From positions 3,906,001 through 3,970,000 of the forward strand of contig NZ_LT629772.1 of the NCBI RefSeq assembly GCF_900105385.1: a stretch of DNA of 64,000 bases. The letters are read 5' to 3'. Both the position numbers and the translations under genes were made by a program. The stretch's first letter is position 1, and each line of letters opens with the position of its first letter. This DNA is from Microlunatus soli (lineage in GTDB: Bacteria > Actinomycetota > Actinomycetes > Propionibacteriales > Propionibacteriaceae). Positions 1 to 64,000 of the stretch are shown one piece after another. The notes beneath the pieces were generated by a model that was not told where the DNA came from, did not search any database, and saw only the letters and a list, made by a program, of their open reading frames with translations.

Positions 1-341
1 AGCTCGGGACCGTGACCGGGGTGCACCCGAACAGCCGCTACGGCGAGATGCACGTCGAGGGTGCCGAGGTGCAGGAGTTCAACGAGAAGCCGACCCTCGC
101 GGCCGGCTGGGTCAGCGGCGGGTTCTTCGCGTTCAACCGGCTGATGATCGACAAGTACCTCGACGACGATCCCGAGCTGTTGTTGGAGAAGAAGCCGCTG
201 CAGACGATGGCTACCGACGGCGAGTTGGGCGTCTTCTGCCACGAGGACTTCTGGATGGGCATGGACACCTTCCGGGACTGGACCGAGCTGAACGCGCTGT
301 GGGACTCCGGACGCCCGCCGTGGAAGGTCTGGCAGGACTGA
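1..341 (+). CDS. rfbF: Glucose-1-phosphate cytidylyltransferase, C-terminal part (5' truncated by window edge)
   Basis: The frame is open from the window edge, so the start lies upstream and only about 110 C-terminal residues are visible. They match the end of RfbF-type nucleotidyltransferases, which join CTP and glucose-1-phosphate to make CDP-glucose in the cytoplasm. Seen: a substrate-binding stretch VQEFNEKP, then GWVSGGFFAFNR, and the family-typical ending with FWMGMDTFRDWTELNALW. It is the first visible gene of a polysaccharide locus and sits 45 bp before an SDR gene, so CDP-sugar supply for the downstream modifying enzymes is a reasonable inference. Other sugar nucleotidyltransferases share the fold, but the C-terminal Trp-rich motif favours the cytidylyltransferase. 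Confidence 0.85.
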   Translation, partial: LGTVTGVHPNSRYGEMHVEGAEVQEFNEKPTLAAGWVSGGFFAFNRLMIDKYLDDDPELLLEKKPLQTMATDGELGVFCHEDFWMGMDTFRDWTELNALWDSGRPPWKVWQD

Positions 342-386
342 CCGCGGCCCGCAGCCACCGACACATCCCTGACCCGAAAGAGAACC

Positions 387-1412
387 ATGAGACTTCTTGT
401 CACCGGCACCGACGGCTACCTCGGTTGCCTGCTTGCCCCGGAGCTGATCCGGGACGGTCACCAGGTACTCGGCGTGGACACCGGCTTCTACAAATCCGGC
501 TGGCTCTACAACGGCACCGACACCGCACCGATGACGCTGGTGAAGGACATCCGGCTACTCACCGCCGACGACCTGGCCGGCATCGACGCGGTCGTCCACC
601 TGGCCGAGCTGTCCAACGATCCGCTCGGCCAACTGTCGCCGGCCATCACCTATCAGATCAACCATCGCGGATCCGTCCGGCTGGCCGGACTCGCCAAGCA
701 GGCCGGGGTGCGACGGTTCGTGTACATGTCGTCGTGCAGCGTCTACGGAGTCGCCGACGGCGAGGTCGACGAGACATCGCCGGTCAACCCGCAGACCGCG
801 TACGCCGAATGCAAGACCCTGGTCGAACGCGATCTACAGGCGATGGCAGACGACGACTTCTCGCCGACGTTCCTGCGCAACGCCACGGCGTTCGGTGCCT
901 CACCCAGGCAGCGCTTCGACATCGTGCTGAACAACCTGTCCGGTCTGGCCTGGACGACCGGGAGGATCGCCATGATCAGCGACGGCAGTCCGTGGCGTCC
1001 GCTGGTGCATGCCCTGGACATCGCCCAGGCAATCCGCCGGGTGCTGGACGCCCCACGCGAACTGGTCCACAACGAGATCTTCAACGTCGGCTCGACCGAG
1101 CAGAACTATCGGGTCAAGGAGATCGCCGACATCGTCGCCGCGGAGTTCCCCGGCTGTGAGGTCAGCTTCGGCGCTGCCGCCGATGACAATCGCAGCTACC
1201 GGGTGTGCTTCGACAAGATCAGCAACAAGCTGCCGGGCTTCGCCTGTCAGTGGGACGCCGTCTCCGGCGCCGCGCAGCTGCACCGGGTCTTCGGCAGCAT
1301 CGACCTGGACACCGCAACCTTCACCGGCCGGGGGCACACCCGGCTGGCGCAGTTGCAACACCTGATCGGCACCGGTCAGGTCGACGCCGAACTCTTCTGG
1401 AGCCGTTCATGA
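387..1412 (+). CDS. NAD-dependent epimerase/dehydratase (extended SDR)
   Basis: This 341-residue protein has an N-terminal Rossmann glycine motif (VTGTDGYLG, residues 5-13) and the SDR catalytic pair YAECK (YxxxK) after an SSCSVYG stretch carrying the catalytic Ser. This is the layout of extended SDRs that epimerise, reduce or dehydrate nucleotide-activated sugars. The substrate cannot be read from sequence; the upstream cytidylyltransferase suggests a CDP-sugar. Its TGA overlaps the ATG of the next gene (ATGA at 1409-1412), so the two are translationally coupled. Start chosen at ATG 387, with AAAGAGAA a few bases upstream as a weak ribosome site. Confidence 0.85.
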   Translation: MRLLVTGTDGYLGCLLAPELIRDGHQVLGVDTGFYKSGWLYNGTDTAPMTLVKDIRLLTADDLAGIDAVVHLAELSNDPLGQLSPAITYQINHRGSVRLAGLAKQAGVRRFVYMSSCSVYGVADGEVDETSPVNPQTAYAECKTLVERDLQAMADDDFSPTFLRNATAFGASPRQRFDIVLNNLSGLAWTTGRIAMISDGSPWRPLVHALDIAQAIRRVLDAPRELVHNEIFNVGSTEQNYRVKEIADIVAAEFPGCEVSFGAAADDNRSYRVCFDKISNKLPGFACQWDAVSGAAQLHRVFGSIDLDTATFTGRGHTRLAQLQHLIGTGQVDAELFWSRS

Positions 1413-1966
1413 TCATCACCAGAACCGCGATCGACGGGCCGGCGGTCGTCGACCTCGACCTGCGATCCGACGACCGGGGCTTCTTCGCCCGCACCTTCTG
1501 CGTCGAGGAGTTCGCCGACGCGGGTCTGCAGACCGACGTCGAGCAGTGCAATCTCTCGTTCAATCATCGCGCCGGAACCGTGCGTGGCATGCATTTCCAG
1601 ATCGCTCCGCATCCGGAAGCCAAGCTGGTCCGCTGTATCCGTGGGGCCGTGGTCGACATCATCGTCGACATGCGGCCCGATTCGCCCACCAGACTGCAGC
1701 ACGTCGCGGTCGAGCTGAGCGCGGAGAACCGGCGGGCCTTCTACGTGCCGCCCTATTTCGCCCACGGCTACCAGACGCTGGTCGACGACACCGAGGTGAT
1801 GTACCAGGTGAGCGGATCCTACGAGCCGGCCGCCGAGCGGGGGTTGCGCTGCGACGACCCGGACCTGGCGTTGGTCTGGCCGCTTCCGGCCCAGGTGATC
1901 AGCACCAAGGACGCCAGTTGGCCGCTGCTGGCCACGGCTCGGGAATCGATCGGGGCCGGCTCATGA
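1409..1966 (+). CDS. dTDP-4-dehydrorhamnose 3,5-epimerase family protein (RmlC-like)
   Basis: The 185 residues match the length and cupin fold of RmlC. The conserved TVRGMHFQ block places the catalytic His at residue 62, and YVPPYFAHGYQTL plus a later MYQVSGSY Tyr correspond to the other active-site strands. RmlC proteins epimerise 4-keto-6-deoxy nucleotide sugars. RGMHFQ rather than the common RGLHYQ, and the CDP-sugar context, suggest a paralogue acting on another nucleotide sugar rather than canonical rhamnose synthesis; rmlA, rmlB and rmlD are absent here. The start ATG overlaps the preceding stop and the stop overlaps the next start. An upstream in-frame start (from 1205) would lie inside the SDR gene and was rejected. 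Confidence 0.85.
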   Translation: MIITRTAIDGPAVVDLDLRSDDRGFFARTFCVEEFADAGLQTDVEQCNLSFNHRAGTVRGMHFQIAPHPEAKLVRCIRGAVVDIIVDMRPDSPTRLQHVAVELSAENRRAFYVPPYFAHGYQTLVDDTEVMYQVSGSYEPAAERGLRCDDPDLALVWPLPAQVISTKDASWPLLATARESIGAGS

Positions 1967-3282
1967 TCATCGTCGACACCGCCCTGCGGCGTCGGGCCGA
2001 GGAGGGCCGCCCGATCCGGGTCGCGGTGATCGGCGCCGGCTTCATGGCCCGCGGCCTGGTCAACCAGATCACCAACTCCACGCCCGGGATGACGGTGTCC
2101 GCGATCGTCAACCGCACCGTCGGCAAGGCCGAGACCGCCTATCGTGAGGCGGGCATCACCCAGTTCCGCCCGGTCAGCACGCCGGCCGAGACGGAGCGCG
2201 CGATCGGGGCCGATGTCCCGGTGCTGACCGACGACTTCCGGGCGGTGATCGGTGCCGAGCAGATCGAGGCGGTCGTCGACGCCACCGGCGCGGTCGAGTA
2301 CGGCTGCCAGCTCGCGGTCGCCGCGATCGAGCACGGCAAACACCTGATCCTGATGAATGCCGAGGTGGACGGCACCGTCGGACCACTGCTGAGCCGCCGG
2401 GCCGGTGCGGCCGGCATCGTCCTCACCGGCTGCGACGGCGATCAACCGGGGGTCCAGCTCAACCTGGTTCGCTTCGTCCGGGGCATCGGTTTGCGGCCGT
2501 TGGTCTGCGGCAACATCAAGGGGCTGCAGGATCCGTACCGGACGCCGACCACCCAACAGGCCTTCGCCGAACGCTGGGGCCAGGATCCACGAATGGTCAC
2601 CAGCTTCGCCGACGGGACCAAGATCAGCTTCGAACAGGCGCTGGTCGCGAACGCCACCGGGATGACGGTGGCCCGACGCGGAATGCTCGGTCGTGATCAT
2701 CGCGGTCACATCGACGAGCTGACCACGATGTACGACGTCGCCGAGTTGGAGCGGCTCGGCGGGGTGGTCGACTACACGGTCGGCAGCCGCCCGGGCCCGG
2801 GCGTGTTCGTGCTGGCCACCCAGGACGATCCCCGGCAACGGCATTACCTGGACCTCTACAAGCTCGGTCCCGGCCCGCTCTACAGCTTCTACACGCCCTA
2901 CCACCTCTGCCACTTCGAGGTGCCGCAGACCGTTGCCCGCGCGGTGCTCTTCGGTGACGCGGCCATCGCCCCGCTCGGGGCACCGACGGTGGAGGTCGTC
3001 GCGACCGCCAAGCGCGAGCTGGCTGCCGGTGACGTCCTGGACGGTCTCGGCGGCTACGACAGTTACGGCGTGGCCGAGCGCGCCGACCTGACCGCGACCG
3101 ACGGCCTGTTGCCGATCGGCGTGGCCGAGGGCTGCACCGTCCGGCACGCAATCGCCAAGGACACCGTATTGCGCTACGCCGATGTCGAGCTGCCGGGCGG
3201 TCGATTGGTCGATCGGCTGCGTACCGAACAAGCGGCCGAACTTCCTGTCGGGCAACCGGCTGCTCAACTGGCGGAAGTGTGA
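1963..3282 (+). CDS. NAD(P)-dependent oxidoreductase with C-terminal SAF domain
   Basis: This 439-residue protein has an N-terminal Rossmann domain (VAVIGAGFMARG, residues 20-31) resembling homoserine dehydrogenase, a central catalytic domain, and a C-terminal SAF-like domain (approximately residues 350-430; AKRELAAGDVLDGLGGY). Family members in polysaccharide loci are usually annotated only as SAF-domain or homoserine-dehydrogenase-like oxidoreductases. The motif GCDGDQPG and the PYHLCHFEVP segment are typical of this subgroup. It overlaps the RmlC-like gene by four bases, so the SDR, epimerase and oxidoreductase form a coupled trio that probably modifies one nucleotide sugar. The exact substrate is unknown. 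Start ATG 1963 was chosen because of the ATGA overlap; the frame stays open further upstream inside other genes. Confidence 0.8.
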   Translation: MIIVDTALRRRAEEGRPIRVAVIGAGFMARGLVNQITNSTPGMTVSAIVNRTVGKAETAYREAGITQFRPVSTPAETERAIGADVPVLTDDFRAVIGAEQIEAVVDATGAVEYGCQLAVAAIEHGKHLILMNAEVDGTVGPLLSRRAGAAGIVLTGCDGDQPGVQLNLVRFVRGIGLRPLVCGNIKGLQDPYRTPTTQQAFAERWGQDPRMVTSFADGTKISFEQALVANATGMTVARRGMLGRDHRGHIDELTTMYDVAELERLGGVVDYTVGSRPGPGVFVLATQDDPRQRHYLDLYKLGPGPLYSFYTPYHLCHFEVPQTVARAVLFGDAAIAPLGAPTVEVVATAKRELAAGDVLDGLGGYDSYGVAERADLTATDGLLPIGVAEGCTVRHAIAKDTVLRYADVELPGGRLVDRLRTEQAAELPVGQPAAQLAEV

Positions 3283-3899
3283 CGCCGATGCCAGCTTCAG
3301 CCATCCCACGATCATCGCGTACCGGCACCTGGTCACTGCGTCGGGTGCTGGCCGCCGACCTGACGGCGATGGCCGAAGGCGAGACGCTGACCGGCCGGCG
3401 GATCGCGGCCCGGATCTGTGTCCATGCCCGGTGGCGAGCCGTCGTCAGTTGGCGACTGGCCCAGCGACTGCACCGGTCCCGGATCGGCAAACCGCTGGCG
3501 TTGTGGCTGACCGACCGCACCCTCGGCTTCAGCGCCGCCGAACTACAACCGAAGAGCTCGGTCGGCCCCGGCCTGGTGATCAAGCACACCGGCGGATTGG
3601 TGGTCGGCGGCGGCGTGGTCGCCGGTGCACGCCTGACCCTGCATCAGAACGTGACGCTGGGCGACCGTCGCCCGTTCGGTGGTCAACCGGAGCTCGGTGA
3701 CGACGTCACGGTCGGCGCCGGCGCCTGCGTTCTCGGTCCGATCTCGATCGGGGACGGCGTCGTGATCGCTGCCAACTCCGTGGTGCTGGCCGACGTCCCG
3801 GCCGGGTGCGTGGTCGCAGGAGCCCCGGCGCGGATCGTCCGGCGCGCCGGACCGGAGCAGGTCAGCAGCACCGGACGCGACGTGAGCGCCGGGCGATGA
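3279..3899 (+). CDS. Serine O-acetyltransferase-like hexapeptide acyltransferase
   Basis: The protein is 206 residues. An alpha-helical N-terminal half is followed by a left-handed beta-helix region built on hexapeptide repeats (VGPGLVIKHTGGLVVGGGV, LTLHQNVTLGD, IGDGVVIAANSVVLADVPAG). This is the CysE/SAT architecture, with a His in IKHTGG typical of acetyl-CoA-dependent members. In a capsule or exopolysaccharide locus such proteins usually O-acetylate a sugar rather than serine; this is inferred from position, since no cysteine genes are nearby. GTG 3279 overlaps the preceding TGA; ATG 3288 is an alternative. The stop overlaps an ATG at 3896 of the next reading frame. Confidence 0.75.
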   Translation: MTPMPASAIPRSSRTGTWSLRRVLAADLTAMAEGETLTGRRIAARICVHARWRAVVSWRLAQRLHRSRIGKPLALWLTDRTLGFSAAELQPKSSVGPGLVIKHTGGLVVGGGVVAGARLTLHQNVTLGDRRPFGGQPELGDDVTVGAGACVLGPISIGDGVVIAANSVVLADVPAGCVVAGAPARIVRRAGPEQVSSTGRDVSAGR

Positions 3900-3910
3900 G
3901 GAGGAACGGC

Positions 3911-5053
3911 GTGGACACACCGATCATGACCCAGTACGACCCGATCGGCCGGTCGGCGATCAACGCCCTGCGGCGCTGGCTGGTGCTGCCGATCGTGCTC
4001 GCCGCGCTCGGCGCCGCCGCCGGTCTGTACGCGGGCAGCCGGGCCAAGCCGAGCGCCGAGGCGATCCTGCGGGCGGAGAGTTCGGCGGTCGACGGGGCGG
4101 CGATGAAGATCGTCCAGCAGAGCGCGGTGCTCGAGCTCGACACGGCATCGGTCTACCAGGCAGCGGCCAAGGCCTCCGGCAGTACGGCGGCCGACCTGCG
4201 GACCCGGACCCAGATCGCCGCGGTGCCGGACTCCCAGCTGATCTCGGTGACGGTGACCGCCTCCACCGAGAGCCAAGCGATCGCTCAGGCCGACGCGATC
4301 GTGCACACGGCGTTGACGGCGAACGACCGGCGCACCGAGGCCGAGCTCGACAGTGTCACCGCGAGTACCCGGAAGCTGGTCAAGCACGGGAAGCTGCCGG
4401 ACGCGGACGCCGAGCAGGCCAGGGTCGCACGGTTGGGCGACACCCTGGGGCAGAACCAGAGCGAGCTGGTCATCGGCGGCCGCAGCCTGACCCTGTTGCA
4501 GGGCGCGGAAGCCTCGTCGCTGCTGCCGTCGGCCAAGCTGCTCGGCGCCCTCGGCCTGTTGGCCGGGGCCCTGCTCGGCAGCGCCGTCGCGCTGTTCTTG
4601 GGGCTGCGTCGGGGTCGGATCCAGTCGGCCCGGGAGCTGCATCAGCTCTACCCTCAGGCGGCCGTCGTCGACGGACTTGATCTTGAATCGGTGATCACCC
4701 TGGAGTCGGAGAACGCGAGTGCGGTCTACATTGCCGGCATCCACCACGATCGGGCCGAGCTGGAACAGATCGCCGACGTGGTCCGGACCCAGTTCATCGC
4801 CGGCGGCCGGCCGGTGCAGTCGCCCGAACCCCGGCACAATGTGACGGTCTCCGAACAGGCGGCCGATCTGCAGATCATCATCACCAGCCTGTCCGACACC
4901 GTGCTGCGCCGGGTGGCACGGGACACCAGTGCGCTGTTGATCATCCCGGTCCGGCCGAAGGTGACCCGGATGCAGCAGCTCGAACCCTTCGCCTCGCGGC
5001 TCAACGATCGCACCTACCTGCTGGTCCAGCAGACGACCCCGGACTGGGACTGA
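3911..5053 (+). CDS. Wzz-like polysaccharide chain-length determinant/copolymerase membrane protein
   Basis: This 380-residue protein has the two-helix layout of polysaccharide co-polymerases: a first membrane segment near residues 20-42 (LVLPIVLAALGAAAGLYAG), a long extracytoplasmic helical region, and a second segment near residues 205-230 (LGALGLLAGALLGSAVAL) followed by basic residues. No Walker A motif is visible in the cytoplasmic tail, so it is not a BY-kinase fusion. Start: AGGAGG at 3899-3904 lies six bases before GTG 3911, which I prefer over the ATG at 3896 that merely overlaps the upstream stop. It probably sets chain length with the polymerase-like protein encoded two bases downstream. 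Confidence 0.65.
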   Translation: MDTPIMTQYDPIGRSAINALRRWLVLPIVLAALGAAAGLYAGSRAKPSAEAILRAESSAVDGAAMKIVQQSAVLELDTASVYQAAAKASGSTAADLRTRTQIAAVPDSQLISVTVTASTESQAIAQADAIVHTALTANDRRTEAELDSVTASTRKLVKHGKLPDADAEQARVARLGDTLGQNQSELVIGGRSLTLLQGAEASSLLPSAKLLGALGLLAGALLGSAVALFLGLRRGRIQSARELHQLYPQAAVVDGLDLESVITLESENASAVYIAGIHHDRAELEQIADVVRTQFIAGGRPVQSPEPRHNVTVSEQAADLQIIITSLSDTVLRRVARDTSALLIIPVRPKVTRMQQLEPFASRLNDRTYLLVQQTTPDWD

Positions 5054-5054
5054 G

Positions 5055-6296
5055 ATGGGCCGGAGGGCCCGGGATCCGGTGGTCTGGGTGATCGGGTTGT
5101 TCGCCGCCAACTTCGCTCTGCAACGAATCTCGATCCCCAACCTGTCGATCCCGGTGATCACCGTCGTGATCTTGGTCTGGCTCGCTGCAGCACTGTGGCT
5201 GCGGATCGTCGAGCTCAACATCGGGCGGCTCATGCTGTGGGTACTGGCCGCAGCCGTGAGCGCCGCCGCCGTCCTGGCCCAGGTCCTGGTGCTGAGCAAC
5301 GCCTTCGTCAGCATCAACAGTTGGCTGTTCTGGATCGTGCTCTGGCTGCCGTTGACGGTCCAGCTGCGGGACCGCAGCGCCGCCACCTATCACCGGGCGT
5401 TGCGCGGCATCGGCCATCTCGGAATCGGGATCGCCATCCTGTCGACCCTCTTCATGGTGATGCAGCTGCTGGGGCAGCCGTATCGCGACCGGATGGCCGA
5501 TCTGGTGCCGTCATCGCTACTGGTCGACGGATACGTGATCAGCTATCCGGTCGCCTACGGCTCACCGATCTACAAGTCCAACGCCTGGATCGCCCTGGAG
5601 CCGTCGTTCCTGTCCTTCATGCTCGGGGTCTGTGTGGTCGCAGCGGTGCTGGCCCGCCTGCATTGGGTGAAGGTGATCGTGATCCTGCTCGGCCTGCTGG
5701 CCACCACGGCCGGGTCAGGACTGGCCGTGCTCGCCGCATTCGTCCTGCTGAGCGTGCTGTCCGGTCACGGCGCCCGACTACGGCGCTACCTGCTGCCGAC
5801 GCTACCGGTGGCGGTGATCTTCGGGACGACGCTGATCGGACAGTCGCTCTTCGAGCGGGTCACCGAGGCCGGCACCAGTCGGTCCTCGACGTCACTGCGG
5901 ATGATCGAGCCGTATCAGTACCTGTGGCCGCAGTGGATCTCCGATCCGACGGTGCCGTGGATCGGGCGCGGACCCGGATCATCGGCCTGGGTGGTCGGCA
6001 ACTCCGGGATCGACGGGCTGCTGGTCCCCAGCCCGGCGAAGATCCTCTTCGACTACGGCGTCCTCGGTGGCGCGTTGCTGCTGATGATCATGGTCGTGGC
6101 CTTTGTCCGCTGCCCGGAGCCGACGTTCGCCCTGGCGCTGGCGATCTCGGTGTTCACCGTCCAGGCGGCATCGCCGCCGCTGGTCGCCTGCGTGATCCTC
6201 GCGGTGTCGCTCTGGTCTCCAGTCGCCGTGTGGAGCCCGACGAGACCGTCGCCGATGACCGCCGCCGCGCCCCAGCCGATCGCTGCCAAGGAGTGA
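5055..6296 (+). CDS. O-antigen polymerase/ligase-like polytopic membrane protein
   Basis: The 413 residues are almost entirely hydrophobic segments (about 10 predicted helices) separated by short loops, with one longer external loop (approximately residues 140-185) and a second before the last helices (WIGRGPGSSAW ... LLVPSPAKILFDYGVLGG). That layout is typical of Wzy polymerases and WaaL ligases, which act on undecaprenyl-linked glycans at the outer face of the membrane. Sequence alone cannot separate polymerase from ligase. It starts two bases after the Wzz-like stop and is followed by a glycosyltransferase, which supports a role in polymerising the repeat unit. Confidence 0.65.
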   Translation: MGRRARDPVVWVIGLFAANFALQRISIPNLSIPVITVVILVWLAAALWLRIVELNIGRLMLWVLAAAVSAAAVLAQVLVLSNAFVSINSWLFWIVLWLPLTVQLRDRSAATYHRALRGIGHLGIGIAILSTLFMVMQLLGQPYRDRMADLVPSSLLVDGYVISYPVAYGSPIYKSNAWIALEPSFLSFMLGVCVVAAVLARLHWVKVIVILLGLLATTAGSGLAVLAAFVLLSVLSGHGARLRRYLLPTLPVAVIFGTTLIGQSLFERVTEAGTSRSSTSLRMIEPYQYLWPQWISDPTVPWIGRGPGSSAWVVGNSGIDGLLVPSPAKILFDYGVLGGALLLMIMVVAFVRCPEPTFALALAISVFTVQAASPPLVACVILAVSLWSPVAVWSPTRPSPMTAAAPQPIAAKE

Positions 6297-6298
6297 AT

Positions 6299-7318
6299 GT
6301 GTCCCGATCACTGTCGGTCCTGATGCCGGTGCTGAACGAGGAGTCGAGCATCGCTGATGCCATCGGCTCGGTGCTGAACCAGGCGGGTTGCGACCAGGAG
6401 ATTCTGGTGGTGGACGGCCGCTCCGTCGACCGGACCCGGGAGATCGTCGCCGATCTCGCCCGCTCCGATCCGCGGATCCGGCTCCTGGACAACGCCGCCG
6501 TGATCATCCCCGCCGGGTTGAACGCCGGTCTGGCTGCAGCGCGGCACGAGTTCGTGGCCCGGGTCGACGGGCATGCTGAGATCAGTGCGGACTATCTGGC
6601 CCGGGCCCTGGACCGGCTGGCCGCCGACCCGAGCCTGGCCGGAATCGGTGGGCGCCGACGAGGAGTGGCCCGGACCAGGGTCGGACGAGCGATCGCCGCG
6701 GTGATGTCCAGCCCGTTCGGAGTCGGCAACTCGATCAATCACTACGCCGAGGAGTATCAGCTCACCGACCATGCCTCGTTCGGGGTCTACCGGACGGCGG
6801 CCGCGCGCCAGGTCGGCGGATGGGACGTCGCCCTTCCGGTCAACGAGGACGTGGACTTCGATCATCGTCTCCGGCTGGCCGGACATCGCATCGCCTACGA
6901 CCCGGAGATGATCATCAACTGGCGGGTCCGGGAGACCGTCGCGACGTTGTTCCAGCAATATCGCCGCTACGGTCGGGGCAAGGCTGCGATGGTCCGCAAG
7001 AACGGGCGTCGCGCGGTTCGCAGCAGGCATCTGGCGGCTCCGGCATTGGTGATCGGCGTCGTGCTGTCCGTCGTCACCGCGCCCTGGGTCCCGGCGCTGT
7101 TGATCATGCCGGGTGGATACCTGGCGGGAATCGTTGTGGTGAGTGTGGTGACGTGGTGCAGGAGTGCCGAGCGAGCCGACGTCGCAGCCGCGGCGTTGCC
7201 GGCCGCATTCGTTGCAACCCACACCGGCTGGGGCCTGGGGTTCCTGGAAGGTCTGTTGTTCAAGCGATCGCCGGCGGTGGCCAGCGGGGACAGCCGGAGC
7301 CGGGCTGCGGCTGTCTGA
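6299..7318 (+). CDS. Family 2 glycosyltransferase (ExoA-like)
   Basis: This 339-residue protein has an N-terminal GT-A domain: SVLMPVLNEES, VVDGRSVDRT, a DxH-type metal site ARVDGHAEI, and the acceptor/base motif PVNEDVDFDHR (about residue 185). Two or three hydrophobic segments at the C-terminus (from LAAPALVIGVV) anchor it to the membrane. This resembles succinoglycan-type GT2 enzymes that transfer sugars to lipid-linked intermediates on the cytoplasmic face. Start: AAGGAG at 6288-6293 is five bases before GTG 6299, favouring that codon over GTG 6293. It is the last gene of the rightward polysaccharide operon; the next gene converges on it. Confidence 0.8.
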   Translation: MSRSLSVLMPVLNEESSIADAIGSVLNQAGCDQEILVVDGRSVDRTREIVADLARSDPRIRLLDNAAVIIPAGLNAGLAAARHEFVARVDGHAEISADYLARALDRLAADPSLAGIGGRRRGVARTRVGRAIAAVMSSPFGVGNSINHYAEEYQLTDHASFGVYRTAAARQVGGWDVALPVNEDVDFDHRLRLAGHRIAYDPEMIINWRVRETVATLFQQYRRYGRGKAAMVRKNGRRAVRSRHLAAPALVIGVVLSVVTAPWVPALLIMPGGYLAGIVVVSVVTWCRSAERADVAAAALPAAFVATHTGWGLGFLEGLLFKRSPAVASGDSRSRAAAV

Positions 7319-7335
7319 TCAGCGCCGCTGTTCGG

Positions 7336-9546
7336 CTAGTGTGCGACCTCGTCGTAGCGGGAACGGGCGACCTCGACTCCGTCCACGAACGCTCGTCCGG
7401 TCAGTGTCCCGGTCAACAGGGCGCGGGAGAGCGCGGCGGCATCGGAGCGGCCGGTGGCCCGCTGGGCGACCATCCGGCCGGCCGTGCCGGCCGCGAAGAA
7501 CCCGCGCATCAGCACCCCTCGCGGACCCGGGTGGTAGCGCCGCAGATAGCCGGCGAAGGATGCTCCGCGCAGCCGCAGCATCTCCGCCGACGGCGCACCT
7601 GAACTGCCGGCACCGTGGGCGACGACCACGTCCTCCCGCAGTCGGCACTGCCAACCGGCGGCCCGCGCCCGCCGGCCGAACGCCATGTCCTCGGCGTAGA
7701 CGAAGAAGGTCTCGTCGAAGCCGCCGAGCTCGGCGAACAGGTCCGCGCGGACCGCCATGCAGGCCCCGGTCGTCCACCCGGGGGTCAGCGGCTCACCCAG
7801 CTGCGGTTCGGCGAACAGTCCGGCGCGGGGCAGCAGCTTGTGCAGGCCGACGGCATGGACCGCGAGCCGGCCGACGCTGGGTTCCCAGCCACCGACGCCG
7901 ATCTCGACCCGGCCGTCCGCGCCGGTCACGGTCGCGGCGTGTGACACGGCCCGCGGGTCGGCCGCCAGCCCCCGGACCAACGCCAGCAGATCAGCGGCGG
8001 TCGGCCGGGAGTCGGGATTGACGAAGATCACGTACGGCTTGATGCTGCTCGTGGCGCCCAGATTGGCGGCGCGAGCGAATCCCTGGCCACCGCCGGAAAC
8101 GTAACGCAGCCGGCGATAGCGACCCGTCAGGTCGGCGATGCCATCGGCGTTCGCCGAGTTGTCGACCACGGCGACGGCGAGATCGTCCGGCCAGCCGTCG
8201 AGCAGGGTCTGGACATGCTGCCGGCTGCGGTAGGAGACCAGCACCACCTCACAGTCGTCCAGACCGGGTTCATCAACAGCTGCGGTCGTGTTCGGCGGTC
8301 CGGCCAGCAGTCCGGCGATCGTGGTGAGGCCGGCTCGGGTGTCCATCAGGGACAGCGCCGTCCGGCGACCGTTGCCGCCGGTCGTTTCCGCGGTGTCGGG
8401 GTCGGTGAGCAGGGACACCACCGATGCGGCGAAGTCGGCCGGGTCGTCGGACACCATCAGGTCCCGACCGGGTTCCAGGAGCAGGCCGTCGGTGCCACGC
8501 GACGTACTGACCACCGGCACCCCGGTCGCCAGATACTCCACCAACTTGATGTTGACACCGGATCCGGAGACGGCCGGGTTGATCGCCGCCCCGGCCGCAT
8601 GCAGGTACACCGCCGGGTCGGCGACGTCGGCGTGCAGGTCCGCTCCCGGCGTCGTCGTGATCAACTTCCGGACGGCATCGGTGGGTCGCCGACCCACCAC
8701 CGACCAGCGGGCGGTCGGAAGCCGGCTGCGGACCTTCGGCCACACGGCATCGGCGAACCAGGTGACGGCATCGTGATTGGTCCCGACATCCAACGCACCA
8801 AGGAAAACGACCGTCGGAACGTCGCTGGTCGGACGCTTCCACGGGCGGTCGATCGGCAGGCTGTCCAAAGCGAACGGCGGCACGTAGCGGACCGGAACAC
8901 CGGCCCGCTGTGACCGCAGCGCGGCGTCGGCGGCGGAGATGTCGGCTATCCCCGACAACCATCCGGACTGCTCCAACCGCCGTTCGTCGGCATTGATCCG
9001 TTCCGCCTCGACACGTACCGCGACCGACCTCGGGAACGGCGCCGCAGCAGCCAGCGACCGATGATAGGGCCCCTCGAGATTGTGCTGCCGGAGTACGACG
9101 GGCAGCTCCAGCCCGTCGGCCAGTGCTCGGCCGATGCGGTGTGACTTGTAGGAGAAGATCACGACCGCATCGGCGTCCGGCGCGACCTCCGAGATCCGAC
9201 TCAGCAGATCATCCGGCACCGGACGGGACGCTACGACATAAGGGGTTCGGAGTTGCAGCGCCCGAAACAGCGCACGGGTCCGCGGGATCTCGATCACCGG
9301 CGCTGGTGCCACCAGTGAGCGGATCGCGGCCAGGTCGTCCTGGCGTCCGACCGCGGCAGCATCGCTGTCGGTCGGGATGACCAGCGCACTCAACAACCCC
9401 GCCCGGGACGCGGCTCGGACGAAGCCCAGATGCTCGCGCTCGCCGCCCCCTCGCGCAGGAAGGAACGGCGAGTCCGCGACGACGATCCAGTGGCCGGTCG
9501 GGAGTGAGGCGTCGGGTCCGTGGACGGGTGCCGTGCTCACGAACAT
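7336..9546 (-). CDS. Two-domain glycosyltransferase: GT4-like N-terminal, GT2-like C-terminal
   Basis: About 736 residues carry two glycosyltransferase units in one chain. The N-terminal part (approximately 1-400) has a GT-B layout ending in SGSGVNIKLVEYLATGVPVVST, the donor-binding E-rich block of GT4 proteins. The C-terminal part (approximately 430-736) is GT-A: VVLVSYRSRQ, VVDNSANADG, IFVNPDSRP, GGFDETFFVYAEDMAFGRR. Such bifunctional enzymes can add two successive sugars. Start ATG 9546 lacks a clear ribosome site; longer in-frame starts would run into the divergent acyltransferase gene, so this start is preferred but not certain. It converges with the upstream GT2 gene, leaving 17 bp. Confidence 0.75.
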   Translation of the reverse strand: MFVSTAPVHGPDASLPTGHWIVVADSPFLPARGGGEREHLGFVRAASRAGLLSALVIPTDSDAAAVGRQDDLAAIRSLVAPAPVIEIPRTRALFRALQLRTPYVVASRPVPDDLLSRISEVAPDADAVVIFSYKSHRIGRALADGLELPVVLRQHNLEGPYHRSLAAAAPFPRSVAVRVEAERINADERRLEQSGWLSGIADISAADAALRSQRAGVPVRYVPPFALDSLPIDRPWKRPTSDVPTVVFLGALDVGTNHDAVTWFADAVWPKVRSRLPTARWSVVGRRPTDAVRKLITTTPGADLHADVADPAVYLHAAGAAINPAVSGSGVNIKLVEYLATGVPVVSTSRGTDGLLLEPGRDLMVSDDPADFAASVVSLLTDPDTAETTGGNGRRTALSLMDTRAGLTTIAGLLAGPPNTTAAVDEPGLDDCEVVLVSYRSRQHVQTLLDGWPDDLAVAVVDNSANADGIADLTGRYRRLRYVSGGGQGFARAANLGATSSIKPYVIFVNPDSRPTAADLLALVRGLAADPRAVSHAATVTGADGRVEIGVGGWEPSVGRLAVHAVGLHKLLPRAGLFAEPQLGEPLTPGWTTGACMAVRADLFAELGGFDETFFVYAEDMAFGRRARAAGWQCRLREDVVVAHGAGSSGAPSAEMLRLRGASFAGYLRRYHPGPRGVLMRGFFAAGTAGRMVAQRATGRSDAAALSRALLTGTLTGRAFVDGVEVARSRYDEVAH

Positions 9547-9713
9547 TGATCGTAGCGAGGTCGGTGCGCCGTGTCCGACGATTGCCCGGATCCGTTGCCA
9601 GGAACAGAAAAGTTGTGCTGTCGGCTGCCGGGCGACCCGCGATCCGATAGATTCTCTGCAAGCCGGGCAGCCACGCGGTGGGGGTGCTGAACCGCCCGGC
9701 ACTTGGGGGAAAC

Positions 9714-10865
9714 ATGGAGCACACAGCTGTCCGAAGGCTGCCCAAATCCGCATCGCTCGACGGCCTGCGAGTCTTCGCCGTCGTGCTGACCTCGTTGGTC
9801 CACCTGTTGCCGGACAGCGTTCCCGGCGGCATCTTCGGTGTCGACGTGTTCTTCGTGTTGAGCGGATTCCTGATCACCGCACTGCTGCTGACCGAGCTGT
9901 CGGCAACCGGGCGGGTCGACTTCCGACGCTTCTACATCCGGCGGGCCAGGCGCTTGTTGCCGGCGGTGATCGCCCTGTTGGTGGTGTTCACCCTTGCGGT
10001 GCTCGTGACCGGTCCGGACCGGCGCGACATCGTCGTTGCCGTCGTGGTCGATATCGCCGTGCTCAGCTACACCTTCAACTGGACCGACGTCTTCGGCCAC
10101 TCACCGCCTTGGCAGGTCGATCACTTGTGGTCGTTGTCGGTGGAGGAGCAGTTCTACATCGTCTGGCCGCTGGTCCTGGTGCTGATGATCCGTCGGGTGT
10201 CGAGGCGAACGGCGGTGCTCGTCACCCTGGCGGCGATGCTGGGCTCGACCGTGGCGCAGACAGTTGTCTTCCACCGCACCGGGTCGGTGCCCTGGGCCTA
10301 TCTGACCAGCCCGCTGCACGCCCAGGGAATTCTGCTCGGCTGCTTGTTGGCGATGCTGTTCTGCTGGCGGCTCGCCGATCCGGTGCTGCACTGGCTGTCC
10401 CGGCACAGTTGGCCGGCCGTGCTCGGTCTGGTGCTGATCGTCGCGCTGAGTCTGTCGACCGGCATCGAGGATCGGTTCACCTATTCCGGTGGCATGTTCG
10501 CCGTCGTCGTGGCCGCCGGGATCGTGATTGCCACTCTTGCTGCTCAAGAGGCTGATCTTGGTGACGGCAGACTGCATCGGCTGTTCGGGCTGCCGCTGCT
10601 GGCTGCGCTGGGACGGCGGACCTACTCGATCTATCTGTGGCAGAACTTCCTGGCCTGGGTGCTGACACCGCTACGGGAAGGGCCCTGGTGGATCCCGGCC
10701 AACGTGGTCGCCACCCTGGTTGCCGCCGAGCTTTCCTACCGGTTCGTCGAGCAACGGTTCATGGCGCGTCGCCAGGTCGTGCCCCGACACGCACTCACCG
10801 AGGATCTGGTCGAGCAGCGCCGCCTCACCGCCGTGATCCCGGAAGCCGAGAAGCGCCGATCATGA
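9714..10865 (+). CDS. Acyltransferase 3 family membrane protein (OafA/YrhL-like)
   Basis: This 383-residue protein starts with the family signature SLDGLRVFAVVLT, followed by FGVDVFFVLSGFLIT and RRFYIRRARRLLPA; together these carry the conserved Arg-rich and FFVLSGF blocks of acyltransferase 3. About ten membrane helices follow, including a WSLSVEEQFYIVWP segment. These enzymes move acyl groups to exported glycans across the membrane. No C-terminal SGNH domain is present. GGGGGA at 9705-9710 lies three bases before ATG 9714. Its 3' end overlaps the convergent MFS gene by 41 bp. Confidence 0.85.
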   Translation: MEHTAVRRLPKSASLDGLRVFAVVLTSLVHLLPDSVPGGIFGVDVFFVLSGFLITALLLTELSATGRVDFRRFYIRRARRLLPAVIALLVVFTLAVLVTGPDRRDIVVAVVVDIAVLSYTFNWTDVFGHSPPWQVDHLWSLSVEEQFYIVWPLVLVLMIRRVSRRTAVLVTLAAMLGSTVAQTVVFHRTGSVPWAYLTSPLHAQGILLGCLLAMLFCWRLADPVLHWLSRHSWPAVLGLVLIVALSLSTGIEDRFTYSGGMFAVVVAAGIVIATLAAQEADLGDGRLHRLFGLPLLAALGRRTYSIYLWQNFLAWVLTPLREGPWWIPANVVATLVAAELSYRFVEQRFMARRQVVPRHALTEDLVEQRRLTAVIPEAEKRRS

Positions 10866-12219
10866 TCACGACCGCCAATGCGGCGAACAGTCCGTATTGG
10901 ATCGTGCCGGCCTGATCGGGCAGCTGGGACTGTGCGACGCCCAGGGCCGTTACGCTGAAGGCTGCCGCGAGTTGGACCGACATGAAGACGCCGGTTGTGG
11001 CATGAGCACTCGATTCAGCGGGGACCGTCCGGTAGACGCTGGACACCGTCGGTGCTGCCACCGACCCCAGGCCCAGTCCGACCATGATCAACAACAGCAG
11101 CAGGGCCGGCAGCGGCAGCGTCTCGCCGAGGGCCGCGATCACCGCCGTCGACGGCAGCAGCAGTGCCGCGCCCACGGTGACCAGCCGGGCCGGCCCGAAC
11201 CGATCGCTGAGTCGTCCGGCATTCGGCATCGCGATGATCAGGCCGACCCCGACGGACACGTACAACAGCAGCACTGTCACCCCGTGCAGGCCGCGATGCT
11301 CGGCGTACAGTGGCAACCCGATCATCTGGGAGTAGTTCAGGATGCCGACCAGGGCCATGATCAGCAGTGCCGCACCGAATCCCCGGAAGCGGATCAGCCG
11401 GAGGTCGAGCGGTGGACTGCTGGCGGGATCGGCCCGTACCGTCCGGATGCCGTAGCCGATCAACAGGACCAGGGCTATCAGTACCAGTCCGATGATCACC
11501 GCGGGCGTCGTCCTGACCCCGGTCTGGCTGATCGCGAAGAGCAACGCGCTGAAGCCGACCGTCAGCAGTGCCAACCCGATGAAGTCGGTCCGGACCGTGG
11601 CGTCCTGCCCGGCGGTCCGGCGGGGTAGCCGTCGCCAGCACAGTGCCAGCACGATCAGGCCGAGCGGCACGTTGATGGCGAAGATCGCCCGCCAGTGGCC
11701 GCTCGCGGCGAGAGCGCCGCCGACGAGCGGACCGAGGATCGGCGCGACGTTGATCACCAGGGAGAACCGGCCCAGGGTCCGCCCGATCCGATCCGGCGCG
11801 GCGAGCCGTCGGGTCAGCGTCATGGCGGTCGGCTCGACCATGCCGCCGCCGATGCCCTGGACGACTCGGGCGATGATCAACATCGTCGCCGAGGTGGACA
11901 GCGCGGCTGCCAGCGAGCCCGCGATGAAGATGATCATGCCGCCCAGGAAGAGCCGCCGCGCTCCGAACCGGGTCGTCGCGAAGGCCAGAGTGGGCAGCAC
12001 CGCCGCGGTTGCGAGCAGGTAGCCGACGGTGGTCCAGGCAATCGTCGACAGTCCGACGTCGAATTCGGTGGCCAGCGTTCCGAGAGCAGTGCCGACCACG
12101 GTGGCATCCAGCACCGTGGTCAGGGCGGCGAGGGCGAGAGCGATCCGAACGACGCCGAGGCCGTCACCATCCCGGCTGCCGATGCCTGTACGCGCTGGTC
12201 CAGCTGAGTGAACTGACAC
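10825..12219 (-). CDS. MFS drug exporter (EmrB/QacA, DHA2-type)
   Basis: The 464 residues contain about 14 hydrophobic segments, matching the DHA2 subfamily. Motifs seen: LDATVVGTALGTLATEF in helix 1 (motif D1), TTRFGARRLFLGG (motif A), RVVQGIGGGMVEPT, and PILGPLVGGAL (motif C of antiporters). It probably exports a toxic compound by proton antiport. Start: on the minus strand, TTGACT (12256-12251) and TAGTTT (12232-12227) are 18 bases apart, placing transcription start at about 12219. GTG 12219 would therefore be a leaderless start codon; TTG 12228 is the longer alternative. It is divergent from a TetR gene and overlaps a likely operator. Confidence 0.85.
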   Translation of the reverse strand: MSVHSAGPARTGIGSRDGDGLGVVRIALALAALTTVLDATVVGTALGTLATEFDVGLSTIAWTTVGYLLATAAVLPTLAFATTRFGARRLFLGGMIIFIAGSLAAALSTSATMLIIARVVQGIGGGMVEPTAMTLTRRLAAPDRIGRTLGRFSLVINVAPILGPLVGGALAASGHWRAIFAINVPLGLIVLALCWRRLPRRTAGQDATVRTDFIGLALLTVGFSALLFAISQTGVRTTPAVIIGLVLIALVLLIGYGIRTVRADPASSPPLDLRLIRFRGFGAALLIMALVGILNYSQMIGLPLYAEHRGLHGVTVLLLYVSVGVGLIIAMPNAGRLSDRFGPARLVTVGAALLLPSTAVIAALGETLPLPALLLLLIMVGLGLGSVAAPTVSSVYRTVPAESSAHATTGVFMSVQLAAAFSVTALGVAQSQLPDQAGTIQYGLFAALAVVIMIGASRLPGSRR

Positions 12220-12225
12220 GTCAGT
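12212..12225. promoter_or_regulatory. Candidate TetR operator between MFS exporter and tetR
   Basis: This is a perfect dyad, ACTGAC-AC-GTCAGT. It covers the predicted transcription start and GTG start codon of the exporter and abuts the -35 region expected for the TetR gene. Size and position fit a TetR-family operator controlling both genes. Confidence 0.6.
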
Positions 12226-12226
12226 C

Positions 12227-12256
12227 AAACTAAACTGAACCGTAAAGTAAAGTCAA
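12227..12256 (-). promoter_or_regulatory. Candidate sigma-70-type promoter of the MFS exporter
   Basis: On the minus strand TTGACT and TAGTTT are separated by 18 bases and followed about seven bases later by the GTG at 12219. This implies a leaderless transcript. The opposite strand has TAAAGT at 12243-12248, seven bases before the tetR ATG, so tetR may also be leaderless. Confidence 0.45.
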
Positions 12257-12921
12257 TGGCTAGGATGGGTTTCATGACGGCTGGGGCGCGAGCGCGGACA
12301 GACAAGCGGCGCGCGATCCTGGATGCGGCGGCGCCGATCTTCGGTGACGAGGGCTACGAGCGCGCCCGGGTCGAGGTGATCGCTGCGGCCGCGGGGGTGT
12401 CCAAGCCGACCGTCTACAGCTACTTCGGTGACAAGCTGAACCTGTTCCGGGAATCGATCGTCGACACGGTCGCTCAGCAGAGCCTGCTGCTGCGGCAGTC
12501 GGTCAGCGGCGTCGATCTCTCCGAGGCGGGCTGGCGACAGGACCTTCATCGGCTCGGCAGAGAACTGGTGGCCTGCGACCGATCGGACTGCAACGTCTTC
12601 CTCCGTCGGATGGTCGCCGCGGAGTCGCGGCGGGATCCCGAGATCCTCGAACTGATCGGCGGCCGGGTGGAGGATCAGGCAACCGAAGTGCTGGCCGGTC
12701 GACTGGCGATGCTCGGCAACGCCGGCTATCTGCGGATCGTCGATCCGATGCGTGCGGCCCGGCAGTTCTATGCGCTGGTGACCGCCGAGTTGGAGACGCT
12801 CACCGATCCGAGCGGGAGCAGGCTCGCCGATGACAGGTTGGACAGGGCGGCGAGCGCCGGCGTCGACACCTTCCTGAGGGCCTACGAGCAGCCGTCGGAG
12901 CGTCCGGCGCCGACCGACTGA
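12256..12921 (+). CDS. TetR/AcrR-family transcriptional regulator
   Basis: This 221-residue protein has an N-terminal helix-turn-helix domain (RRAILDAAAPIFGDEGYERARVEVIA, then AAAGVSKPTVYSYFGDKLNLF; residues about 15-65), the canonical TetR DNA-binding unit. The C-terminal ligand/dimer domain resembles the TetR_C_7 type (AcrR-like). Divergent arrangement with the MFS gene, 36 bp apart and around a dyad operator, argues that it represses the exporter and itself and releases DNA on binding the exported compound. ATG 12256, 12265 and 12274 are all in frame; the first fits a leaderless start from TAAAGT. Confidence 0.85.
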   Translation: MARMGFMTAGARARTDKRRAILDAAAPIFGDEGYERARVEVIAAAAGVSKPTVYSYFGDKLNLFRESIVDTVAQQSLLLRQSVSGVDLSEAGWRQDLHRLGRELVACDRSDCNVFLRRMVAAESRRDPEILELIGGRVEDQATEVLAGRLAMLGNAGYLRIVDPMRAARQFYALVTAELETLTDPSGSRLADDRLDRAASAGVDTFLRAYEQPSERPAPTD

Positions 12922-12966
12922 ATCTCGATTCGCGTTCGGGGGCCGACATTGTGTATCTTTGCGTGT

Positions 12967-12988
12967 CGGCGCGACTGATGTCGCGCCG
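12967..12988 (+). terminator. Hairpin after tetR, upstream of tRNA-Thr
   Basis: The arms CGGCGCGAC and GTCGCGCCG pair perfectly around a TGAT loop, 45 bp after the tetR stop and 20 bp before the tRNA. No T-run follows. It may end the tetR transcript or be part of the tRNA leader. Confidence 0.4.
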
Positions 12989-13008
12989 GATCCACGAGGT
13001 GTGGATAG

Positions 13009-13081
13009 GCCCCTATAGCTCAGTCGGTAGAGCGTCTCCATGGTAAGGAGAAGGTCTGCGGTTCGATTCCGCATGGGGGCT
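13009..13081 (+). tRNA. tRNA-Thr (anticodon GGT)
   Basis: This is a 73-nt cloverleaf. Acceptor arms GCCCCTA and TGGGGGC pair with one wobble, the D-loop contains AGCTCAGTCGGTAGAGC, the anticodon stem TCTCC/GGAGA encloses ATGGTAA with anticodon GGT, and the T-arm carries GTTCGATTC. CCA is not encoded. It is the first of a tRNA-Thr/tRNA-Met/rpmG block conserved in actinobacteria. Confidence 0.95.
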
Positions 13082-13096
13082 CGGCGGAGGCGCCGC

Positions 13097-13172
13097 GGCG
13101 GGATAGCTCAGACGGTAGAGCAAGCGGCTCATAATCGCTGTGTCACGGGTTCAAGTCCCGTTCCCGCTACCA
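13097..13172 (+). tRNA. tRNA-Met (elongator, anticodon CAT)
   Basis: This is a 76-nt gene with acceptor arms GGCGGGA and TCCCGCT, anticodon loop CTCATAA (CAT), T-arm ACGGG-TTCAAGT-CCCGT, and an encoded CCA end, unlike the neighbouring tRNA-Thr. The paired first acceptor base pair (G-T wobble) and lack of the three-GC initiator pattern in the anticodon stem point to the elongator form. Confidence 0.95.
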
Positions 13173-13206
13173 CTGGTGAAGATGACGACGATCGAGGTAT
13201 GGGGCT

Positions 13207-13374
13207 ATGGCCAAGGCATCTGACGTTCGGCCGAAGATCACGCTTGCCTGCACGGAGTGCAAGGAGCGCAACTACTTGACGAAGAAGAACCGGCGGAACG
13301 ACCCCGACCGGCTCGAGCTCAACAAGTTCTGCCCGCGCTGCCACAAGCACACCGCGCACCGCGAGACCCGCTGA
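13207..13374 (+). CDS. rpmG: 50S ribosomal protein L33 (zinc-binding form)
   Basis: The 55 residues start [18 protein letters not shown]. Two CxxC pairs (CTEC near residue 15, CPRC near residue 43) mark the zinc-containing L33 form. The pattern [21 protein letters not shown] is typical of L33, a small protein near the E site of the large subunit. It lies 34 bp after tRNA-Met, the usual actinobacterial position next to the MaoC and murB genes. Confidence 0.95.
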
Positions 13375-13415
13375 ACGCCACCGACGAACACCCGACCGGC
13401 ATCCGCGACGAGCGG

Positions 13416-14099
13416 GTGCCGGTCGTTTTGCTTGCCCACGGCAGTCGGCACCCGCACGGCGTCGCGTCGATCGACACCCTGGCCGCGGCCGTTGCCGAGC
13501 GGACCGGACTCGACGTCCGGACCGCCTACCTCGATCTCAACCAACCCGACCTGGCCGCCGCCGCGGCCGGGCTGGCCGCCGACGGTCGACGATCGGCGGT
13601 CATCGTTCCGCTGCTCTTCACCCCGGCCTTCCATGCCCGCACCGACGCCCCGGCGACGATCGCCGCTGCCGCGACGAGTTCCGGCATCGAGCTGATCACC
13701 GCCGACATCATCGGCACCTCCGACGCCCTGCTCGATCTGCTGCAGACGGCGGCCGCCGCGGCGGCCGTACCCGATCACGGTCCGGTCCTGCTGACCTCGG
13801 TCGGCTCGTCGCGACCCGAGGCCAATGCCGCCGTCGCCGATCTGGCCGAGCGGCTGGCCGCGGTTCGAGGTGCCCCGGTCCGAGCGGCCTTCGCGACCTG
13901 CGCGCCGCGCGCGGTCGACGCCGTCGCCGACGATCCCGACCTGGCCGGTGTGCTGGCCCTGTTCGTCGGGCGCGGTCTGCTCCTGGACTCGATCGCTGCC
14001 GCCGCTTCCGACCGCGGCATCCCGATCTCCGCCCCGCTGGAGGATGCGTTGGTCCCGCTCGTCGTCGAACGCTATGCCGCCGCCGTCCGTACTCCCTGA
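13416..14099 (+). CDS. Sirohydrochlorin chelatase-like (CbiX/SirB family) protein
   Basis: About 227 residues form two similar halves. The first opens with VPVVLLAHGSRHPHG, containing the metal-binding His of CbiX chelatases, and continues with AYLDLNQPDLAAAAAGL and VIVPLLFTPAFHARTD with a second conserved His. The second half begins PVLLTSVGSSRPEAN. These proteins insert cobalt or iron into tetrapyrroles. No cobalamin or siroheme genes are nearby, so substrate and metal are open. GTG 13416 was chosen because it sits directly before the fold; the frame is open upstream over rpmG, so the start is uncertain. Confidence 0.7.
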   Translation: MPVVLLAHGSRHPHGVASIDTLAAAVAERTGLDVRTAYLDLNQPDLAAAAAGLAADGRRSAVIVPLLFTPAFHARTDAPATIAAAATSSGIELITADIIGTSDALLDLLQTAAAAAAVPDHGPVLLTSVGSSRPEANAAVADLAERLAAVRGAPVRAAFATCAPRAVDAVADDPDLAGVLALFVGRGLLLDSIAAAASDRGIPISAPLEDALVPLVVERYAAAVRTP

Positions 14100-14123
14100 G
14101 CCTGTCCTTCGACAAGCCCAGGA
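14094..14123. repeat. Copy of the dispersed TGTCGAAGG repeat, rearranged
   Basis: The sequence after the chelatase stop joins CCTGAGCCTGT to CCTTCGACAAGCCCAGGA. These are the forward and inverted forms of the dispersed repeat seen at 42631, 44019, 44083, 56661, 56693 and 56753. The first half contains the chelatase stop codon. Confidence 0.5.
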
Positions 14124-14144
14124 GCCTTGCATAGAGTTCTGGCT

Positions 14145-14579
14145 GTGATCGACGAGAGCCATGCGGGACGTAGCTACCCGCCCACCGACCCGTACCAGGT
14201 GACGGCGGGCAAGATCGCCGAATTCGCTGCCGCGATCGGCGACACCGACCCGGCCTACACCGGGACCGGTGCGCAGGGCTCGGGCCCGATCGCTCCTCCC
14301 ACCTTCGCCGCTGTGATCGCCGGCCGTGCCTGGGATGCGTTGTGGGCCGATCAGGAACTCGAGCTGGAGTTGCGGCGGATCGTGCACGGCGATCAGCGGA
14401 TCAGCTACCGACGACCGCTGCGGGCCGGTGACACGGTGACCGCGACCCTGACCATCGACAAGGTCCGGGCCCGCGGGTCGGTCGACATGATCAACTCCCA
14501 CGTCGTGTTGGCGACCGTGGAGGGCGACGAGGTGTGTACGGCGTCGTCGACCTTCCTGCACAACCGTGGGGAGGCGTGA
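14145..14579 (+). CDS. MaoC-like dehydratase, N-terminal-type subunit (HadA-like)
   Basis: This roughly 144-residue hot-dog protein has GRSYPPTDPYQVTAGKIAEFAAAIGDTDP and the APPTFAAVIA segment, resembling the MaoC_dehydrat_N group that lacks the catalytic Asp-His pair. With the adjacent catalytic MaoC protein it probably forms a heterodimeric (3R)-hydroxyacyl dehydratase, as HadA and HadB do in mycobacteria next to rpmG and secE. GTG 14145 is preferred over TTG 14127 because the family begins close to this point. TGATG overlap with the next gene gives coupling. Confidence 0.75.
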   Translation: MIDESHAGRSYPPTDPYQVTAGKIAEFAAAIGDTDPAYTGTGAQGSGPIAPPTFAAVIAGRAWDALWADQELELELRRIVHGDQRISYRRPLRAGDTVTATLTIDKVRARGSVDMINSHVVLATVEGDEVCTASSTFLHNRGEA

Positions 14580-14986
14580 TGACCGCACCGAGCGTCGGCG
14601 ACGAGCTGCCGATCTTCAGCACCCGGGTGACCCGCGAGACGCTGGTCCGCTACGCCGGGGCCTCCGGTGACTTCAACCCGATCCACTACTCGCCCTACCA
14701 GGCCGAACGGCTCGGTCTGCCCGGCGTGATCGCCCACGGGATGCTGACGATGGCGATCGCACTGCGGGCCGTCACCGCGTGGGCCGAGGATCCGTCCCGG
14801 GTGATCGGCTGCTTCACCCGCTTCACCAAACCCGTACTGGTTCCCGATGACGACGACGGCGCCGAGCTGACGGTTGCCGGCAAGGTCACCAAGATCACCG
14901 ACGACGTGGCCACCGTGCAACTGGACGTCCGGTGCGGCGAGGAGAAGGTGCTCGGGATGGCGACCGCAGAAGTGCGGTTCTCGTGA
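14579..14986 (+). CDS. MaoC-family (3R)-hydroxyacyl dehydratase, catalytic subunit (HadB-like)
   Basis: This 135-residue hot-dog-fold protein carries the catalytic hydratase-2 motif: YAGASGDFNPIHYSPYQA with the Asp-x-x-x-x-His pair, followed by GLPGVIAHGMLTM. It would hydrate or dehydrate acyl-thioesters in fatty-acid or related metabolism, paired with the HadA-like protein encoded just upstream. The start ATG shares a base with the preceding TGA, and the last bases overlap the murB GTG. The pairing and position match the rpmG-hadAB neighbourhood known in actinobacteria. Confidence 0.8.
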   Translation: MTAPSVGDELPIFSTRVTRETLVRYAGASGDFNPIHYSPYQAERLGLPGVIAHGMLTMAIALRAVTAWAEDPSRVIGCFTRFTKPVLVPDDDDGAELTVAGKVTKITDDVATVQLDVRCGEEKVLGMATAEVRFS

Positions 14987-16026
14987 GCGCGGCAGTGCTG
15001 GCGGATGCCGCGCTGGCCGACCACACCACCTTCCGGGTCGGCGGCCCGGCCGACAAGTTGATCACCGTCGACGACGAGGCCGAGCTGATCGAGGCGGTCC
15101 GCAGCTGCGATGCCGCCGGCGAGCCGGTGTTGATCATCGGCGGTGGTTCCAACCTGCTGATCTCCGACGACGGGTTCGCCGGGACCGCGGTCAAGATCAA
15201 CACCCGTGGCCGGGACGCCGACGTCAGCAGCTGCTCCGGTGCGGTGCTGACGCTCGCCGCCGGTGAACCGTGGGACGACCTGGTCGCCGAGTGCGTCCAG
15301 CAGGGCTGGTCCGGGCTGGAGCCACTGTCCGGCATCCCGGGCCTGGTCGGCGCGACGCCGATCCAGAACGTCGGTGCCTACGGCGCCGAGATCAGCCAGA
15401 CACTGGCCAGCGTCCGGACCTGGGACCGCGAGCGCGGCGAACCGAAGACCTTCGCCGTCGCCGATTGCGGCTTCGGCTACCGGTGGTCCCGGTTCAAGGC
15501 CGAGCCGGGCCGGTACCTGATCTTGTCGGTCACCCTGCAGCTGCCGTTGGCCGATCTGTCCGCACCGATCCGCTACGCCCAGTTGGCCGACACCCTCGGG
15601 GTCGAGGTCGGCACCCGGGTGCCGGCAGCCACCGTACGGGACGCGGTGCTGGCACTGCGTCGCAGCAAGGGCATGGTGCTGGACGCCGATGATCATGACA
15701 CCTGGAGTGCCGGGTCGTTCTTCACCAACCCGATCATTTCCGCGGCCGACGCCGAACGCCTGCCGTCCGATGCGCCCCGATTCGATCAGCCGGACGGCAC
15801 CATCAAGACCAGCGCCGGTTGGCTGATCGAGCACGCCGGCTTCAGCACGGGCTACGGCTCCGGATCGGCCACGCTGTCCGGCAAACACACCCTGGCGCTG
15901 ACCAATCGCGGTGCCGCCTCGGCGGCCGACCTGATCGTCCTGGCCCGCGAGATCCGGGCCGGGGTGCTGGCGCGCTACGGCATCGCGCTGGAACCCGAGC
16001 CCAACCTGATCAACTGCGCACTGTGA
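14983..16026 (+). CDS. murB: UDP-N-acetylenolpyruvoylglucosamine reductase
   Basis: This 347-residue MurB reduces UDP-GlcNAc-enolpyruvate to UDP-MurNAc using NADPH and FAD in peptidoglycan synthesis. Seen: N-terminal TTFRVGGPA, the FAD-binding [12 protein letters not shown] (about residues 47-58), [18 protein letters not shown], the catalytic Ser region [12 protein letters not shown], and the final EPEPNLI motif with the conserved Glu. A type-specific YRWSRFK block is present. GTG 14983 overlaps the preceding TGA; the gene is coupled to both neighbours by four-base overlaps. Confidence 0.95.
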
Positions 16027-17783
16027 ACACCTCAGGGCGCTTGCAGGTCTGGGCGCCGAAGCCGACCAGGATCGTCGCCGTCGCGGGCGACCATCGGTTG
16101 AGCATGATCAAGGACGAACACGACTGGTGGCGTCCGGCGGAGCCGCTGCCCGACGACCTCGGCAATGGTGACTTCGACTACGGCTTCCTGCTCGACGACG
16201 ACGAGCAGCCACTGCCGGATCCGCGTTCCCGCCGGCAGCCGAACGGTGTCCACGAACTGTCCCGGACCTATGATCCGACCGACTACCGCTGGCATGATCA
16301 ACAGTGGACCGGCCGGCAGCCAGCCGGTGCGGTGATCTACGAGTTGCACATCGGCACCTTCACTCCCGAGGGCACGCTGCGATCCGCCATCGGACGCCTC
16401 GATCACCTGGTCGAGCTCGGCATCGACTTCGTCGAGGTGATGCCGGTGAACGCCTTCAACGGAACGCACAACTGGGGCTACGACGGCGTCGACTGGTTTG
16501 CGGTCCAGGAGAGCTACGGCGGCCCGGCGGCGTATCAGGAGTTCGTCGACGCGTGCCATCAGCGCGGGCTGGCAGTGGTCCAGGACGTCGTCTACAACCA
16601 TCTCGGACCGAGCGGCAACTACCTGCCCCGGTTCGGGCCGTATCTGACGACCGGACACAGCACCTGGGGTGAGTTGATCAATCTCGACGCCCCGGGCTCG
16701 GACGAGGTCCGTGCCTACATCATCGACAACGCCCTGATGTGGCTGCGGGACTACCACGTCGACGCCCTGCGGCTGGATGCGGTGCATGCGCTGGTCGACT
16801 CCAGAGCCGTGCACCTGTTGGAAGAACTCGCGACCGAGGTCGACTCCCTGAGCAGCCGGGTCGGCCGTCCGCTGACCCTGATCGCGGAGTCGGATCTCAA
16901 CGATCCCCGGCTGATCAGCTCCCGGCAGGCCGGCGGCTACGGGCTGGCCGCCCAATGGAGTGACGACTTCCACCACGCGCTGTATGTCCGACTGACCGGA
17001 GACAGCACCGGCTACTACGCAGACTTCGCAGCCCCGGGCGCGCTGGCCAAGGTGCTGCAACACGGCTACTTCCACGACGGCGGCTGGTCGAGCTTCCGCG
17101 GCCGCAGCCACGGTCGCCCCCTGGACCTGACCGAGACCGGGACCTGGCAACTCGTGGTCTGTTCGGACAATCATGATCAGATCGGCAATCGGGCCGCCGG
17201 CGAGCGGTTGGCGACCAAGATCAGCTTCGAACAGCTGCGGCTGGCCGCGGTGCTGACCGTGCTCGGACCGTTCACGCCGATGATCTTCCAGGGCGAGGAA
17301 TGGGGCGCCCGGACCCCGTTCCAGTTCTTCACCAGCCACCCGGAGTCCGATCTCGGTCGGATCGTCGCCGAAGGACGGCTGGCCGAGTTCGCGGCCATGG
17401 ACTGGGACACCAGCGTGGTGCCGGATCCCCAGGACCCGCAGACCTTCATCCGGTCGAAGTTGGACTGGGACGAGCCGGTCACCGGTGAACACGCCGACCT
17501 GCTGACGGTCTACCGCGACCTGATCACCCTGCGTCGCTGTGAGCCGGACCTCCGCGAACCCCGGTTCGGGCAGCTCTCGGTCCGCTGCGACGATGCCGCC
17601 GGCTGGCTGGCGCTGCGCCGCGGCATGATCGAGATCATGATCAACTTCTCCGAGCGGCCGGTACGGATCGATGGCAACCCGGGTGCGGAGCTGTTCCGCG
17701 CCGGCCAGGTCCGCGGTGTGGCCGACGGCGTCGAGCTCGGTGGTCATGCCGCCGTCGTTGTCCGGACCCGTACCGAGACATGA
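16023..17783 (+). CDS. treZ: Malto-oligosyltrehalose trehalohydrolase
   Basis: This 586-residue GH13 enzyme releases trehalose from maltooligosyl-trehalose. Order: N-terminal beta-sandwich ([11 protein letters not shown] onward, about 1-95), then the (beta/alpha)8 barrel with [39 protein letters not shown] (nucleophile Asp), IAESDLNDP (acid/base Glu) and [11 protein letters not shown] (transition-state Asp). The [13 protein letters not shown] and NHLGPSGNY blocks are diagnostic for TreZ rather than a branching enzyme. GTG 16023 overlaps the murB stop. TreY, the usual partner, is not next to it, and the link to murB is unusual. Confidence 0.88.
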
Positions 17784-18349
17784 CGACTCCCGGACAGCGG
17801 CGCGCCACCCCTGCCGAGCACTGGGCAAGCGTCCAGCGCCGGCTCGGGACGGCGGTCACCGTCGAGCGCTGTATCGAGGTGCTGTCCGGAGCCGTGACGA
17901 TCGAACACCCCAGCGATCCGGCGTTCACCGTCCTCGGCGGCGGCAACCACCTGCAACGCATTCTGGACGGCGTCTCGCCCGACTACTGGATCCGGGTCTG
18001 GGCGGCCAGGGGACTGCTCTACGTCTGGGACGACACCGCGACCGCCGCCGTGATCACCGGGCTGTCCGACGACGCCTGGCGGGTCCGGGAGATGTGTGCC
18101 AAGGTCGCCCGGCTCCGGCTGCTCGGTCAGGCCGGTGATGATCTTGCCCGGCTTGTCGCCGATGATGTGCCGCGGGTGCGGTCGGCCGCAGTGCGGGCGT
18201 TGGCCGATGTGGGCGAGGCCGAACACGCCGCTGCCCTTCGACAGGCCCTGGACGACCAGGACCGGTCGGTGGCGGACGCCGCGGACCGGGCCCGGATCAC
18301 CATGGCGCAGCGACTCGACCGCGATCTCTCCGGCACCGGCGACGACTGA
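17780..18349 (+). CDS. HEAT-repeat domain protein
   Basis: This 189-residue soluble protein has alternating amphipathic helices from about residue 70 on: [57 protein letters not shown]. The D-x-x-x-VR-x-A-A spacing is that of HEAT or PBS-lyase-like repeats, which act as protein-binding scaffolds. No catalytic motif is visible. It is coupled to treZ by an ATGA overlap and is the last gene of the block that begins at rpmG. Function unknown. Confidence 0.65.
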
Positions 18350-18415
18350 CAACTACTCCGGCCGGCGTAGCCGGACGGTGTACGGCCGATCGGTCGGAGA
18401 CTGCGCAGGCAGGAT

Positions 18416-19837
18416 GTGCCGGTGCTGGTCAGCGCGGACGCTGGCGGGATGGAGAATGTCGAAACCCGTCGACGATGGCGTGGACCGTTGCTGGCGATCG
18501 CGTCGAGCGCGGCGATCGGCGGCATCCTGGCCATCGCGGTCGGGCTGCCGGCGATCTGGCGGCTGAGTCGGCCGTACGCCGTGACCCTCGCGCTGCTGGT
18601 GGTGATCGAGTCGATCGGCCTGGTATGGGCGCTGGCCCGAGTGCGCCGGCTGCCGATCGGCATGATGGTCGTCGGTGCTGCCGGCATAGCCGCACTCTGG
18701 GCGCTGTCGGAGGAGTGCCGGATCCTGCCCGCGCCCGATCCCTTCCTGCCGCTCAACAGCACGGTGGGCATCGGCGGCTGGTTGTGTGCCGGGCTCCAGT
18801 TGCTGGTGGTGGCGACGACGGTGATCAGGCTGGTGCTGCCGATGCGGACACCCGGCCGTTCGGCACGGCTGATCGGCCTGATGGCGACCGCGCCGCTGCT
18901 GACCGTGGTCGTGTTGCTCGGCATCCTGAGTGTCGTGACGGCCGGGTCGGGATTCCGCGGACCGTCGATCCCGGCGACCACCCGTCCGGTCACCATGCTG
19001 CCCGCCGGTCGTCGGTCCACGGTCGAGTACTGCCGCCCGGGCGGCGTGCCGCTACCGATGGATCTCTACCTGCCGCGCGTCGCCGCGACCTCGGACCCGG
19101 CACCGGTGGCGCTGTACGTGCACGGTGGCGGACTGGTGATCGGCGATCGCCGGACCAGCGGGCTCGGCGCGCAGTTGGCCGGTCACGACGGCGCACTCTT
19201 CATCGGGCTGCAGCGACGGCTGAACGCTTCGGGATTCGTCGTCGCGTCGATCGACTACCGGCTGACCCCGGGCTCGGACTGGCGGGCCCCACTGAGCGAC
19301 GCCAAGTGTGCGGTCCGGTTCCTGCGGGCGCACGCCGACGAACTGGGCGTCGACCCGTCCCGGATCGGCGTCTGGGGCAGCAGCGCCGGCGGCCAGTTGG
19401 CATCGTTGCTGGGCCTCGTCGGCCCGTCGGCCGGCTTCGATCGTGGCCAGTATGCGGACCGCTCCAGTGCGGTGCAGGCCGTGGTGGACATGTTCGGGCC
19501 GCCCGATGTGGCGCGGTACGGTGACGCGGGTCCGTTCGTCCGGATGATCTTGTCGGTGAGTCTCGGCGACTCGCCGCGGGTGCGAAGGGCGATGAGCCCG
19601 GCCAGCTATGTCAGAACGGGTGCGCCGCCCTTTCTGATCCTGCAGGGCCGACGCGACTCGGCCGTCCTCTTCGATCTGTCCGTCGGGTTCAGCCACGCTC
19701 TGCGGGCCGCCGGAGGTTCGGCGACGATGGTGGCCGTCGACGGGGCGGGGCACGGTCTGGATGCTCCGGGTCAACGGCCGTCGCCGTCGGAGCTCACCGA
19801 TCAGGTGGTGCGGTTCTTCCGGACCTCGCTCGGTTGA
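18416..19837 (+). CDS. Membrane-anchored alpha/beta hydrolase (HSL/esterase-type)
   Basis: The first 160 or so of 473 residues form four hydrophobic segments. The rest is an alpha/beta hydrolase with the oxyanion motif VHGGGLVIG (about residue 235), nucleophile elbow WGSSAGGQ (about 320), acid GRRDSAV (about 412) and catalytic His GAGHGLD (about 443). These are the marks of HGGG-type (hormone-sensitive-lipase-like) esterases. The catalytic domain probably faces the outside. GTG 18416 is the longest start; ATG 18449 is also possible. It precedes a two-component pair by 9 bp. Confidence 0.75.
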   Translation: MPVLVSADAGGMENVETRRRWRGPLLAIASSAAIGGILAIAVGLPAIWRLSRPYAVTLALLVVIESIGLVWALARVRRLPIGMMVVGAAGIAALWALSEECRILPAPDPFLPLNSTVGIGGWLCAGLQLLVVATTVIRLVLPMRTPGRSARLIGLMATAPLLTVVVLLGILSVVTAGSGFRGPSIPATTRPVTMLPAGRRSTVEYCRPGGVPLPMDLYLPRVAATSDPAPVALYVHGGGLVIGDRRTSGLGAQLAGHDGALFIGLQRRLNASGFVVASIDYRLTPGSDWRAPLSDAKCAVRFLRAHADELGVDPSRIGVWGSSAGGQLASLLGLVGPSAGFDRGQYADRSSAVQAVVDMFGPPDVARYGDAGPFVRMILSVSLGDSPRVRRAMSPASYVRTGAPPFLILQGRRDSAVLFDLSVGFSHALRAAGGSATMVAVDGAGHGLDAPGQRPSPSELTDQVVRFFRTSLG

Positions 19838-19846
19838 CCGCCGGTC

Positions 19847-21091
19847 ATGATCGGCGAACCGCGATCCCCGCGCCGGCGGCATCACTATGCTGTCAGGGTG
19901 GCGATGAAGCCGCTCGGGCGGCGATCCTGGCTGGTCGATGGTGCGGTCGCCTGCGCGGTCCTGGTGGTGGCCGAGATCGCCATCGCGACCGGGCATGAGA
20001 CCGGGGCGATCCAGCGCAGTTGGCTTGCCTACCTGCTCGGCGTCGCCATGGCGGCGCCGGTCCTGCTGCGCCGCCGGCATCCGCTGCTCGAGGTGTACGC
20101 GGTCGGCGTGGCGCTGTTGATCTTCTACTCGATCGGCTTCCCCGGCTTCCCGCCGGCGGTGGTGCTGGCGGTGCCGTTGTTCGACGCCGCTCGCGGTGGC
20201 CGCCCCTGGCACGCCCTTCCGGTGCCGGTGTTGTTGATGGCGGCCGGCATGGTGGTCGCGATCGGCAACGGGATGCGGCCACTGGTCGTCGTCGACCAGT
20301 TCCTGCCGCAGTTCGGGCTGGTGGCCGTCGCCCTGCTGCTCGGCGCCCTGATCCGCAGCCGGCAGGCCTACGCCGAGCAGACTCGGCAGCGGGTGCAAGC
20401 GATCGCCCAGGCCAGGGAACGGGAGGCCGAACGGCGGATGGTCGAGGAACGACTCCGGATCGCGCGGGAACTGCACGACACGGTGGCACACGCGATCACC
20501 ACCATCACCGTGCAGTCCGGTACCGCGTTGTATCTGATGGATGATCACTCCGAGCAGGCGCGTGAGGCGTTGACCGCGATCCGCAACACCAGCAAGGATG
20601 TGCTCGGCGAGATGCGGACCACTCTCGGGGCGCTGCGCGGTACGGCGGACCGTGCCGAGGAGGAGCGGCGCGGGCTTGATCATCTGCCGGCGCTGCTGGC
20701 CGCGGTCCGTGCTGCGGGGCTGCAGGTGGAGCTGCGCTGCGTCCCGGCAGCCACCGGGAGCGCCGGCAACGGCGAGCACGATCCGCCGGCCGTCCGGGTG
20801 GACCACGCGGCCTACCGGATCGTCCAGGAGTCCCTGACCAACGTACTGCGACATGCGGGTCCGGCCGCCCGAGCCGAGGTCTGCTTGCAGTACGGCGCCG
20901 ACGCGGTGACCGTCGAGATCCGCGACGACGGCGTCGGACCACGCCGACAACGAGACGCCGGGCACGGGCTGGCCGGGATGGCCGAACGCGTCGAGGCGTT
21001 GGGTGGCCGATTCGAGGCCGGTGCCGGCCCCGACGGCGGTTACCGGGTGACGGCCGTGCTGCCGGCAGGACCGAAATCGGGTACGCCGTGA
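19847..21091 (+). CDS. Sensor histidine kinase (NarL-type partner, HisKA_3)
   Basis: This kinase of up to 414 residues has five or six N-terminal membrane helices, a short coiled linker (QTRQRVQAIAQAREREAERR), the HisKA_3 phospho-acceptor RELHDTVAHAITTI (His near residue 210) and a HATPase with VQESLTNVLRHAG (N box) and GHGLAGMAERVEALGG (G box). The start is open: ATG 19904 follows AGGGTGG and would remove a basic leader. It overlaps the response-regulator GTG by four bases (GTGA). The signal is not evident; the oxidase downstream hints at a metal or envelope cue, but this is speculation. Confidence 0.88.
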   Translation: MIGEPRSPRRRHHYAVRVAMKPLGRRSWLVDGAVACAVLVVAEIAIATGHETGAIQRSWLAYLLGVAMAAPVLLRRRHPLLEVYAVGVALLIFYSIGFPGFPPAVVLAVPLFDAARGGRPWHALPVPVLLMAAGMVVAIGNGMRPLVVVDQFLPQFGLVAVALLLGALIRSRQAYAEQTRQRVQAIAQAREREAERRMVEERLRIARELHDTVAHAITTITVQSGTALYLMDDHSEQAREALTAIRNTSKDVLGEMRTTLGALRGTADRAEEERRGLDHLPALLAAVRAAGLQVELRCVPAATGSAGNGEHDPPAVRVDHAAYRIVQESLTNVLRHAGPAARAEVCLQYGADAVTVEIRDDGVGPRRQRDAGHGLAGMAERVEALGGRFEAGAGPDGGYRVTAVLPAGPKSGTP

Positions 21092-21789
21092 TCCGGGTGC
21101 TGTTGGCCGACGACCAGGCACTGGTCCGGGCCGGATTCAGGGGACTGATCGACACCGCGCCGGACCTGCGGGTCGTGGGCGAGGCGGCCAACGGCGGGGA
21201 AGCGGTGGCGATGACCCGGGACCTGCTGCCCGACGTCGTCCTGATGGATCTGCGGATGCCCGACGTGGACGGGGTGACCGCGACCCGACGGATCACCGAG
21301 GACAGTCGGCTGACCGGTGTCCGGGTGCTGGTGCTGACCACGTTCACCGAAGAACCCGACGTGTTCGCCGCGCTGCGGTCCGGGGCCAGCGGCTTCCTGG
21401 TCAAGGACGCCGAGCCGGAGGAACTGCTGCACGCGATCCGGCTGATCGCTGCGGGGGAGTCGTTGTTGTCGCCCCAGGTCACCGGAGCCGTGATCGCGCG
21501 GTTCGCCCGGTCCGAGATGCCGGATGAGATCCGCCGCCCGGAGCCGCCCGAGCTCGCCCTGCTGACGGCCCGGGAACGGGAGGTGGTGCAACTCGTCGCC
21601 GCCGGACTGTCCAACGACGAGATCGCCGCCGAGCTGGTGGTCAGCCCGTTGACCGCGAAGACCCACGTCTCCCGCGTGATGATCAAGATCGATGCCCATG
21701 ACCGGGCGCAGCTGGTCGTGTTCGCCTACCAGAGCGGCCTGGTGACCCCAGGGCCGTACTCGCCGAGGAGTAGCCGCCGGGAGTCCTGA
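21088..21789 (+). CDS. NarL/FixJ-type response regulator
   Basis: This 233-residue protein has a receiver domain with acidic pair ADDQ (residues 7-9), phospho-acceptor Asp54 in VLMDLRMP, Thr in LTTFTEE and Lys in FLVKDAEP, then a LuxR-type HTH near residues 150-215 (LTAREREVVQLVAAGLSNDEIAAELVVS in short pieces). It is translationally coupled to the kinase and therefore its likely partner. Target genes are unknown. Confidence 0.92.
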   Translation: MIRVLLADDQALVRAGFRGLIDTAPDLRVVGEAANGGEAVAMTRDLLPDVVLMDLRMPDVDGVTATRRITEDSRLTGVRVLVLTTFTEEPDVFAALRSGASGFLVKDAEPEELLHAIRLIAAGESLLSPQVTGAVIARFARSEMPDEIRRPEPPELALLTAREREVVQLVAAGLSNDEIAAELVVSPLTAKTHVSRVMIKIDAHDRAQLVVFAYQSGLVTPGPYSPRSSRRES

Positions 21790-21852
21790 TCCTCATGAGG
21801 TGACTGCGCTGGCAGGACGCCGAACCTGTCGCTGCCCGGGCAGGCTGAGGTC

Positions 21853-23946
21853 ATGTTCGAGATGGCGGCAAACCTCAGTGAAGTTCTCGGCCCGGCGTTG
21901 ATGATGATCATGGCGGTCGCGGGCTATCGGATCGGCCAGCTCGCGGAACGCCGCAGCGCACTCCGGCTGCGCCGTGCAGTGCGTCGGATCCTGATCCACC
22001 TCATGATCAACATCGTCTTCCTGATCATGCAGATCGTGTTGGCGTTGATGCTGTGGACGGTGGACTGGAACTTCGCCTCCAACCGGATCGTGCTCGCCGT
22101 TCCCGCTGTTCTGGTGCCGACGGTGATCATGATCGTGATATCGGTGCCGAGGCTGTTCCGGCTGGCCCGGTCGGCGCGGGTCGAGACGGCAGAGGCGGTG
22201 ACCGTGCTGCGCCGGCTCGCCGCCGATCCCCGGACGGTGGTGCCCGCCCAGCTGGCTGCTGTCGGGGCGCTGATCGACTGCTGGGTGGTCTTCGTCGACC
22301 GACCGGCGCCGCCCTATGGCAGCTACGCCGCCGGCGTCTGGGTGATCCTGGTGGCGGTCGCTGCCGCGCTCTGGGTGCGACAGCTCCGTCGCCGAGACGG
22401 CATCGGCTCGCCCCATGATCGACGACGGCCGTTGTGGCTGCGAGGCGTCCGAGCCGGATCCGGAATCGCTGCGGTGGCGCTCGCCCTGCTCGCCTTGTTC
22501 GGCTACGGGACGGTGACCAGTCGGCTGCCCGATCGGGTGAGCATGAACGCGATGACGGACATGGACTGGGGAGGTGGGCCGGCCGGGATGCCGGGGCACG
22601 CGACGGCAGGCTCCGGATCGGCTACCAGCGTCGCCGACCTGACCGGACCGCGCGGTGTCCCCGATGTCCATTACACCCTGGTCGCCCGGGCCAAGATCAT
22701 CCGGCTCAGCTCGGGGCGGGTGGTCCGGGCCTGGACGTTCAACGGCCGGGTCCCCGGCCCGGAGTTGATCATGCACCAGGGTGACCTGGTCGCGATCACG
22801 GTGATCAACCATCTGCCCGGGACGGCGGTCACCGCCCATTGGCACGGACTGGAGGTGCCGAATGCCGAGGACGGCGTACCGGGGGTCACCCAGAACGCCA
22901 TCCGGCCGGGCAGGTCGATGACCTACCGGTTCCGAGCCGAGCAGGTCGGCAGCTTCTGGTATCACTCCCACCAGGTCTCTGCCGAGGCCGTCGTACGGGG
23001 GCTGTTCGGCCCGTTGGTGATCCTGCCCCGGCATCGGGCACGGACCGGGCTGGATCTGTCGGTGATGGCCCACACCTGGCCGACAGATCACGGCAACACC
23101 GAGGCGTTGGGCACCCATGACACGCTGACCCGGCGCCGCGTCCCGGCCGGGACGCCGGTCCGGCTCCGGCTGACCAACACCCGCGACAACCTGACCTCCG
23201 ACGCCGGCCCCCGGGTGCTGTCCTTCACCGGAGCCCCGGCCCGGGTCACCGCGATCGACGGCAACGCCGTGCACGAACCGGGCACGCTGACCGACCCGCG
23301 GCTGCCGATGCCCGTCGGCGGCCGGTACGACCTGGAATTCACCATGCCCGACCATCCGGTCCGGCTGACCGACGAGCTCGCCCCGACGGCCGGCCTCGTC
23401 CTCACCCCGGGCGGCGGCAGCATCCCGCCTCCTGCCGCCCGGACCGCACCGCTGTTCGACCCGGCCCACTACGGCACACCGGCGCCGACCCCGTTCGGCC
23501 TGCACAGCCACTTCGACCGGTCGTTCCGAATGATCCTGGACGACGGCCCCGGCTTCTTCGACGGGCACTTCCAGTTCCCGCCGACGATCAACGGCGCGGT
23601 GTTCCCGCACACACCGATGCTGATGGTGCGGCGCGGTGACCTGGTCGAGACCACCTTCGTCGACCGTGGCCACATGGATCATCCGATGCACCTGCACGGG
23701 CACACGGTGCTCGTGCTGTCCCACAACAACGAGCCGGTCACCGGCAGTCCGTGGTGGACCGACACCCTGGAGGTCCGCCCCGGCGACGTCTACCGGGTCG
23801 CCTTCCGCGCCGACAATCCAGGGATCTGGATGGACCACTGCCACAATCTGAAGCATGCGGCGCAGGGCATGGTGATGCATCTCGGCTATGCCGGCGTCAG
23901 CACCCCGTACGCCGTCGGCGCCGGGACCGTGAACCACCCTCGATGA
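21853..23946 (+). CDS. Multicopper oxidase with N-terminal membrane domain
   Basis: The 697 residues comprise an N-terminal membrane module of about six helices (residues 10-220) fused to an extracytoplasmic two- or three-cupredoxin oxidase. Copper ligands are visible: AHWHGLEVP (about 329), FWYHSHQ (about 370), HPMHLHGHT (about 609) and DHCHNLKHAAQGM (about 662), giving the T1 and T2/T3 sites. Multicopper oxidases oxidise metal ions or phenolics while reducing oxygen to water. The Met four residues after the last His supports a T1 axial ligand. It follows the two-component pair by 63 bp; substrate unknown. Confidence 0.88.
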   Translation: MFEMAANLSEVLGPALMMIMAVAGYRIGQLAERRSALRLRRAVRRILIHLMINIVFLIMQIVLALMLWTVDWNFASNRIVLAVPAVLVPTVIMIVISVPRLFRLARSARVETAEAVTVLRRLAADPRTVVPAQLAAVGALIDCWVVFVDRPAPPYGSYAAGVWVILVAVAAALWVRQLRRRDGIGSPHDRRRPLWLRGVRAGSGIAAVALALLALFGYGTVTSRLPDRVSMNAMTDMDWGGGPAGMPGHATAGSGSATSVADLTGPRGVPDVHYTLVARAKIIRLSSGRVVRAWTFNGRVPGPELIMHQGDLVAITVINHLPGTAVTAHWHGLEVPNAEDGVPGVTQNAIRPGRSMTYRFRAEQVGSFWYHSHQVSAEAVVRGLFGPLVILPRHRARTGLDLSVMAHTWPTDHGNTEALGTHDTLTRRRVPAGTPVRLRLTNTRDNLTSDAGPRVLSFTGAPARVTAIDGNAVHEPGTLTDPRLPMPVGGRYDLEFTMPDHPVRLTDELAPTAGLVLTPGGGSIPPPAARTAPLFDPAHYGTPAPTPFGLHSHFDRSFRMILDDGPGFFDGHFQFPPTINGAVFPHTPMLMVRRGDLVETTFVDRGHMDHPMHLHGHTVLVLSHNNEPVTGSPWWTDTLEVRPGDVYRVAFRADNPGIWMDHCHNLKHAAQGMVMHLGYAGVSTPYAVGAGTVNHPR

Positions 23947-23974
23947 CGGTCCGGGCCCCGGCGCTGATCGACAC

Positions 23975-24002
23975 CTACAACTTCGCGAAGTCGTCTTTGT
24001 AG
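23975..24002. promoter_or_regulatory. Dyad ahead of the carboxylase gene
   Basis: The perfect 12-bp palindrome ACTTCGCGAAGT (23980-23991) is flanked by outer arms CTACAA (23975-23980) and TTGTAG (23997-24002). It lies 29 bp after the oxidase stop and 46 bp before the carboxylase GTG. It could be an operator for the carboxylase or a terminator for the oxidase. Confidence 0.35.
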
Positions 24003-24047
24003 GAGTCCGGCGTGCGCGGTCGGGGTGCGGCATGGAAAGGTCGAGGG

Positions 24048-29615
<5,568 letters not shown>

Positions 29616-29627
29616 GCGCGCGCAGCC

Positions 29628-29663
29628 TGGGACCCGTCCGTGGAGTACGGATGGTGGGTCTCA
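29628..29663 (+). terminator. Candidate terminator of the carboxylase gene
   Basis: TGGGACCC (29628-29635) pairs with GGGTCTCA (29656-29663), with one mismatch, and inner GTCCGT with ACGGAT, leaving a short loop. It starts 12 bp after the stop codon. No T-run is visible, as is common in high-GC genomes. Confidence 0.5.
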
Positions 29664-30040
29664 GGCGGCGTTGTTTTGGGGTGCGGCGGCTTGCCAGACC
29701 TGGTGGGCGAAGGGTCCCTGTCCGAGGTCGTGGTTGCCGGTCTCGTTGACCAGAATGATCTTGCCGTGCGGCAGCCCGGAACAGGTGTGTTCCGGGCTGG
29801 GGTTGTCGCCGGTTCCAGGGTCCGAGGGTGATGCTGTTGTGTTCGCGTCGGGCCAGTGGTCCGAGTTTGACGTCCCCGGTCTGGTCAGGAATCCCATCCC
29901 GGTAGGGGATGCTGTGATCTTGGTTGTCGTCCGACGGATGCGGAGTAGGGGAAGACGCTGCCCGGGTTGCGGAGGAACACGTGCTCGCGTATCGCGTCGG
30001 GGATTTCGTAGGCGAGATGCCGCTGCGGGACTCGGTTTGG
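29661..30040 (-). pseudogene. C-terminal remnant of a DUF222/HNH endonuclease-like (13E12 repeat family) gene
   Basis: No single frame is coding, but reading across three minus-strand frames restores the typical end of these proteins. One frame gives HLAYEIPDAIREHVFLRNPG and VFPYSAS (about 29920-30030). The next gives DHSIPYRDG, TGDVKLGPLARREHN and QPQPGTHLF. The third gives SGLPHGKIILVNETG, ending at the stop at 29661. At least two frameshifts and loss of the N-terminal two thirds make it a dead fragment. The His-containing core (DHxIPY, then LGPLARxxHN) is still recognisable. Intact family members are multicopy in actinobacterial genomes and often show such decay. Confidence 0.7.
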
Positions 30041-30314
30041 TTACGAACCTCTGTCGAGGAGTGTGTTCGGGGGTTCGGCAGGTGCGAGTGCTGTCGGCAA
30101 CGACTCCACGATGCTGCATTGACGGTAGTCAACAATCAATCACCAGCTGAGAAGGCCGGACGATCCAGTAGGAACCCCCCCCGGCGGCCAGCAACCTGAC
30201 AGAACCTGCGTCCAACCGGCCGTCCGTTCCGGGCCGACCGGCGGATTGGAGCGTACCGCCCAATCGGTCTACGGGCGACTGACGGACATCGGAATGTACA
30301 CGAGATCCAGTTCG
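30041..30314. other. Intergenic stretch, no gene recognised
   Basis: This lies between the HNH remnant and a response-regulator stop codon. I see no coding frame with family resemblance, no tRNA and no clear hairpin. An eight-base C-run at 30175-30182 interrupts otherwise mixed sequence. It may be decayed DNA from the remnant's upstream part. Confidence 0.5.
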
Positions 30315-30986
30315 CTAGCTCCATGGAGGCTTCTCAGGGCGGTCCAGGCCAGCTTCGCGGGCGAGCAGGCCGGCCTGGGTACGGTTGGTGCAGTCGAGCT
30401 TGATCAACAATCGGGACACGTAGCCCTTGATCGTCGCTTCGCTCAGGAACAAGGAACGCCCGATCGCGGCATTGGACATCCCTCGGCCGAGACAGCCGAG
30501 GACCTCGAGTTCCCGCTCGGTCAGGTCGTCGGGCAGGTCTTCCTTGCTGGAAGCGGATTGGGCGCCGAGCAGGCTGCGGGTCGCCGGGGCCGACAGCACG
30601 GTGTGGCCGTCCGCGGCTACCCGGACCAGGTTGATCAGGTCCTCCGGTGGTGTCGACTTGAGCAGGTAACCCGACGCTCCGGCGCGCAGCGCCTTGGCGG
30701 TGTAACTGTCGGCGTCGAAGGTGGTCAGCGCTACCACGATCGGCGGATCCGCCAGGGTGACGATCCGTGCTGTCGCCTGCAGCCCGTCCACCCCGGGCAT
30801 CCGGAGATCCATCAACACCACATCGGGGCGGTGTCGGGTGACCGCCTCCACCGCGGCCGCGCCGTCCTCGGCGGTGTCGACGATCTCGATGTCGTCGGCC
30901 GAGGACAGGATCGTCGACAGGTGTGCGCAGACCATCGGCTCGTCGTCGACGATCACGATCCTGATCGGTGGTCGCTCAGCCGACAT
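30315..30986 (-). CDS. NarL/FixJ-type response regulator
   Basis: This 223-residue protein has a receiver domain with IVDDEP (acidic pair about 14-15), phospho-acceptor Asp60 in VLMDLRMPG, Thr in LTTFDAD and Lys in YLLKSTPPED, followed by a LuxR HTH (LTERELEVLGCLGRGMSNAAIG). Its start overlaps the end of the histidine kinase gene by 11 bp, so the two are co-translated and are a likely cognate pair. Target genes are unknown. Confidence 0.92.
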   Translation of the reverse strand: MSAERPPIRIVIVDDEPMVCAHLSTILSSADDIEIVDTAEDGAAAVEAVTRHRPDVVLMDLRMPGVDGLQATARIVTLADPPIVVALTTFDADSYTAKALRAGASGYLLKSTPPEDLINLVRVAADGHTVLSAPATRSLLGAQSASSKEDLPDDLTERELEVLGCLGRGMSNAAIGRSLFLSEATIKGYVSRLLIKLDCTNRTQAGLLAREAGLDRPEKPPWS

Positions 30987-32166
30987 GGCTCGGAATCCGT
31001 GCTGTCATGACGAATCCTCCCTCGGCGTCGGCAGCGGCGGCCAGCTCGCCACCGAGGATCTGCACCCGCTCCCGTAAACCGCGCAGGCCCGCCCCGGTGC
31101 CGGTGGCCGAGTTCGCTCCGGGCGGATCGGCAGCCGGCCCGTTCTGCACCATCAGTTCGAGTTGATCATGGGCGTAGGTCACCGACACCGTGGTTGCTGC
31201 GCCCGGCGCGTGCTTGTGCACATTGGTCAGCCCTTCCTGGACGACCCGGTAGGCGGTCCGCCGGGTGACGGGCTCCACCGGTGCGATGGCACCGTCGATC
31301 TGCAACCGCACCGGCAGTCCGACCGTTCTGGACTCCTCGACCAGTTCGTCCAGCGCATCGGGTAGGCCGGCGTCCGGCTCGGCACTGTGTGCTCGGGGTG
31401 TCGTGCTGTCGGCCGAACGCAGCATGCCGAGCTGGTCGGCAAGATCATCGAGCGCTCGACAGCCGGTCTCGCGCAGCGTCTCCGCGGACCTAATCGTCTG
31501 CTCGTCGGTGGCCGTCATCCGCAACACGCCGGCCTGCAACACCATCAGATTGACCCGATGGGAGACCGAGTCGTGCAGCTCGGCGGCGAGCCGAGCCCGC
31601 TCCTGTGATCGCGCTCGCTCGGCTCGCAACTCCTGCTCCCGTTCCGACAGCGACGCCTGGGACCGCAGATTGGCGATCATCTCGGCCCGGGTGGACAGGT
31701 AGATGCCGGCCAATGCCGGTACCGCAGTGTGCAGCAGGCCGACCGAACCGTGCTCCAAGCTGAACCGCCACGGTCGGGTGGCCAGCACGGTCACCAGTAC
31801 CAGCAGGGTCGGCAGCAGCCAGCGGCGATAGCTGCCGCGGTAGCAGCTCCGATTCCAGTGCCAGTGTGCTGCCACGCTCGAGATCGCCAACGGCGTCCAG
31901 GAATTCAGCAACGCGAAATCGATCAAGGTGTCGTCGACCAGGAGCGGCAGATATCCGACGATCGCCACAGCCGCCAGGATGGTACCGATCAGCAGCGGCG
32001 CCCGCCGGTAGCACCAGACCGCCGGCGAGATGATCAACTGTGCGGCCATGATCACCAGCGCTGTCCACGGGAGCGGCGCGCTGTGCAGCAGCAACGGCGT
32101 CGGCGCGACGACGGCCAACACGACGGCCGTCACCTTGTCCCATCCGTTCCGCTGACCCGAGATCAC
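30976..32166 (-). CDS. Sensor histidine kinase (HisKA_3)
   Basis: About 396 residues include N-terminal membrane helices (VTAVVLAVVAPTPLLL, LVIMAAQLIISPAVW, LIGTILAAVAIVGYL), a coiled linker rich in Arg and Glu, the phospho-acceptor AAELHDSVSHRVNLMV, and a HATPase ending in GAGLRGLRERVQILGGEL. GTG 32166 is preferred because it stands just before the first helix; ATG 32286 would add 40 polar residues, and the frame is open even further upstream. No good ribosome site supports any of these, so the start is uncertain. Confidence 0.85.
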   Translation of the reverse strand: MISGQRNGWDKVTAVVLAVVAPTPLLLHSAPLPWTALVIMAAQLIISPAVWCYRRAPLLIGTILAAVAIVGYLPLLVDDTLIDFALLNSWTPLAISSVAAHWHWNRSCYRGSYRRWLLPTLLVLVTVLATRPWRFSLEHGSVGLLHTAVPALAGIYLSTRAEMIANLRSQASLSEREQELRAERARSQERARLAAELHDSVSHRVNLMVLQAGVLRMTATDEQTIRSAETLRETGCRALDDLADQLGMLRSADSTTPRAHSAEPDAGLPDALDELVEESRTVGLPVRLQIDGAIAPVEPVTRRTAYRVVQEGLTNVHKHAPGAATTVSVTYAHDQLELMVQNGPAADPPGANSATGTGAGLRGLRERVQILGGELAAAADAEGGFVMTARIPSHVG

Positions 32167-32433
32167 CCGGCCGACGTTACCGACCGATGGGGTAGCAGGC
32201 GAGGGGCTGCGAGCTGCTCGCGACGAAAGTCGCATCGTTCTCGACCAAGGGAGCGTCGATCGCCGACGTTCCGGGCTGTCGGTCATCCGGCCGCCGGCGG
32301 TGCAATCGACGGGTCCGCGAAACCCCGACCTGCTGGGAGAGATCGTGCTTCTCAGAACACCACACCGGTCATCGGCCACCCGGCTCCACGCTGGCCCCGC
32401 AGCGCCCGAAGCAACCGCGCCCGGGAGTGCGCG

Positions 32434-33300
32434 ATGAGTGACACAACGATCAACCTGCGACTGGCGATGCTCCGCGGCGGGTTCCGACTGCTCGAACCGA
32501 TCGCCCCCGGCTTCGCGGCACGCCGCGCCGCCAGCCTGTGCGTTCGACTGCCGGGCGGCGCAGGGCGGCGCCGCGACGACCGGCCGGCGCCGGGCAAGCT
32601 CAGCACCTCCTTCCTGGCCGGACGGATGATCCGGGTGGAGAGCTGGGGAAGCGGAGAACCGGTCTATCTGATGCATGGGTGGGGCGGCTGGCGCGGCCAG
32701 CTCGGTGCGTTCATCGAACCGTTGGTCGATGCCGGCTTCCGTGTCGTCGCTTTCGACGCGCCCGGACACGGTGGTTCGGTTCCCGGCACCATCGGGGAAG
32801 GCAACGGGTGCTTCGGCGAGTTCGTCGACACCCTGCGGGCCGTCGTCGATGATCATGGTCGGCCGACCGCTGTCGTCGCGCATTCCTTCGGCTGCGCAGC
32901 GACGGTTGCCGCTCTCGGTGACGGGATGCCGGCCGGCCGGCTGGTGTTGCTGGCGCCGGCGGTCGACCCGATGACCTATGTCGGTGCGGTGGCCAGCGGC
33001 TTCGGCATCGGGCCACGAACCATCCGGCGGACGGTGCAGCGGATCGAGCAACAGGTCGGCAGGGCCCTGACCGACTTCGACCTGCGCACCGTCGATCCAC
33101 GAACGTTGCCCAGGACCTTGATCATCACCGACCGACAGGACCGGGAGATGCCTCATCGGCACGCAATCGATCTTGCTGCCGGATGGTCGTGCTCGGAGTT
33201 GATGATCACCGACGGGCTGGGCCATCAACGCATCCTGCGGGATCCGGATGTGATCGTGCGCACCGTCGACTTCGTGCAGGCCGCGCGGGGTGAGTCATGA
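32434..33300 (+). CDS. Alpha/beta hydrolase
   Basis: This 288-residue hydrolase has the oxyanion region YLMHGWGGWRGQ, FDAPGHGGS, a nucleophile elbow VAHSFGCAA (Ser about 150) and a candidate catalytic His in DGLGHQRIL; the acid is probably Asp in ITDRQDREM. This is the pattern of general esterase or haloperoxidase-like hydrolases; the substrate is unknown. It heads a three-gene coupled operon, overlapping the next gene by four bases (ATGA). The 267 bp upstream separate it from the divergent kinase gene and should hold its promoter. Confidence 0.78.
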   Translation: MSDTTINLRLAMLRGGFRLLEPIAPGFAARRAASLCVRLPGGAGRRRDDRPAPGKLSTSFLAGRMIRVESWGSGEPVYLMHGWGGWRGQLGAFIEPLVDAGFRVVAFDAPGHGGSVPGTIGEGNGCFGEFVDTLRAVVDDHGRPTAVVAHSFGCAATVAALGDGMPAGRLVLLAPAVDPMTYVGAVASGFGIGPRTIRRTVQRIEQQVGRALTDFDLRTVDPRTLPRTLIITDRQDREMPHRHAIDLAAGWSCSELMITDGLGHQRILRDPDVIVRTVDFVQAARGES

Positions 33301-33581
33301 GCGGCCGCGGACCGGCGATCGGGGTCGTGGTCCCGCACGACATGCCGCTGGATCGTGAGTTGTGGCGCTGGACCCCCGACGATGTCACGTTGTTGTTCAC
33401 CCGGACGCCGTATTCGCCGTTGGAAGTGACCGCGGAGTTGGAGGTCGAGTTGGGCAAGCCGGTGATCACGGCCAATCAGGCCACCATGTGGGCCGCGTTG
33501 CGGCTGGTCGGACGGCAAGCCGTCGGACCCGGCCAACGACTGATCGAACAAGCCGAAACCACGTTGCGGAGCGTCGCATGA
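33297..33581 (+). CDS. Internally deleted maleate isomerase/Asp-Glu racemase-like protein
   Basis: The 94 residues contain only the two ends of a normally 230-250-residue protein. Residues 7-42 (IGVVVPHDMPLDRELWRW, LLFTRTPYSP) match the N-terminus of maleate cis-trans isomerase / arylmalonate decarboxylase-type proteins. Residues about 46-72 (ELEVELGKPVITANQATMW) match the conserved C-terminus. The middle, including both catalytic Cys regions, is missing, and the join is in frame. Activity as a racemase is therefore unlikely. Even so the gene keeps ATGA overlaps with both neighbours, so it may be retained for coupling, as a small new protein, or simply be a recent deletion. Confidence 0.7.
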   Translation: MSGRGPAIGVVVPHDMPLDRELWRWTPDDVTLLFTRTPYSPLEVTAELEVELGKPVITANQATMWAALRLVGRQAVGPGQRLIEQAETTLRSVA

Positions 33582-34207
33582 ACACCATCCGAGCCGGTGT
33601 GATCTGCTGGATCGGCACCGCGGTCTTCTTCGTCGGGCAGGCGATCGCACAGGCTTGGGTCCGGGCGCCGTACAGCATGATCGACAACTACGTCAGCGAT
33701 CTCGGCGCGGTCGACTGCGGCTCGGTCTCGGTCGGCATCTACCGCGCCCAGGTCTGCTCGCCACTGCACGGCTTCATGAACGCAGGTTTCGTGCTGACCG
33801 GTGTCGGCATCGTCCTCGGCACGCTGCTGTTGCGCCCACTGTGGCCGACCGGGAGGTGGCGGACCGCCGCAACGGTCCTGCTGGTGTTGGGCGGCGTCGG
33901 GAAGATCATCGCCGGGATGTCACCGGAGGATCTGTGCCCGGTCGCGCACCTCGGCGGCGCCGTCTTCAGCGGACCGGTCGCGACGATCGGAGTGCTGGTG
34001 CTGGCTCGGGCGGTCGGTGCCGAACACCGTGTCCTGGCTCGGATCCTGCTGGGCTGTGGGCTGGTCGGGGTGGCCGGTCTACTCTTGAGTGCGGCAGCGT
34101 CACAAGGCATCGGCCTCGGTGTCGGGATCACCGAGCGGATCGCGGCCTACCCGACCATCATTGCGACAACGCTGGCCGGCGGGTGGCTGTTGATCAAGCT
34201 CGACTGA
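33578..34207 (+). CDS. DUF998 family membrane protein
   Basis: This 209-residue protein has six hydrophobic segments. Features of the family are visible: an early QAWVRAPYSMIDNYVSDLGAVDCG loop, LHGFMNAGFVLTG, and a GMSPED loop followed by VAHLGGAVF with a conserved His. The biochemical role of DUF998 proteins is not established. It is coupled to the upstream fragment by ATGA and its end overlaps the convergent dehydrogenase gene by 14 bp. Confidence 0.75.
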   Translation: MNTIRAGVICWIGTAVFFVGQAIAQAWVRAPYSMIDNYVSDLGAVDCGSVSVGIYRAQVCSPLHGFMNAGFVLTGVGIVLGTLLLRPLWPTGRWRTAATVLLVLGGVGKIIAGMSPEDLCPVAHLGGAVFSGPVATIGVLVLARAVGAEHRVLARILLGCGLVGVAGLLLSAAASQGIGLGVGITERIAAYPTIIATTLAGGWLLIKLD

Positions 34208-35108
34208 GATCGACCAGCCGGGTGAGGTTGCGGGTGGCCATCGCGATCGTCAGCGGCCCGACCCGCGGCACGAAGACACTGGCACGGTCCATGATCGAAT
34301 CGTCGAAATTGGCGTTCTCCGCAACGTTGACACAGATCGCCCCGGCCCTGATCTCCGCGCCCTGGATGCGTTCGAAATCCGCTGACGGAACCGCAGAGAT
34401 AACGGCGTCGGCGGCGCCGAGGGCGGTGCCGCGGTCGACGTCGGAGTCCCGGACGTCGTGCGCCTTGCGACCGATCGCCGGTTCGAACATCACGGTGCCG
34501 TTGATGTCGAGGGAATAGACCAGCGCCCCGTCGTTGGCGAGCATCGCCGACAACGGTCGCCCGACCAGGTCGCTGCGGTTGATCACACAAGCCGTCATCC
34601 CACGCAGCGGTGCGTCACCGCCCGCGTTGCGCATGCCGGCATGCTGCAACAGCTTCAAGATCGCCAACGGGGTGCACGGCAGGATCGCTCGCCGATCACT
34701 GTCGGAGTCGAGGAACCGCTGGTTCTCATACAGCAGTCGACTCCAGAAGGAATGCAGCCCCTCCACATCCTTGCGGGGATCGACCAGTTCGCGAAGCCAG
34801 CGATCGGTGGCCCGGCCGCCGATCGGGTAGTAGAGGAAGATGCCGTCGACCTCGGGGTCGACGTTGGCCTCGGCGATCTCCCGTTCGACGGTGCCGGCGT
34901 CGACCCGTCGGACGTCCATCTCGATGCCGACCAGTTCGCTGCCACGCCGGGCATAGTGGGCGTAGGTCGCGGCCGGTCCCTCGTCCTGGCCGAGCAGTCC
35001 GACGATCCGTAGCCGACGGCCACCCTCAGCGAGTCGGCGGACCTCCCGCCGGACCTCGGCCCGATACTCCTTGGCGACGACCGAGGGGTTGAGCACCGAA
35101 GCGGTCAT
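34194..35108 (-). CDS. NAD-dependent methylenetetrahydrofolate dehydrogenase, MTD1-like (FolD superfamily)
   Basis: These 304 residues resemble yeast MTD1 more than bacterial FolD. Shared blocks: DPRKDVEGLHSFWSRLL, RFLDSDSDRRAILPCTPLAI, ACVINRSDLVGRPLSAMLAN, DGALVYSLDING. In bifunctional FolD the motif YVxxKxK supplies the lysine needed for cyclohydrolase activity. Here the aligned stretch is TYAHYARRGSELVGI, with Ala in the Lys position. The protein should therefore oxidise 5,10-methylene-THF with NAD but not hydrolyse the methenyl product. Start: GGAGGT (35121-35116) lies seven bases before ATG 35108; TTG 35132 is weaker. Confidence 0.8.
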   Translation of the reverse strand: MTASVLNPSVVAKEYRAEVRREVRRLAEGGRRLRIVGLLGQDEGPAATYAHYARRGSELVGIEMDVRRVDAGTVEREIAEANVDPEVDGIFLYYPIGGRATDRWLRELVDPRKDVEGLHSFWSRLLYENQRFLDSDSDRRAILPCTPLAILKLLQHAGMRNAGGDAPLRGMTACVINRSDLVGRPLSAMLANDGALVYSLDINGTVMFEPAIGRKAHDVRDSDVDRGTALGAADAVISAVPSADFERIQGAEIRAGAICVNVAENANFDDSIMDRASVFVPRVGPLTIAMATRNLTRLVDLSRA

Positions 35109-35177
35109 GCGGGCTACCTCCAAGCCTGACAACGAGCGCGGTCCCGACGCCGCGGTGTCGGCGCGGCCGGTGCGATC

Positions 35178-35341
35178 TTAGACGAGTAAGTCCCGGGCAT
35201 CGCACGCTGCGCCACGCTCAGAGCACCGCGGGCTGCGTTGCAGCCACTCGCGGTACGCCCGGTACCCCTTCGCGGCTGCGCCTTGCCCGCGGCACTCTGA
35301 GCGCGGCTCGCTTGCACGATCCCCTGGACTTACTCGTCTAG
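35178..35341. repeat. Palindromic element, copy A (164 bp)
   Basis: The terminal arms TAGACGAGTAAGTCC (35179-35193) and its exact reverse complement (35326-35340) sit inside TTAG and CTAG ends. Inner sequence stays imperfectly self-complementary to an apex at GGTACCCC. On the minus strand its core reads GCAAGGCG, then ACCGGGCGTA, then CAACGC, as in copies B and C. It begins three bases beyond the GNAT stop codon. Confidence 0.85.
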
Positions 35342-35344
35342 CGG

Positions 35345-36370
35345 TCAGCCGAACCGCTTCTGGAATTCGCCCAGCCGTTCGGCGGGGACGAAGCCGAGCT
35401 GTTCGTTGACGGCGTTCATGTGGGTGTTGGAGTCGGCGTTGTAGGTGATGACGGCTGCGGCCGCGCCGCCGGAGGTCTGCAGCTGTCGCAGATTGGCGAC
35501 CTTGACCGCCAGACCGAGTCGATGGCCCCGATCGGCGGATCGGACCAGCGTGCCCCACTGGTAGGCGTTCCCGTCCTGGCCGGAGACCACCAGCTGGGTG
35601 TACGCGGCGACGTTGTCCTCATGATCAACAGCGACCGTCCCGTAGGAGGTCCGCTGCTGATCGGCATGCAACGCTTCCTGCTCGCGGATCGCGGCGACAT
35701 CCGCCGTCGTCGGCTGCAGGTCCAGCTCACCGGTCGGTGCTTCGGTCTCCAGGGACGCGTCCAGCACGGCCCAGCCGGCGACGACTTCGTCCGGCACCGG
35801 ACCCGACCAGCTCCGCAGCCGGTAGCCACCGTGGCGTTCGGCGGCCGCTGCGGCCAATCGATCAAGATCAACTTCGCGGACCGGGAGCGGGAGCTGGCGC
35901 ATCACGTCGCCGATCGCCAGGGCATAGCCGTGCCGGCGGGCGAACTCCCGACCTGGCGCCCCGGCTCCGTCGGGTCCGAGCCGATACGGCCAGCTGGACT
36001 CGGCCACGACGGTGCTCCGGCCGGCGTCGGTGGCCTGTCGTTCGACCTCGGCGAGGACCTGCGAGCCGATGCCCTGTCGGCGGTGTGCAGCGGGCACGTA
36101 GACGCCGAGGCCGGCTCGGTGGGTGTTGTCCTTCAGCGACATCCCGAGCTTGGCCGCGGCGACCACCTCGTCGCCGCGCCGCGCGATGAAGGCTCGACGA
36201 TCGATCCGGTCGGAGACCTGCTGCAGCTCGCTGCGCGATTCCTCCAGGGTCCACAGCGGGGCGTGCGCACCTCGGTCCGCTCGCTCGGCGGCGGCGTAGC
36301 AGTCATACCAGGAGTCGTAGCTCGCCGCATCGAACGGATCGACACGGACGATCTGCAGGTCGCGATGCAT
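35345..36370 (-). CDS. GNAT-family N-acetyltransferase (tandem domains)
   Basis: The 341 residues form two GNAT folds. The first has LGVYVPAAHRRQGIGSQVLAEVE, a good acetyl-CoA loop (RRQGIG, about residue 115). The second (about 190-341) is more divergent: TLVRSADRGHRLGLAVKVANLR has RGHRLG in the pyrophosphate position and NEQLGF near the end. This double arrangement resembles mycothiol-synthase-like acetyltransferases, but mshD identity is not claimed. It lies 19 bp after the acyl-CoA ligase stop on the same strand. Its stop is three bases from palindromic element A, which may end the transcript. Confidence 0.78.
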   Translation of the reverse strand: MHRDLQIVRVDPFDAASYDSWYDCYAAAERADRGAHAPLWTLEESRSELQQVSDRIDRRAFIARRGDEVVAAAKLGMSLKDNTHRAGLGVYVPAAHRRQGIGSQVLAEVERQATDAGRSTVVAESSWPYRLGPDGAGAPGREFARRHGYALAIGDVMRQLPLPVREVDLDRLAAAAAERHGGYRLRSWSGPVPDEVVAGWAVLDASLETEAPTGELDLQPTTADVAAIREQEALHADQQRTSYGTVAVDHEDNVAAYTQLVVSGQDGNAYQWGTLVRSADRGHRLGLAVKVANLRQLQTSGGAAAAVITYNADSNTHMNAVNEQLGFVPAERLGEFQKRFG

Positions 36371-36389
36371 CCGGCCACCGTACCGGCCG

Positions 36390-37943
36390 TCAGTTGATCT
36401 TGATCTCCCGCTTCAAGATCTTGCCGGTGGGGCCCTTCGGGATGGTGCCGAACTTCACGATCCGCGGATACTTGTAGGCCGCGATCCGCTCGGCGGTCCA
36501 GTCCCGCAACTCATCGGCGGAGACCTCGGTGCCCTCCTTGAGGGTGATCAACGCCGCGATCTCCTCCCCATGACTGGCATCGGGAACGCCGACAACGGCA
36601 GCCTCGGCGACCGCCGGGTGGGTGTAGAGGAGTTCCTCGACCTCGCGCGGATACACGTTGTACCCGTTGCGGACGATCATGTCCTTGACCCGGTCGACGA
36701 TGGTGATGTAGCCGTCCTCGTCGAGGGTGCCGAGATCCCCACTGTGGAACCAGCCGCCGCGCAGCGCCTCGGCCGTCGCCGCCGCATTGTTCAGATAGCC
36801 CTTCATGATGTTGTCGCCCCGGATGACGATCTCGCCGATCTCGCCGACCGGGACATCATGATCATCGGGGCCGACGATCTTGGCCTCCACGCCGGGGATC
36901 GGTAGCCCGACCGTGCCCGGCTTGGTCGGTCGATCGGGCCGGTTGAAGGTGGCCACCGGCGATGTCTCGGACAATCCGTACCCCTCCAGCAGCCGCAGGT
37001 CGAAGGCCTCCTCGATGCCGTGCAGCACCTCCACCGGAAGGGAAGCACCGCCGGACACCGCGAGCCGCAGGGTGGAGGTGTCGAAGCGTTCCTTGTCCGC
37101 GAACTGAAGCAGCGCGACGTACATCGTCGGGACACCGTAGAAGATCGTCACCTTTTCGTCCTGGACCACCTGCAAGGCTGCCGCCGGGTCGAATTTGGGC
37201 AGCAGCGCCAGGCAGGAACCGGCGTAGACAGCCGAATTCAGCGTGCAGGTCTGGCCGAAGGAATGGAACAGCGGCAGCCCGCCGAACAGCACGTCGTCCG
37301 GTCCTCCGGAGAACAGTTCGTCCATGCTGGTCCGGACGTTGGTGCCGATGTTGTGGTTGGACAGCTCGGCGCCCTTGGGTCGGCCCGTGGTGCCGGAGGT
37401 GTAGAGGATGACCGCGGTGTCCTGCTCCTCCCGTGCGGTCACCTCGGCCAGCGGCTGCTGCTCGGCCAGCAGTGCGTCGAATTCACCCGGGACGACGGTG
37501 ATCACGTCAGTTCCGGTGTCCTTGGCGGCCAACGCTGCGTCCGGGGCGAACATCGCGAACACCACGGCCACCCGGCAGCCGCTGTCCTGCCAGATGTAGC
37601 TGATCTCACCCGACTTCAGCAGCGGGTTGGTCGGCACCACGACCGCGCCCAACCGCAGGATGCCGTAGTAGACGATCGGGAAGTAGGCGACATTGGGCAT
37701 GATCAGCGAGACATGATCACCGGGGCGGACGCCGTGCTCGGCCAACAGCGCGGCCGCTCTGGCCGAGGCGTCGTTCAGAGCGGCGAAGCTGAGGGTCACC
37801 TCGCCCTGTCGGATCGCCGCAGCATCGGGACGCTCGGTCGCCTGCCGGGTCAACCAGAGCGCCAGGTTGGCCGATTCCTCCCCGGTGCTTGATGCGTCGG
37901 TGCCGGATGGATCGGGGCTGACTGGAGCCGCATCGCCTGTCAT
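36390..37943 (-). CDS. AMP-forming acyl-CoA synthetase (fatty-acid-CoA ligase-like)
   Basis: This 517-residue ANL enzyme activates a carboxylic acid with ATP and transfers it to CoA. Motifs: ILYTSGTTGRPKGAEL (P-loop, about residue 185), GYGLSETSP (about 330), GYITIVDRVKDMIVRNGYNVYPREVEE (hinge and adenylate binding) and GPTGKILKREI with the catalytic Lys near the C-terminus. The set matches long- or medium-chain acyl-CoA ligases. A Ser/Asp-rich first 25 residues precede the fold. The ATG 37943 is divergent from the aminotransferase gene with 157 bp between. Confidence 0.87.
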   Translation of the reverse strand: MTGDAAPVSPDPSGTDASSTGEESANLALWLTRQATERPDAAAIRQGEVTLSFAALNDASARAAALLAEHGVRPGDHVSLIMPNVAYFPIVYYGILRLGAVVVPTNPLLKSGEISYIWQDSGCRVAVVFAMFAPDAALAAKDTGTDVITVVPGEFDALLAEQQPLAEVTAREEQDTAVILYTSGTTGRPKGAELSNHNIGTNVRTSMDELFSGGPDDVLFGGLPLFHSFGQTCTLNSAVYAGSCLALLPKFDPAAALQVVQDEKVTIFYGVPTMYVALLQFADKERFDTSTLRLAVSGGASLPVEVLHGIEEAFDLRLLEGYGLSETSPVATFNRPDRPTKPGTVGLPIPGVEAKIVGPDDHDVPVGEIGEIVIRGDNIMKGYLNNAAATAEALRGGWFHSGDLGTLDEDGYITIVDRVKDMIVRNGYNVYPREVEELLYTHPAVAEAAVVGVPDASHGEEIAALITLKEGTEVSADELRDWTAERIAAYKYPRIVKFGTIPKGPTGKILKREIKIN

Positions 37944-38100
37944 GACGCGACTGTAATGGCCCGCGGGCTCGTTGTCAGCGGAACCGGAACTGTGGTGAGC
38001 CGAACGTCCGGCGGCGATAAACTCGCGCCCGAAACGGACGGGATCGCCCCGATCCGGATCCGCCGATCACCCCTGAACCGGAAAGAGGACTGACGTCACC

Positions 38101-39369
38101 ATGAGCCTGGCCGATCTGTCGGCTGCGGAACTGTCCGCACTGCACGACGACCTGACCGCCCAGTACGCCGACCTGAAGGCCGCCGGGCTCAAGCTCGACC
38201 TGACCCGGGGCAAGCCGTCGGCAGAACAACTCGATCTGTCGGCCGAACTGTTGTCGCTGCCCGGCCCTGATCGGACGACCGACGCCTCCGGCACCGACGT
38301 CCGCAACTACGGCAACCTGCAGGGACTGCGCGAGATCCGAGAGATCTTCGGTGAGCTGCTGGGGATCGGGCCGGACCAGCTGATCGCGGCGGACAACTCG
38401 AGCCTGTCGATCATGCACGACAGTCTGGTCTTCGCCTTGCTGCACGGCCGACCCGGTGGTGATCCCTGGTCCGGTCAGCAGGTGAAGGTGCTGTGCCCGA
38501 CACCCGGCTACGACCGGCACTTCGCGCTGAGCCAGGAGCTCGGGTTCGAATTGGTCCCGGTCGACCTGACCGCCGACGGTCCCGATCTGGAGACGATCAA
38601 GAAGCTGGTCGCCGACGACCCACAGATCAAGGCGATCTGGGTGGTGCCGACCTACGCCAACCCCAACGGCGCGGTGTACAGCGAGGAGATCACCCGCGAG
38701 TTGGTGTCGATGCCGACCGCGGCCGAGGACTTCACGCTGCTCTGGGACAACGCCTACGCCGTCCATCACCTGACCGACAGCGAAATCACCCCGGTCGACG
38801 TGCTCGGGCTGGCCGCGGCCGCCGGCAATGCGGATCGGGTCTTCGTGTACGCGTCCAGCTCCAAGATCAGCTTCGCCGGCGCCGGGGTGTCCTTCTTCGG
38901 GGGATCGCCGTCCGTCGTCGACTGGTATCTGGCGCATCTGGCCAAGCGGACCATCGGACCGGACAAGATCAATCAACTGCGACACGCGCTCTATCTGAAG
39001 AACGCCGACGGCGTTCGCGATCTGATGCGCAAGCACCGGGCGATCATCGGTCCGAAGTTCGAGGCGGTGCAGAGGATTCTCACCGAGCGGCTCGGCGACC
39101 GTGACGTCGCCACCTGGACCGAACCGCAGGGCGGCTACTTCATCAGCCTGGACGTTGCCGAGGGCACGGCGACCGAGGTGGTCCGGCTCGCCAAGGAGGC
39201 CGGCATCGCGCTCACCCCGGCCGGCTCGGCCTACCCGTACGGTCGCGATCCCGGCGACCGGAACATCCGGATCGCGCCCACCTTCCCGCCGCTGCCGCAG
39301 GTCACCGCGGCGATCGACGGGCTGGCCACCTGCGTGCTGCTGGCCGCGGTGGCCAAGCTGCGGCAGTGA
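38101..39369 (+). CDS. Aspartate aminotransferase, Rv3722c-type PLP enzyme
   Basis: This 422-residue class I/II aminotransferase closely resembles M. tuberculosis Rv3722c, an aspartate aminotransferase, in motifs such as LDLTRGKPSAEQLDLS, LCPTPGYDRHFA, LFALLWDNAYAVH-like LLWDNAYAVHHL, ASSSKISFAGAGVSFFGG (PLP lysine) and EPQGGYFISLDV. It would exchange aspartate and 2-oxoglutarate with oxaloacetate and glutamate. ATG 38101 has GAAAGAGGA about 12 bases upstream, and GATAAACT at 38015 could be its -10 element. Its stop overlaps the MFS start. Confidence 0.85.
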   Translation: MSLADLSAAELSALHDDLTAQYADLKAAGLKLDLTRGKPSAEQLDLSAELLSLPGPDRTTDASGTDVRNYGNLQGLREIREIFGELLGIGPDQLIAADNSSLSIMHDSLVFALLHGRPGGDPWSGQQVKVLCPTPGYDRHFALSQELGFELVPVDLTADGPDLETIKKLVADDPQIKAIWVVPTYANPNGAVYSEEITRELVSMPTAAEDFTLLWDNAYAVHHLTDSEITPVDVLGLAAAAGNADRVFVYASSSKISFAGAGVSFFGGSPSVVDWYLAHLAKRTIGPDKINQLRHALYLKNADGVRDLMRKHRAIIGPKFEAVQRILTERLGDRDVATWTEPQGGYFISLDVAEGTATEVVRLAKEAGIALTPAGSAYPYGRDPGDRNIRIAPTFPPLPQVTAAIDGLATCVLLAAVAKLRQ

Positions 39370-40646
39370 GTCCACTGGTCGAGCGCATCCTGCCGTCGCG
39401 GATGGGGCGTGATTTCCGCTGGTTGATGGCGTCGTCGTGGACCAGCAACATCGGCGACGGGATCGCGCTGGCGGCCGGCCCACTGCTGGTCGCCTCGCAG
39501 ACCGATTCGGCGTTCGTCGTCGCCCTGGCCGCACTGTTGCAACGGCTGCCCTGGCTGGTCTTCGGGCTCTGGGCCGGCGCACTCGCCGACCGGCTCGACC
39601 GGCGGCGGGTGGTGATGATCTCCGACACCCTGCGGGCCGGAGTGATCGCCGTCCTGTGCCTGGTGATCGTCACCGGCAGGATCAACATCGGCGTCATCCT
39701 GGTCGCGATGACGCTGTACGGCGTGGCGGAGGTGTTCGCCGACACCACCACCTCGACGCTGCTGCCGATGATGGTCGACAAGGCCGACCTCGGCACCGGC
39801 AACCAGCGTCTGCAGGCAGGTTTCCTGACCTGCAACCAGTTGCTCGGACCGCCGGTCGGGGCGTTCCTGTTCGCGATCGGTTCGGTGTGGCCGTTCGCCG
39901 TCCAGGTGATCTGCGTGCTGCTCGCGGTGCTGCTGGTATCCCGGATCGCCAGGTCCCGTACGGCCTCGACCGGACAGGAGCCGTGCTCGACCGATCAACA
40001 GCCGGCGGAGCCGAGCCACATCCGCCGTGACATCGCCGAAGGGCTGCGCTGGATCTGGCAGCATGCCGCGGTCCGCACCCTGGCGTTGGTCATCCTGGTC
40101 TTCAACGTGACCTGGGCCGCGGCCTGGTCGGTGCTGGTGCTCTGGTCGCGGGACCACCTCGGGATGAGCGAGGTCGGCTACGGGCTGCTGACCACCGGCA
40201 CCGGCGTCGGCGGGCTGATCGGGACCGCGCTCTACGGGGCAGTCGAACGCCGGTTCGCGCTGGCGACCGTGATGCGGGTCTGCCTGCTGCTGGAAGTACT
40301 CACACATCTGGCCCTGGCGCTCACCGACGCCGGCTGGCTGGCGATCGTCATCATGGTCGAATTCGGCGCCTACGGTTTCATCTGGGGAACGGTGTCCAAC
40401 ACCGTCCGGCAGCGGGCCGTCCCGCAGCAGTATCAGGGCCGGGTCAGCGCGGTCTACATGATGTGCGTGTTCGGCGGCCTGATCGCCGGCCAGGCGATCG
40501 GCGGGCTGATCGCCGAGCAGTGGGGGCTGGTGGCCCCGTTCTGGTTCGCCTTCGCCGGCGCCGGCATCACCCTGATCCTGGTCTGGCGGCAGTTGGCCAG
40601 CATCGCCCACGCCGGCGACGACCTGCCGGAGCCGACCCGACCGTGA
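39366..40646 (+). CDS. MFS transporter (MFS_3/EntS-like)
   Basis: The 426 residues form about 12 membrane helices. Seen: WTSNIGDGIALAAGPLLVA in helix 1, GALADRLDRRRVVMISD (motif A between helices 2 and 3), then GLLTTGTGVGGLIG in the second half and YQGRVSAVYMM. This subfamily includes enterobactin exporter EntS and macrolide efflux proteins, so an exporter is likely but cargo unknown. GTG 39366 overlaps the aminotransferase stop by four bases (GTGA). Confidence 0.82.
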   Translation: MSPLVERILPSRMGRDFRWLMASSWTSNIGDGIALAAGPLLVASQTDSAFVVALAALLQRLPWLVFGLWAGALADRLDRRRVVMISDTLRAGVIAVLCLVIVTGRINIGVILVAMTLYGVAEVFADTTTSTLLPMMVDKADLGTGNQRLQAGFLTCNQLLGPPVGAFLFAIGSVWPFAVQVICVLLAVLLVSRIARSRTASTGQEPCSTDQQPAEPSHIRRDIAEGLRWIWQHAAVRTLALVILVFNVTWAAAWSVLVLWSRDHLGMSEVGYGLLTTGTGVGGLIGTALYGAVERRFALATVMRVCLLLEVLTHLALALTDAGWLAIVIMVEFGAYGFIWGTVSNTVRQRAVPQQYQGRVSAVYMMCVFGGLIAGQAIGGLIAEQWGLVAPFWFAFAGAGITLILVWRQLASIAHAGDDLPEPTRP

Positions 40647-40767
40647 GCGGTCTGACCGCCGAGTTCGCATCTGGCCGTCCGGTTGCGTACACTCAACCTC
40701 TTGGTGGCTTCACCATGGTCGGTCGCGCCCAACTCGCGGGTGCCTCTAGGCTGTGGAGAGCTGTCGA

Positions 40768-40840
40768 AGGGCATTAGCTCAATTGGTAGAGCATCGGTCT
40801 CCAAAACCGAAGGTTGTGGGTTCGAGTCCCTCATGCCCTG
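40768..40840 (+). tRNA. tRNA-Trp (anticodon CCA)
   Basis: This is a 73-nt cloverleaf with acceptor arms AGGGCAT and ATGCCCT, D-loop GCTCAATTGGTAGAGC, anticodon stem TCGGT/ACCGA enclosing CTCCAAA (CCA), T-arm GTGGG-TTCGAGT-CCCTC with one mismatch, discriminator G and no encoded CCA. Its place just before secE is conserved in actinobacteria. Confidence 0.95.
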
Positions 40841-40962
40841 CGCAACGGGCCCGGCAGGCTGGATCGGCCCGCTGCCGGACGGCCCCAGATCGGGAGGTAC
40901 GGGTCGGCCGGGAGGCTAGTCGAACCTGGCTAGCAAGCTGAACCGACCAGAAGGACACCCAC

Positions 40963-41604
40963 GTGGCGGAAGAGAAGGACACCGATTCGGCGCCGGACGA
41001 CGGCGTGACCGAATCGGATGCTGTCACACCCTCACCGCGGCACGGGATCGCGCCGGAGACTCCCGAACCGGCCGATGTCGCGGACGAGACGCCCACGTCC
41101 GACGAGCTGGACGAGACCGACTCCGTCGACACGTCCGAGGACGCCGAAGACGTGGAGCGAGCCGACCCGGACGCGTCGGGCGACGATGCCGATCCGGTCG
41201 ACGATGCCGACTCGACCGAGGATTCCGCTCCCGCGGAGGACTCCGATCCTGCCGAGGATTCCGATGGATCCGGTGCGGATCGGGAGCTGGTCGGTGTCGG
41301 TGCCGCCGCGAAATCCCGGCAGGCCGGGTCGCGTTCCGGCGGTCAGCTGGCCAAATCCAGCGGCCGCGCCAAGAAGGACAAGCCGACACCCAAGCAGCGT
41401 GCCGAGGTCGACAAGCCGAAGCGGACGACGCCGCTGGAGTTCGTGCGCGGCGCGATCTCAGAACTGAAGAAGGTCGTTTATCCGACCGGTTCCCAACTGG
41501 CGAACTATTTCGTGGTCGTGCTGGTGTTCGTGATGCTCGTCATCGCGATCGTGACGGCGCTGGATTACGGCTTCGGTTGGGCGATGCTGAAGGTGTTCAG
41601 CTGA
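40963..41604 (+). CDS. secE: Preprotein translocase subunit SecE with long acidic N-terminal extension
   Basis: Only the last 65 of 213 residues are the SecE core: TPLEFVRGAISELKKVVYPTG (amphipathic helix) followed by one membrane helix, LANYFVVVLVFVMLVIAIVTAL. It stabilises SecY in the Sec channel. The first 145 residues are low complexity, rich in Asp, Glu, Ser and Pro (for example EDSAPAEDSDPAEDSDGSG), then a basic stretch SGRAKKDKPTPKQRAEVDKPK. Actinobacterial SecE often has a short extension; this one is unusually long. GTG 40963 follows AGAAGGACA. The stop overlaps the nusG ATG by one base. Confidence 0.92.
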   Translation: MAEEKDTDSAPDDGVTESDAVTPSPRHGIAPETPEPADVADETPTSDELDETDSVDTSEDAEDVERADPDASGDDADPVDDADSTEDSAPAEDSDPAEDSDGSGADRELVGVGAAAKSRQAGSRSGGQLAKSSGRAKKDKPTPKQRAEVDKPKRTTPLEFVRGAISELKKVVYPTGSQLANYFVVVLVFVMLVIAIVTALDYGFGWAMLKVFS

Positions 41605-42620
41605 TGACCGACCCCGCCGCAGAATCGTCCCCGAGCCAGCCCGGCAACGGCCAAGTCAACGATGGAGAACAAGACGTGACAGAGAACTTTCCCACGAACT
41701 CCGCACCCGAGGGTGAGGAGTCGCCGGAAAGCACCCCATCACAGGATCAGGCGACCGAGCAGGATCTGGCACCCCAGCAGGATCTGGCACCCCAGCAGGA
41801 TGAGGGCCAGGAGCAGGATTTCGAGATCGACCTGGGCCAGGACAGCTTCGGTGAAGGCAGTTCCGATTCCGACGTCGACATCGACCTGAACTTCGGATCC
41901 GACGCTGCCGAAGAGTCCGGCGACAGCGGCATCAACCTCGATTTCAAGACCGAGGCAGAGGAAGAGGCCGACGAACAGGCCGAGCTCGACGAGGCGGACG
42001 CCGACGCCGCCGACGAGGCCGTGCTGGAAGCGTTCCGCAGCGAGCTGCGGGCCAAGATCGGCGACTGGTACGTCGTGCACACCTACTCCGGGATGGAGAA
42101 CCGGGTCCAGCAGAATCTGGAGAACCGGGTGTCCTCGCTCAACATGGAGGACTTCATCTTCGAGATCGTGGTGCCGACCGAGGAGGTCACCGAGATCCGC
42201 AACGGTCAGCGCAAGACGCTGAAGCGGACCACGTTGCCCGGTTACGTGCTGGTCCGGATGGACCTGACCGACGAGTCCTGGTCGACCGTTCGACACACCC
42301 CGTCGGTGACCGGCTTCGTCGGACATTCCAACAATCCGGTGCCGCTCGGGCTGGACGAGGTGGAGAAGATGCTGGCTCCGGCCGTCGTCGCCGCCGCCAA
42401 CGCCAGTAAGGAGGCCCCGACCCGGGCCAAGAAGAAGAAGGTCGAGGTCGCCGACTTCGCACCGGGCGATTCGGTGATGGTGATCGACGGTCCGTTCGCC
42501 GGCGTGCACGCCACGATCACCGAGATCAACGCCAATGCCCAGCGGATCAAGGCCCTGGTCGAGATCCTCGGTCGGGAGACCCCGGTCGACCTGACGTTCT
42601 CCCAGATCCAGAAGGTCTAG
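41604..42620 (+). CDS. nusG: Transcription termination/antitermination factor NusG with long acidic extension
   Basis: Up to 338 residues. The core lies at the C-terminal half: NGN domain from WYVVHTYSGMENRVQQNLE through PGYVLVRMDLTDESW, then the KOW domain FAPGDSVMVIDGPFAG. It binds RNA polymerase and couples to Rho or ribosomes. The first 150 residues are acidic and repetitive, with EQDLAPQQDLAPQQDEG and clusters of Asp and Glu. Start: ATG 41604 overlaps the secE stop, but GGAG at 41664-41667 lies eight bases before GTG 41676 and is a strong alternative. It is followed by a dispersed repeat and rplK. Confidence 0.93.
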   Translation: MTDPAAESSPSQPGNGQVNDGEQDVTENFPTNSAPEGEESPESTPSQDQATEQDLAPQQDLAPQQDEGQEQDFEIDLGQDSFGEGSSDSDVDIDLNFGSDAAEESGDSGINLDFKTEAEEEADEQAELDEADADAADEAVLEAFRSELRAKIGDWYVVHTYSGMENRVQQNLENRVSSLNMEDFIFEIVVPTEEVTEIRNGQRKTLKRTTLPGYVLVRMDLTDESWSTVRHTPSVTGFVGHSNNPVPLGLDEVEKMLAPAVVAAANASKEAPTRAKKKKVEVADFAPGDSVMVIDGPFAGVHATITEINANAQRIKALVEILGRETPVDLTFSQIQKV

Positions 42621-42630
42621 GTCATGCATG

Positions 42631-42656
42631 AGGGTCCGGAGCTTGTCGAAGGATCC
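42631..42656 (+). repeat. Dispersed TGTCGAAGG repeat between nusG and rplK
   Basis: AGGGTCCGGAGCTTGTCGAAGG begins 11 bp after the nusG stop. It is a single, uninverted copy; the core GGTCC..GAGCTTGTCGAAGG matches the copy at 44021-44042 with one change. Confidence 0.7.
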
Positions 42657-42747
42657 TCGAACTCAAAGATTTCCCGTGCGACCCTCGTACGGGATGAAGA
42701 AGGATGCCGGGCGCCCTGCCCGGCACAGTAGCTAAGGACCCACAGTT

Positions 42748-43179
42748 ATGCCCGCCAAGAAGAAGGTCGCGGCGCTGGTCAAGGTTGCCCTGCAAGCGGG
42801 CGCTGCGACCCCCGCCCCGCCGGTCGGTACCGCCCTCGGTCCGCACGGCGTCAACATCATGGAATTCTGCAAGGCCTACAATGCCGCCACAGAATCCCAG
42901 CGTGGCAACGTGATTCCGGTCGAGATCACCATCTACGAAGACCGCAGCTTCACGTTCATCACCAAGACCCCGCCGGCCGCCGAGCTGATCAAGAAGGCAG
43001 CCGGTGTCAGCAAGGGTGCGAGCAATCCGCTGACCGGCAAGGTCGGCAAGATCACTGCCGCCCAGGTCCGTGAGATCGCCACCACCAAGCTCCCCGATCT
43101 GAACGCCAACGATGTCGACGGCGCCATGAAGATCGTCGAGGGCACCGCCCGTTCGATGGGTGTCACCGTCGAAGGCTGA
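42748..43179 (+). CDS. rplK: 50S ribosomal protein L11
   Basis: This 143-residue protein starts [21 protein letters not shown] and carries the L11 landmarks [23 protein letters not shown], the Pro-rich N-terminal domain and the C-terminal RNA-binding domain ([32 protein letters not shown] in pieces). It binds the GTPase-associated region of 23S rRNA. The usual length is about 142, so it is intact. A 127-bp spacer with a dispersed repeat separates it from nusG. Confidence 0.97.
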
Positions 43180-43203
43180 CCAAACGAGGCAACATGCCCC
43201 GCA

Positions 43204-43240
43204 GAGGTGACCACCTCGGGGGTCAGGGGGTCGTCCCCCT
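43204..43240 (+). promoter_or_regulatory. Two short hairpins in the rplK-rplA spacer
   Basis: GAGGTG-AC-CACCTC (43204-43217) and AGGGGG-TCGT-CCCCCT (43225-43240) are perfect stems 7 bp apart, 64 bp before the rplA start. L1 binds its own mRNA in many bacteria, so a translational or attenuation role is possible, but I did not find the L1 site itself. Confidence 0.35.
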
Positions 43241-43303
43241 GCAAATCGCCTGGGAGGGCCCGTGCGCGGCCCGGTACCAGAACTAGTTGAGAGGTAACTA
43301 GCC

Positions 43304-43999
43304 ATGAAGCGCAGCAAGAACTACTCCGCAGCAGCGGAGAAGCGGGATCCCGAGCAGCTGTACGCCCCGGTCGAGGCACTGACCCTGGCCAAGGACAACA
43401 GCTCGGCCAAGTTCGACGAGACCGTCGACGTGGCCATGCGGCTCGGTGTCGATCCCCGTAAGGCAGACCAGATGGTCCGCGGCACCGTGAATCTCCCCAA
43501 CGGAACCGGCAAGACGGCACGGGTCCTCGTCTTCGCCACCGGGGATCGGGCCGCACAGGCCGAAGCAGCGGGTGCCGACGAGGTCGGCTCCGACGAGCTG
43601 ATCGAGAAGGTGTCCGGCGGCTACCTGGACTTCGACGCCGTCGTCGCCACCCCGGATCTGATGGGCAAGGTCGGACGGCTGGGTCGTGTTCTCGGCCCGC
43701 GCGGTCTGATGCCGAACCCGAAGACCGGCACCGTCACCATGGACGTGGCCCGCGCCGTGTCCGAGATCAAGGGCGGCAAGATCGAATTCCGTGTCGATCG
43801 GCACGCCAATCTGCATTTCATCATCGGCAAGGCGTCCTTCAGCACCGATCAGCTGAGCCAGAACTACTTCGCCGCGCTGGATGAGGTGCTCCGGTTGAAG
43901 CCGAGCAGCTCGAAGGGTCGTTACATCAAGAAGATCACCGTCTCCACCACGATGGGGCCGGGCGTTCAGGTCGATCCGAGCGATACCAAGGCCGTCTGA
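43304..43999 (+). CDS. rplA: 50S ribosomal protein L1
   Basis: This 231-residue L1 starts [15 protein letters not shown] and shows [36 protein letters not shown], the central [22 protein letters not shown] signature and the final [17 protein letters not shown]. It binds 23S rRNA at the stalk that guides tRNA exit. GAGAGG is seven to eight bases before ATG 43304. A strong nested hairpin follows within 20 bp, so the secE-nusG-rplK-rplA transcript probably ends here rather than reading into rplJ. Confidence 0.97.
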
Positions 44000-44016
44000 G
44001 TAAACACCGTCTCGGG

Positions 44017-44110
44017 ACAAAGGGTCCTGAGCTTGTCGAAGGACCGCTGCCCCGAACATGGGGGAGCGGTCAAGGGTTATCAGCCCTTCGACGAGCTCAG
44101 GGCCCTTGTT
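44017..44110 (+). terminator. Nested inverted dispersed repeats forming a terminator after rplA
   Basis: ACAAAGGGTCCTGAGCTTGT continuing CGAAGG (44017-44042) pairs with CCCTTCGACGAGCTCAGGGC continuing CCTTGT (44084-44109). Inside it, ACCGCT (44043-44048) pairs with AGCGGT and CCCC with GGGG. The whole span folds on itself, followed by TTTGTTGT. This looks like two inverted copies of the dispersed repeat used as the rplKA terminator. Confidence 0.7.
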
Positions 44111-44317
44111 TGTTGTGCGAGTAGTTTTGTTCGTTGCGCGGAGGCGGTTTGCGCCTTGCGCAATGCCCTTGCCGAACGGATGGCCAGGACGTAACGGCCG
44201 AGGGAATTGTTCTGAGCAAGTATTGGCGCGTCCGGGGTACGGCAGTTATGTTTGCGCTCTCGGGGTTGCAGTTCGTCGGAATTTTCGTTCGCCTTCGTTT
44301 GACACGGGAGATTCGCC

Positions 44318-45142
44318 ATGTTGCACTCCGGCATCTCGATGCGTCGCGGCCTCCGCGTCGGCATCGCCGCTCTGATCCTCAGTCTGACCGCTCCGGCCGC
44401 GCTCAGTGCAGCCTCCCCGGACAAACCGCGGTCGGAGCAGGCCGGGAACCACGAGATGGGTTCGCAGATCCGTCGGCACGAGGGCGTCGGTCCGACGGCT
44501 CGGTCGACGGCGACCGTGGCCGCATCCGGGGTGCAGGGGATGGACGTCAGCAGCTGGCAGGGCACCGTCAACTGGTCCGCGCACTACAGCGACGGACGCC
44601 GCTTCGCCTACGTCAAGGCGACCGAAGGAACGTCCTACACGAGCTCGACCTTCTCCGCGCAGTACAACGGCTCGTACAAGGCCGGCTTCATCCGTGGCGC
44701 GTACCACTTCGCGCTGCCGAACAAGTCCAGCGGTGCCACCCAGGCCAAGTTCTTCTCCGACCACGGAGGTGGCTGGTCCGCCGACGGCAAGACCCTGCCC
44801 GGCGTGGTCGACATGGAGTACAACCCGTACGGCTCCACCTGCTACGGCAAGACCAAGGCGCAGATGCGCAGCTGGATCGCCGATTTCAGCAACTATTACA
44901 AGAGCCGCTGGAACAAGTACCCGGCGATCTACACCTCCACCAGCTGGTGGAACCAGTGCGTGAACAGCTCCTTCAGCAGCACCAACGCGTTGTGGGTCGC
45001 GCGCTACAGCAGCAGCGTCGGCACGCTGCCGTACAACTGGAGCTACTACACCATCTGGCAGTACAGCGACTCGCCGTACGACAAGGACCGTTTCAACGGG
45101 ACGATGACGCAACTGAAGGCGTTCGCCACCAACCGCGACTGA
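44318..45142 (+). CDS. Secreted GH25 lysozyme-like muramidase
   Basis: This 274-residue protein has a Sec signal peptide (MRRGLRVGIAALILSLTAPAALSAAS), a linker of about 40 residues, and a GH25 domain: GMDVSSWQGTVNW (catalytic Asp), FAYVKATEGTSY, FIRGAYHFALP, and VVDMEYNPYG with the acidic pair. It would cleave the MurNAc-GlcNAc bond of peptidoglycan outside the cell. Two cysteines (CYGK, NQCVN) may form a disulphide. GGGAG is eight bases before ATG 44318; a second ATG at 44339 is in frame. The 200 bp between the rplA terminator and this gene hold no recognisable ORF. Confidence 0.88.
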   Translation: MLHSGISMRRGLRVGIAALILSLTAPAALSAASPDKPRSEQAGNHEMGSQIRRHEGVGPTARSTATVAASGVQGMDVSSWQGTVNWSAHYSDGRRFAYVKATEGTSYTSSTFSAQYNGSYKAGFIRGAYHFALPNKSSGATQAKFFSDHGGGWSADGKTLPGVVDMEYNPYGSTCYGKTKAQMRSWIADFSNYYKSRWNKYPAIYTSTSWWNQCVNSSFSSTNALWVARYSSSVGTLPYNWSYYTIWQYSDSPYDKDRFNGTMTQLKAFATNRD

Positions 45143-45164
45143 GCGAGCACCCTCGGGGCCGGAC

Positions 45165-45875
45165 GTGACGACGGAACGAGGCGACGACTTCAGCCGCGCA
45201 CCGTGGCTGTATCCGGGGACGCCGGTCGATCGGAGCGATCCGATCGATCCGGTCGAACTGGAGCAGATCGGCTCGGCCGGTCGGACGCTGGTGGTGGCCG
45301 TCGGTTCGAATGCCTCCCGGGCAGTGATGCAGCGCAAGTTCGAGCGCTACGGAGTCTCGCCTGTCGTGTCATTCCTGCGCGCACGGGTGACCGGGCTACG
45401 GGTCGGTCACAGCGCCCACGTCAGTGCGCCGGGCTACATCCCGGCGGCGCCGGTGGCCGATCCGACGGTTCGCACCGACCTGGTCGCCTCGCTGATGGAC
45501 GCCGACGGGCTGGCGGCCTTGGACGCCACCGAACCGAACTACGTCCGCACCGAGCTGCCCGCCGACCGGTTCCCGATCGAGCTGTCGCCGGCCGGTCCCG
45601 ACGGCCGGACGGTCGCCCACCCGGCGTCGTTCTGGGTGTATCTGTCCCGGCACGGGGTCCTCGGCCCGGCCCGCCGGCGTGCCCTGCAGCTGCTGGCCCA
45701 GGAACGGCTGTTCACCCTGCTGGCCGAGGAGTGCATCGGATTCGGCCGGCTGGCCGATGGCGGCCCGCGGGCCGTGATGCGTGCCCTTGCTGCCAGTGCT
45801 GATCTGCGCCGCACCGGCCGGCAGGTCCTCCGGGACGCCGGCTGGGCCCGATCGGCGGGACTCGGGCCCGGGTAG
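45165..45875 (+). CDS. Conserved hypothetical protein, gamma-glutamylcyclotransferase-like N-terminus
   Basis: I do not firmly recognise this 236-residue protein. Residues 40-80 (TLVVAVGSNASRAVMQRKF, VVSFLRARVTGLRVGHSAHV) resemble the YGSN opening of gamma-glutamylcyclotransferase-like folds, and LDATEPNYVRTEL could be the later strand, but no catalytic Glu is clearly placed. The C-terminal 80 residues are helical and rich in Arg and Leu. No signal peptide or membrane helix is evident. GTG 45165 lies 23 bp after the lysozyme stop, so co-transcription is likely. Confidence 0.5.
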   Translation: MTTERGDDFSRAPWLYPGTPVDRSDPIDPVELEQIGSAGRTLVVAVGSNASRAVMQRKFERYGVSPVVSFLRARVTGLRVGHSAHVSAPGYIPAAPVADPTVRTDLVASLMDADGLAALDATEPNYVRTELPADRFPIELSPAGPDGRTVAHPASFWVYLSRHGVLGPARRRALQLLAQERLFTLLAEECIGFGRLADGGPRAVMRALAASADLRRTGRQVLRDAGWARSAGLGPG

Positions 45876-45910
45876 GCGTCGGGCGCGTCAGCTCGTTGCG
45901 AGCTGCACGA

Positions 45911-46076
45911 TTAGTGTCCTGCGCCCGACATCCGGCACACAATTCGAACGCCTGAAGCAGCAATCTGCAGCGTTGGCATCGGCTTACATACGCCCGGTAA
46001 GCGCACCTCTGCCGCCTTGCAGCTCACTACTTCAGACGCCCGACTTATGCACCGGATCTCGGGCGCAGGACACTAG
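45911..46076. repeat. Palindromic element, copy B (166 bp)
   Basis: Outer arms start TTAGTGTCCTGCGCCCGA on the left and end as its near complement followed by CTAG on the right; 25 of the first 30 bases pair. Inner CCTGAAGCAGCAATCTGC pairs with GCAGCTCACTACTTCAGA. The reverse-strand core GAGCTGCAAGGCGG, AGGTGCGC, CCAACGC, GCTTCAGGCG matches copy C nearly base for base. It ends 10 bp before the dGTPase ATG. Confidence 0.88.
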
Positions 46077-46086
46077 TCTTCTCCGA

Positions 46087-47415
46087 ATGAGGGCGGCGCA
46101 CTACTCCGACCAGGATCTCGAGCAGCATTCGCTCCGGCGTCGGGTGGCCGATGCCGGTCAGCGGACCGGGTTCGAGCACGACGTCGACCGGATCATGTAT
46201 TCGACCGAGTGGAGGTCACTGGCCGGCAAGAGCCAGGTGGTCGCCAGCGGCGAACTCGGCGCGTACCACACCCGGCTGACCCACTCGATGAAGGTCGCCC
46301 AGCTCGGTCGCCGGATGACCGAACGGCTGGAGCGACAATACGGCGGCCCCAACCCGGCCCTGGTGGAAGCCGCCTGCATGGCGCACGACATCGGACATCC
46401 ACCGTTCGGGCATGCCGGCGAGACCGCGCTGCGGGAGACGATGGACGAGTTGCGGGCCGGCGATCTGGACAGCTTCGAGGGCAACGCCCAGACGTTGCGG
46501 ATCATCACCGACCTGGCCTCCCACAAGTATTCCGGCCATCGCGGGTTGCACCTGTCCCGGGCCAGCCTCGATGCCGCGATCAAGTATCCGTGGCAGCGGA
46601 CGCCGTGGGCGGTGAACAGCTACCACTTCGCCAAATGGGGCGTCTACGCCGTGGACCGGCCGACGTTCGACTGGATCCGGGCCGGCCGGGAGGACGAGCT
46701 GACACCGGTCGAGGAACAGGTGATGGACTGGGCCGACGACGTGACCTATGCCTGCCACGACGTCGAGGACTTCTACCGCGCCGGATTGATCCCGCTGCCG
46801 GCCCTGCTGCCGGAGCCGGGGGAGGGCGGGCCGCAGACCGAGCTGGAGACCGACCGGTTCCTGACCTACGTCGCCGACAAACGCCGGGCCGCCGGCATCG
46901 ATGCCGACCATGATCAACTTCGGCAGCTGCTGGCCGAGGTCGGGCGGGCGCTGGTCAAGCCCGGGCTGCCGTCGGCCTACACCGGACGGCACGAGGACGA
47001 GATCGCCGTCAACGCCCGGACCGCCGAACTGATCGACTACTTCACCCGCGACCTCCGGCTGGAGATCACCGGGTCGGCCCCGATCCGTTACCAGGCACGG
47101 CTGATCGTGCCTGCCGAGCGCCGCGCCGCCTGCGACCTGCTCAAGGAGCTGGTCTGGTGTTACGTGATCGACCGGCCGGCGCTGGCCACCCAGCAGCACG
47201 GCACCCGGCGGATCATCTCCGAGCTGCTGCGCTGGACCTACGAGGCGCCGCACCTGCTGCCGATCGCGCGTCGCGAGGAACTGGATCTGCACGGTGACCC
47301 GATGCGGGCCGCCGCCGACCACGTCGCGTCGCTGACCGAGGATCAGGCGATCGCGCTGCATCGCCGGATGTCCGGGGCCGGACTCGGCTCACTCGCCGAC
47401 GGCACCTGGATCTGA
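46087..47415 (+). CDS. dGTPase-like HD-domain triphosphohydrolase
   Basis: This 442-residue HD-domain protein has the dGTPase landmarks STEWRSLAGKSQVV, HTRLTHSMKVAQLGR, AACMAHDIGHPPFGHAGE (metal-binding HD pair) and SFEGNAQTLRI, then DWADDVTYACHDVED with a further ligand. These enzymes cut dNTPs to deoxynucleoside and tripolyphosphate. It is the conserved gene often found before dnaG in actinobacteria; here dnaG is absent. ATG 46087 lies directly after palindromic element B, which must therefore be in its 5' leader or promoter. Its 3' end overlaps the convergent HxlR gene by 27 bp. Confidence 0.87.
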   Translation: MRAAHYSDQDLEQHSLRRRVADAGQRTGFEHDVDRIMYSTEWRSLAGKSQVVASGELGAYHTRLTHSMKVAQLGRRMTERLERQYGGPNPALVEAACMAHDIGHPPFGHAGETALRETMDELRAGDLDSFEGNAQTLRIITDLASHKYSGHRGLHLSRASLDAAIKYPWQRTPWAVNSYHFAKWGVYAVDRPTFDWIRAGREDELTPVEEQVMDWADDVTYACHDVEDFYRAGLIPLPALLPEPGEGGPQTELETDRFLTYVADKRRAAGIDADHDQLRQLLAEVGRALVKPGLPSAYTGRHEDEIAVNARTAELIDYFTRDLRLEITGSAPIRYQARLIVPAERRAACDLLKELVWCYVIDRPALATQQHGTRRIISELLRWTYEAPHLLPIARREELDLHGDPMRAAADHVASLTEDQAIALHRRMSGAGLGSLADGTWI

Positions 47416-47844
47416 TCCCGACGCCCGACCGGTCATACCGTCGGCGTCGAGATAGTCGGCACCCCAGGCGTCCAACGCGGCGACGATCGGCTCCAGGGTG
47501 CGGCCGCGTTCGGTCAGCGAATACTCCACCCGGGGTGGCACCTCGGCGTACACCGTCCGGGTGACGATCCCGTCGGTCTCCAGCTCGCGCAGCTGTCGGG
47601 TCAGCACCCGTGGCGTGACCGGGCCGACGGCTCGGCGCAGCTCGCCGAACCGGTGGGTGCGTTCGATCAGCTGCTTCACCGCGGTCATCTTCCAGGCACC
47701 GCCGAGAACCGCGATCGCCACCTCGACCGGGCACACCTCGATCGCCCGGGCCACCGGCGCTCGGGTCAGCGGTGTTGCGGGTTCGTCGACTCCATTAGTA
47801 TCCGAAGGGGTACTAGGTGACGAGATTGTGCGTACTTGTGCCAT
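47389..47844 (-). CDS. HxlR-family transcriptional regulator
   Basis: The protein has up to 151 residues. The HxlR winged helix begins at EVCPVEVAIAVLGGAWKMTAVKQL, followed by RFGELRRAVGPVTPRVLTRQLRELETDGIV, RTVYAEVPPRVEYSLTERGRTL and a short tail. Divergent position to an NAD(P)H-dependent oxidoreductase is the classic arrangement for redox or electrophile sensing by this family. The first 30 residues are not conserved, and a dyad lies within their codons. A GTG at 47754, a dozen residues before the CPVE block, may be the real start. Confidence 0.85.
   Translation of the reverse strand: MAQVRTISSPSTPSDTNGVDEPATPLTRAPVARAIEVCPVEVAIAVLGGAWKMTAVKQLIERTHRFGELRRAVGPVTPRVLTRQLRELETDGIVTRTVYAEVPPRVEYSLTERGRTLEPIVAALDAWGADYLDADGMTGRASGSDPGAVGE
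47796..47815. promoter_or_regulatory. Candidate HxlR operator
   Basis: TAGTATCC-GAAG-GGGTACTA is a 20-bp dyad with one mismatch in its 8-bp arms. It lies within the first 17 codons of the longest HxlR frame and 56 bp before the divergent oxidoreductase start. AGTATCC/GGTACT-like sites are typical for HxlR and related regulators. Confidence 0.55.
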
Positions 47845-47870
47845 CGGTCTATTGAACCCACAGTGGACTC

Positions 47871-48614
47871 ATGAACACAAGCACATCCGCCGGCCACGCA
47901 CTCTGGGTGCTCGCCCATCCCGAGCGGGACTCCCTCAACGCCGCTCTCCGTGACGCCGGTGTCGCCGCGCTGCGGTCGCAGGGGTGGCAGGTGACCGAAT
48001 CAGACCTGTACGCGATGGGCTGGGAGCCGACGCTGGTCCGTCCGGGTGGTGCCGATGTCGCGGCCGAGCAGGCCAAGCTGCTCGTCGCCGATCTGGTCGT
48101 GCTGCAGTTCCCGCTCTGGTGGTACGGGCAGCCGGCGATCCTGAAGGGTTGGATCGATCGCGTCTTCGAGTCCGGCTTCGGTTACGACGTCGTCGACCCG
48201 CAGACCGGCCGGGTACGCAAGTACGGCGATGGACTGCTGACCGGCAAACGGGCACTGGCGGTGGTCACCGCGGGAGACCGCCCCGGCTCCTTGCAGCCGC
48301 GCGGGATCAGCGGCTCGATCGAGGACGTGCTCTGGCCCCTGCTGCACGGCACCTTCTGGTACACCGGGATGCTGCCGCTGCATCCGGAGTTGATCACCAA
48401 GGCTCGTGATCTTGATGTCGGGCAGTTCACCGCGTTGCGGGATCGGCTGGTCGATCGGCTCGCCGGTGTGCAGTCCGAGGTACCGATCGGCTATCTTCCA
48501 TTGGACGATGATCATTATGATCATGCCGTGCAGTTGCATGATCACATCGCGCCCGGCGAGCAGGGGATCGCCGCCCATCGCGACGTTCGGGTGCCGGAGC
48601 CCTGCCTGCGATGA
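47871..48614 (+). CDS. NAD(P)H-dependent flavin oxidoreductase (flavodoxin-like, NQO1/MdaB type)
   Basis: This 247-residue protein has the flavodoxin-like fold of quinone reductases: ALWVLAHPERDSLNAAL at the N-terminus binds FMN or FAD phosphate, DLVVLQFPLWWYGQPAILKGWIDRVF is the family signature, and GKRALAVVTAGD follows. It reduces quinones or similar electrophiles by two electrons. Control by the divergent HxlR regulator is inferred from the dyad between them. Residues 215-247 hold His-rich HYDHAVQLHDHI, which is not part of the core fold. Confidence 0.83.
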   Translation: MNTSTSAGHALWVLAHPERDSLNAALRDAGVAALRSQGWQVTESDLYAMGWEPTLVRPGGADVAAEQAKLLVADLVVLQFPLWWYGQPAILKGWIDRVFESGFGYDVVDPQTGRVRKYGDGLLTGKRALAVVTAGDRPGSLQPRGISGSIEDVLWPLLHGTFWYTGMLPLHPELITKARDLDVGQFTALRDRLVDRLAGVQSEVPIGYLPLDDDHYDHAVQLHDHIAPGEQGIAAHRDVRVPEPCLR

Positions 48615-48684
48615 CGACAGCGGGGCGTTGCTGCGGACCGACAGGATCGGCTCGCCGCTGAACCGGGCCGTCCCCGTCGACAGG

Positions 48685-49341
48685 TCACGAGCCACCGGGG
48701 ACGACCAGGCCCGACTCGTAGGCGATGATCACCAACCCTGATCGGTCCCTCGCCCCGAGCTGGCGGAGCAACCGGCTGACGTAGGTCCGAGCGGTGGCCG
48801 GACTGATCTGCAGGGCGGTCCCGATCTCGGCGTTGGTCAGTCCCAGCCCGACGTGGGTGAGGATCTCGCGATCCCGCGGGCTGAGTCCGGTGATCAACTC
48901 CGTCCGCGGTGCGGCGGCCCGGGCGACCGTGTCCATCACGGTCCTGGTCACCGACGGTGACAGCAGGGCGTCGCCGGCGGCGACCGTGCGGATCGCCGAC
49001 CGGAGCTGATCGGGGCTGACGTCCTTCAGCAGATAGCCTGCGGCCCCGGCCCGGATCGCGGCGAAGACGTTCTCGTCCTCGTCGAAGGTCGTCAGGATGA
49101 CGACCTTGGTGTCGCCGGCTCGTCGATCGGCCACGATCTCCCGGGTCGCCTCCAGGCCGTCCATGATCGGCATCCGGATGTCCATCAACACCAGATCCGG
49201 ACGATGCTCGATCACGGTCGCCACCCCGGAGCGACCGTCGGCGGCCTCGGCGACCACCTCGATGTCGCCGTCGCGGGTCGCCAGTGCCCGCAGTCCGGCT
49301 CGGACCACCTCCTGGTCGTCGACGAGGACTGTGGTGATCAT
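48685..49341 (-). CDS. NarL/FixJ-type response regulator
   Basis: This 218-residue protein has acidic residues VDDQ (8-9), phospho-acceptor Asp54 in VLMDIRMPIMDG, Thr in LTTFDEDE, Lys in YLLKDVSPDQ, and a LuxR HTH (LSPRDREILTHVGLGLTNAEIGTAL). Its start overlaps the kinase stop (ATGA at 49338-49341), so it is the kinase's partner. Target genes are unknown. Confidence 0.92.
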   Translation of the reverse strand: MITTVLVDDQEVVRAGLRALATRDGDIEVVAEAADGRSGVATVIEHRPDLVLMDIRMPIMDGLEATREIVADRRAGDTKVVILTTFDEDENVFAAIRAGAAGYLLKDVSPDQLRSAIRTVAAGDALLSPSVTRTVMDTVARAAAPRTELITGLSPRDREILTHVGLGLTNAEIGTALQISPATARTYVSRLLRQLGARDRSGLVIIAYESGLVVPGGS

Positions 49342-50537
49342 GAACCTCCCTCCAGCGGGATCGTTGCTCGGACGGTGAAACCACCCCGATCTCCCGGCCC
49401 GGCACGTAGCACCCCACCGAGCGCACGGACCCGCTCACGCATCCCGACCAGGCCCTGACCCGGTGCACGCTCCGGGCCGTCCACCGGGCCGGTCCCGTCA
49501 TCGGCGATCATGATCGACAGGTTGCCGGCGTCGGTCTCGACCGTGATCGCCGCGTGCCGGGCGCCGGCATGCCGGACGATGTTGGTGAGTCCCTCCTGGA
49601 TGATCCGGTAGCCCGCGACGTCGACCTCGCGGCGCAGCTGCGACGGTTCGATCGTGATCATGGTGTCGACCTCGACGCCGGACGCGAGCACCGGTGCGAC
49701 CAGCTCGTCCAGCTGTCGTAGCGACATCGTGCTCGGCTCCGCGGCGTCGGAGCGCAGTAGTCGCACCATCGTCCGGACCTCGGAGAGTGTATGACTGCTG
49801 GCATCACGGATCTGGCTGATCGCCGCGGCGGCTGCACCGTCGTCGACCCCGACGGATTCGGCGGCCACGCCGGCATGCAGCGAGATCACCGACATGGTGT
49901 GTCCGACGGTGTCGTGCAGATCGCGGGACAGTCGCTCGCGATCGGTCTGGATCCGGATCCGCGCCCGGGCGTCGGCCTGATCGGCGGTCAGTTGATTGAT
50001 CACCTGCTGCTGGGCCGCCTGCCGCCGACGAAGTCGCATCGTGCTGCCGAGCGCGATCGCCATCGCGATCAGAGCGAGGTTGGAAACGGTCTCGTAGCCG
50101 ATCAGCATGCCGATCGACGCTCCGTTGTGGAGTCGGAAGAACATCGAAACCGCGAAGTCCACCGCACCGGCACCGATGGCCCAGCCGACCAGGCCCGCGT
50201 CGGCTGCGGCGAACAGTGCGGCGACGACGGGAACGGCAACACCGATCGGCGGATAGTCCAGGGTGTAGTAACCGAAGACGCCGAGCACTGTCATGATCAA
50301 CATCGTCCGAGGGAACCGGCGTCGGAACAGGATCAGCACCCCGAAGCCGGCGGCGAAGACGTAGGCCCAGCCATCCGGTGGCCGGTTGCCACCCTGGCCG
50401 GCGGCGATGATCAGCGCGATGGCGCACGCCACGGTGACGGCGACCAGGGCGTCCAGCACCCAGGCCGGCACATCCCGTTCGGAGCCGGGACGCACGGCAC
50501 CGGAGACTGCAGTGCGCCGTCGCCGCTGTGCTGCCAT
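49338..50537 (-). CDS. Sensor histidine kinase (HisKA_3)
   Basis: This 399-residue kinase has about five N-terminal membrane helices (VLDALVAVTVACAIALIIAA onward), a coiled linker, phospho-acceptor SRDLHDTVGHTMSVISLH (His about 209) and a HATPase with IIQEGLTNIVRHAG and GQGLVGMRERVRALGG. The architecture is the usual partner of NarL-type regulators. It is divergent from a small membrane protein gene at 50695. Confidence 0.9.
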   Translation of the reverse strand: MAAQRRRRTAVSGAVRPGSERDVPAWVLDALVAVTVACAIALIIAAGQGGNRPPDGWAYVFAAGFGVLILFRRRFPRTMLIMTVLGVFGYYTLDYPPIGVAVPVVAALFAAADAGLVGWAIGAGAVDFAVSMFFRLHNGASIGMLIGYETVSNLALIAMAIALGSTMRLRRRQAAQQQVINQLTADQADARARIRIQTDRERLSRDLHDTVGHTMSVISLHAGVAAESVGVDDGAAAAAISQIRDASSHTLSEVRTMVRLLRSDAAEPSTMSLRQLDELVAPVLASGVEVDTMITIEPSQLRREVDVAGYRIIQEGLTNIVRHAGARHAAITVETDAGNLSIMIADDGTGPVDGPERAPGQGLVGMRERVRALGGVLRAGPGDRGGFTVRATIPLEGGS

Positions 50538-50694
50538 GGCAAGCAGTCTAGAAGCATGGTCGGCGCCGGACCCCGGAGTCGACTACGGGAGACCCGACGG
50601 TCGATTCCTGACGACATCCCGTGCAGCGGATCGCGACCGACGCCGAGACCGGGGACGGATGGCTGTGCCAGAACGGAAACCTACCGTCGAAGGC

Positions 50695-51099
50695 ATGAAG
50701 AAGATCACTACTCTGAACTGGTTCCTGATCACCGCTCTCGGTGGTTTGGCACTCGTCCGACCGTTGGTCCGCATTGTCGAGGACCAGGCGAATCTCACCC
50801 ACCACGCGGCCTCGTCGATCGTGATCACGATCGGCATCTCGATCGTCTGGATCGCGGTCGTCGGCCTGTCCCGGGTTGCTGAGCCGGTGCTCACCCTGCT
50901 GTTCACCGGGTTGGCGTACGGCGTGCTGTCGAGCATTCTCAGCGCCATCCTGTCGCCGATCCTGCTCGGTCACCTGGACGGCCCGTTGGCCAACCCGGTA
51001 CGGCTGCTGCCCGCGCTGGCGATCAACGCGATCTGGGGACTGCTGGCGGGCGCGATCGCGCTCGGGCTGCGGCAGGTCCGACGCGTGCGATCCGACTAG
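50695..51099 (+). CDS. Small four-helix membrane protein, unknown function
   Basis: These 134 residues are made of four hydrophobic segments (WFLITALGGLALVRPLV, IVITIGISIVWIAVVGL, VLTLLFTGLAYGVLSSI, LLPALAINAIWGLLAGAIAL) and a basic tail RQVRRVRSD. I do not recognise the family beyond similarity to small actinobacterial integral membrane proteins. ATG 50695 follows GAAGG; GTG 50668 is an alternative. Its TAG stop (51097-51099) is made by the terminal CTAG of palindromic element C, so the last codons are set by the element's insertion point. Confidence 0.65.
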   Translation: MKKITTLNWFLITALGGLALVRPLVRIVEDQANLTHHAASSIVITIGISIVWIAVVGLSRVAEPVLTLLFTGLAYGVLSSILSAILSPILLGHLDGPLANPVRLLPALAINAIWGLLAGAIALGLRQVRRVRSD

Positions 51100-51257
51100 T
51101 GGCGCGCGTCATGAATTCGTGGAGGCAGTCGGCGGCTGAAGTGGTGAGCTGCAAGGCGGAGGAGGTGCGCATGCCGAGGCATGTAATCCGACGACAACGC
51201 AGCAGATCGCCGCTTCAGGCGTCGAATGGCCAACGAATTTATGACGCGCCACACTAG
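51096..51257. repeat. Palindromic element, copy C (162 bp)
   Basis: Ends are CTAG and CTAG. The 25-base outer arms (51096-51120 and 51233-51257) pair at 22 positions: GCGCGTCAT and AATTCGT blocks are exact. Then GGCTGAAGTGGTGAGCTGC pairs imperfectly with its partner, and the apex ATGCC-GA-GGCAT is a perfect hairpin. The core GAGCTGCAAGGCGG, AGGTGCGC, CAACGC, GCTTCAGGCG is shared with copy B. It fills the gap between two convergent stop codons. Confidence 0.9.
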
Positions 51258-51258
51258 A

Positions 51259-52272
51259 TCATTCGGCGAAATGACAGGCCGCCGTGCGGCCGCCGGCCAG
51301 CTCACGCAGCTGCGGCGCCGGATCGGTCCGGCAGATGTCCTCGGCGCGCTCGCAGCGCGGATGGAAGGGGCAGCCGGCTGGGATCCGGTTCAGCTCCGGT
51401 GGCCGGCCGCTGATCGCGTCCAGCTGCTGGCCCTTGCGGTCCAGCCGGGGGATCGAACGCAGCAGGGCCTGGGTGTAGGGATGTCCGGGCCGAGCGAAGA
51501 TGTCGTCGACCGTCGCGGTCTCGACCACCCGGCCGGCGTACATCACGTTGACCTGGTCGGCGACCTCGGCGACCACGCCGAGGTCGTGGGTGATCAGGAT
51601 CATTCCCATCTGGCGTTCCCGCTGGATCTCGCCGAGCAGCCGCATGATCTGAGCCTGCACGGTGACGTCGAGCGCGGTGGTCGGCTCGTCGGCGATCAAC
51701 ACCTCCGGCTCCAGAGCCAGCGCAAGGGCGATCATCACCCGCTGCCGCATACCGCCGGAGAACTGGTGCGGGTATTCCTTCACGCGCTGCTTCGGATTCG
51801 GAACCTGGACCAGTTCGAGCAGCTCGATCGCCCGCTTCTTCGCCGCGGACCGGGGGAGATGTCGACGGGCCCGCAGTGCCTCGGTCAGCTGGAAGCCGAC
51901 GGTGTAGACCGGGTTCAGCGCGGCCAGTGCGTCCTGGAACACGATCGCGATGTGCTCGCCGCAGACTGCGCGGTGCTCGGTCTCCGGCAGGGCCAGCAGA
52001 TCCTTGCCCTGAAAGAGGATCCGGCCGCCGGTGATCCGGGCCGGCGGCGTCTGCAGCAGCCGCATGATCGCCTGGGCGGTGACACTCTTGCCGCTGCCGG
52101 ACTCGCCGACCACGGCCAGTGTCCGGCCCGGCTCGAGGGTGAAGGAGACGCCGTTCACCGCCGACACGACACCTTGGCCGACGCGGAACTCGACCTGCAG
52201 GTCGTCGACCTCCAGCAGCGGGGCGGTCGGCGCCGGCGTACGGGATTCGGTATCGGTTGCGGTCATGATCAC
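51259..52272 (-). CDS. Peptide/nickel ABC transporter ATP-binding protein (DppD/OppD-like)
   Basis: This 337-residue ATPase has Walker A GESGSGKSV (about residue 58), Q-loop FQDALAALNP, signature FSGGMRQRVMIALALALEPEV, Walker B LIADEPTTALDVT and the H-loop ITHDLG. The C-terminal oligopeptide extension has PYTQALLRSIP and three Cys (GCPFHPRCERAEDIC) that may hold an iron-sulphur cluster. Transporters of this family usually need a second ATPase (DppF); none follows, because palindromic element C and a convergent gene begin one base past the stop. ATG 52266 or GTG 52272 is the start. Confidence 0.9.
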   Translation of the reverse strand: MIMTATDTESRTPAPTAPLLEVDDLQVEFRVGQGVVSAVNGVSFTLEPGRTLAVVGESGSGKSVTAQAIMRLLQTPPARITGGRILFQGKDLLALPETEHRAVCGEHIAIVFQDALAALNPVYTVGFQLTEALRARRHLPRSAAKKRAIELLELVQVPNPKQRVKEYPHQFSGGMRQRVMIALALALEPEVLIADEPTTALDVTVQAQIMRLLGEIQRERQMGMILITHDLGVVAEVADQVNVMYAGRVVETATVDDIFARPGHPYTQALLRSIPRLDRKGQQLDAISGRPPELNRIPAGCPFHPRCERAEDICRTDPAPQLRELAGGRTAACHFAE

Positions 52273-53207
52273 TTCAGCTTCGGATCGAGCGCGTCGCGCA
52301 GGTTGTCACCGATCACCACGAAGGCCAGCACGGTGGCCAACAGGCAGCCCAGCGGGAACAGCAGCAGATGGGGGAAGCCGCCGGTGAACCAGGCGGCACC
52401 GCTGGAGATCATGATGCCCCAACTGATCGCCGGGGGCCGGACGCCGATGCCGAGGAAGGCCAGCACCGCCTCGGTCGAGATCACCCCGGCGATCGCGGTC
52501 GGCACCAGCGCGGTCACCGGCGCGATGGCGTTCGGCAGGATGTGGCTGAACATCAGTCGGACGTCGGTGGCGCCGAGCCCGCGGGCGGCCCGGACGTAGT
52601 CCAGGTTCTTGGCCTCCAACACCGCCGCCCGGACATAGCGGGTGTAGCCCATCCACCCGAACGAGGTCAGCACGATCATCGGTTGGATGATGGTGGCGAG
52701 CTGGCCGTCGCCGACATCGACGTTGCGGAACAGCGAGAGCAGCAGCAACGCCGCCAGCAACAGCGGGATCACCAGGAAGATCTCCAGCACTCGCGACACC
52801 GCCGCGTCGACCCAGCCGAGATAGAAGCCGGCCAGGGTGCCGAGCAGGACGCCGATGATCAAGGACGCGCCGACCACGGTGAAGGCCAGCAGCAGTGACG
52901 GTCGCGCTCCGTGCACCAGTTGGGACAGCACGTCGCAGCCGTGCAGATCGGTGCCGAACGGATGGGCGTGGCCCAGCCCGCGCGGTTTGATCTTGGACTC
53001 GGCGATGTTGCAGTGCTGCGGGTCGACCGAGGTGAAGACTCCGGGGAAGGCCGCGACGAAGATGAAGAACACGGCGATCACCAGGGCGATCAGCACCGCC
53101 GGTCGGCGCAGCATCTGACGGGCGACGCCGCCCCACATGCCGTGATCTTCGGACAGGTTGCCCTCGACGTCGACCTCGACGGTCGTGGCGCGTGCGGCTT
53201 CACTCAT
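52269..53207 (-). CDS. Peptide ABC transporter permease (DppC-like)
   Basis: This 312-residue permease has an N-terminal helix (VLIALVIAVFFIFVAAFPGVF), an external loop with GLGHAHPFGTDLHGCDVLSQLVHGAR typical of DppC, five further helices and the EAA motif VRAARGLGATDVRLMFSHILPNAIAP that contacts the ATPase. It pairs with the DppB-like permease to form the channel. The stop overlaps the ATPase start. The start ATG has GAGGAGG a few bases upstream. Confidence 0.9.
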   Translation of the reverse strand: MSEAARATTVEVDVEGNLSEDHGMWGGVARQMLRRPAVLIALVIAVFFIFVAAFPGVFTSVDPQHCNIAESKIKPRGLGHAHPFGTDLHGCDVLSQLVHGARPSLLLAFTVVGASLIIGVLLGTLAGFYLGWVDAAVSRVLEIFLVIPLLLAALLLLSLFRNVDVGDGQLATIIQPMIVLTSFGWMGYTRYVRAAVLEAKNLDYVRAARGLGATDVRLMFSHILPNAIAPVTALVPTAIAGVISTEAVLAFLGIGVRPPAISWGIMISSGAAWFTGGFPHLLLFPLGCLLATVLAFVVIGDNLRDALDPKLK

Positions 53208-53236
53208 GGTTCCTCCTCTCGGCCGAACCGGATGCC

Positions 53237-54241
53237 CTAGTCATAGCGAATCCGGGGATCGAGCACGGCATAGGCGAGATCGACCAGCAGCATTACGCCG
53301 ATCGTCACCATGGACAGGATGGTCACCACCCCGATCACGACCGCCACATCGCTGTCCTGGACCGCCTTCCAGAGCAGGCCGCCCATCCCGTAGATGTTCA
53401 TCACGCCCTCGGTGATCACCGCACCGGCGAGTGCGTCGGCGAACACGAATCCGACCGCGGTGACCACCGGGATCGAGGAGTTGCGAACGATGTGGAAGAC
53501 CGTCACGTGACCGTTCGACAGGCCTTTCGATCGGGCGGTCCGGACGTGATCGGCGTTGTAGTTCTCCAACTGTGCCGCGCGCACGAGTCGCAGGAACGGG
53601 GCGCAACCGGTCAGCCCGAGCAGGATGCCCGGGATGATCAAGGTCGCCCACGGATGGCTGGTGCTGAACGACGGCTTGAACAGCAGCGCGGCCAGCGAGT
53701 CCGAGCCGAAGGTGCGCCGCGCCCAGGTGCTCAGCGGGACGGTGAAGATGAAGCGGTAGACGACCAACATCACGAACACCGGGAAGGCGTCGATCAGGAT
53801 CGAGGTCAGTCGGATCGAGTGATCGATCGGCCGACCGCGGAAGCGGGCAGCCACCGACCCGAGGAACATCCCGGCGATCAGCCAGGTGATCGTCACGATC
53901 ACGAACAGCCGCAGCGTGTTCGGTGCGGCCTTGGTGACCAGATCGACGACCTCCCGGTCGCGGTGATCGGTGCCGAAGTCGCCGCGGGCGTACTCACCCA
54001 ACCGGTCGACGAACGGTCCCAGGCAGGGATTGCCGGGCTGGTTGTAGCAGGGATCGCCGAGCCCGTACCGCTCCTTGACCGCTTGCAGCTGAGACGGCGT
54101 CGGCACCCGGTCGCCGAAGAACGCCAGCGCCGGGTTGCCGTTCAGCTGGATCGCCAGTGTGGTCAGCAGGTGCAGCAGGAAGACCACACAGAACAGCGTG
54201 ACCAGGCCCAGCAGCAACCGCCGGATGACATAGGAGACCAC
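53237..54241 (-). CDS. Peptide ABC transporter permease (DppB-like)
   Basis: This 334-residue permease begins MVSYVIRRLLLGLVTLFCVVFLLHLLT, the usual DppB opening, followed by a long external loop (about residues 35-110, with two Cys) and five more helices. The EAA loop is HVRTARSKGLSNGHVTVFHIVRNSSIPV. It forms the membrane channel with the DppC-like protein. It sits between the binding protein (6 bp) and dppC (29 bp), so the four genes form one leftward operon. Confidence 0.9.
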   Translation of the reverse strand: MVSYVIRRLLLGLVTLFCVVFLLHLLTTLAIQLNGNPALAFFGDRVPTPSQLQAVKERYGLGDPCYNQPGNPCLGPFVDRLGEYARGDFGTDHRDREVVDLVTKAAPNTLRLFVIVTITWLIAGMFLGSVAARFRGRPIDHSIRLTSILIDAFPVFVMLVVYRFIFTVPLSTWARRTFGSDSLAALLFKPSFSTSHPWATLIIPGILLGLTGCAPFLRLVRAAQLENYNADHVRTARSKGLSNGHVTVFHIVRNSSIPVVTAVGFVFADALAGAVITEGVMNIYGMGGLLWKAVQDSDVAVVIGVVTILSMVTIGVMLLVDLAYAVLDPRIRYD

Positions 54242-54247
54242 CCCGTG

Positions 54248-55927
54248 TCAGCCGACGTACTTCAGCAGCCGCAGCTTGGTCGCGCCACTGAACGGATCGA
54301 GTACGACGTTGTCCACCCGGTCACTGTAGAACGTGACGTTCTTGGAGAAGCTCAGCGGCACGGTCGGGAATTCCTGGGCCAGGATCGCCTCGGCCTCGCT
54401 GTACTTGACCACGGCACTGTCCAGATCGGCCGACTTGTCGCCCTCGGCGATCTTGTCCTCGAAGGCCTTGCTGTAGAAGCCGAAGTTGGTGTTGCCGTTC
54501 TTGGCATCGCCGCTGGCGTAGACCGGTGCCAGGTAGTTCTCGTTCAGCGGGTAGTCCGGGAACCAGTTGTTGCGGTAGGCGCCGTTGAACTTGCGGGCGC
54601 TGCGCTGATCGAAGAAGTCGGTGCTCGGCTCGAGCTTGTACTTGATGCCCAGGTTGAGGCTGATCTGATCGCCGATCGCCTTGAAGTACTCCTCCTGGGT
54701 GTCGTCCTTGCCCAGGTAGATCGGCAGCACCTTGCCCTTCGGCCAGCCGCCGGCCTTCTTCAACGCCGCCTTGGCCGCGGCCGGGTCGTACGAGCACCAC
54801 TCGCAGGTGCCGGCCTTGCCACCCGGTACGGCGTCCGGCGCAACCCAGCTGGTGGCCGGCGTCGCCTGTCCCGGCAGCACCTCGTCGATGATCTTCTTCC
54901 GGTCGATCGCCATCGAGATCGCCTTGCGGAACTCGACGTCGGTCCAGGGACCCTTGCGGTAGAGCGGGAAGCCGAGGTAGGTCAGCGCCGCACCGGGGCC
55001 CTCCACCTTGCGGGAGGACAGGTCGGGATCGTTGTTGGCGGCCGCCCACTCCGACGGCGGCGGCGCACCGGTGTCCAGGTCACCGGCCTGGAAGTCCGGC
55101 CAGGCGGAGTTTCCGCCGTACTCGGTCCATTGGATCTTGTCGAAGTTCGGCGTCTCCTTCAGCGTGTAGCCCTTCCACTTGTTGGCGGTCAGGCTGGTGC
55201 CCTGGTCCCACTTCTCGACCTGGAACGGGCCGTTGCCGATCGGCTTGGTCGCGCAGGCCTTGATGTCGTCCAGGCAGGCCTTGGCGATCGGGAAGAAGCC
55301 GGTGTAGCCGAGCATCGTGGAGAAGCCGGCGAACGGGCCGGTCAAGGTCACCTGCAGGGTGTGATCATCGACCGCCTTCAGCCCGGACAGCTCCTTGGCC
55401 TTCGGCTCCTCGTTGACGGTGACCTTGCCGGTCTCCTCGTCCTCGTCGTAGTCGCCCTGCATGTCGTCGTAGCCGGCGATGCGTTCGAAGAAGTAGTTGT
55501 TGGCCATCGCGTTCGGGCCGTAGGCGGCGTAGTTCCAGGCCCGGATGAACGCCTCGGCGTCGACCGGCTCACCGTTCTGGAACTTCAGACCATCCTTGAT
55601 CTTGATCGTCCAGACCTTGTTGCCCTTGTTGGTGATGTCGGAGGCGACATAGTTGTACGGCTTGGTCGTCTTCGGGTCGTAGCGCACCAGCCCGTCGTAG
55701 ACGACATCGAGCACCCCGATGTTGTCGCCGACGTTGGAGTCCATCGGCAGCAGGGTGTCGACATCCTGCGCGAGGGCCAGGTGGACGGTCTTGGCGTCAC
55801 CGCCGTCGTCACCGCTGCCACCGGAGCTGCAAGCAGTGGCGGTCAACAGGGCGGTGGCTGCGGCGACCGCCATCAACTTCTTGGCCGCGCCGGCTGCGGC
55901 GCGCCCGAAGGTCAAGCGTGGGGACAT
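54248..55927 (-). CDS. Peptide ABC transporter substrate-binding lipoprotein (SBP family 5)
   Basis: This 559-residue extracytoplasmic binding protein has a lipoprotein signal peptide (KKLMAVAAATALLTATACSSG; lipidated Cys about residue 33), then the family 5 fold: NVGDNIGVLDVVYDGLVRYD, KIKDGLKFQNGEPVDAEAFIRAWNYAA, and a lid domain ending with LSFSKNVTFYSDRVDNVVLDPFSG. It should bind peptides or a similar ligand for the DppBCD proteins. An internal CxxC (CEWCSYDP) is present. ATG 55927 follows GAAGAGG. First gene of the operon; its promoter must lie in 55928-56050. Confidence 0.9.
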   Translation of the reverse strand: MSPRLTFGRAAAGAAKKLMAVAAATALLTATACSSGGSGDDGGDAKTVHLALAQDVDTLLPMDSNVGDNIGVLDVVYDGLVRYDPKTTKPYNYVASDITNKGNKVWTIKIKDGLKFQNGEPVDAEAFIRAWNYAAYGPNAMANNYFFERIAGYDDMQGDYDEDEETGKVTVNEEPKAKELSGLKAVDDHTLQVTLTGPFAGFSTMLGYTGFFPIAKACLDDIKACATKPIGNGPFQVEKWDQGTSLTANKWKGYTLKETPNFDKIQWTEYGGNSAWPDFQAGDLDTGAPPPSEWAAANNDPDLSSRKVEGPGAALTYLGFPLYRKGPWTDVEFRKAISMAIDRKKIIDEVLPGQATPATSWVAPDAVPGGKAGTCEWCSYDPAAAKAALKKAGGWPKGKVLPIYLGKDDTQEEYFKAIGDQISLNLGIKYKLEPSTDFFDQRSARKFNGAYRNNWFPDYPLNENYLAPVYASGDAKNGNTNFGFYSKAFEDKIAEGDKSADLDSAVVKYSEAEAILAQEFPTVPLSFSKNVTFYSDRVDNVVLDPFSGATKLRLLKYVG

Positions 55928-56053
55928 GGCTCCTCTTCCGGATCGTTCTCGCCACTCATCCTGCAGTGCGTCGCGCCGTCGCGTCGAAGACCCGCAGATT
56001 TGTTACGTCACCGTAGCCCGAACAGGAGATTCTTGCCTAGGCCTCACCGAACT

Positions 56054-56116
56054 GCGATATATCAAGGTTGCGCACGTTCCAGCACCGCGGGAACGTGTCC
56101 AACCTTGATATATCGC
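56054..56116. repeat. 63-bp near-perfect palindrome with GATATATC ends
   Basis: GCGATATATCAAGGTTG (56054-56070) pairs perfectly with 56100-56116. After a two-base mismatch, CACGTTCC (56073-56080) pairs with GGAACGTG (56090-56097), leaving a nine-base loop. It lies 25 bp beyond the GNAT stop, before the binding-protein gene. It could be a terminator or a separate mobile palindrome; it is AT-rich at its ends, unlike its surroundings. Confidence 0.8.
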
Positions 56117-56141
56117 GCCAAGGGTTTGAGCCTGGCGAGCG

Positions 56142-56618
56142 TCAGCCGGCGGCGAAGGTGGACAGCTCGTCGCCGGAGAGGCGGTAGGTGGTCCATTCGT
56201 CCAGCGGTTTGCCGCCGATCCGGTCGTAGACCGCGATGGCTGGGGCGTTCCAGTTCAGCACCACCCATTCCATCCGGGCGAAGCCGTTGTCGCAGGCGAT
56301 CCGGGCCAGTCGGCGCAACAGAGCGCCGCCGAAGCCGCTGCCGCGGAAGGCGGGCCGGACGAACAGGTCCTCGAGATAGAGGCCGTGGACGCCTTCCCAG
56401 GTGGAGAAGTTGTAGAAGTACAGAGCGAGCCCGACGACCTCGCCGTCATCGGTCTGGGCGATCAGGCAGAACACCTTCGGGTGCTCGCAGAACAATGCCG
56501 ACCGCAATCCGTCGACCGTGGCCCGGACCTGGTCCTCGGCCTTCTCATAGCTCGCCAGCTCCTTGATCAGCTGAACGATCTGCTCAAGATCATTTTCGGT
56601 CGCGTCCCGGATCGGCAT
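56142..56618 (-). CDS. GNAT N-acetyltransferase (SSAT/diamine acetyltransferase-like)
   Basis: This 158-residue single-domain GNAT has the features of the spermidine/thialysine acetyltransferase group: ALYFYNFSTWEGVHGLYLEDLFV, acetyl-CoA loop RPAFRGSGFGGALL (about residue 98), then ARMEWVVLNWNAPAIAVYDRIGG. These acetylate polyamines or lysine analogues. ATG 56618 begins MPIRDATEND and is preferred; a longer frame upstream to 56693 runs into dispersed repeats. It lies downstream of the NlpC gene and those repeats. Confidence 0.85.
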   Translation of the reverse strand: MPIRDATENDLEQIVQLIKELASYEKAEDQVRATVDGLRSALFCEHPKVFCLIAQTDDGEVVGLALYFYNFSTWEGVHGLYLEDLFVRPAFRGSGFGGALLRRLARIACDNGFARMEWVVLNWNAPAIAVYDRIGGKPLDEWTTYRLSGDELSTFAAG

Positions 56619-56660
56619 GGCAGCACAGTACGAGAACACCCTGCCGGCGCACCAGCAGAG

Positions 56661-56781
56661 TCCTGAGCCTGTCGAAGGGCAGGTAACGCACAAAGGGCCC
56701 TGAGCCGGTCGAAGGGCTGGTGATCCGCACCCAGCCCGGTGGCTGGGGCACGGTCCTTCGACAGGCTCAGGACCCTTTGGT
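56661..56781. repeat. Three dispersed TGTCGAAGG repeats, two direct and one inverted
   Basis: Direct copies TCCTGAGCCTGTCGAAGGGC (56661-56680) and GGGCCCTGAGCCGGTCGAAG (56695-56714) face an inverted copy GTCCTTCGACAGGCTCAGGA (56753-56772) followed by CCCTTT. CAAAGGG before the second copy pairs with CCCTTTG after the third, giving a long nested hairpin 16 bp past the NlpC stop, a likely terminator. Confidence 0.7.
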
Positions 56782-56796
56782 GTGGTCCTGGGGTGA

Positions 56797-57678
56797 TCAG
56801 GCCGGGCGGGCTGCTCCCGCGTACGGCATGTAGGACATCTTGATGTATTCCACCGAGCTGCCCGGCTTCGGGGCGTGGATGACCTTGCCGTTGCCGACGT
56901 ACAGGCCGACGTGGCTCATCCCGCTGTAGAAGAAGACCAGGTCGCCGGGCCGCAGCTGCGACTTCGAGATGTGCCGGGCCTTGGAGTACTGGGCGTTGGT
57001 GTTGTGCGGCAGGCTGACACCGGCCGACCGCCAGGCTGCCTGGGTCAGGCCGGAGCAGTCGAACGAACCCGGTCCGTTGGCGCCGTAGGAGTACGGATCG
57101 CCGAGCTGGGCCTTGGCGTAGGCCACGGCCTTGGCGCCCTTGCTGGAGTTGCTGGAGTAGGACGCCTTCACCGCGCGCTTCTTCGGCGCGGACTTGTGGC
57201 TGACCTTGCCCGACAGCGACGGGCCGGAGACGTGGTTCTTGTCGTTCAGCAGGATCTTCCAGACAGCGCGGCCGGCCACCCCGTCGGTACGCAGACCGTG
57301 CTTGCTCTTCAGCTTGTTGACCCGCTTGGCGGTCTGGTCGCCGAAGTAGCCGGTGGTCGGCAGGTTCTTGCCCTTGCGAGCGTTGAGCTCCTTCTGCAGT
57401 CGCTCCACCGAGTTGCTCTGGTCGCCCTTGGACAGTCGCGGCGCGTTGCTGAGCTCGGAGGCCGCAGCATGCTGGGTGGTGCCGATCATCATGCCGCCGA
57501 CGAGTGCGGCGCCGGTGGCCAGGCCGACCGAGGCCTTGGCGACCCGGCCCCTCGCCGACTGCTGGGCCAGCGGTGCCAATGCCCTGCGGGGCTTGGCCGA
57601 GGCTCCGAAGACTGTTTTCGGCGCGGTGACGCCGATGCTCGCTCGGCGCGGGGTGTGCCGCATGCCGGTGGCGCTCAT
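56797..57678 (-). CDS. Secreted NlpC/P60 peptidoglycan endopeptidase with peptidoglycan-binding domain
   Basis: The 293 residues have, in order: basic N-region with a late signal helix (VGLATGAALVGGMMIGTTQHAAA, about 45-70), a PG-binding-1-type domain (SVERLQKELNARKG, TTGYFGDQTAKRVNKLKSKHGLRTDGVAG, about 80-140), a Lys-rich linker, and an NlpC/P60 domain with SFDCSGLTQAAW (catalytic Cys), MSHVGLYVGNG (His) and VIHAPKPG. It should cut peptide stems in the cell wall. GAGGGGAG lies six bases before ATG 57678. It is preceded by a gap of almost 1 kb on the rplJ side. Confidence 0.88.
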   Translation of the reverse strand: MSATGMRHTPRRASIGVTAPKTVFGASAKPRRALAPLAQQSARGRVAKASVGLATGAALVGGMMIGTTQHAAASELSNAPRLSKGDQSNSVERLQKELNARKGKNLPTTGYFGDQTAKRVNKLKSKHGLRTDGVAGRAVWKILLNDKNHVSGPSLSGKVSHKSAPKKRAVKASYSSNSSKGAKAVAYAKAQLGDPYSYGANGPGSFDCSGLTQAAWRSAGVSLPHNTNAQYSKARHISKSQLRPGDLVFFYSGMSHVGLYVGNGKVIHAPKPGSSVEYIKMSYMPYAGAARPA

Positions 57679-58020
57679 GTATTGCTCCCCTCGGTAGATC
57701 GCACCGCGGGGCCCGAGAAACCCTTCGCGATGGTGACCCGGCATCCCGACGCCGACGGTCACGATCGGGGACGTTATCTTTTCGAGATAATCGGAGCAAA
57801 CGCTCTCCGGGAAACCCCTCTATTCCTGATCTGCTCCGAGGTATTCGTTGAGCTGAACCCAAGAAATTGACCCCGCGCTTATCCGTGGCTTGTCGAACAG
57901 TGCGCATTCCGACCCCTTGCCTCACCGTTGGGTCACGGCCGGGTCACGTCCGCGTGTGTCGTCGTCCGCCGGCGTAGCTTCGAGCGTCCGGCAACCAGCA
58001 AGGTCCGGGTCCCTGGACCT
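57679..58020. other. Leader and upstream region of the NlpC/P60 gene, no gene recognised
   Basis: This gap holds no convincing coding frame. It contains short AT-rich blocks (TTATCTTTTCGAGATAAT around 57775-57792, a dyad with arms TTATCT and AGATAA) that could be promoter or operator. A long transcribed leader for the NlpC gene is possible. I looked for a cyclic-di-AMP riboswitch and did not find its conserved blocks. Confidence 0.4.
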
Positions 58021-58276
58021 GGCCCGGGGCGATATGGGAACACGTACTGCGATGTGTCCCGGAGCGAGTGCTGGTCCGGGGCGATTTGCGCTCACGTGTT
58101 GCGATGTGTCCGGGGTGGCTGCTGGTCCGGGGCGATTTGCGCTCACGTGTTGCGATGTGTCCGGGGTGGCTGCTGGTCCGGGACGATATGGGAACACGTA
58201 CTGCGATGTGTCCCGGGTTGGCGTCGGTGCGGGGGTTATACGGAAACACGTACTGCGATGTGGCCGGGATGTGCGG
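58021..58276. repeat. Tandem array of five 51-bp repeats
   Basis: Units start at 58021, 58073, 58124, 58175 and 58226. Each reads GGTCCGGGGCGAT, then a variable 14-base block, then TGCGATGTGTCC. Units 1, 4 and 5 carry the GGAACACGTAC type; units 2 and 3, identical to each other, carry GCGCTCACGTGT. 51 is a multiple of three, so all frames look open, but no start or family resemblance supports coding. Confidence 0.85.
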
Positions 58277-58530
58277 CGCGGTTGATCGGTGTACGGAGTG
58301 GGCTGCCGGACGGGGCTTGTCGTCGACGGCGGGCGAGTCGTGGGCCGGTGCCGCCGATTTGGCCGTGCTTGGTGCGCTGGCCTACAGTTGTCGGTGCCGA
58401 AGACCGCTGGTCGATCGCAGATCCGAAGAGCTCCGTTCCGGAGCGGCCCGCGCAGGTGTACGTGGTAAGACCTTTTCATGATCATCACCGAGCACGGTGA
58501 TGGCCGTGAGCATGTCGCCCCGGGCCCTGC

Positions 58531-58564
58531 GCACCGGGGCCGTTTTCGTTTCGGGGCCCGGTGC
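58531..58564 (+). promoter_or_regulatory. Hairpin in the rplJ leader (possible L10 leader/attenuator)
   Basis: GCACCGGG (58531-58538) pairs with CCCGGTGC (58557-58564) around a loop containing TTTTCGTTT. It lies 104 bp before the rplJ ATG. L10(L12)4 represses its own mRNA through a leader structure in many bacteria; position fits, but I did not verify the conserved kink-turn. Confidence 0.35.
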
Positions 58565-58667
58565 GGGCTCCACCCCGTTCCTTCTTCTCGCTGTAGTCAG
58601 CCAACGGACTGAAGACTCTCATCGACAGCTGTTCGGTGAGGAATGCAGAGAAGTGGAAGGGAGCACC

Positions 58668-59312
58668 ATGGCGAGGCCGGACAAGGCAGCCGCCGTCGCA
58701 GAGCTGAAGAACAAGTTCACCAGCTCCAACGGCGCCGTGCTGACCGAGTACCGCGGTCTCAGCGTTGCCGAGTTGCGCGATCTGCGCCGCTCGCTCGGTG
58801 AGGACGCCAGCTACGCCGTGTCGAAGAACACCCTGACCCAGATCGCTGCCCGTGAAGCGGGCATCGAGGACATCGACGACAAGCTCGTCGGTCCGACCGC
58901 GATCGCCTTCATCGACGGTGACCCGGTCACCGTCGCCAAGGGTCTGAGGGACTTCGCCAAGGCCAACCCGCTTCTGGTGATCAAGGGCGGCGTCCTCGAT
59001 GGCAGGACCATCGATGCCGCTGAGGTGAACAAGCTGGCCGATCTCGAGTCCCGGGAGACGCTGCTGGCCAAGATGGCGGGTGCGCTCAAGGGCTCGCTCT
59101 CCAACGCGGCAAGCCTGTTCAACGCGCCGCTCTCCCAGGCCGCCCGTGTCGTGGCAGCCCTGGAGGCCAAGGCCCAGGAGGATCCCTCCGTCATCGCCGG
59201 TGCCGGTTCGGCACCCGCCGCGGAGGCCGACTCGGCGCCAGAAGCAACGCAAGCTGATGCAGCACCTGCTGCGGAAGACACCCCAGCAGCCGACGCTGCA
59301 GAAGAGAACTAA
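58668..59312 (+). CDS. rplJ: 50S ribosomal protein L10
   Basis: This 214-residue L10 starts [20 protein letters not shown], then [36 protein letters not shown] and [19 protein letters not shown]. The C-terminal part binds L7/L12 dimers ([32 protein letters not shown]). A 45-residue Ala/Glu/Pro tail makes it longer than the usual 165-175 residues, as in other actinobacteria. GGAAGGGAG lies just before ATG 58668. It is the first gene of an rplJ-rplL pair 14.7 kb from rplA. Confidence 0.96.
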
Positions 59313-59327
59313 GGAAGGAACGCCACC

Positions 59328-59723
59328 ATGGCGAAGCTCAGCACCGAAGAGCTCCTTGACAACTTCAAGGAGATGACCCTGATCGAGCTCAGCGAGTTCG
59401 TGAAGAAGTTCGAGGAGACCTTCGAGGTCACCGCCGCCGCTCCGGTCGCGGTTGCCGCCGCGGGTGCACCGGCCCAGGGTGGCGGCGACGCCGCTGCCGA
59501 GGACGCGGGCTCCGACGAGGTCGACGTGATCCTCGAGGCCGCCGGCGACAAGAAGATCCAGGTCATCAAGGAGGTGCGCACCCTGACCTCCCTCGGCCTG
59601 AAGGAGGCCAAGGACCTCGTCGAGGGCGCACCGAAGCCGGTCCTGGAGAAGGTCGACAAGGACGCTGCCGGCAAGGCCAAGGAGGCCCTCGAGGCCGCCG
59701 GCGCCACCGTCACCGTCAAGTGA
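59328..59723 (+). CDS. rplL: 50S ribosomal protein L7/L12
   Basis: This 131-residue stalk protein starts [32 protein letters not shown], has an Ala/Gly-rich hinge (about residues 37-62) and the C-terminal domain [40 protein letters not shown]. It recruits translation GTPases. It follows rplJ by 15 bp with GGAAGGAA as ribosome site. A strong terminator follows at once, and rpoB, often next in other genomes, is not there. Confidence 0.97.
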
Positions 59724-59744
59724 CGTCAGCTCTGACTCACTAGC

Positions 59745-59800
59745 ACGACAAACAGCGCCGCGATCGGACCGTACGGTTCCGATCGCGGCGCTGTTGTCGT
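59745..59800 (+). terminator. Strong hairpin terminator after rplL
   Basis: ACGACAAACAGCGCCGCGAT continuing CGGA (59745-59768) pairs with 59778-59800 over 23 bp with one bulged A. The loop is CCGTACGGT-like. It begins 22 bp past the rplL stop and also faces the convergent subtilase stop 31 bp away, so it may act in both directions. Confidence 0.8.
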
Positions 59801-59830
59801 TACGTCTTCAGCCCGATCAGGTCAACCCGA

Positions 59831-61054
59831 TCAGTTCTGATCCGCCGAGCTGCCGCCACCGAGACCGGTGACGTTCAGCAACAGGTTCGGCGAACCGGCC
59901 GGGTCGGCGATCTTGTCCGCCGAAGCGGTCGAGGTCACCTTGGCGATCGCGTCCTCGGCGGACTCGCTCGGATTTCCGCTGCGTTCGACGGCGAGCGCGC
60001 CCGCTCCGTGTGGTGAGGCCATCGAGGTACCGCTCATCTCGCCGGTACCGCCTCCGTTCATCGTCGACGTGATGTCGACGCCCGGACCGATCGCGTCCAC
60101 GCAGTCACCGAAGTTGGAGAACTCGGCGAGGTTGTCCTCCTTGTCCGACGCGGCCATCGTCATCGCGCTCGGCGCCGCCGCCGGACTGCTACCGCAGGCG
60201 TCGGAACTCTCGTTCCCGGCTGCCACCGACCACGCGACTCCGGCCGCAGTGGACTTCTCCACCGCGTCGTCCAGTGCGGCGTTCTGTGAACCGCCGAGGC
60301 TCATGTTGCCGACCGCGGCATCCGCGGCGTTCTGGGTCACCCAGTCGATGCCGGCGATGATGTTCTCGTACGATCCCGAGCCCTCGCAGTCCAGTACGCG
60401 GACCGCGACCAGGTTGACCTTCTTGGCCACGCCGTAGGTCTTGCTGCCGACCGTGCCCGCGACATGGGTGCCATGCCCCTGGCAGTCGGAGGCGTCGTCG
60501 TCACCGTCGACGAAATCCTTGCCGCTGGTGGCCCGGCCCTCGAAATCCGGATGAGTCATGTCGACCCCGGTGTCGACGATGTACGCGGTCGCGTTCGCCC
60601 CGTCGTTGGGCGCGGTGTAGCTGTCGTCCAGCGGCAGATCGGCCTGGTCGATCCGGTCCAGACCCCAGGTCTCGCTGGCGTGGGCGACACCGTTCTGGCT
60701 GACGTACTTGACCTTCGGGTCAGCGGCCAGACGCTTGGCCTCGGACTCGCTCATGTCGGCCGAGAATCCCCGCAGAGCGGCGGAGTAGGTGCGCTTGACC
60801 TTGCCGCCGTACTCCTCGGCCAGGGCACTGGCCTCGGTGTGCACGCCCTGGGCGTTGGCGGTCGACCGGGACGTCGCGCCGTCCATCACGACGATGTAGC
60901 TGTTGTCGATCGCGCCACTGGCGCCGGCATTGCGGATGGTGCCGGTGTCATCGGGACTGGCGTTGGCGACGCCGGGCAGCCCCGCGGCCGCGATCGCGGC
61001 CAGGCCGGCACCGGCGCAGAGCACCTTCAGTCTCAGGGTGCGGTTTGCGAACAT
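59831..61054 (-). CDS. Secreted subtilisin-like serine protease (S8) with inhibitor I9 prodomain
   Basis: The 407 residues have a signal peptide (LRLKVLCAGAGLAAIAAAGLP), an I9 prodomain (NSYIVVMDGA to LAADPKVKYVSQNGV, about 45-120) and the S8 domain with Asp in ATAYIVDTGVDMTHPDF, His in CQGHGTHVAGTVGSK, oxyanion Asn in AAGNESSDAC and Ser in GTSMASPHGAGALA. It resembles proteinase-K-like actinobacterial extracellular proteases, with Cys residues for disulphides. AGGAG precedes ATG 61054 by five bases. It converges on rplL across the terminator. Confidence 0.92.
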   Translation of the reverse strand: MFANRTLRLKVLCAGAGLAAIAAAGLPGVANASPDDTGTIRNAGASGAIDNSYIVVMDGATSRSTANAQGVHTEASALAEEYGGKVKRTYSAALRGFSADMSESEAKRLAADPKVKYVSQNGVAHASETWGLDRIDQADLPLDDSYTAPNDGANATAYIVDTGVDMTHPDFEGRATSGKDFVDGDDDASDCQGHGTHVAGTVGSKTYGVAKKVNLVAVRVLDCEGSGSYENIIAGIDWVTQNAADAAVGNMSLGGSQNAALDDAVEKSTAAGVAWSVAAGNESSDACGSSPAAAPSAMTMAASDKEDNLAEFSNFGDCVDAIGPGVDITSTMNGGGTGEMSGTSMASPHGAGALAVERSGNPSESAEDAIAKVTSTASADKIADPAGSPNLLLNVTGLGGGSSADQN

Positions 61055-61398
61055 ATGCGCTCCTCGTTGATCGTCGCGGTGCCCGACGGACAGCTCCGGC
61101 CGTCGGTGACAGCACGCGACTAGGGGGATGTGCCAGCAGCTTGGAGGACGGTGGGGACAGAAAACAATCCGTGTTTCGGTACGTAGTTGTACGGGTTTAT
61201 TGCGCGGCAATGCTTTGTTGGTGCCAGATCTACCGCCCCGTCACCGGGGCACAGCCCGGTCCGATCCGGCCGATTTGACCCGGTTCTGGACCACGGCGAA
61301 GATATTGTCGTAGTCGAGCGTCGTGGTGGCGGGGCATGCCGACCACGACGTGTCACGGCCCGGGGCGTGGCGTCAATCACCGGAAAGGTCTGGGTGAG
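61055..61398. other. Divergent intergenic region between subtilase and ATPase regulator
   Basis: No gene is visible in these 344 bp. GTCGTGGT (61320-61327) and ACCACGAC (61342-61349) form a dyad around a GGCATGCC palindrome, 50 bp before the ATPase ATG, and could be an operator. TTGACC at 61275 and GATATT at 61301 are 20 bases apart, a poor promoter match. Confidence 0.4.
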
Positions 61399-64000
61399 AT
61401 GTCGTCGCCGGCGTTGCGTATGCCCGAAGTGCCCGTGTTGGTCGGGCGCACCGGGGAGCTCGACGCGTTGATCGACGCCGTTCTGCATCCGCCGGCCGTC
61501 GCGCTGGTCGAGGGTGAGGCCGGCATCGGCAAGACCAGGCTGATCCATGAGGCCGTTCGCAACCCGGCGGTACGAGACCGGGTGATCCTGCTCGGCAGTT
61601 GTCACCCGCTGCGCGAGCCCTTCCCGTACGGGCCGGTTTTCGATCTGCTCCGACAACTCGGCGATGATCCGGCGGAACTGATCGACCGTCACCCGTCGAA
61701 TGCCCGGGGCTCTGCACTCAAACCGGCTCGCACCCTGAATCCCGTCTGTGGGGCGCTACGGCCCTATCTGCCCGAGTTGGCCGCCATGCTGCCGCCGGCC
61801 CCCGAACCGTTGCACGACCCACGCGCCAGCCGGCACCGGTTGTTCCGGGCCGTCCGAGCACTGCTGGAGGCTGTCGGGCCGACGGTGATGGTGGTCGAGG
61901 ACCTGCATTGGTCCGACGACGGCACCCGGGACCTGCTCCGATTCCTGGTCGCCGATCCGCCGCCGGAGCTGTCGGTCGTGCTGAGCTATCGGCGAGAGGA
62001 TCTGGCTGCCCCCGGACTGCCGTTGGGCAGCGCCTACCGCAGCGGTCCCGACGTGACCGCGGTGCTGATCCCGCTGTATCCGCTGGGACTGCACGAGGTG
62101 CGGTGCCTGTGCGCCGGGATCCGTGGCGGCGGCGAGGTCGTGGGTGAGTTCGCTGCCGAGGTGCATCGCCGGACTGCCGGCATCCCGTTCGTGGTCGAAG
62201 AGGTGGTCCGTGCGCTGCCCGAACCGGCTGCCGGCGCCGAGCAGGACCCGGAGCTGGCCGCGCTTGCCGAGATGGCGGTTCCGGCGTTGCTGCAGGAGGC
62301 GAGTGCGGAGCAGATGAGCAGGCTCTCGCCGGCCGCCGTCGCCGCGGTCCGCGCCGCGTCGGTGCTGCAGACGCCGTCGGAGGAGGACGTGATTGCGGCG
62401 GTGATGCAGGCCCCATCGGTCGGTGCAGCAGCGTCCGCGAGGGCCGGGGCCGCCGGAGCCGATCCGGCCGCCGCCATCGGCGAAGCGCTCGACGCCCATG
62501 TGCTCTACGAATGGGACGACCGGTACGGCTTCCGGCACGCGCTGGCCCAGCAGGCGGTCTACCAGAGCCTGCCCGGGCAGGACCGGCGTCGACTGCACGG
62601 CCAGGTGGTCGACGTGCTGCAACGACGCGACCCCCAGCCGCTGCGGCACCTGGCGCACCACGCCAGAATGGCCGGCCGGCCGGCGCTGTGGCGGCAGTAC
62701 GCCGAGGCCGCCGCCGCGGCGGCCCGGGAGATGGGTGACGTCGCGCTGGCGGTCGAGGTGTTGGAGGAGTTGCTGTCCGACGGACGGCTCGGCCGCGACG
62801 ACCGGGCCCGGATCGCGGTCGAGCTGAGCCGCGACGCCGTGGTCGGACTGTCCCGGACCCGGGTCAGCGGGCTGCTCCGGTCGATTGTCAACGACGCACA
62901 GCTGCCGGACGGGGTCCGCGGCGAGATCCGGCTCAATCTCGGCTTGCTGATGAGCAACCAGCAGGGCCGCTACTCCGAGGGCCGGGTGGACACCGAGTTG
63001 GCCGTTGAGGAGCTGCGGGACCGCCCCGAACTGGCGGCCCGGGGGATGGCGGCCTTGGCGATGCCGAGCTGGGGCGATCACCCGCATCACGTCTACCAGC
63101 GCTGGATCGAGCTGGCCGAGGAGTCCTCGGACCGGGCAGCCGACCCCGGTGTCCGGATCGCGGTCCGGGCCAACCGACTCTCCTTGATGATGTCTGCCGG
63201 CGATCCCGACGTCTGGCATCAGGTCGACGCGATGATCGAGGCGGCCGGACCGGGTGCGGCCGACGGCACCACCCGGCAGATCGCTCGCGCCTGCTGCAAC
63301 TTCGCCGACACCGCGACCGTGACCGGGCACTACGCCGAGGCCCGCCGACTGCGGGAGATCGGTCGTCGGCTCGCCGCCCGCTGCGGGGCCAGCTTCTTCG
63401 AAGGACTGGTGGAGGGGACGTCGCTACGGCTGGACTGGTACGCCGGCGCATGGGAGGGGCTCGCCGACCGGGCCAGGGACACCCTGGACGTCGTCCAAGG
63501 CATCTCCGGGATCGCCGCCGACGCCCATCTGGTGCTGGGATTTCTCGCCTCGGCCGCCGGTGAATGGGACACGGCGGCCACCGAACTGGACGCCGCCGGG
63601 TTGGCGGACCCGGCCAACGCTCCCGCCCCGATCCTGGCAGCGGCCGGTGGAGCGAAGATCCGGCTGCTGCTGGCTCGCGGTGCGGTCGACGCCGCCCGGG
63701 CCGAGGCGAACCGGGGGATCGAACGGATCCGCCGCAAGGCGATCTGGGCCTGGTCCGGCGACCTGGCGCCGATGGCCGTCCGGGCCCTGGTCAACGGCGG
63801 CCAAGTCGGACCTGCCGAATCGTTCGTTGCCGAACTCGCCGACGGGATCGCCGGCCGGGACGCCCCGCTGGCGGCCGCTGCCCTGCACGCCTGCCGGGGC
63901 ATCATCGCGGTCGCCCGCGGTCAGCACACCGAAGCGGTGGCGGCGTTCACCGATGCCCGGGCGGCCTATCGCGACCTGGATCAGCCCTACATGGCGGCCC
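61399..64000 (+). CDS. AAA-type ATPase regulator, LuxR/MalT-like (3' truncated by window edge)
   Basis: The frame is open from ATG 61399 to the window end, giving 867 residues. The N-terminal ATPase has VLVGRTGELDALIDAVL, Walker A EGEAGIGKTRLIHE (about residue 40) and Walker B VMVVEDLHWSDDGTRDLLR (about 170), as in large LuxR-family (LAL/STAND) regulators and adenylate-cyclase-like ATPases. From about residue 400 on it is helical, TPR-like (LHGQVVDVLQRRDPQPLRHLAHHARMAG, GHYAEARRLREIGRRLAARCG, GQHTEAVAAFTDARAAYRDLD). A C-terminal LuxR HTH is expected beyond the edge but not seen. AAAGG lies 11 bases upstream. The substrate or ligand is unknown. Confidence 0.82.
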   Translation, partial: MSSPALRMPEVPVLVGRTGELDALIDAVLHPPAVALVEGEAGIGKTRLIHEAVRNPAVRDRVILLGSCHPLREPFPYGPVFDLLRQLGDDPAELIDRHPSNARGSALKPARTLNPVCGALRPYLPELAAMLPPAPEPLHDPRASRHRLFRAVRALLEAVGPTVMVVEDLHWSDDGTRDLLRFLVADPPPELSVVLSYRREDLAAPGLPLGSAYRSGPDVTAVLIPLYPLGLHEVRCLCAGIRGGGEVVGEFAAEVHRRTAGIPFVVEEVVRALPEPAAGAEQDPELAALAEMAVPALLQEASAEQMSRLSPAAVAAVRAASVLQTPSEEDVIAAVMQAPSVGAAASARAGAAGADPAAAIGEALDAHVLYEWDDRYGFRHALAQQAVYQSLPGQDRRRLHGQVVDVLQRRDPQPLRHLAHHARMAGRPALWRQYAEAAAAAAREMGDVALAVEVLEELLSDGRLGRDDRARIAVELSRDAVVGLSRTRVSGLLRSIVNDAQLPDGVRGEIRLNLGLLMSNQQGRYSEGRVDTELAVEELRDRPELAARGMAALAMPSWGDHPHHVYQRWIELAEESSDRAADPGVRIAVRANRLSLMMSAGDPDVWHQVDAMIEAAGPGAADGTTRQIARACCNFADTATVTGHYAEARRLREIGRRLAARCGASFFEGLVEGTSLRLDWYAGAWEGLADRARDTLDVVQGISGIAADAHLVLGFLASAAGEWDTAATELDAAGLADPANAPAPILAAAGGAKIRLLLARGAVDAARAEANRGIERIRRKAIWAWSGDLAPMAVRALVNGGQVGPAESFVAELADGIAGRDAPLAAAALHACRGIIAVARGQHTEAVAAFTDARAAYRDLDQPYMAA

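Follow-up and report, generated by a model that had tools for sequence, protein, structure and literature searches.

The three palindromes found in the window (the whole 64,000-nucleotide stretch of Microlunatus soli DNA analysed here) are probably miniature inverted-repeat transposable elements (MITEs) that are moved in trans by transposases targeting CTAG, with an enzyme of the IS630 family as the most likely mover in their own genus. A MITE of this kind would carry no gene of its own, and its outer arms would be the terminal inverted repeats (TIRs) recognised by a transposase encoded elsewhere. That transposase would cut at the ends and insert the element at CTAG; the duplicated target would be TA for the IS630 family and, in agreement with the data, CTAG for the IS5-type elements. 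The partner would most likely be an IS630-family transposase in the genus of the window, and in Streptomycetaceae the ends on similar cores are of the IS5 family. Members of the IS630 family insert into TA, which is duplicated (PMC2170065), and a preference for TA within CTAG is the topic of a paper named in the reference list of the same source (PMC2170065). Because one and the same inverted repeat is required in each arm, the two pair in every copy whatever their sequence; arms that are best read as TIRs therefore need no RNA function to explain their pairing. Element ends are shared with an IS5-family insertion sequence and with a decayed IS630 copy in G009, a genome of the same genus. Trans-mobilisation by IS630 is presumably active in the genome of the window (G000, 6.73 Mb), and the way in which the arms stay matched, together with any role for the core, is likewise something that we infer.

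All three palindromes described by the sequence-only reading could be located (Table 1). Their lengths of 162–166 bp and their YTAG/CTAG ends stand as described, but the supposedly shared core is common to copies B and C and only loosely to copy A, the exact word GAGCTGCAAGGCGG being present in B and C only. The description of the arms as unrelated was overstated for B and C, both of which start TAGTG, and several arm types recur across G000. Within copy C, the left and right arms differ at three of the 16 nt inside the CTAG, and an ORF at positions 50386–51099 has as its stop codon the TAG at 51097–51099, inside the left end of the element. The CCTTCGACAGGCTCAGG-type inverted repeat listed in Table 1 also directly adjoins element ends in other genomes (beside L136 and L148).

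Table 1. Palindromic elements, their parts and other repeats of the window, with solitary end remnants from two genomes
Feature	Position or locus	Strand	Remarks
Copy C, whole element, CTAG to CTAG	51096–51257	+	162 bp
Copy C, left outer arm with CTAG	51096–51119	+	CTAGTG type; putative TIR
Copy C, core word GAGCTGCAAGGCGG	51146–51159	+	exact word
Copy C, second core block CGACGACAACGC	51189–51200	+	from sequence
Copy C, right outer arm with CTAG	51234–51257	+	inverted repeat of left arm
Copy B	45911–46076	-	166 bp; core word as in C; TTAG left, CTAG right
Copy A	35178–35341	-	164 bp; related but different core type; TTAG left, CTAG right
Inverted repeat, CCTTCGACAGGCTCAGG type	44018–44046 and 56751–56779		
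Tandem repeat	58007–58264		51–52 bp unit, five copies
Separate hairpin	56054–56116		arms 30 bp, 90% complementary, 3 nt spacing
Solitary left-end remnants	L564, L565, L566, L568, L569, L574, L581, L583 (G009); L587 (G000)		CTAG on both sides

That the palindromes are real and multi-copy is borne out by G000 as a whole, where GAGCTGCAAGGCGG occurs at 16 exact places, all inside such elements; places with one mismatch number five, one an element (L020) and four due to chance. A covariance model search, the check that the sequence-only reading had proposed, returned further matches both here and in relatives. The model was built on 24 cores from G000, the three window copies among them, and gave 52 matches in that genome at E ≤ 1 and 39 at E ≤ 1e-3, of which 24 are training copies. 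Since this first structure, drawn across mixed core types, has only 12 base pairs, the model (R1) leans on sequence. Matches at E ≤ 1e-3 were obtained in 23 of 57 related genomes and, within the genus, in 10 of 20 including G000; in this comparison G000 has 37 element matches, G006 7, G009 16, G037 34 and G051 9. The family is also present in named Nocardioides, Kribbella, Microlunatus, Streptomyces, Kitasatospora, Actinomadura and Frankia genomes. When the window and a further 800 kb were surveyed by rule for CTAG-like ends with inverted 16-nt arms 30–260 bp apart, there were eight matches, all 162–168 bp long, against none for a direct-repeat control; because some stretches had been picked for known copies, and because copies with decayed ends inside them were missed (L001, L011 and L012, for example), the survey informs length and not density. 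Scanning the window against Rfam 15 returned three tRNAs only, with no family match on the palindromes at the gathering cut-off and nothing near that cut-off over copies A and C. Among the titles listed in a literature search none described the family, which is not proof of its being unpublished, and the main text of a 2024 review of prokaryotic MITEs contains no term match for Streptomyces, Actino-, IS630 or CTAG (PMC10969869).

The 24 copies measured in G000 are hairpins of 156–168 bp (22 of them 162–168 bp) built to a single plan: the ends are CTAG-like, the outer arms vary, and there is an inner stem and an asymmetric core that is conserved. With element ends placed by eye, the motif GCAAGG lies 54–57 nt from the left end in all 24 copies and 107–112 nt from the right end in 23, the exception being L011 with 99 nt. 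CTAG is found on both sides of 10 of the 24 and TA on both sides of 13; the remaining copies have altered tetranucleotides, some of which are not direct repeats (CTAG...CGAG, CTCG...CGAG). Two pairs of adjacent copies share one CTAG (L010/L042 and L016/L033), and in L001 the outer arms are unlike each other. Core types T2, T3 and A follow the same plan as T1, the type in which GCAAGGCGGAGGAGG is present in 13 of 17 copies and CGACGACAACGC in 7 of 17; copy C has both. Short, multi-copy, with inverted arms and, judged from their size, no gene of their own, the palindromes have the properties of MITEs. One further locus, L072 (positions 1946026–1946112 of G000), is an apparent hybrid, its left half being of type T1 and its right half of type T2. 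A further end type, CTAGGGAAGCACTGAT..., is seen at L074 of G000 and in the right flank of L009, partly adjoining a T1 copy with the CTAG in common.

Pairing between the arms is strongly preserved. Across the 17 T1 copies, 94.2% of cells pair (shuffled mean 83.9%) and 29 of 59 pairs show changes on both sides (shuffled mean 16.8); on each of five measures of covariation, none of 500 shuffles reaches the observed value, and slid controls are also exceeded. The claim that pairing is conserved rather than sequence is right for the outer arms alone; in the core the sequence itself is conserved, including that of the asymmetric internal loops. Both the covariation and the conserved loops would suit a structured non-coding RNA, the other possibility raised by the sequence-only reading, in which a transcribed hairpin would bind a partner through its internal loops and dispersal would be secondary. 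We think this unlikely. Of the 29 pairs with changes in both partners, 22 fall in the outer helix, a pattern that the inverted repeats of transposon ends predict; TIR arms would thus already account for the pairing. There are also miniature CTAG-bounded forms that lack the core, and the Rfam scan described above assigned the palindromes to no family at its cut-off.

The reading of the palindromes as MITEs draws on their many copies and on the settings in which near-identical copies are found. In G054, L142–L144 are identical as printed, L145 differs from them in one arm and L145–L147 are close relatives; all of L142–L147 stand in different flanks, and the flanks of the intact copies begin at CTAG. 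Of eleven copies in G009, ten are near-identical and one (L136) differs in having an unrelated left part, and Kitasatospora copies likewise lie in different flanks with CTAG borders. An empty site is provided by Streptomyces plasmids, where CTAG plus 186 bp in L519 corresponds to a single CTAG in L604, L605 and L606, the right tetranucleotide of the filled site being CTGG. Empty sites that keep one CTAG had been anticipated, and the expectation is borne out at this one locus, with three empty sites against one filled, in a group that bears IS5-type ends. A second candidate (L607 against L609) was dropped, the difference exceeding one element. Together with the CTAG boundaries and with the ends shared with insertion sequences, these observations support the proposal of a non-autonomous mobile palindrome.

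G004, G009, G054 and Streptomyces sp. MJM8645 contain core-less forms of about 20–86 bp bounded by CTAG. G009 additionally contains eight left-end remnants that read CTAG-TGTCG(T/C)GCGTCC-CTAG and lie in unrelated flanks; such remnants may be footprints of the hairpins, left by deletion between CTAG repeats. Nested insertion is a doubtful origin for the internal CTAG of the G009 arms, since TCAA stands at that place in a similar arm of G004 (L594).

CTAG itself is scarce: trinucleotides predict about 57 occurrences in the window, where there are 19, and 669 in 800 kb of G000, where there are 159. By a rough ORF rule, the stop TAG of a long ORF of high GC3 adjoins 6 of 24 elements, compared with 4 of the 15 other CTAGs of the window; two more elements adjoin the stops of low-GC3 ORFs, one of which (at L010) crosses a neighbouring element. 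As the other CTAGs of the window give 4 of 15, the association with stop codons follows from CTAG targeting, and we reject it as an independent property of the elements. With CTAG rare and often located at stop codons, insertion can spare the upstream gene, as at copy C.

What moves the elements can be approached through their ends, and here the IS5-type link suggested by the sequence-only reading holds for Streptomycetaceae, where similar cores bear IS5-family ends (CTAGGGCGTGTC...). In Kitasatospora xanthocidica, four contigs end inside a repeat that starts CTAAGGCGTGTCTGACAA (three contigs) or CTAGGGCGCGTCTGACAA (one), and the palindromes start CTAGGGCGTGTCTGACAATTC; as expected of IS5-derived arms, the contig ends (L457–L460) match the arms of L421 and others. 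This repeat end is present in 21 plasmid records, an IS5 family transposase being annotated in 8 of 20 among the matches listed, and pieces of one such plasmid record match NF033580 above the cut-off. L486 is flanked by CTAG at either end and has a 20-nt inverted repeat with one mismatch; the second end of L485 is unrecognised, with seven mismatches. In relatives, inverted repeats of the CTAGGGCGTGT type flank 9 of 11 PF13340 loci examined, and G004, G019 and G054 contain PF13340 genes alongside elements. It might be supposed from this true-looking link that an IS5-family transposase also moved the copies in G000, but we regard that as highly improbable: PF13340 has no matches in G000, G006, G009, G037 or G051, all of which carry elements, PF13359 is absent from the same five genomes, and the arms of G000 are CTAGTG and not CTAGGG. 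Transposases with either domain are accordingly rejected as partners in G000.

In the genus of the window, the ends instead resemble the inverted repeats of the IS630 family. Fetched loci were scanned for CTAG-ended inverted repeats 0.6–2.6 kb apart, a procedure that also recovered IS5 ends and pairs of palindromes. L512, from a genome of the same order (G056), has CTAGTG ends without mismatch over 18 positions and encodes a transposase of the IS630 family (NF033545, E 6.4e-74). Six more IS630 records were compared: L610–L613 have CTAGTG ends with 0–1 mismatches of 18, and the other two match poorly (seven mismatches in L614, four in L615). The first bases of L612 are CTAGTGTGATGCGCCAGAAATCC, those of T1 arms, L008 for example, CTAGTGTCCTGCACCCGAAATCC. 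Within the genus, L567 of G009 was fetched for its match to a 15-base arm pattern, and because it was selected by that pattern the match alone is not independent. Just inside the arm-like end is a decayed IS630 gene in the right direction (about 50% identity by tblastn), with its frame broken and its front part missing; a CACTAG end follows 884 bp further on, the right and left ends differing at 6 of 20 places, and beyond the 15-base pattern 11 of the next 16 bases agree by eye with the G009 palindromes. Neither the window nor 800 kb (12%) of the 6.73 Mb of G000 yielded an IS630 gene.

Several arms were also considered as ends of insertion sequences. In G000, CCTGCACCCGAAATC has eight places, seven in elements and one due to chance, and was rejected; so was TAGTGTCCYG, which has 16 places there, nine in elements and seven without a paired end or transposase. 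The arm TCCTGTCAGGTTGATCCG has matches in 15 of 57 genomes, and the one G004 place inspected is a core-less element. A G054 arm has ten places across 38 genomes, nine in G054 elements and one in G075, and a 45-nt Nocardioides arm was rejected after comparison with plasmids, its best match being a Dietzia place without a paired end.

Similar cores are found under different ends. A scan of named genomes with a core word absent from T1 yielded at least 120 stretches, and 114 of those listed were scored. Among these 114, 22 have CTAGTG-type and six CTAGGG-type ends on both sides, 53 have no end recognisable by the rule applied (decayed copies and chance matches), one is mixed and the rest are partial. 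Both GGAGGAGG and CGACGACAACGC are held by 11 of the 16 TAGGG-type stretches listed and by none of the 37 TAGTG-type stretches listed, although copy C and L142 of G054 hold both. G000 or G054 and Streptomycetaceae thus plainly have a core in common, be it by descent, horizontal spread or convergence; in the named TAGTG set, for which the selecting word is one missing from T1, the resemblance is looser. A core of another sort altogether, GCGTCCTCGTACTGGGCCGTACTTGGACG..., lies between TAGGGCGTGT-type arms in Streptomyces sp. MJM8645 (L432, L444 and L448), and ends and cores are therefore exchangeable parts. A third kind of end (CTAAGAGC... / CTAAGAGG...) accompanies the same core word at L207 and L296 (Frankia) and at L260 (Myceligenerans).

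Simple MITE spread does not account for the conservation of the core between genera. A more tentative proposal, which we entertain without favouring it, is that what persists is the conserved core and not the ends: a hairpin of some 90 nt, its internal loops fixed, which two or more unrelated families of CTAG-targeting transposases would have spread through Actinomycetota. Inverted repeats would then change by exchange of one arm, L001 looking like an intermediate, and the change would be copied to the other arm in a folded strand; the core might be a host-factor or RNA element that favours hitchhiking, or a device that spaces the two ends. The persistence of the length and of the asymmetric core under unrelated ends might reflect spacing for synapsis, a host factor, an RNA function or protection of the palindrome from deletion. 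If it is true that the core passes between IS630-type and IS5-type ends, this would be a testable case of a non-autonomous element changing its transposase. More generally, this repeat family, widespread among actinobacteria of soil and among those that produce antibiotics, has no match in Rfam 15, and strong covariation predicted by transposon biology alone calls for caution in covariance-based RNA discovery.

Among described systems, the REP/BIME sequences with their RAYT (TnpA-REP) partner are similar in being intergenic palindromes beside a conserved tetranucleotide. Elements of that sort, moved as single strands by a Y1 (HUH, RAYT) transposase that recognises hairpin and tetranucleotide, would look much alike if inserted net-neutrally next to CTAG, and REPs use a comparable tetranucleotide, GTAG, on one side (PMC8266576). 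A REP-like origin is nevertheless very unlikely, given that REPs are only 20–50 nt long (PMC8266576), that the palindromes are mostly 162–168 bp with CTAG-like sequences on both sides, and that their ends match inverted repeats of the DDE families IS630 and IS5. The Correia/NEMIS elements of Neisseria are MITEs of 107 or 155 bp with terminal TA and stem-loop transcripts; by description they differ in having 24-bp TIRs and, in the longer form, an IHF site (PMC2229807). The nearest described case is RUP of Streptococcus pneumoniae, associated with IS630-Spn1 (PMC2229807). Like the palindromes, RUP is dispersed, geneless, shorter than 200 bp and able to form a long stem-loop, with IS630-like ends and a TA target (PMC2229807), which for the palindromes is a putative one. 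RUP, however, is 107 bp long, has 9-bp TIRs and is described from one species (PMC2229807), whereas the palindromes are mostly 162–168 bp and near-fully palindromic, with a conserved asymmetric core and two kinds of end, and are found in several actinobacterial genera.
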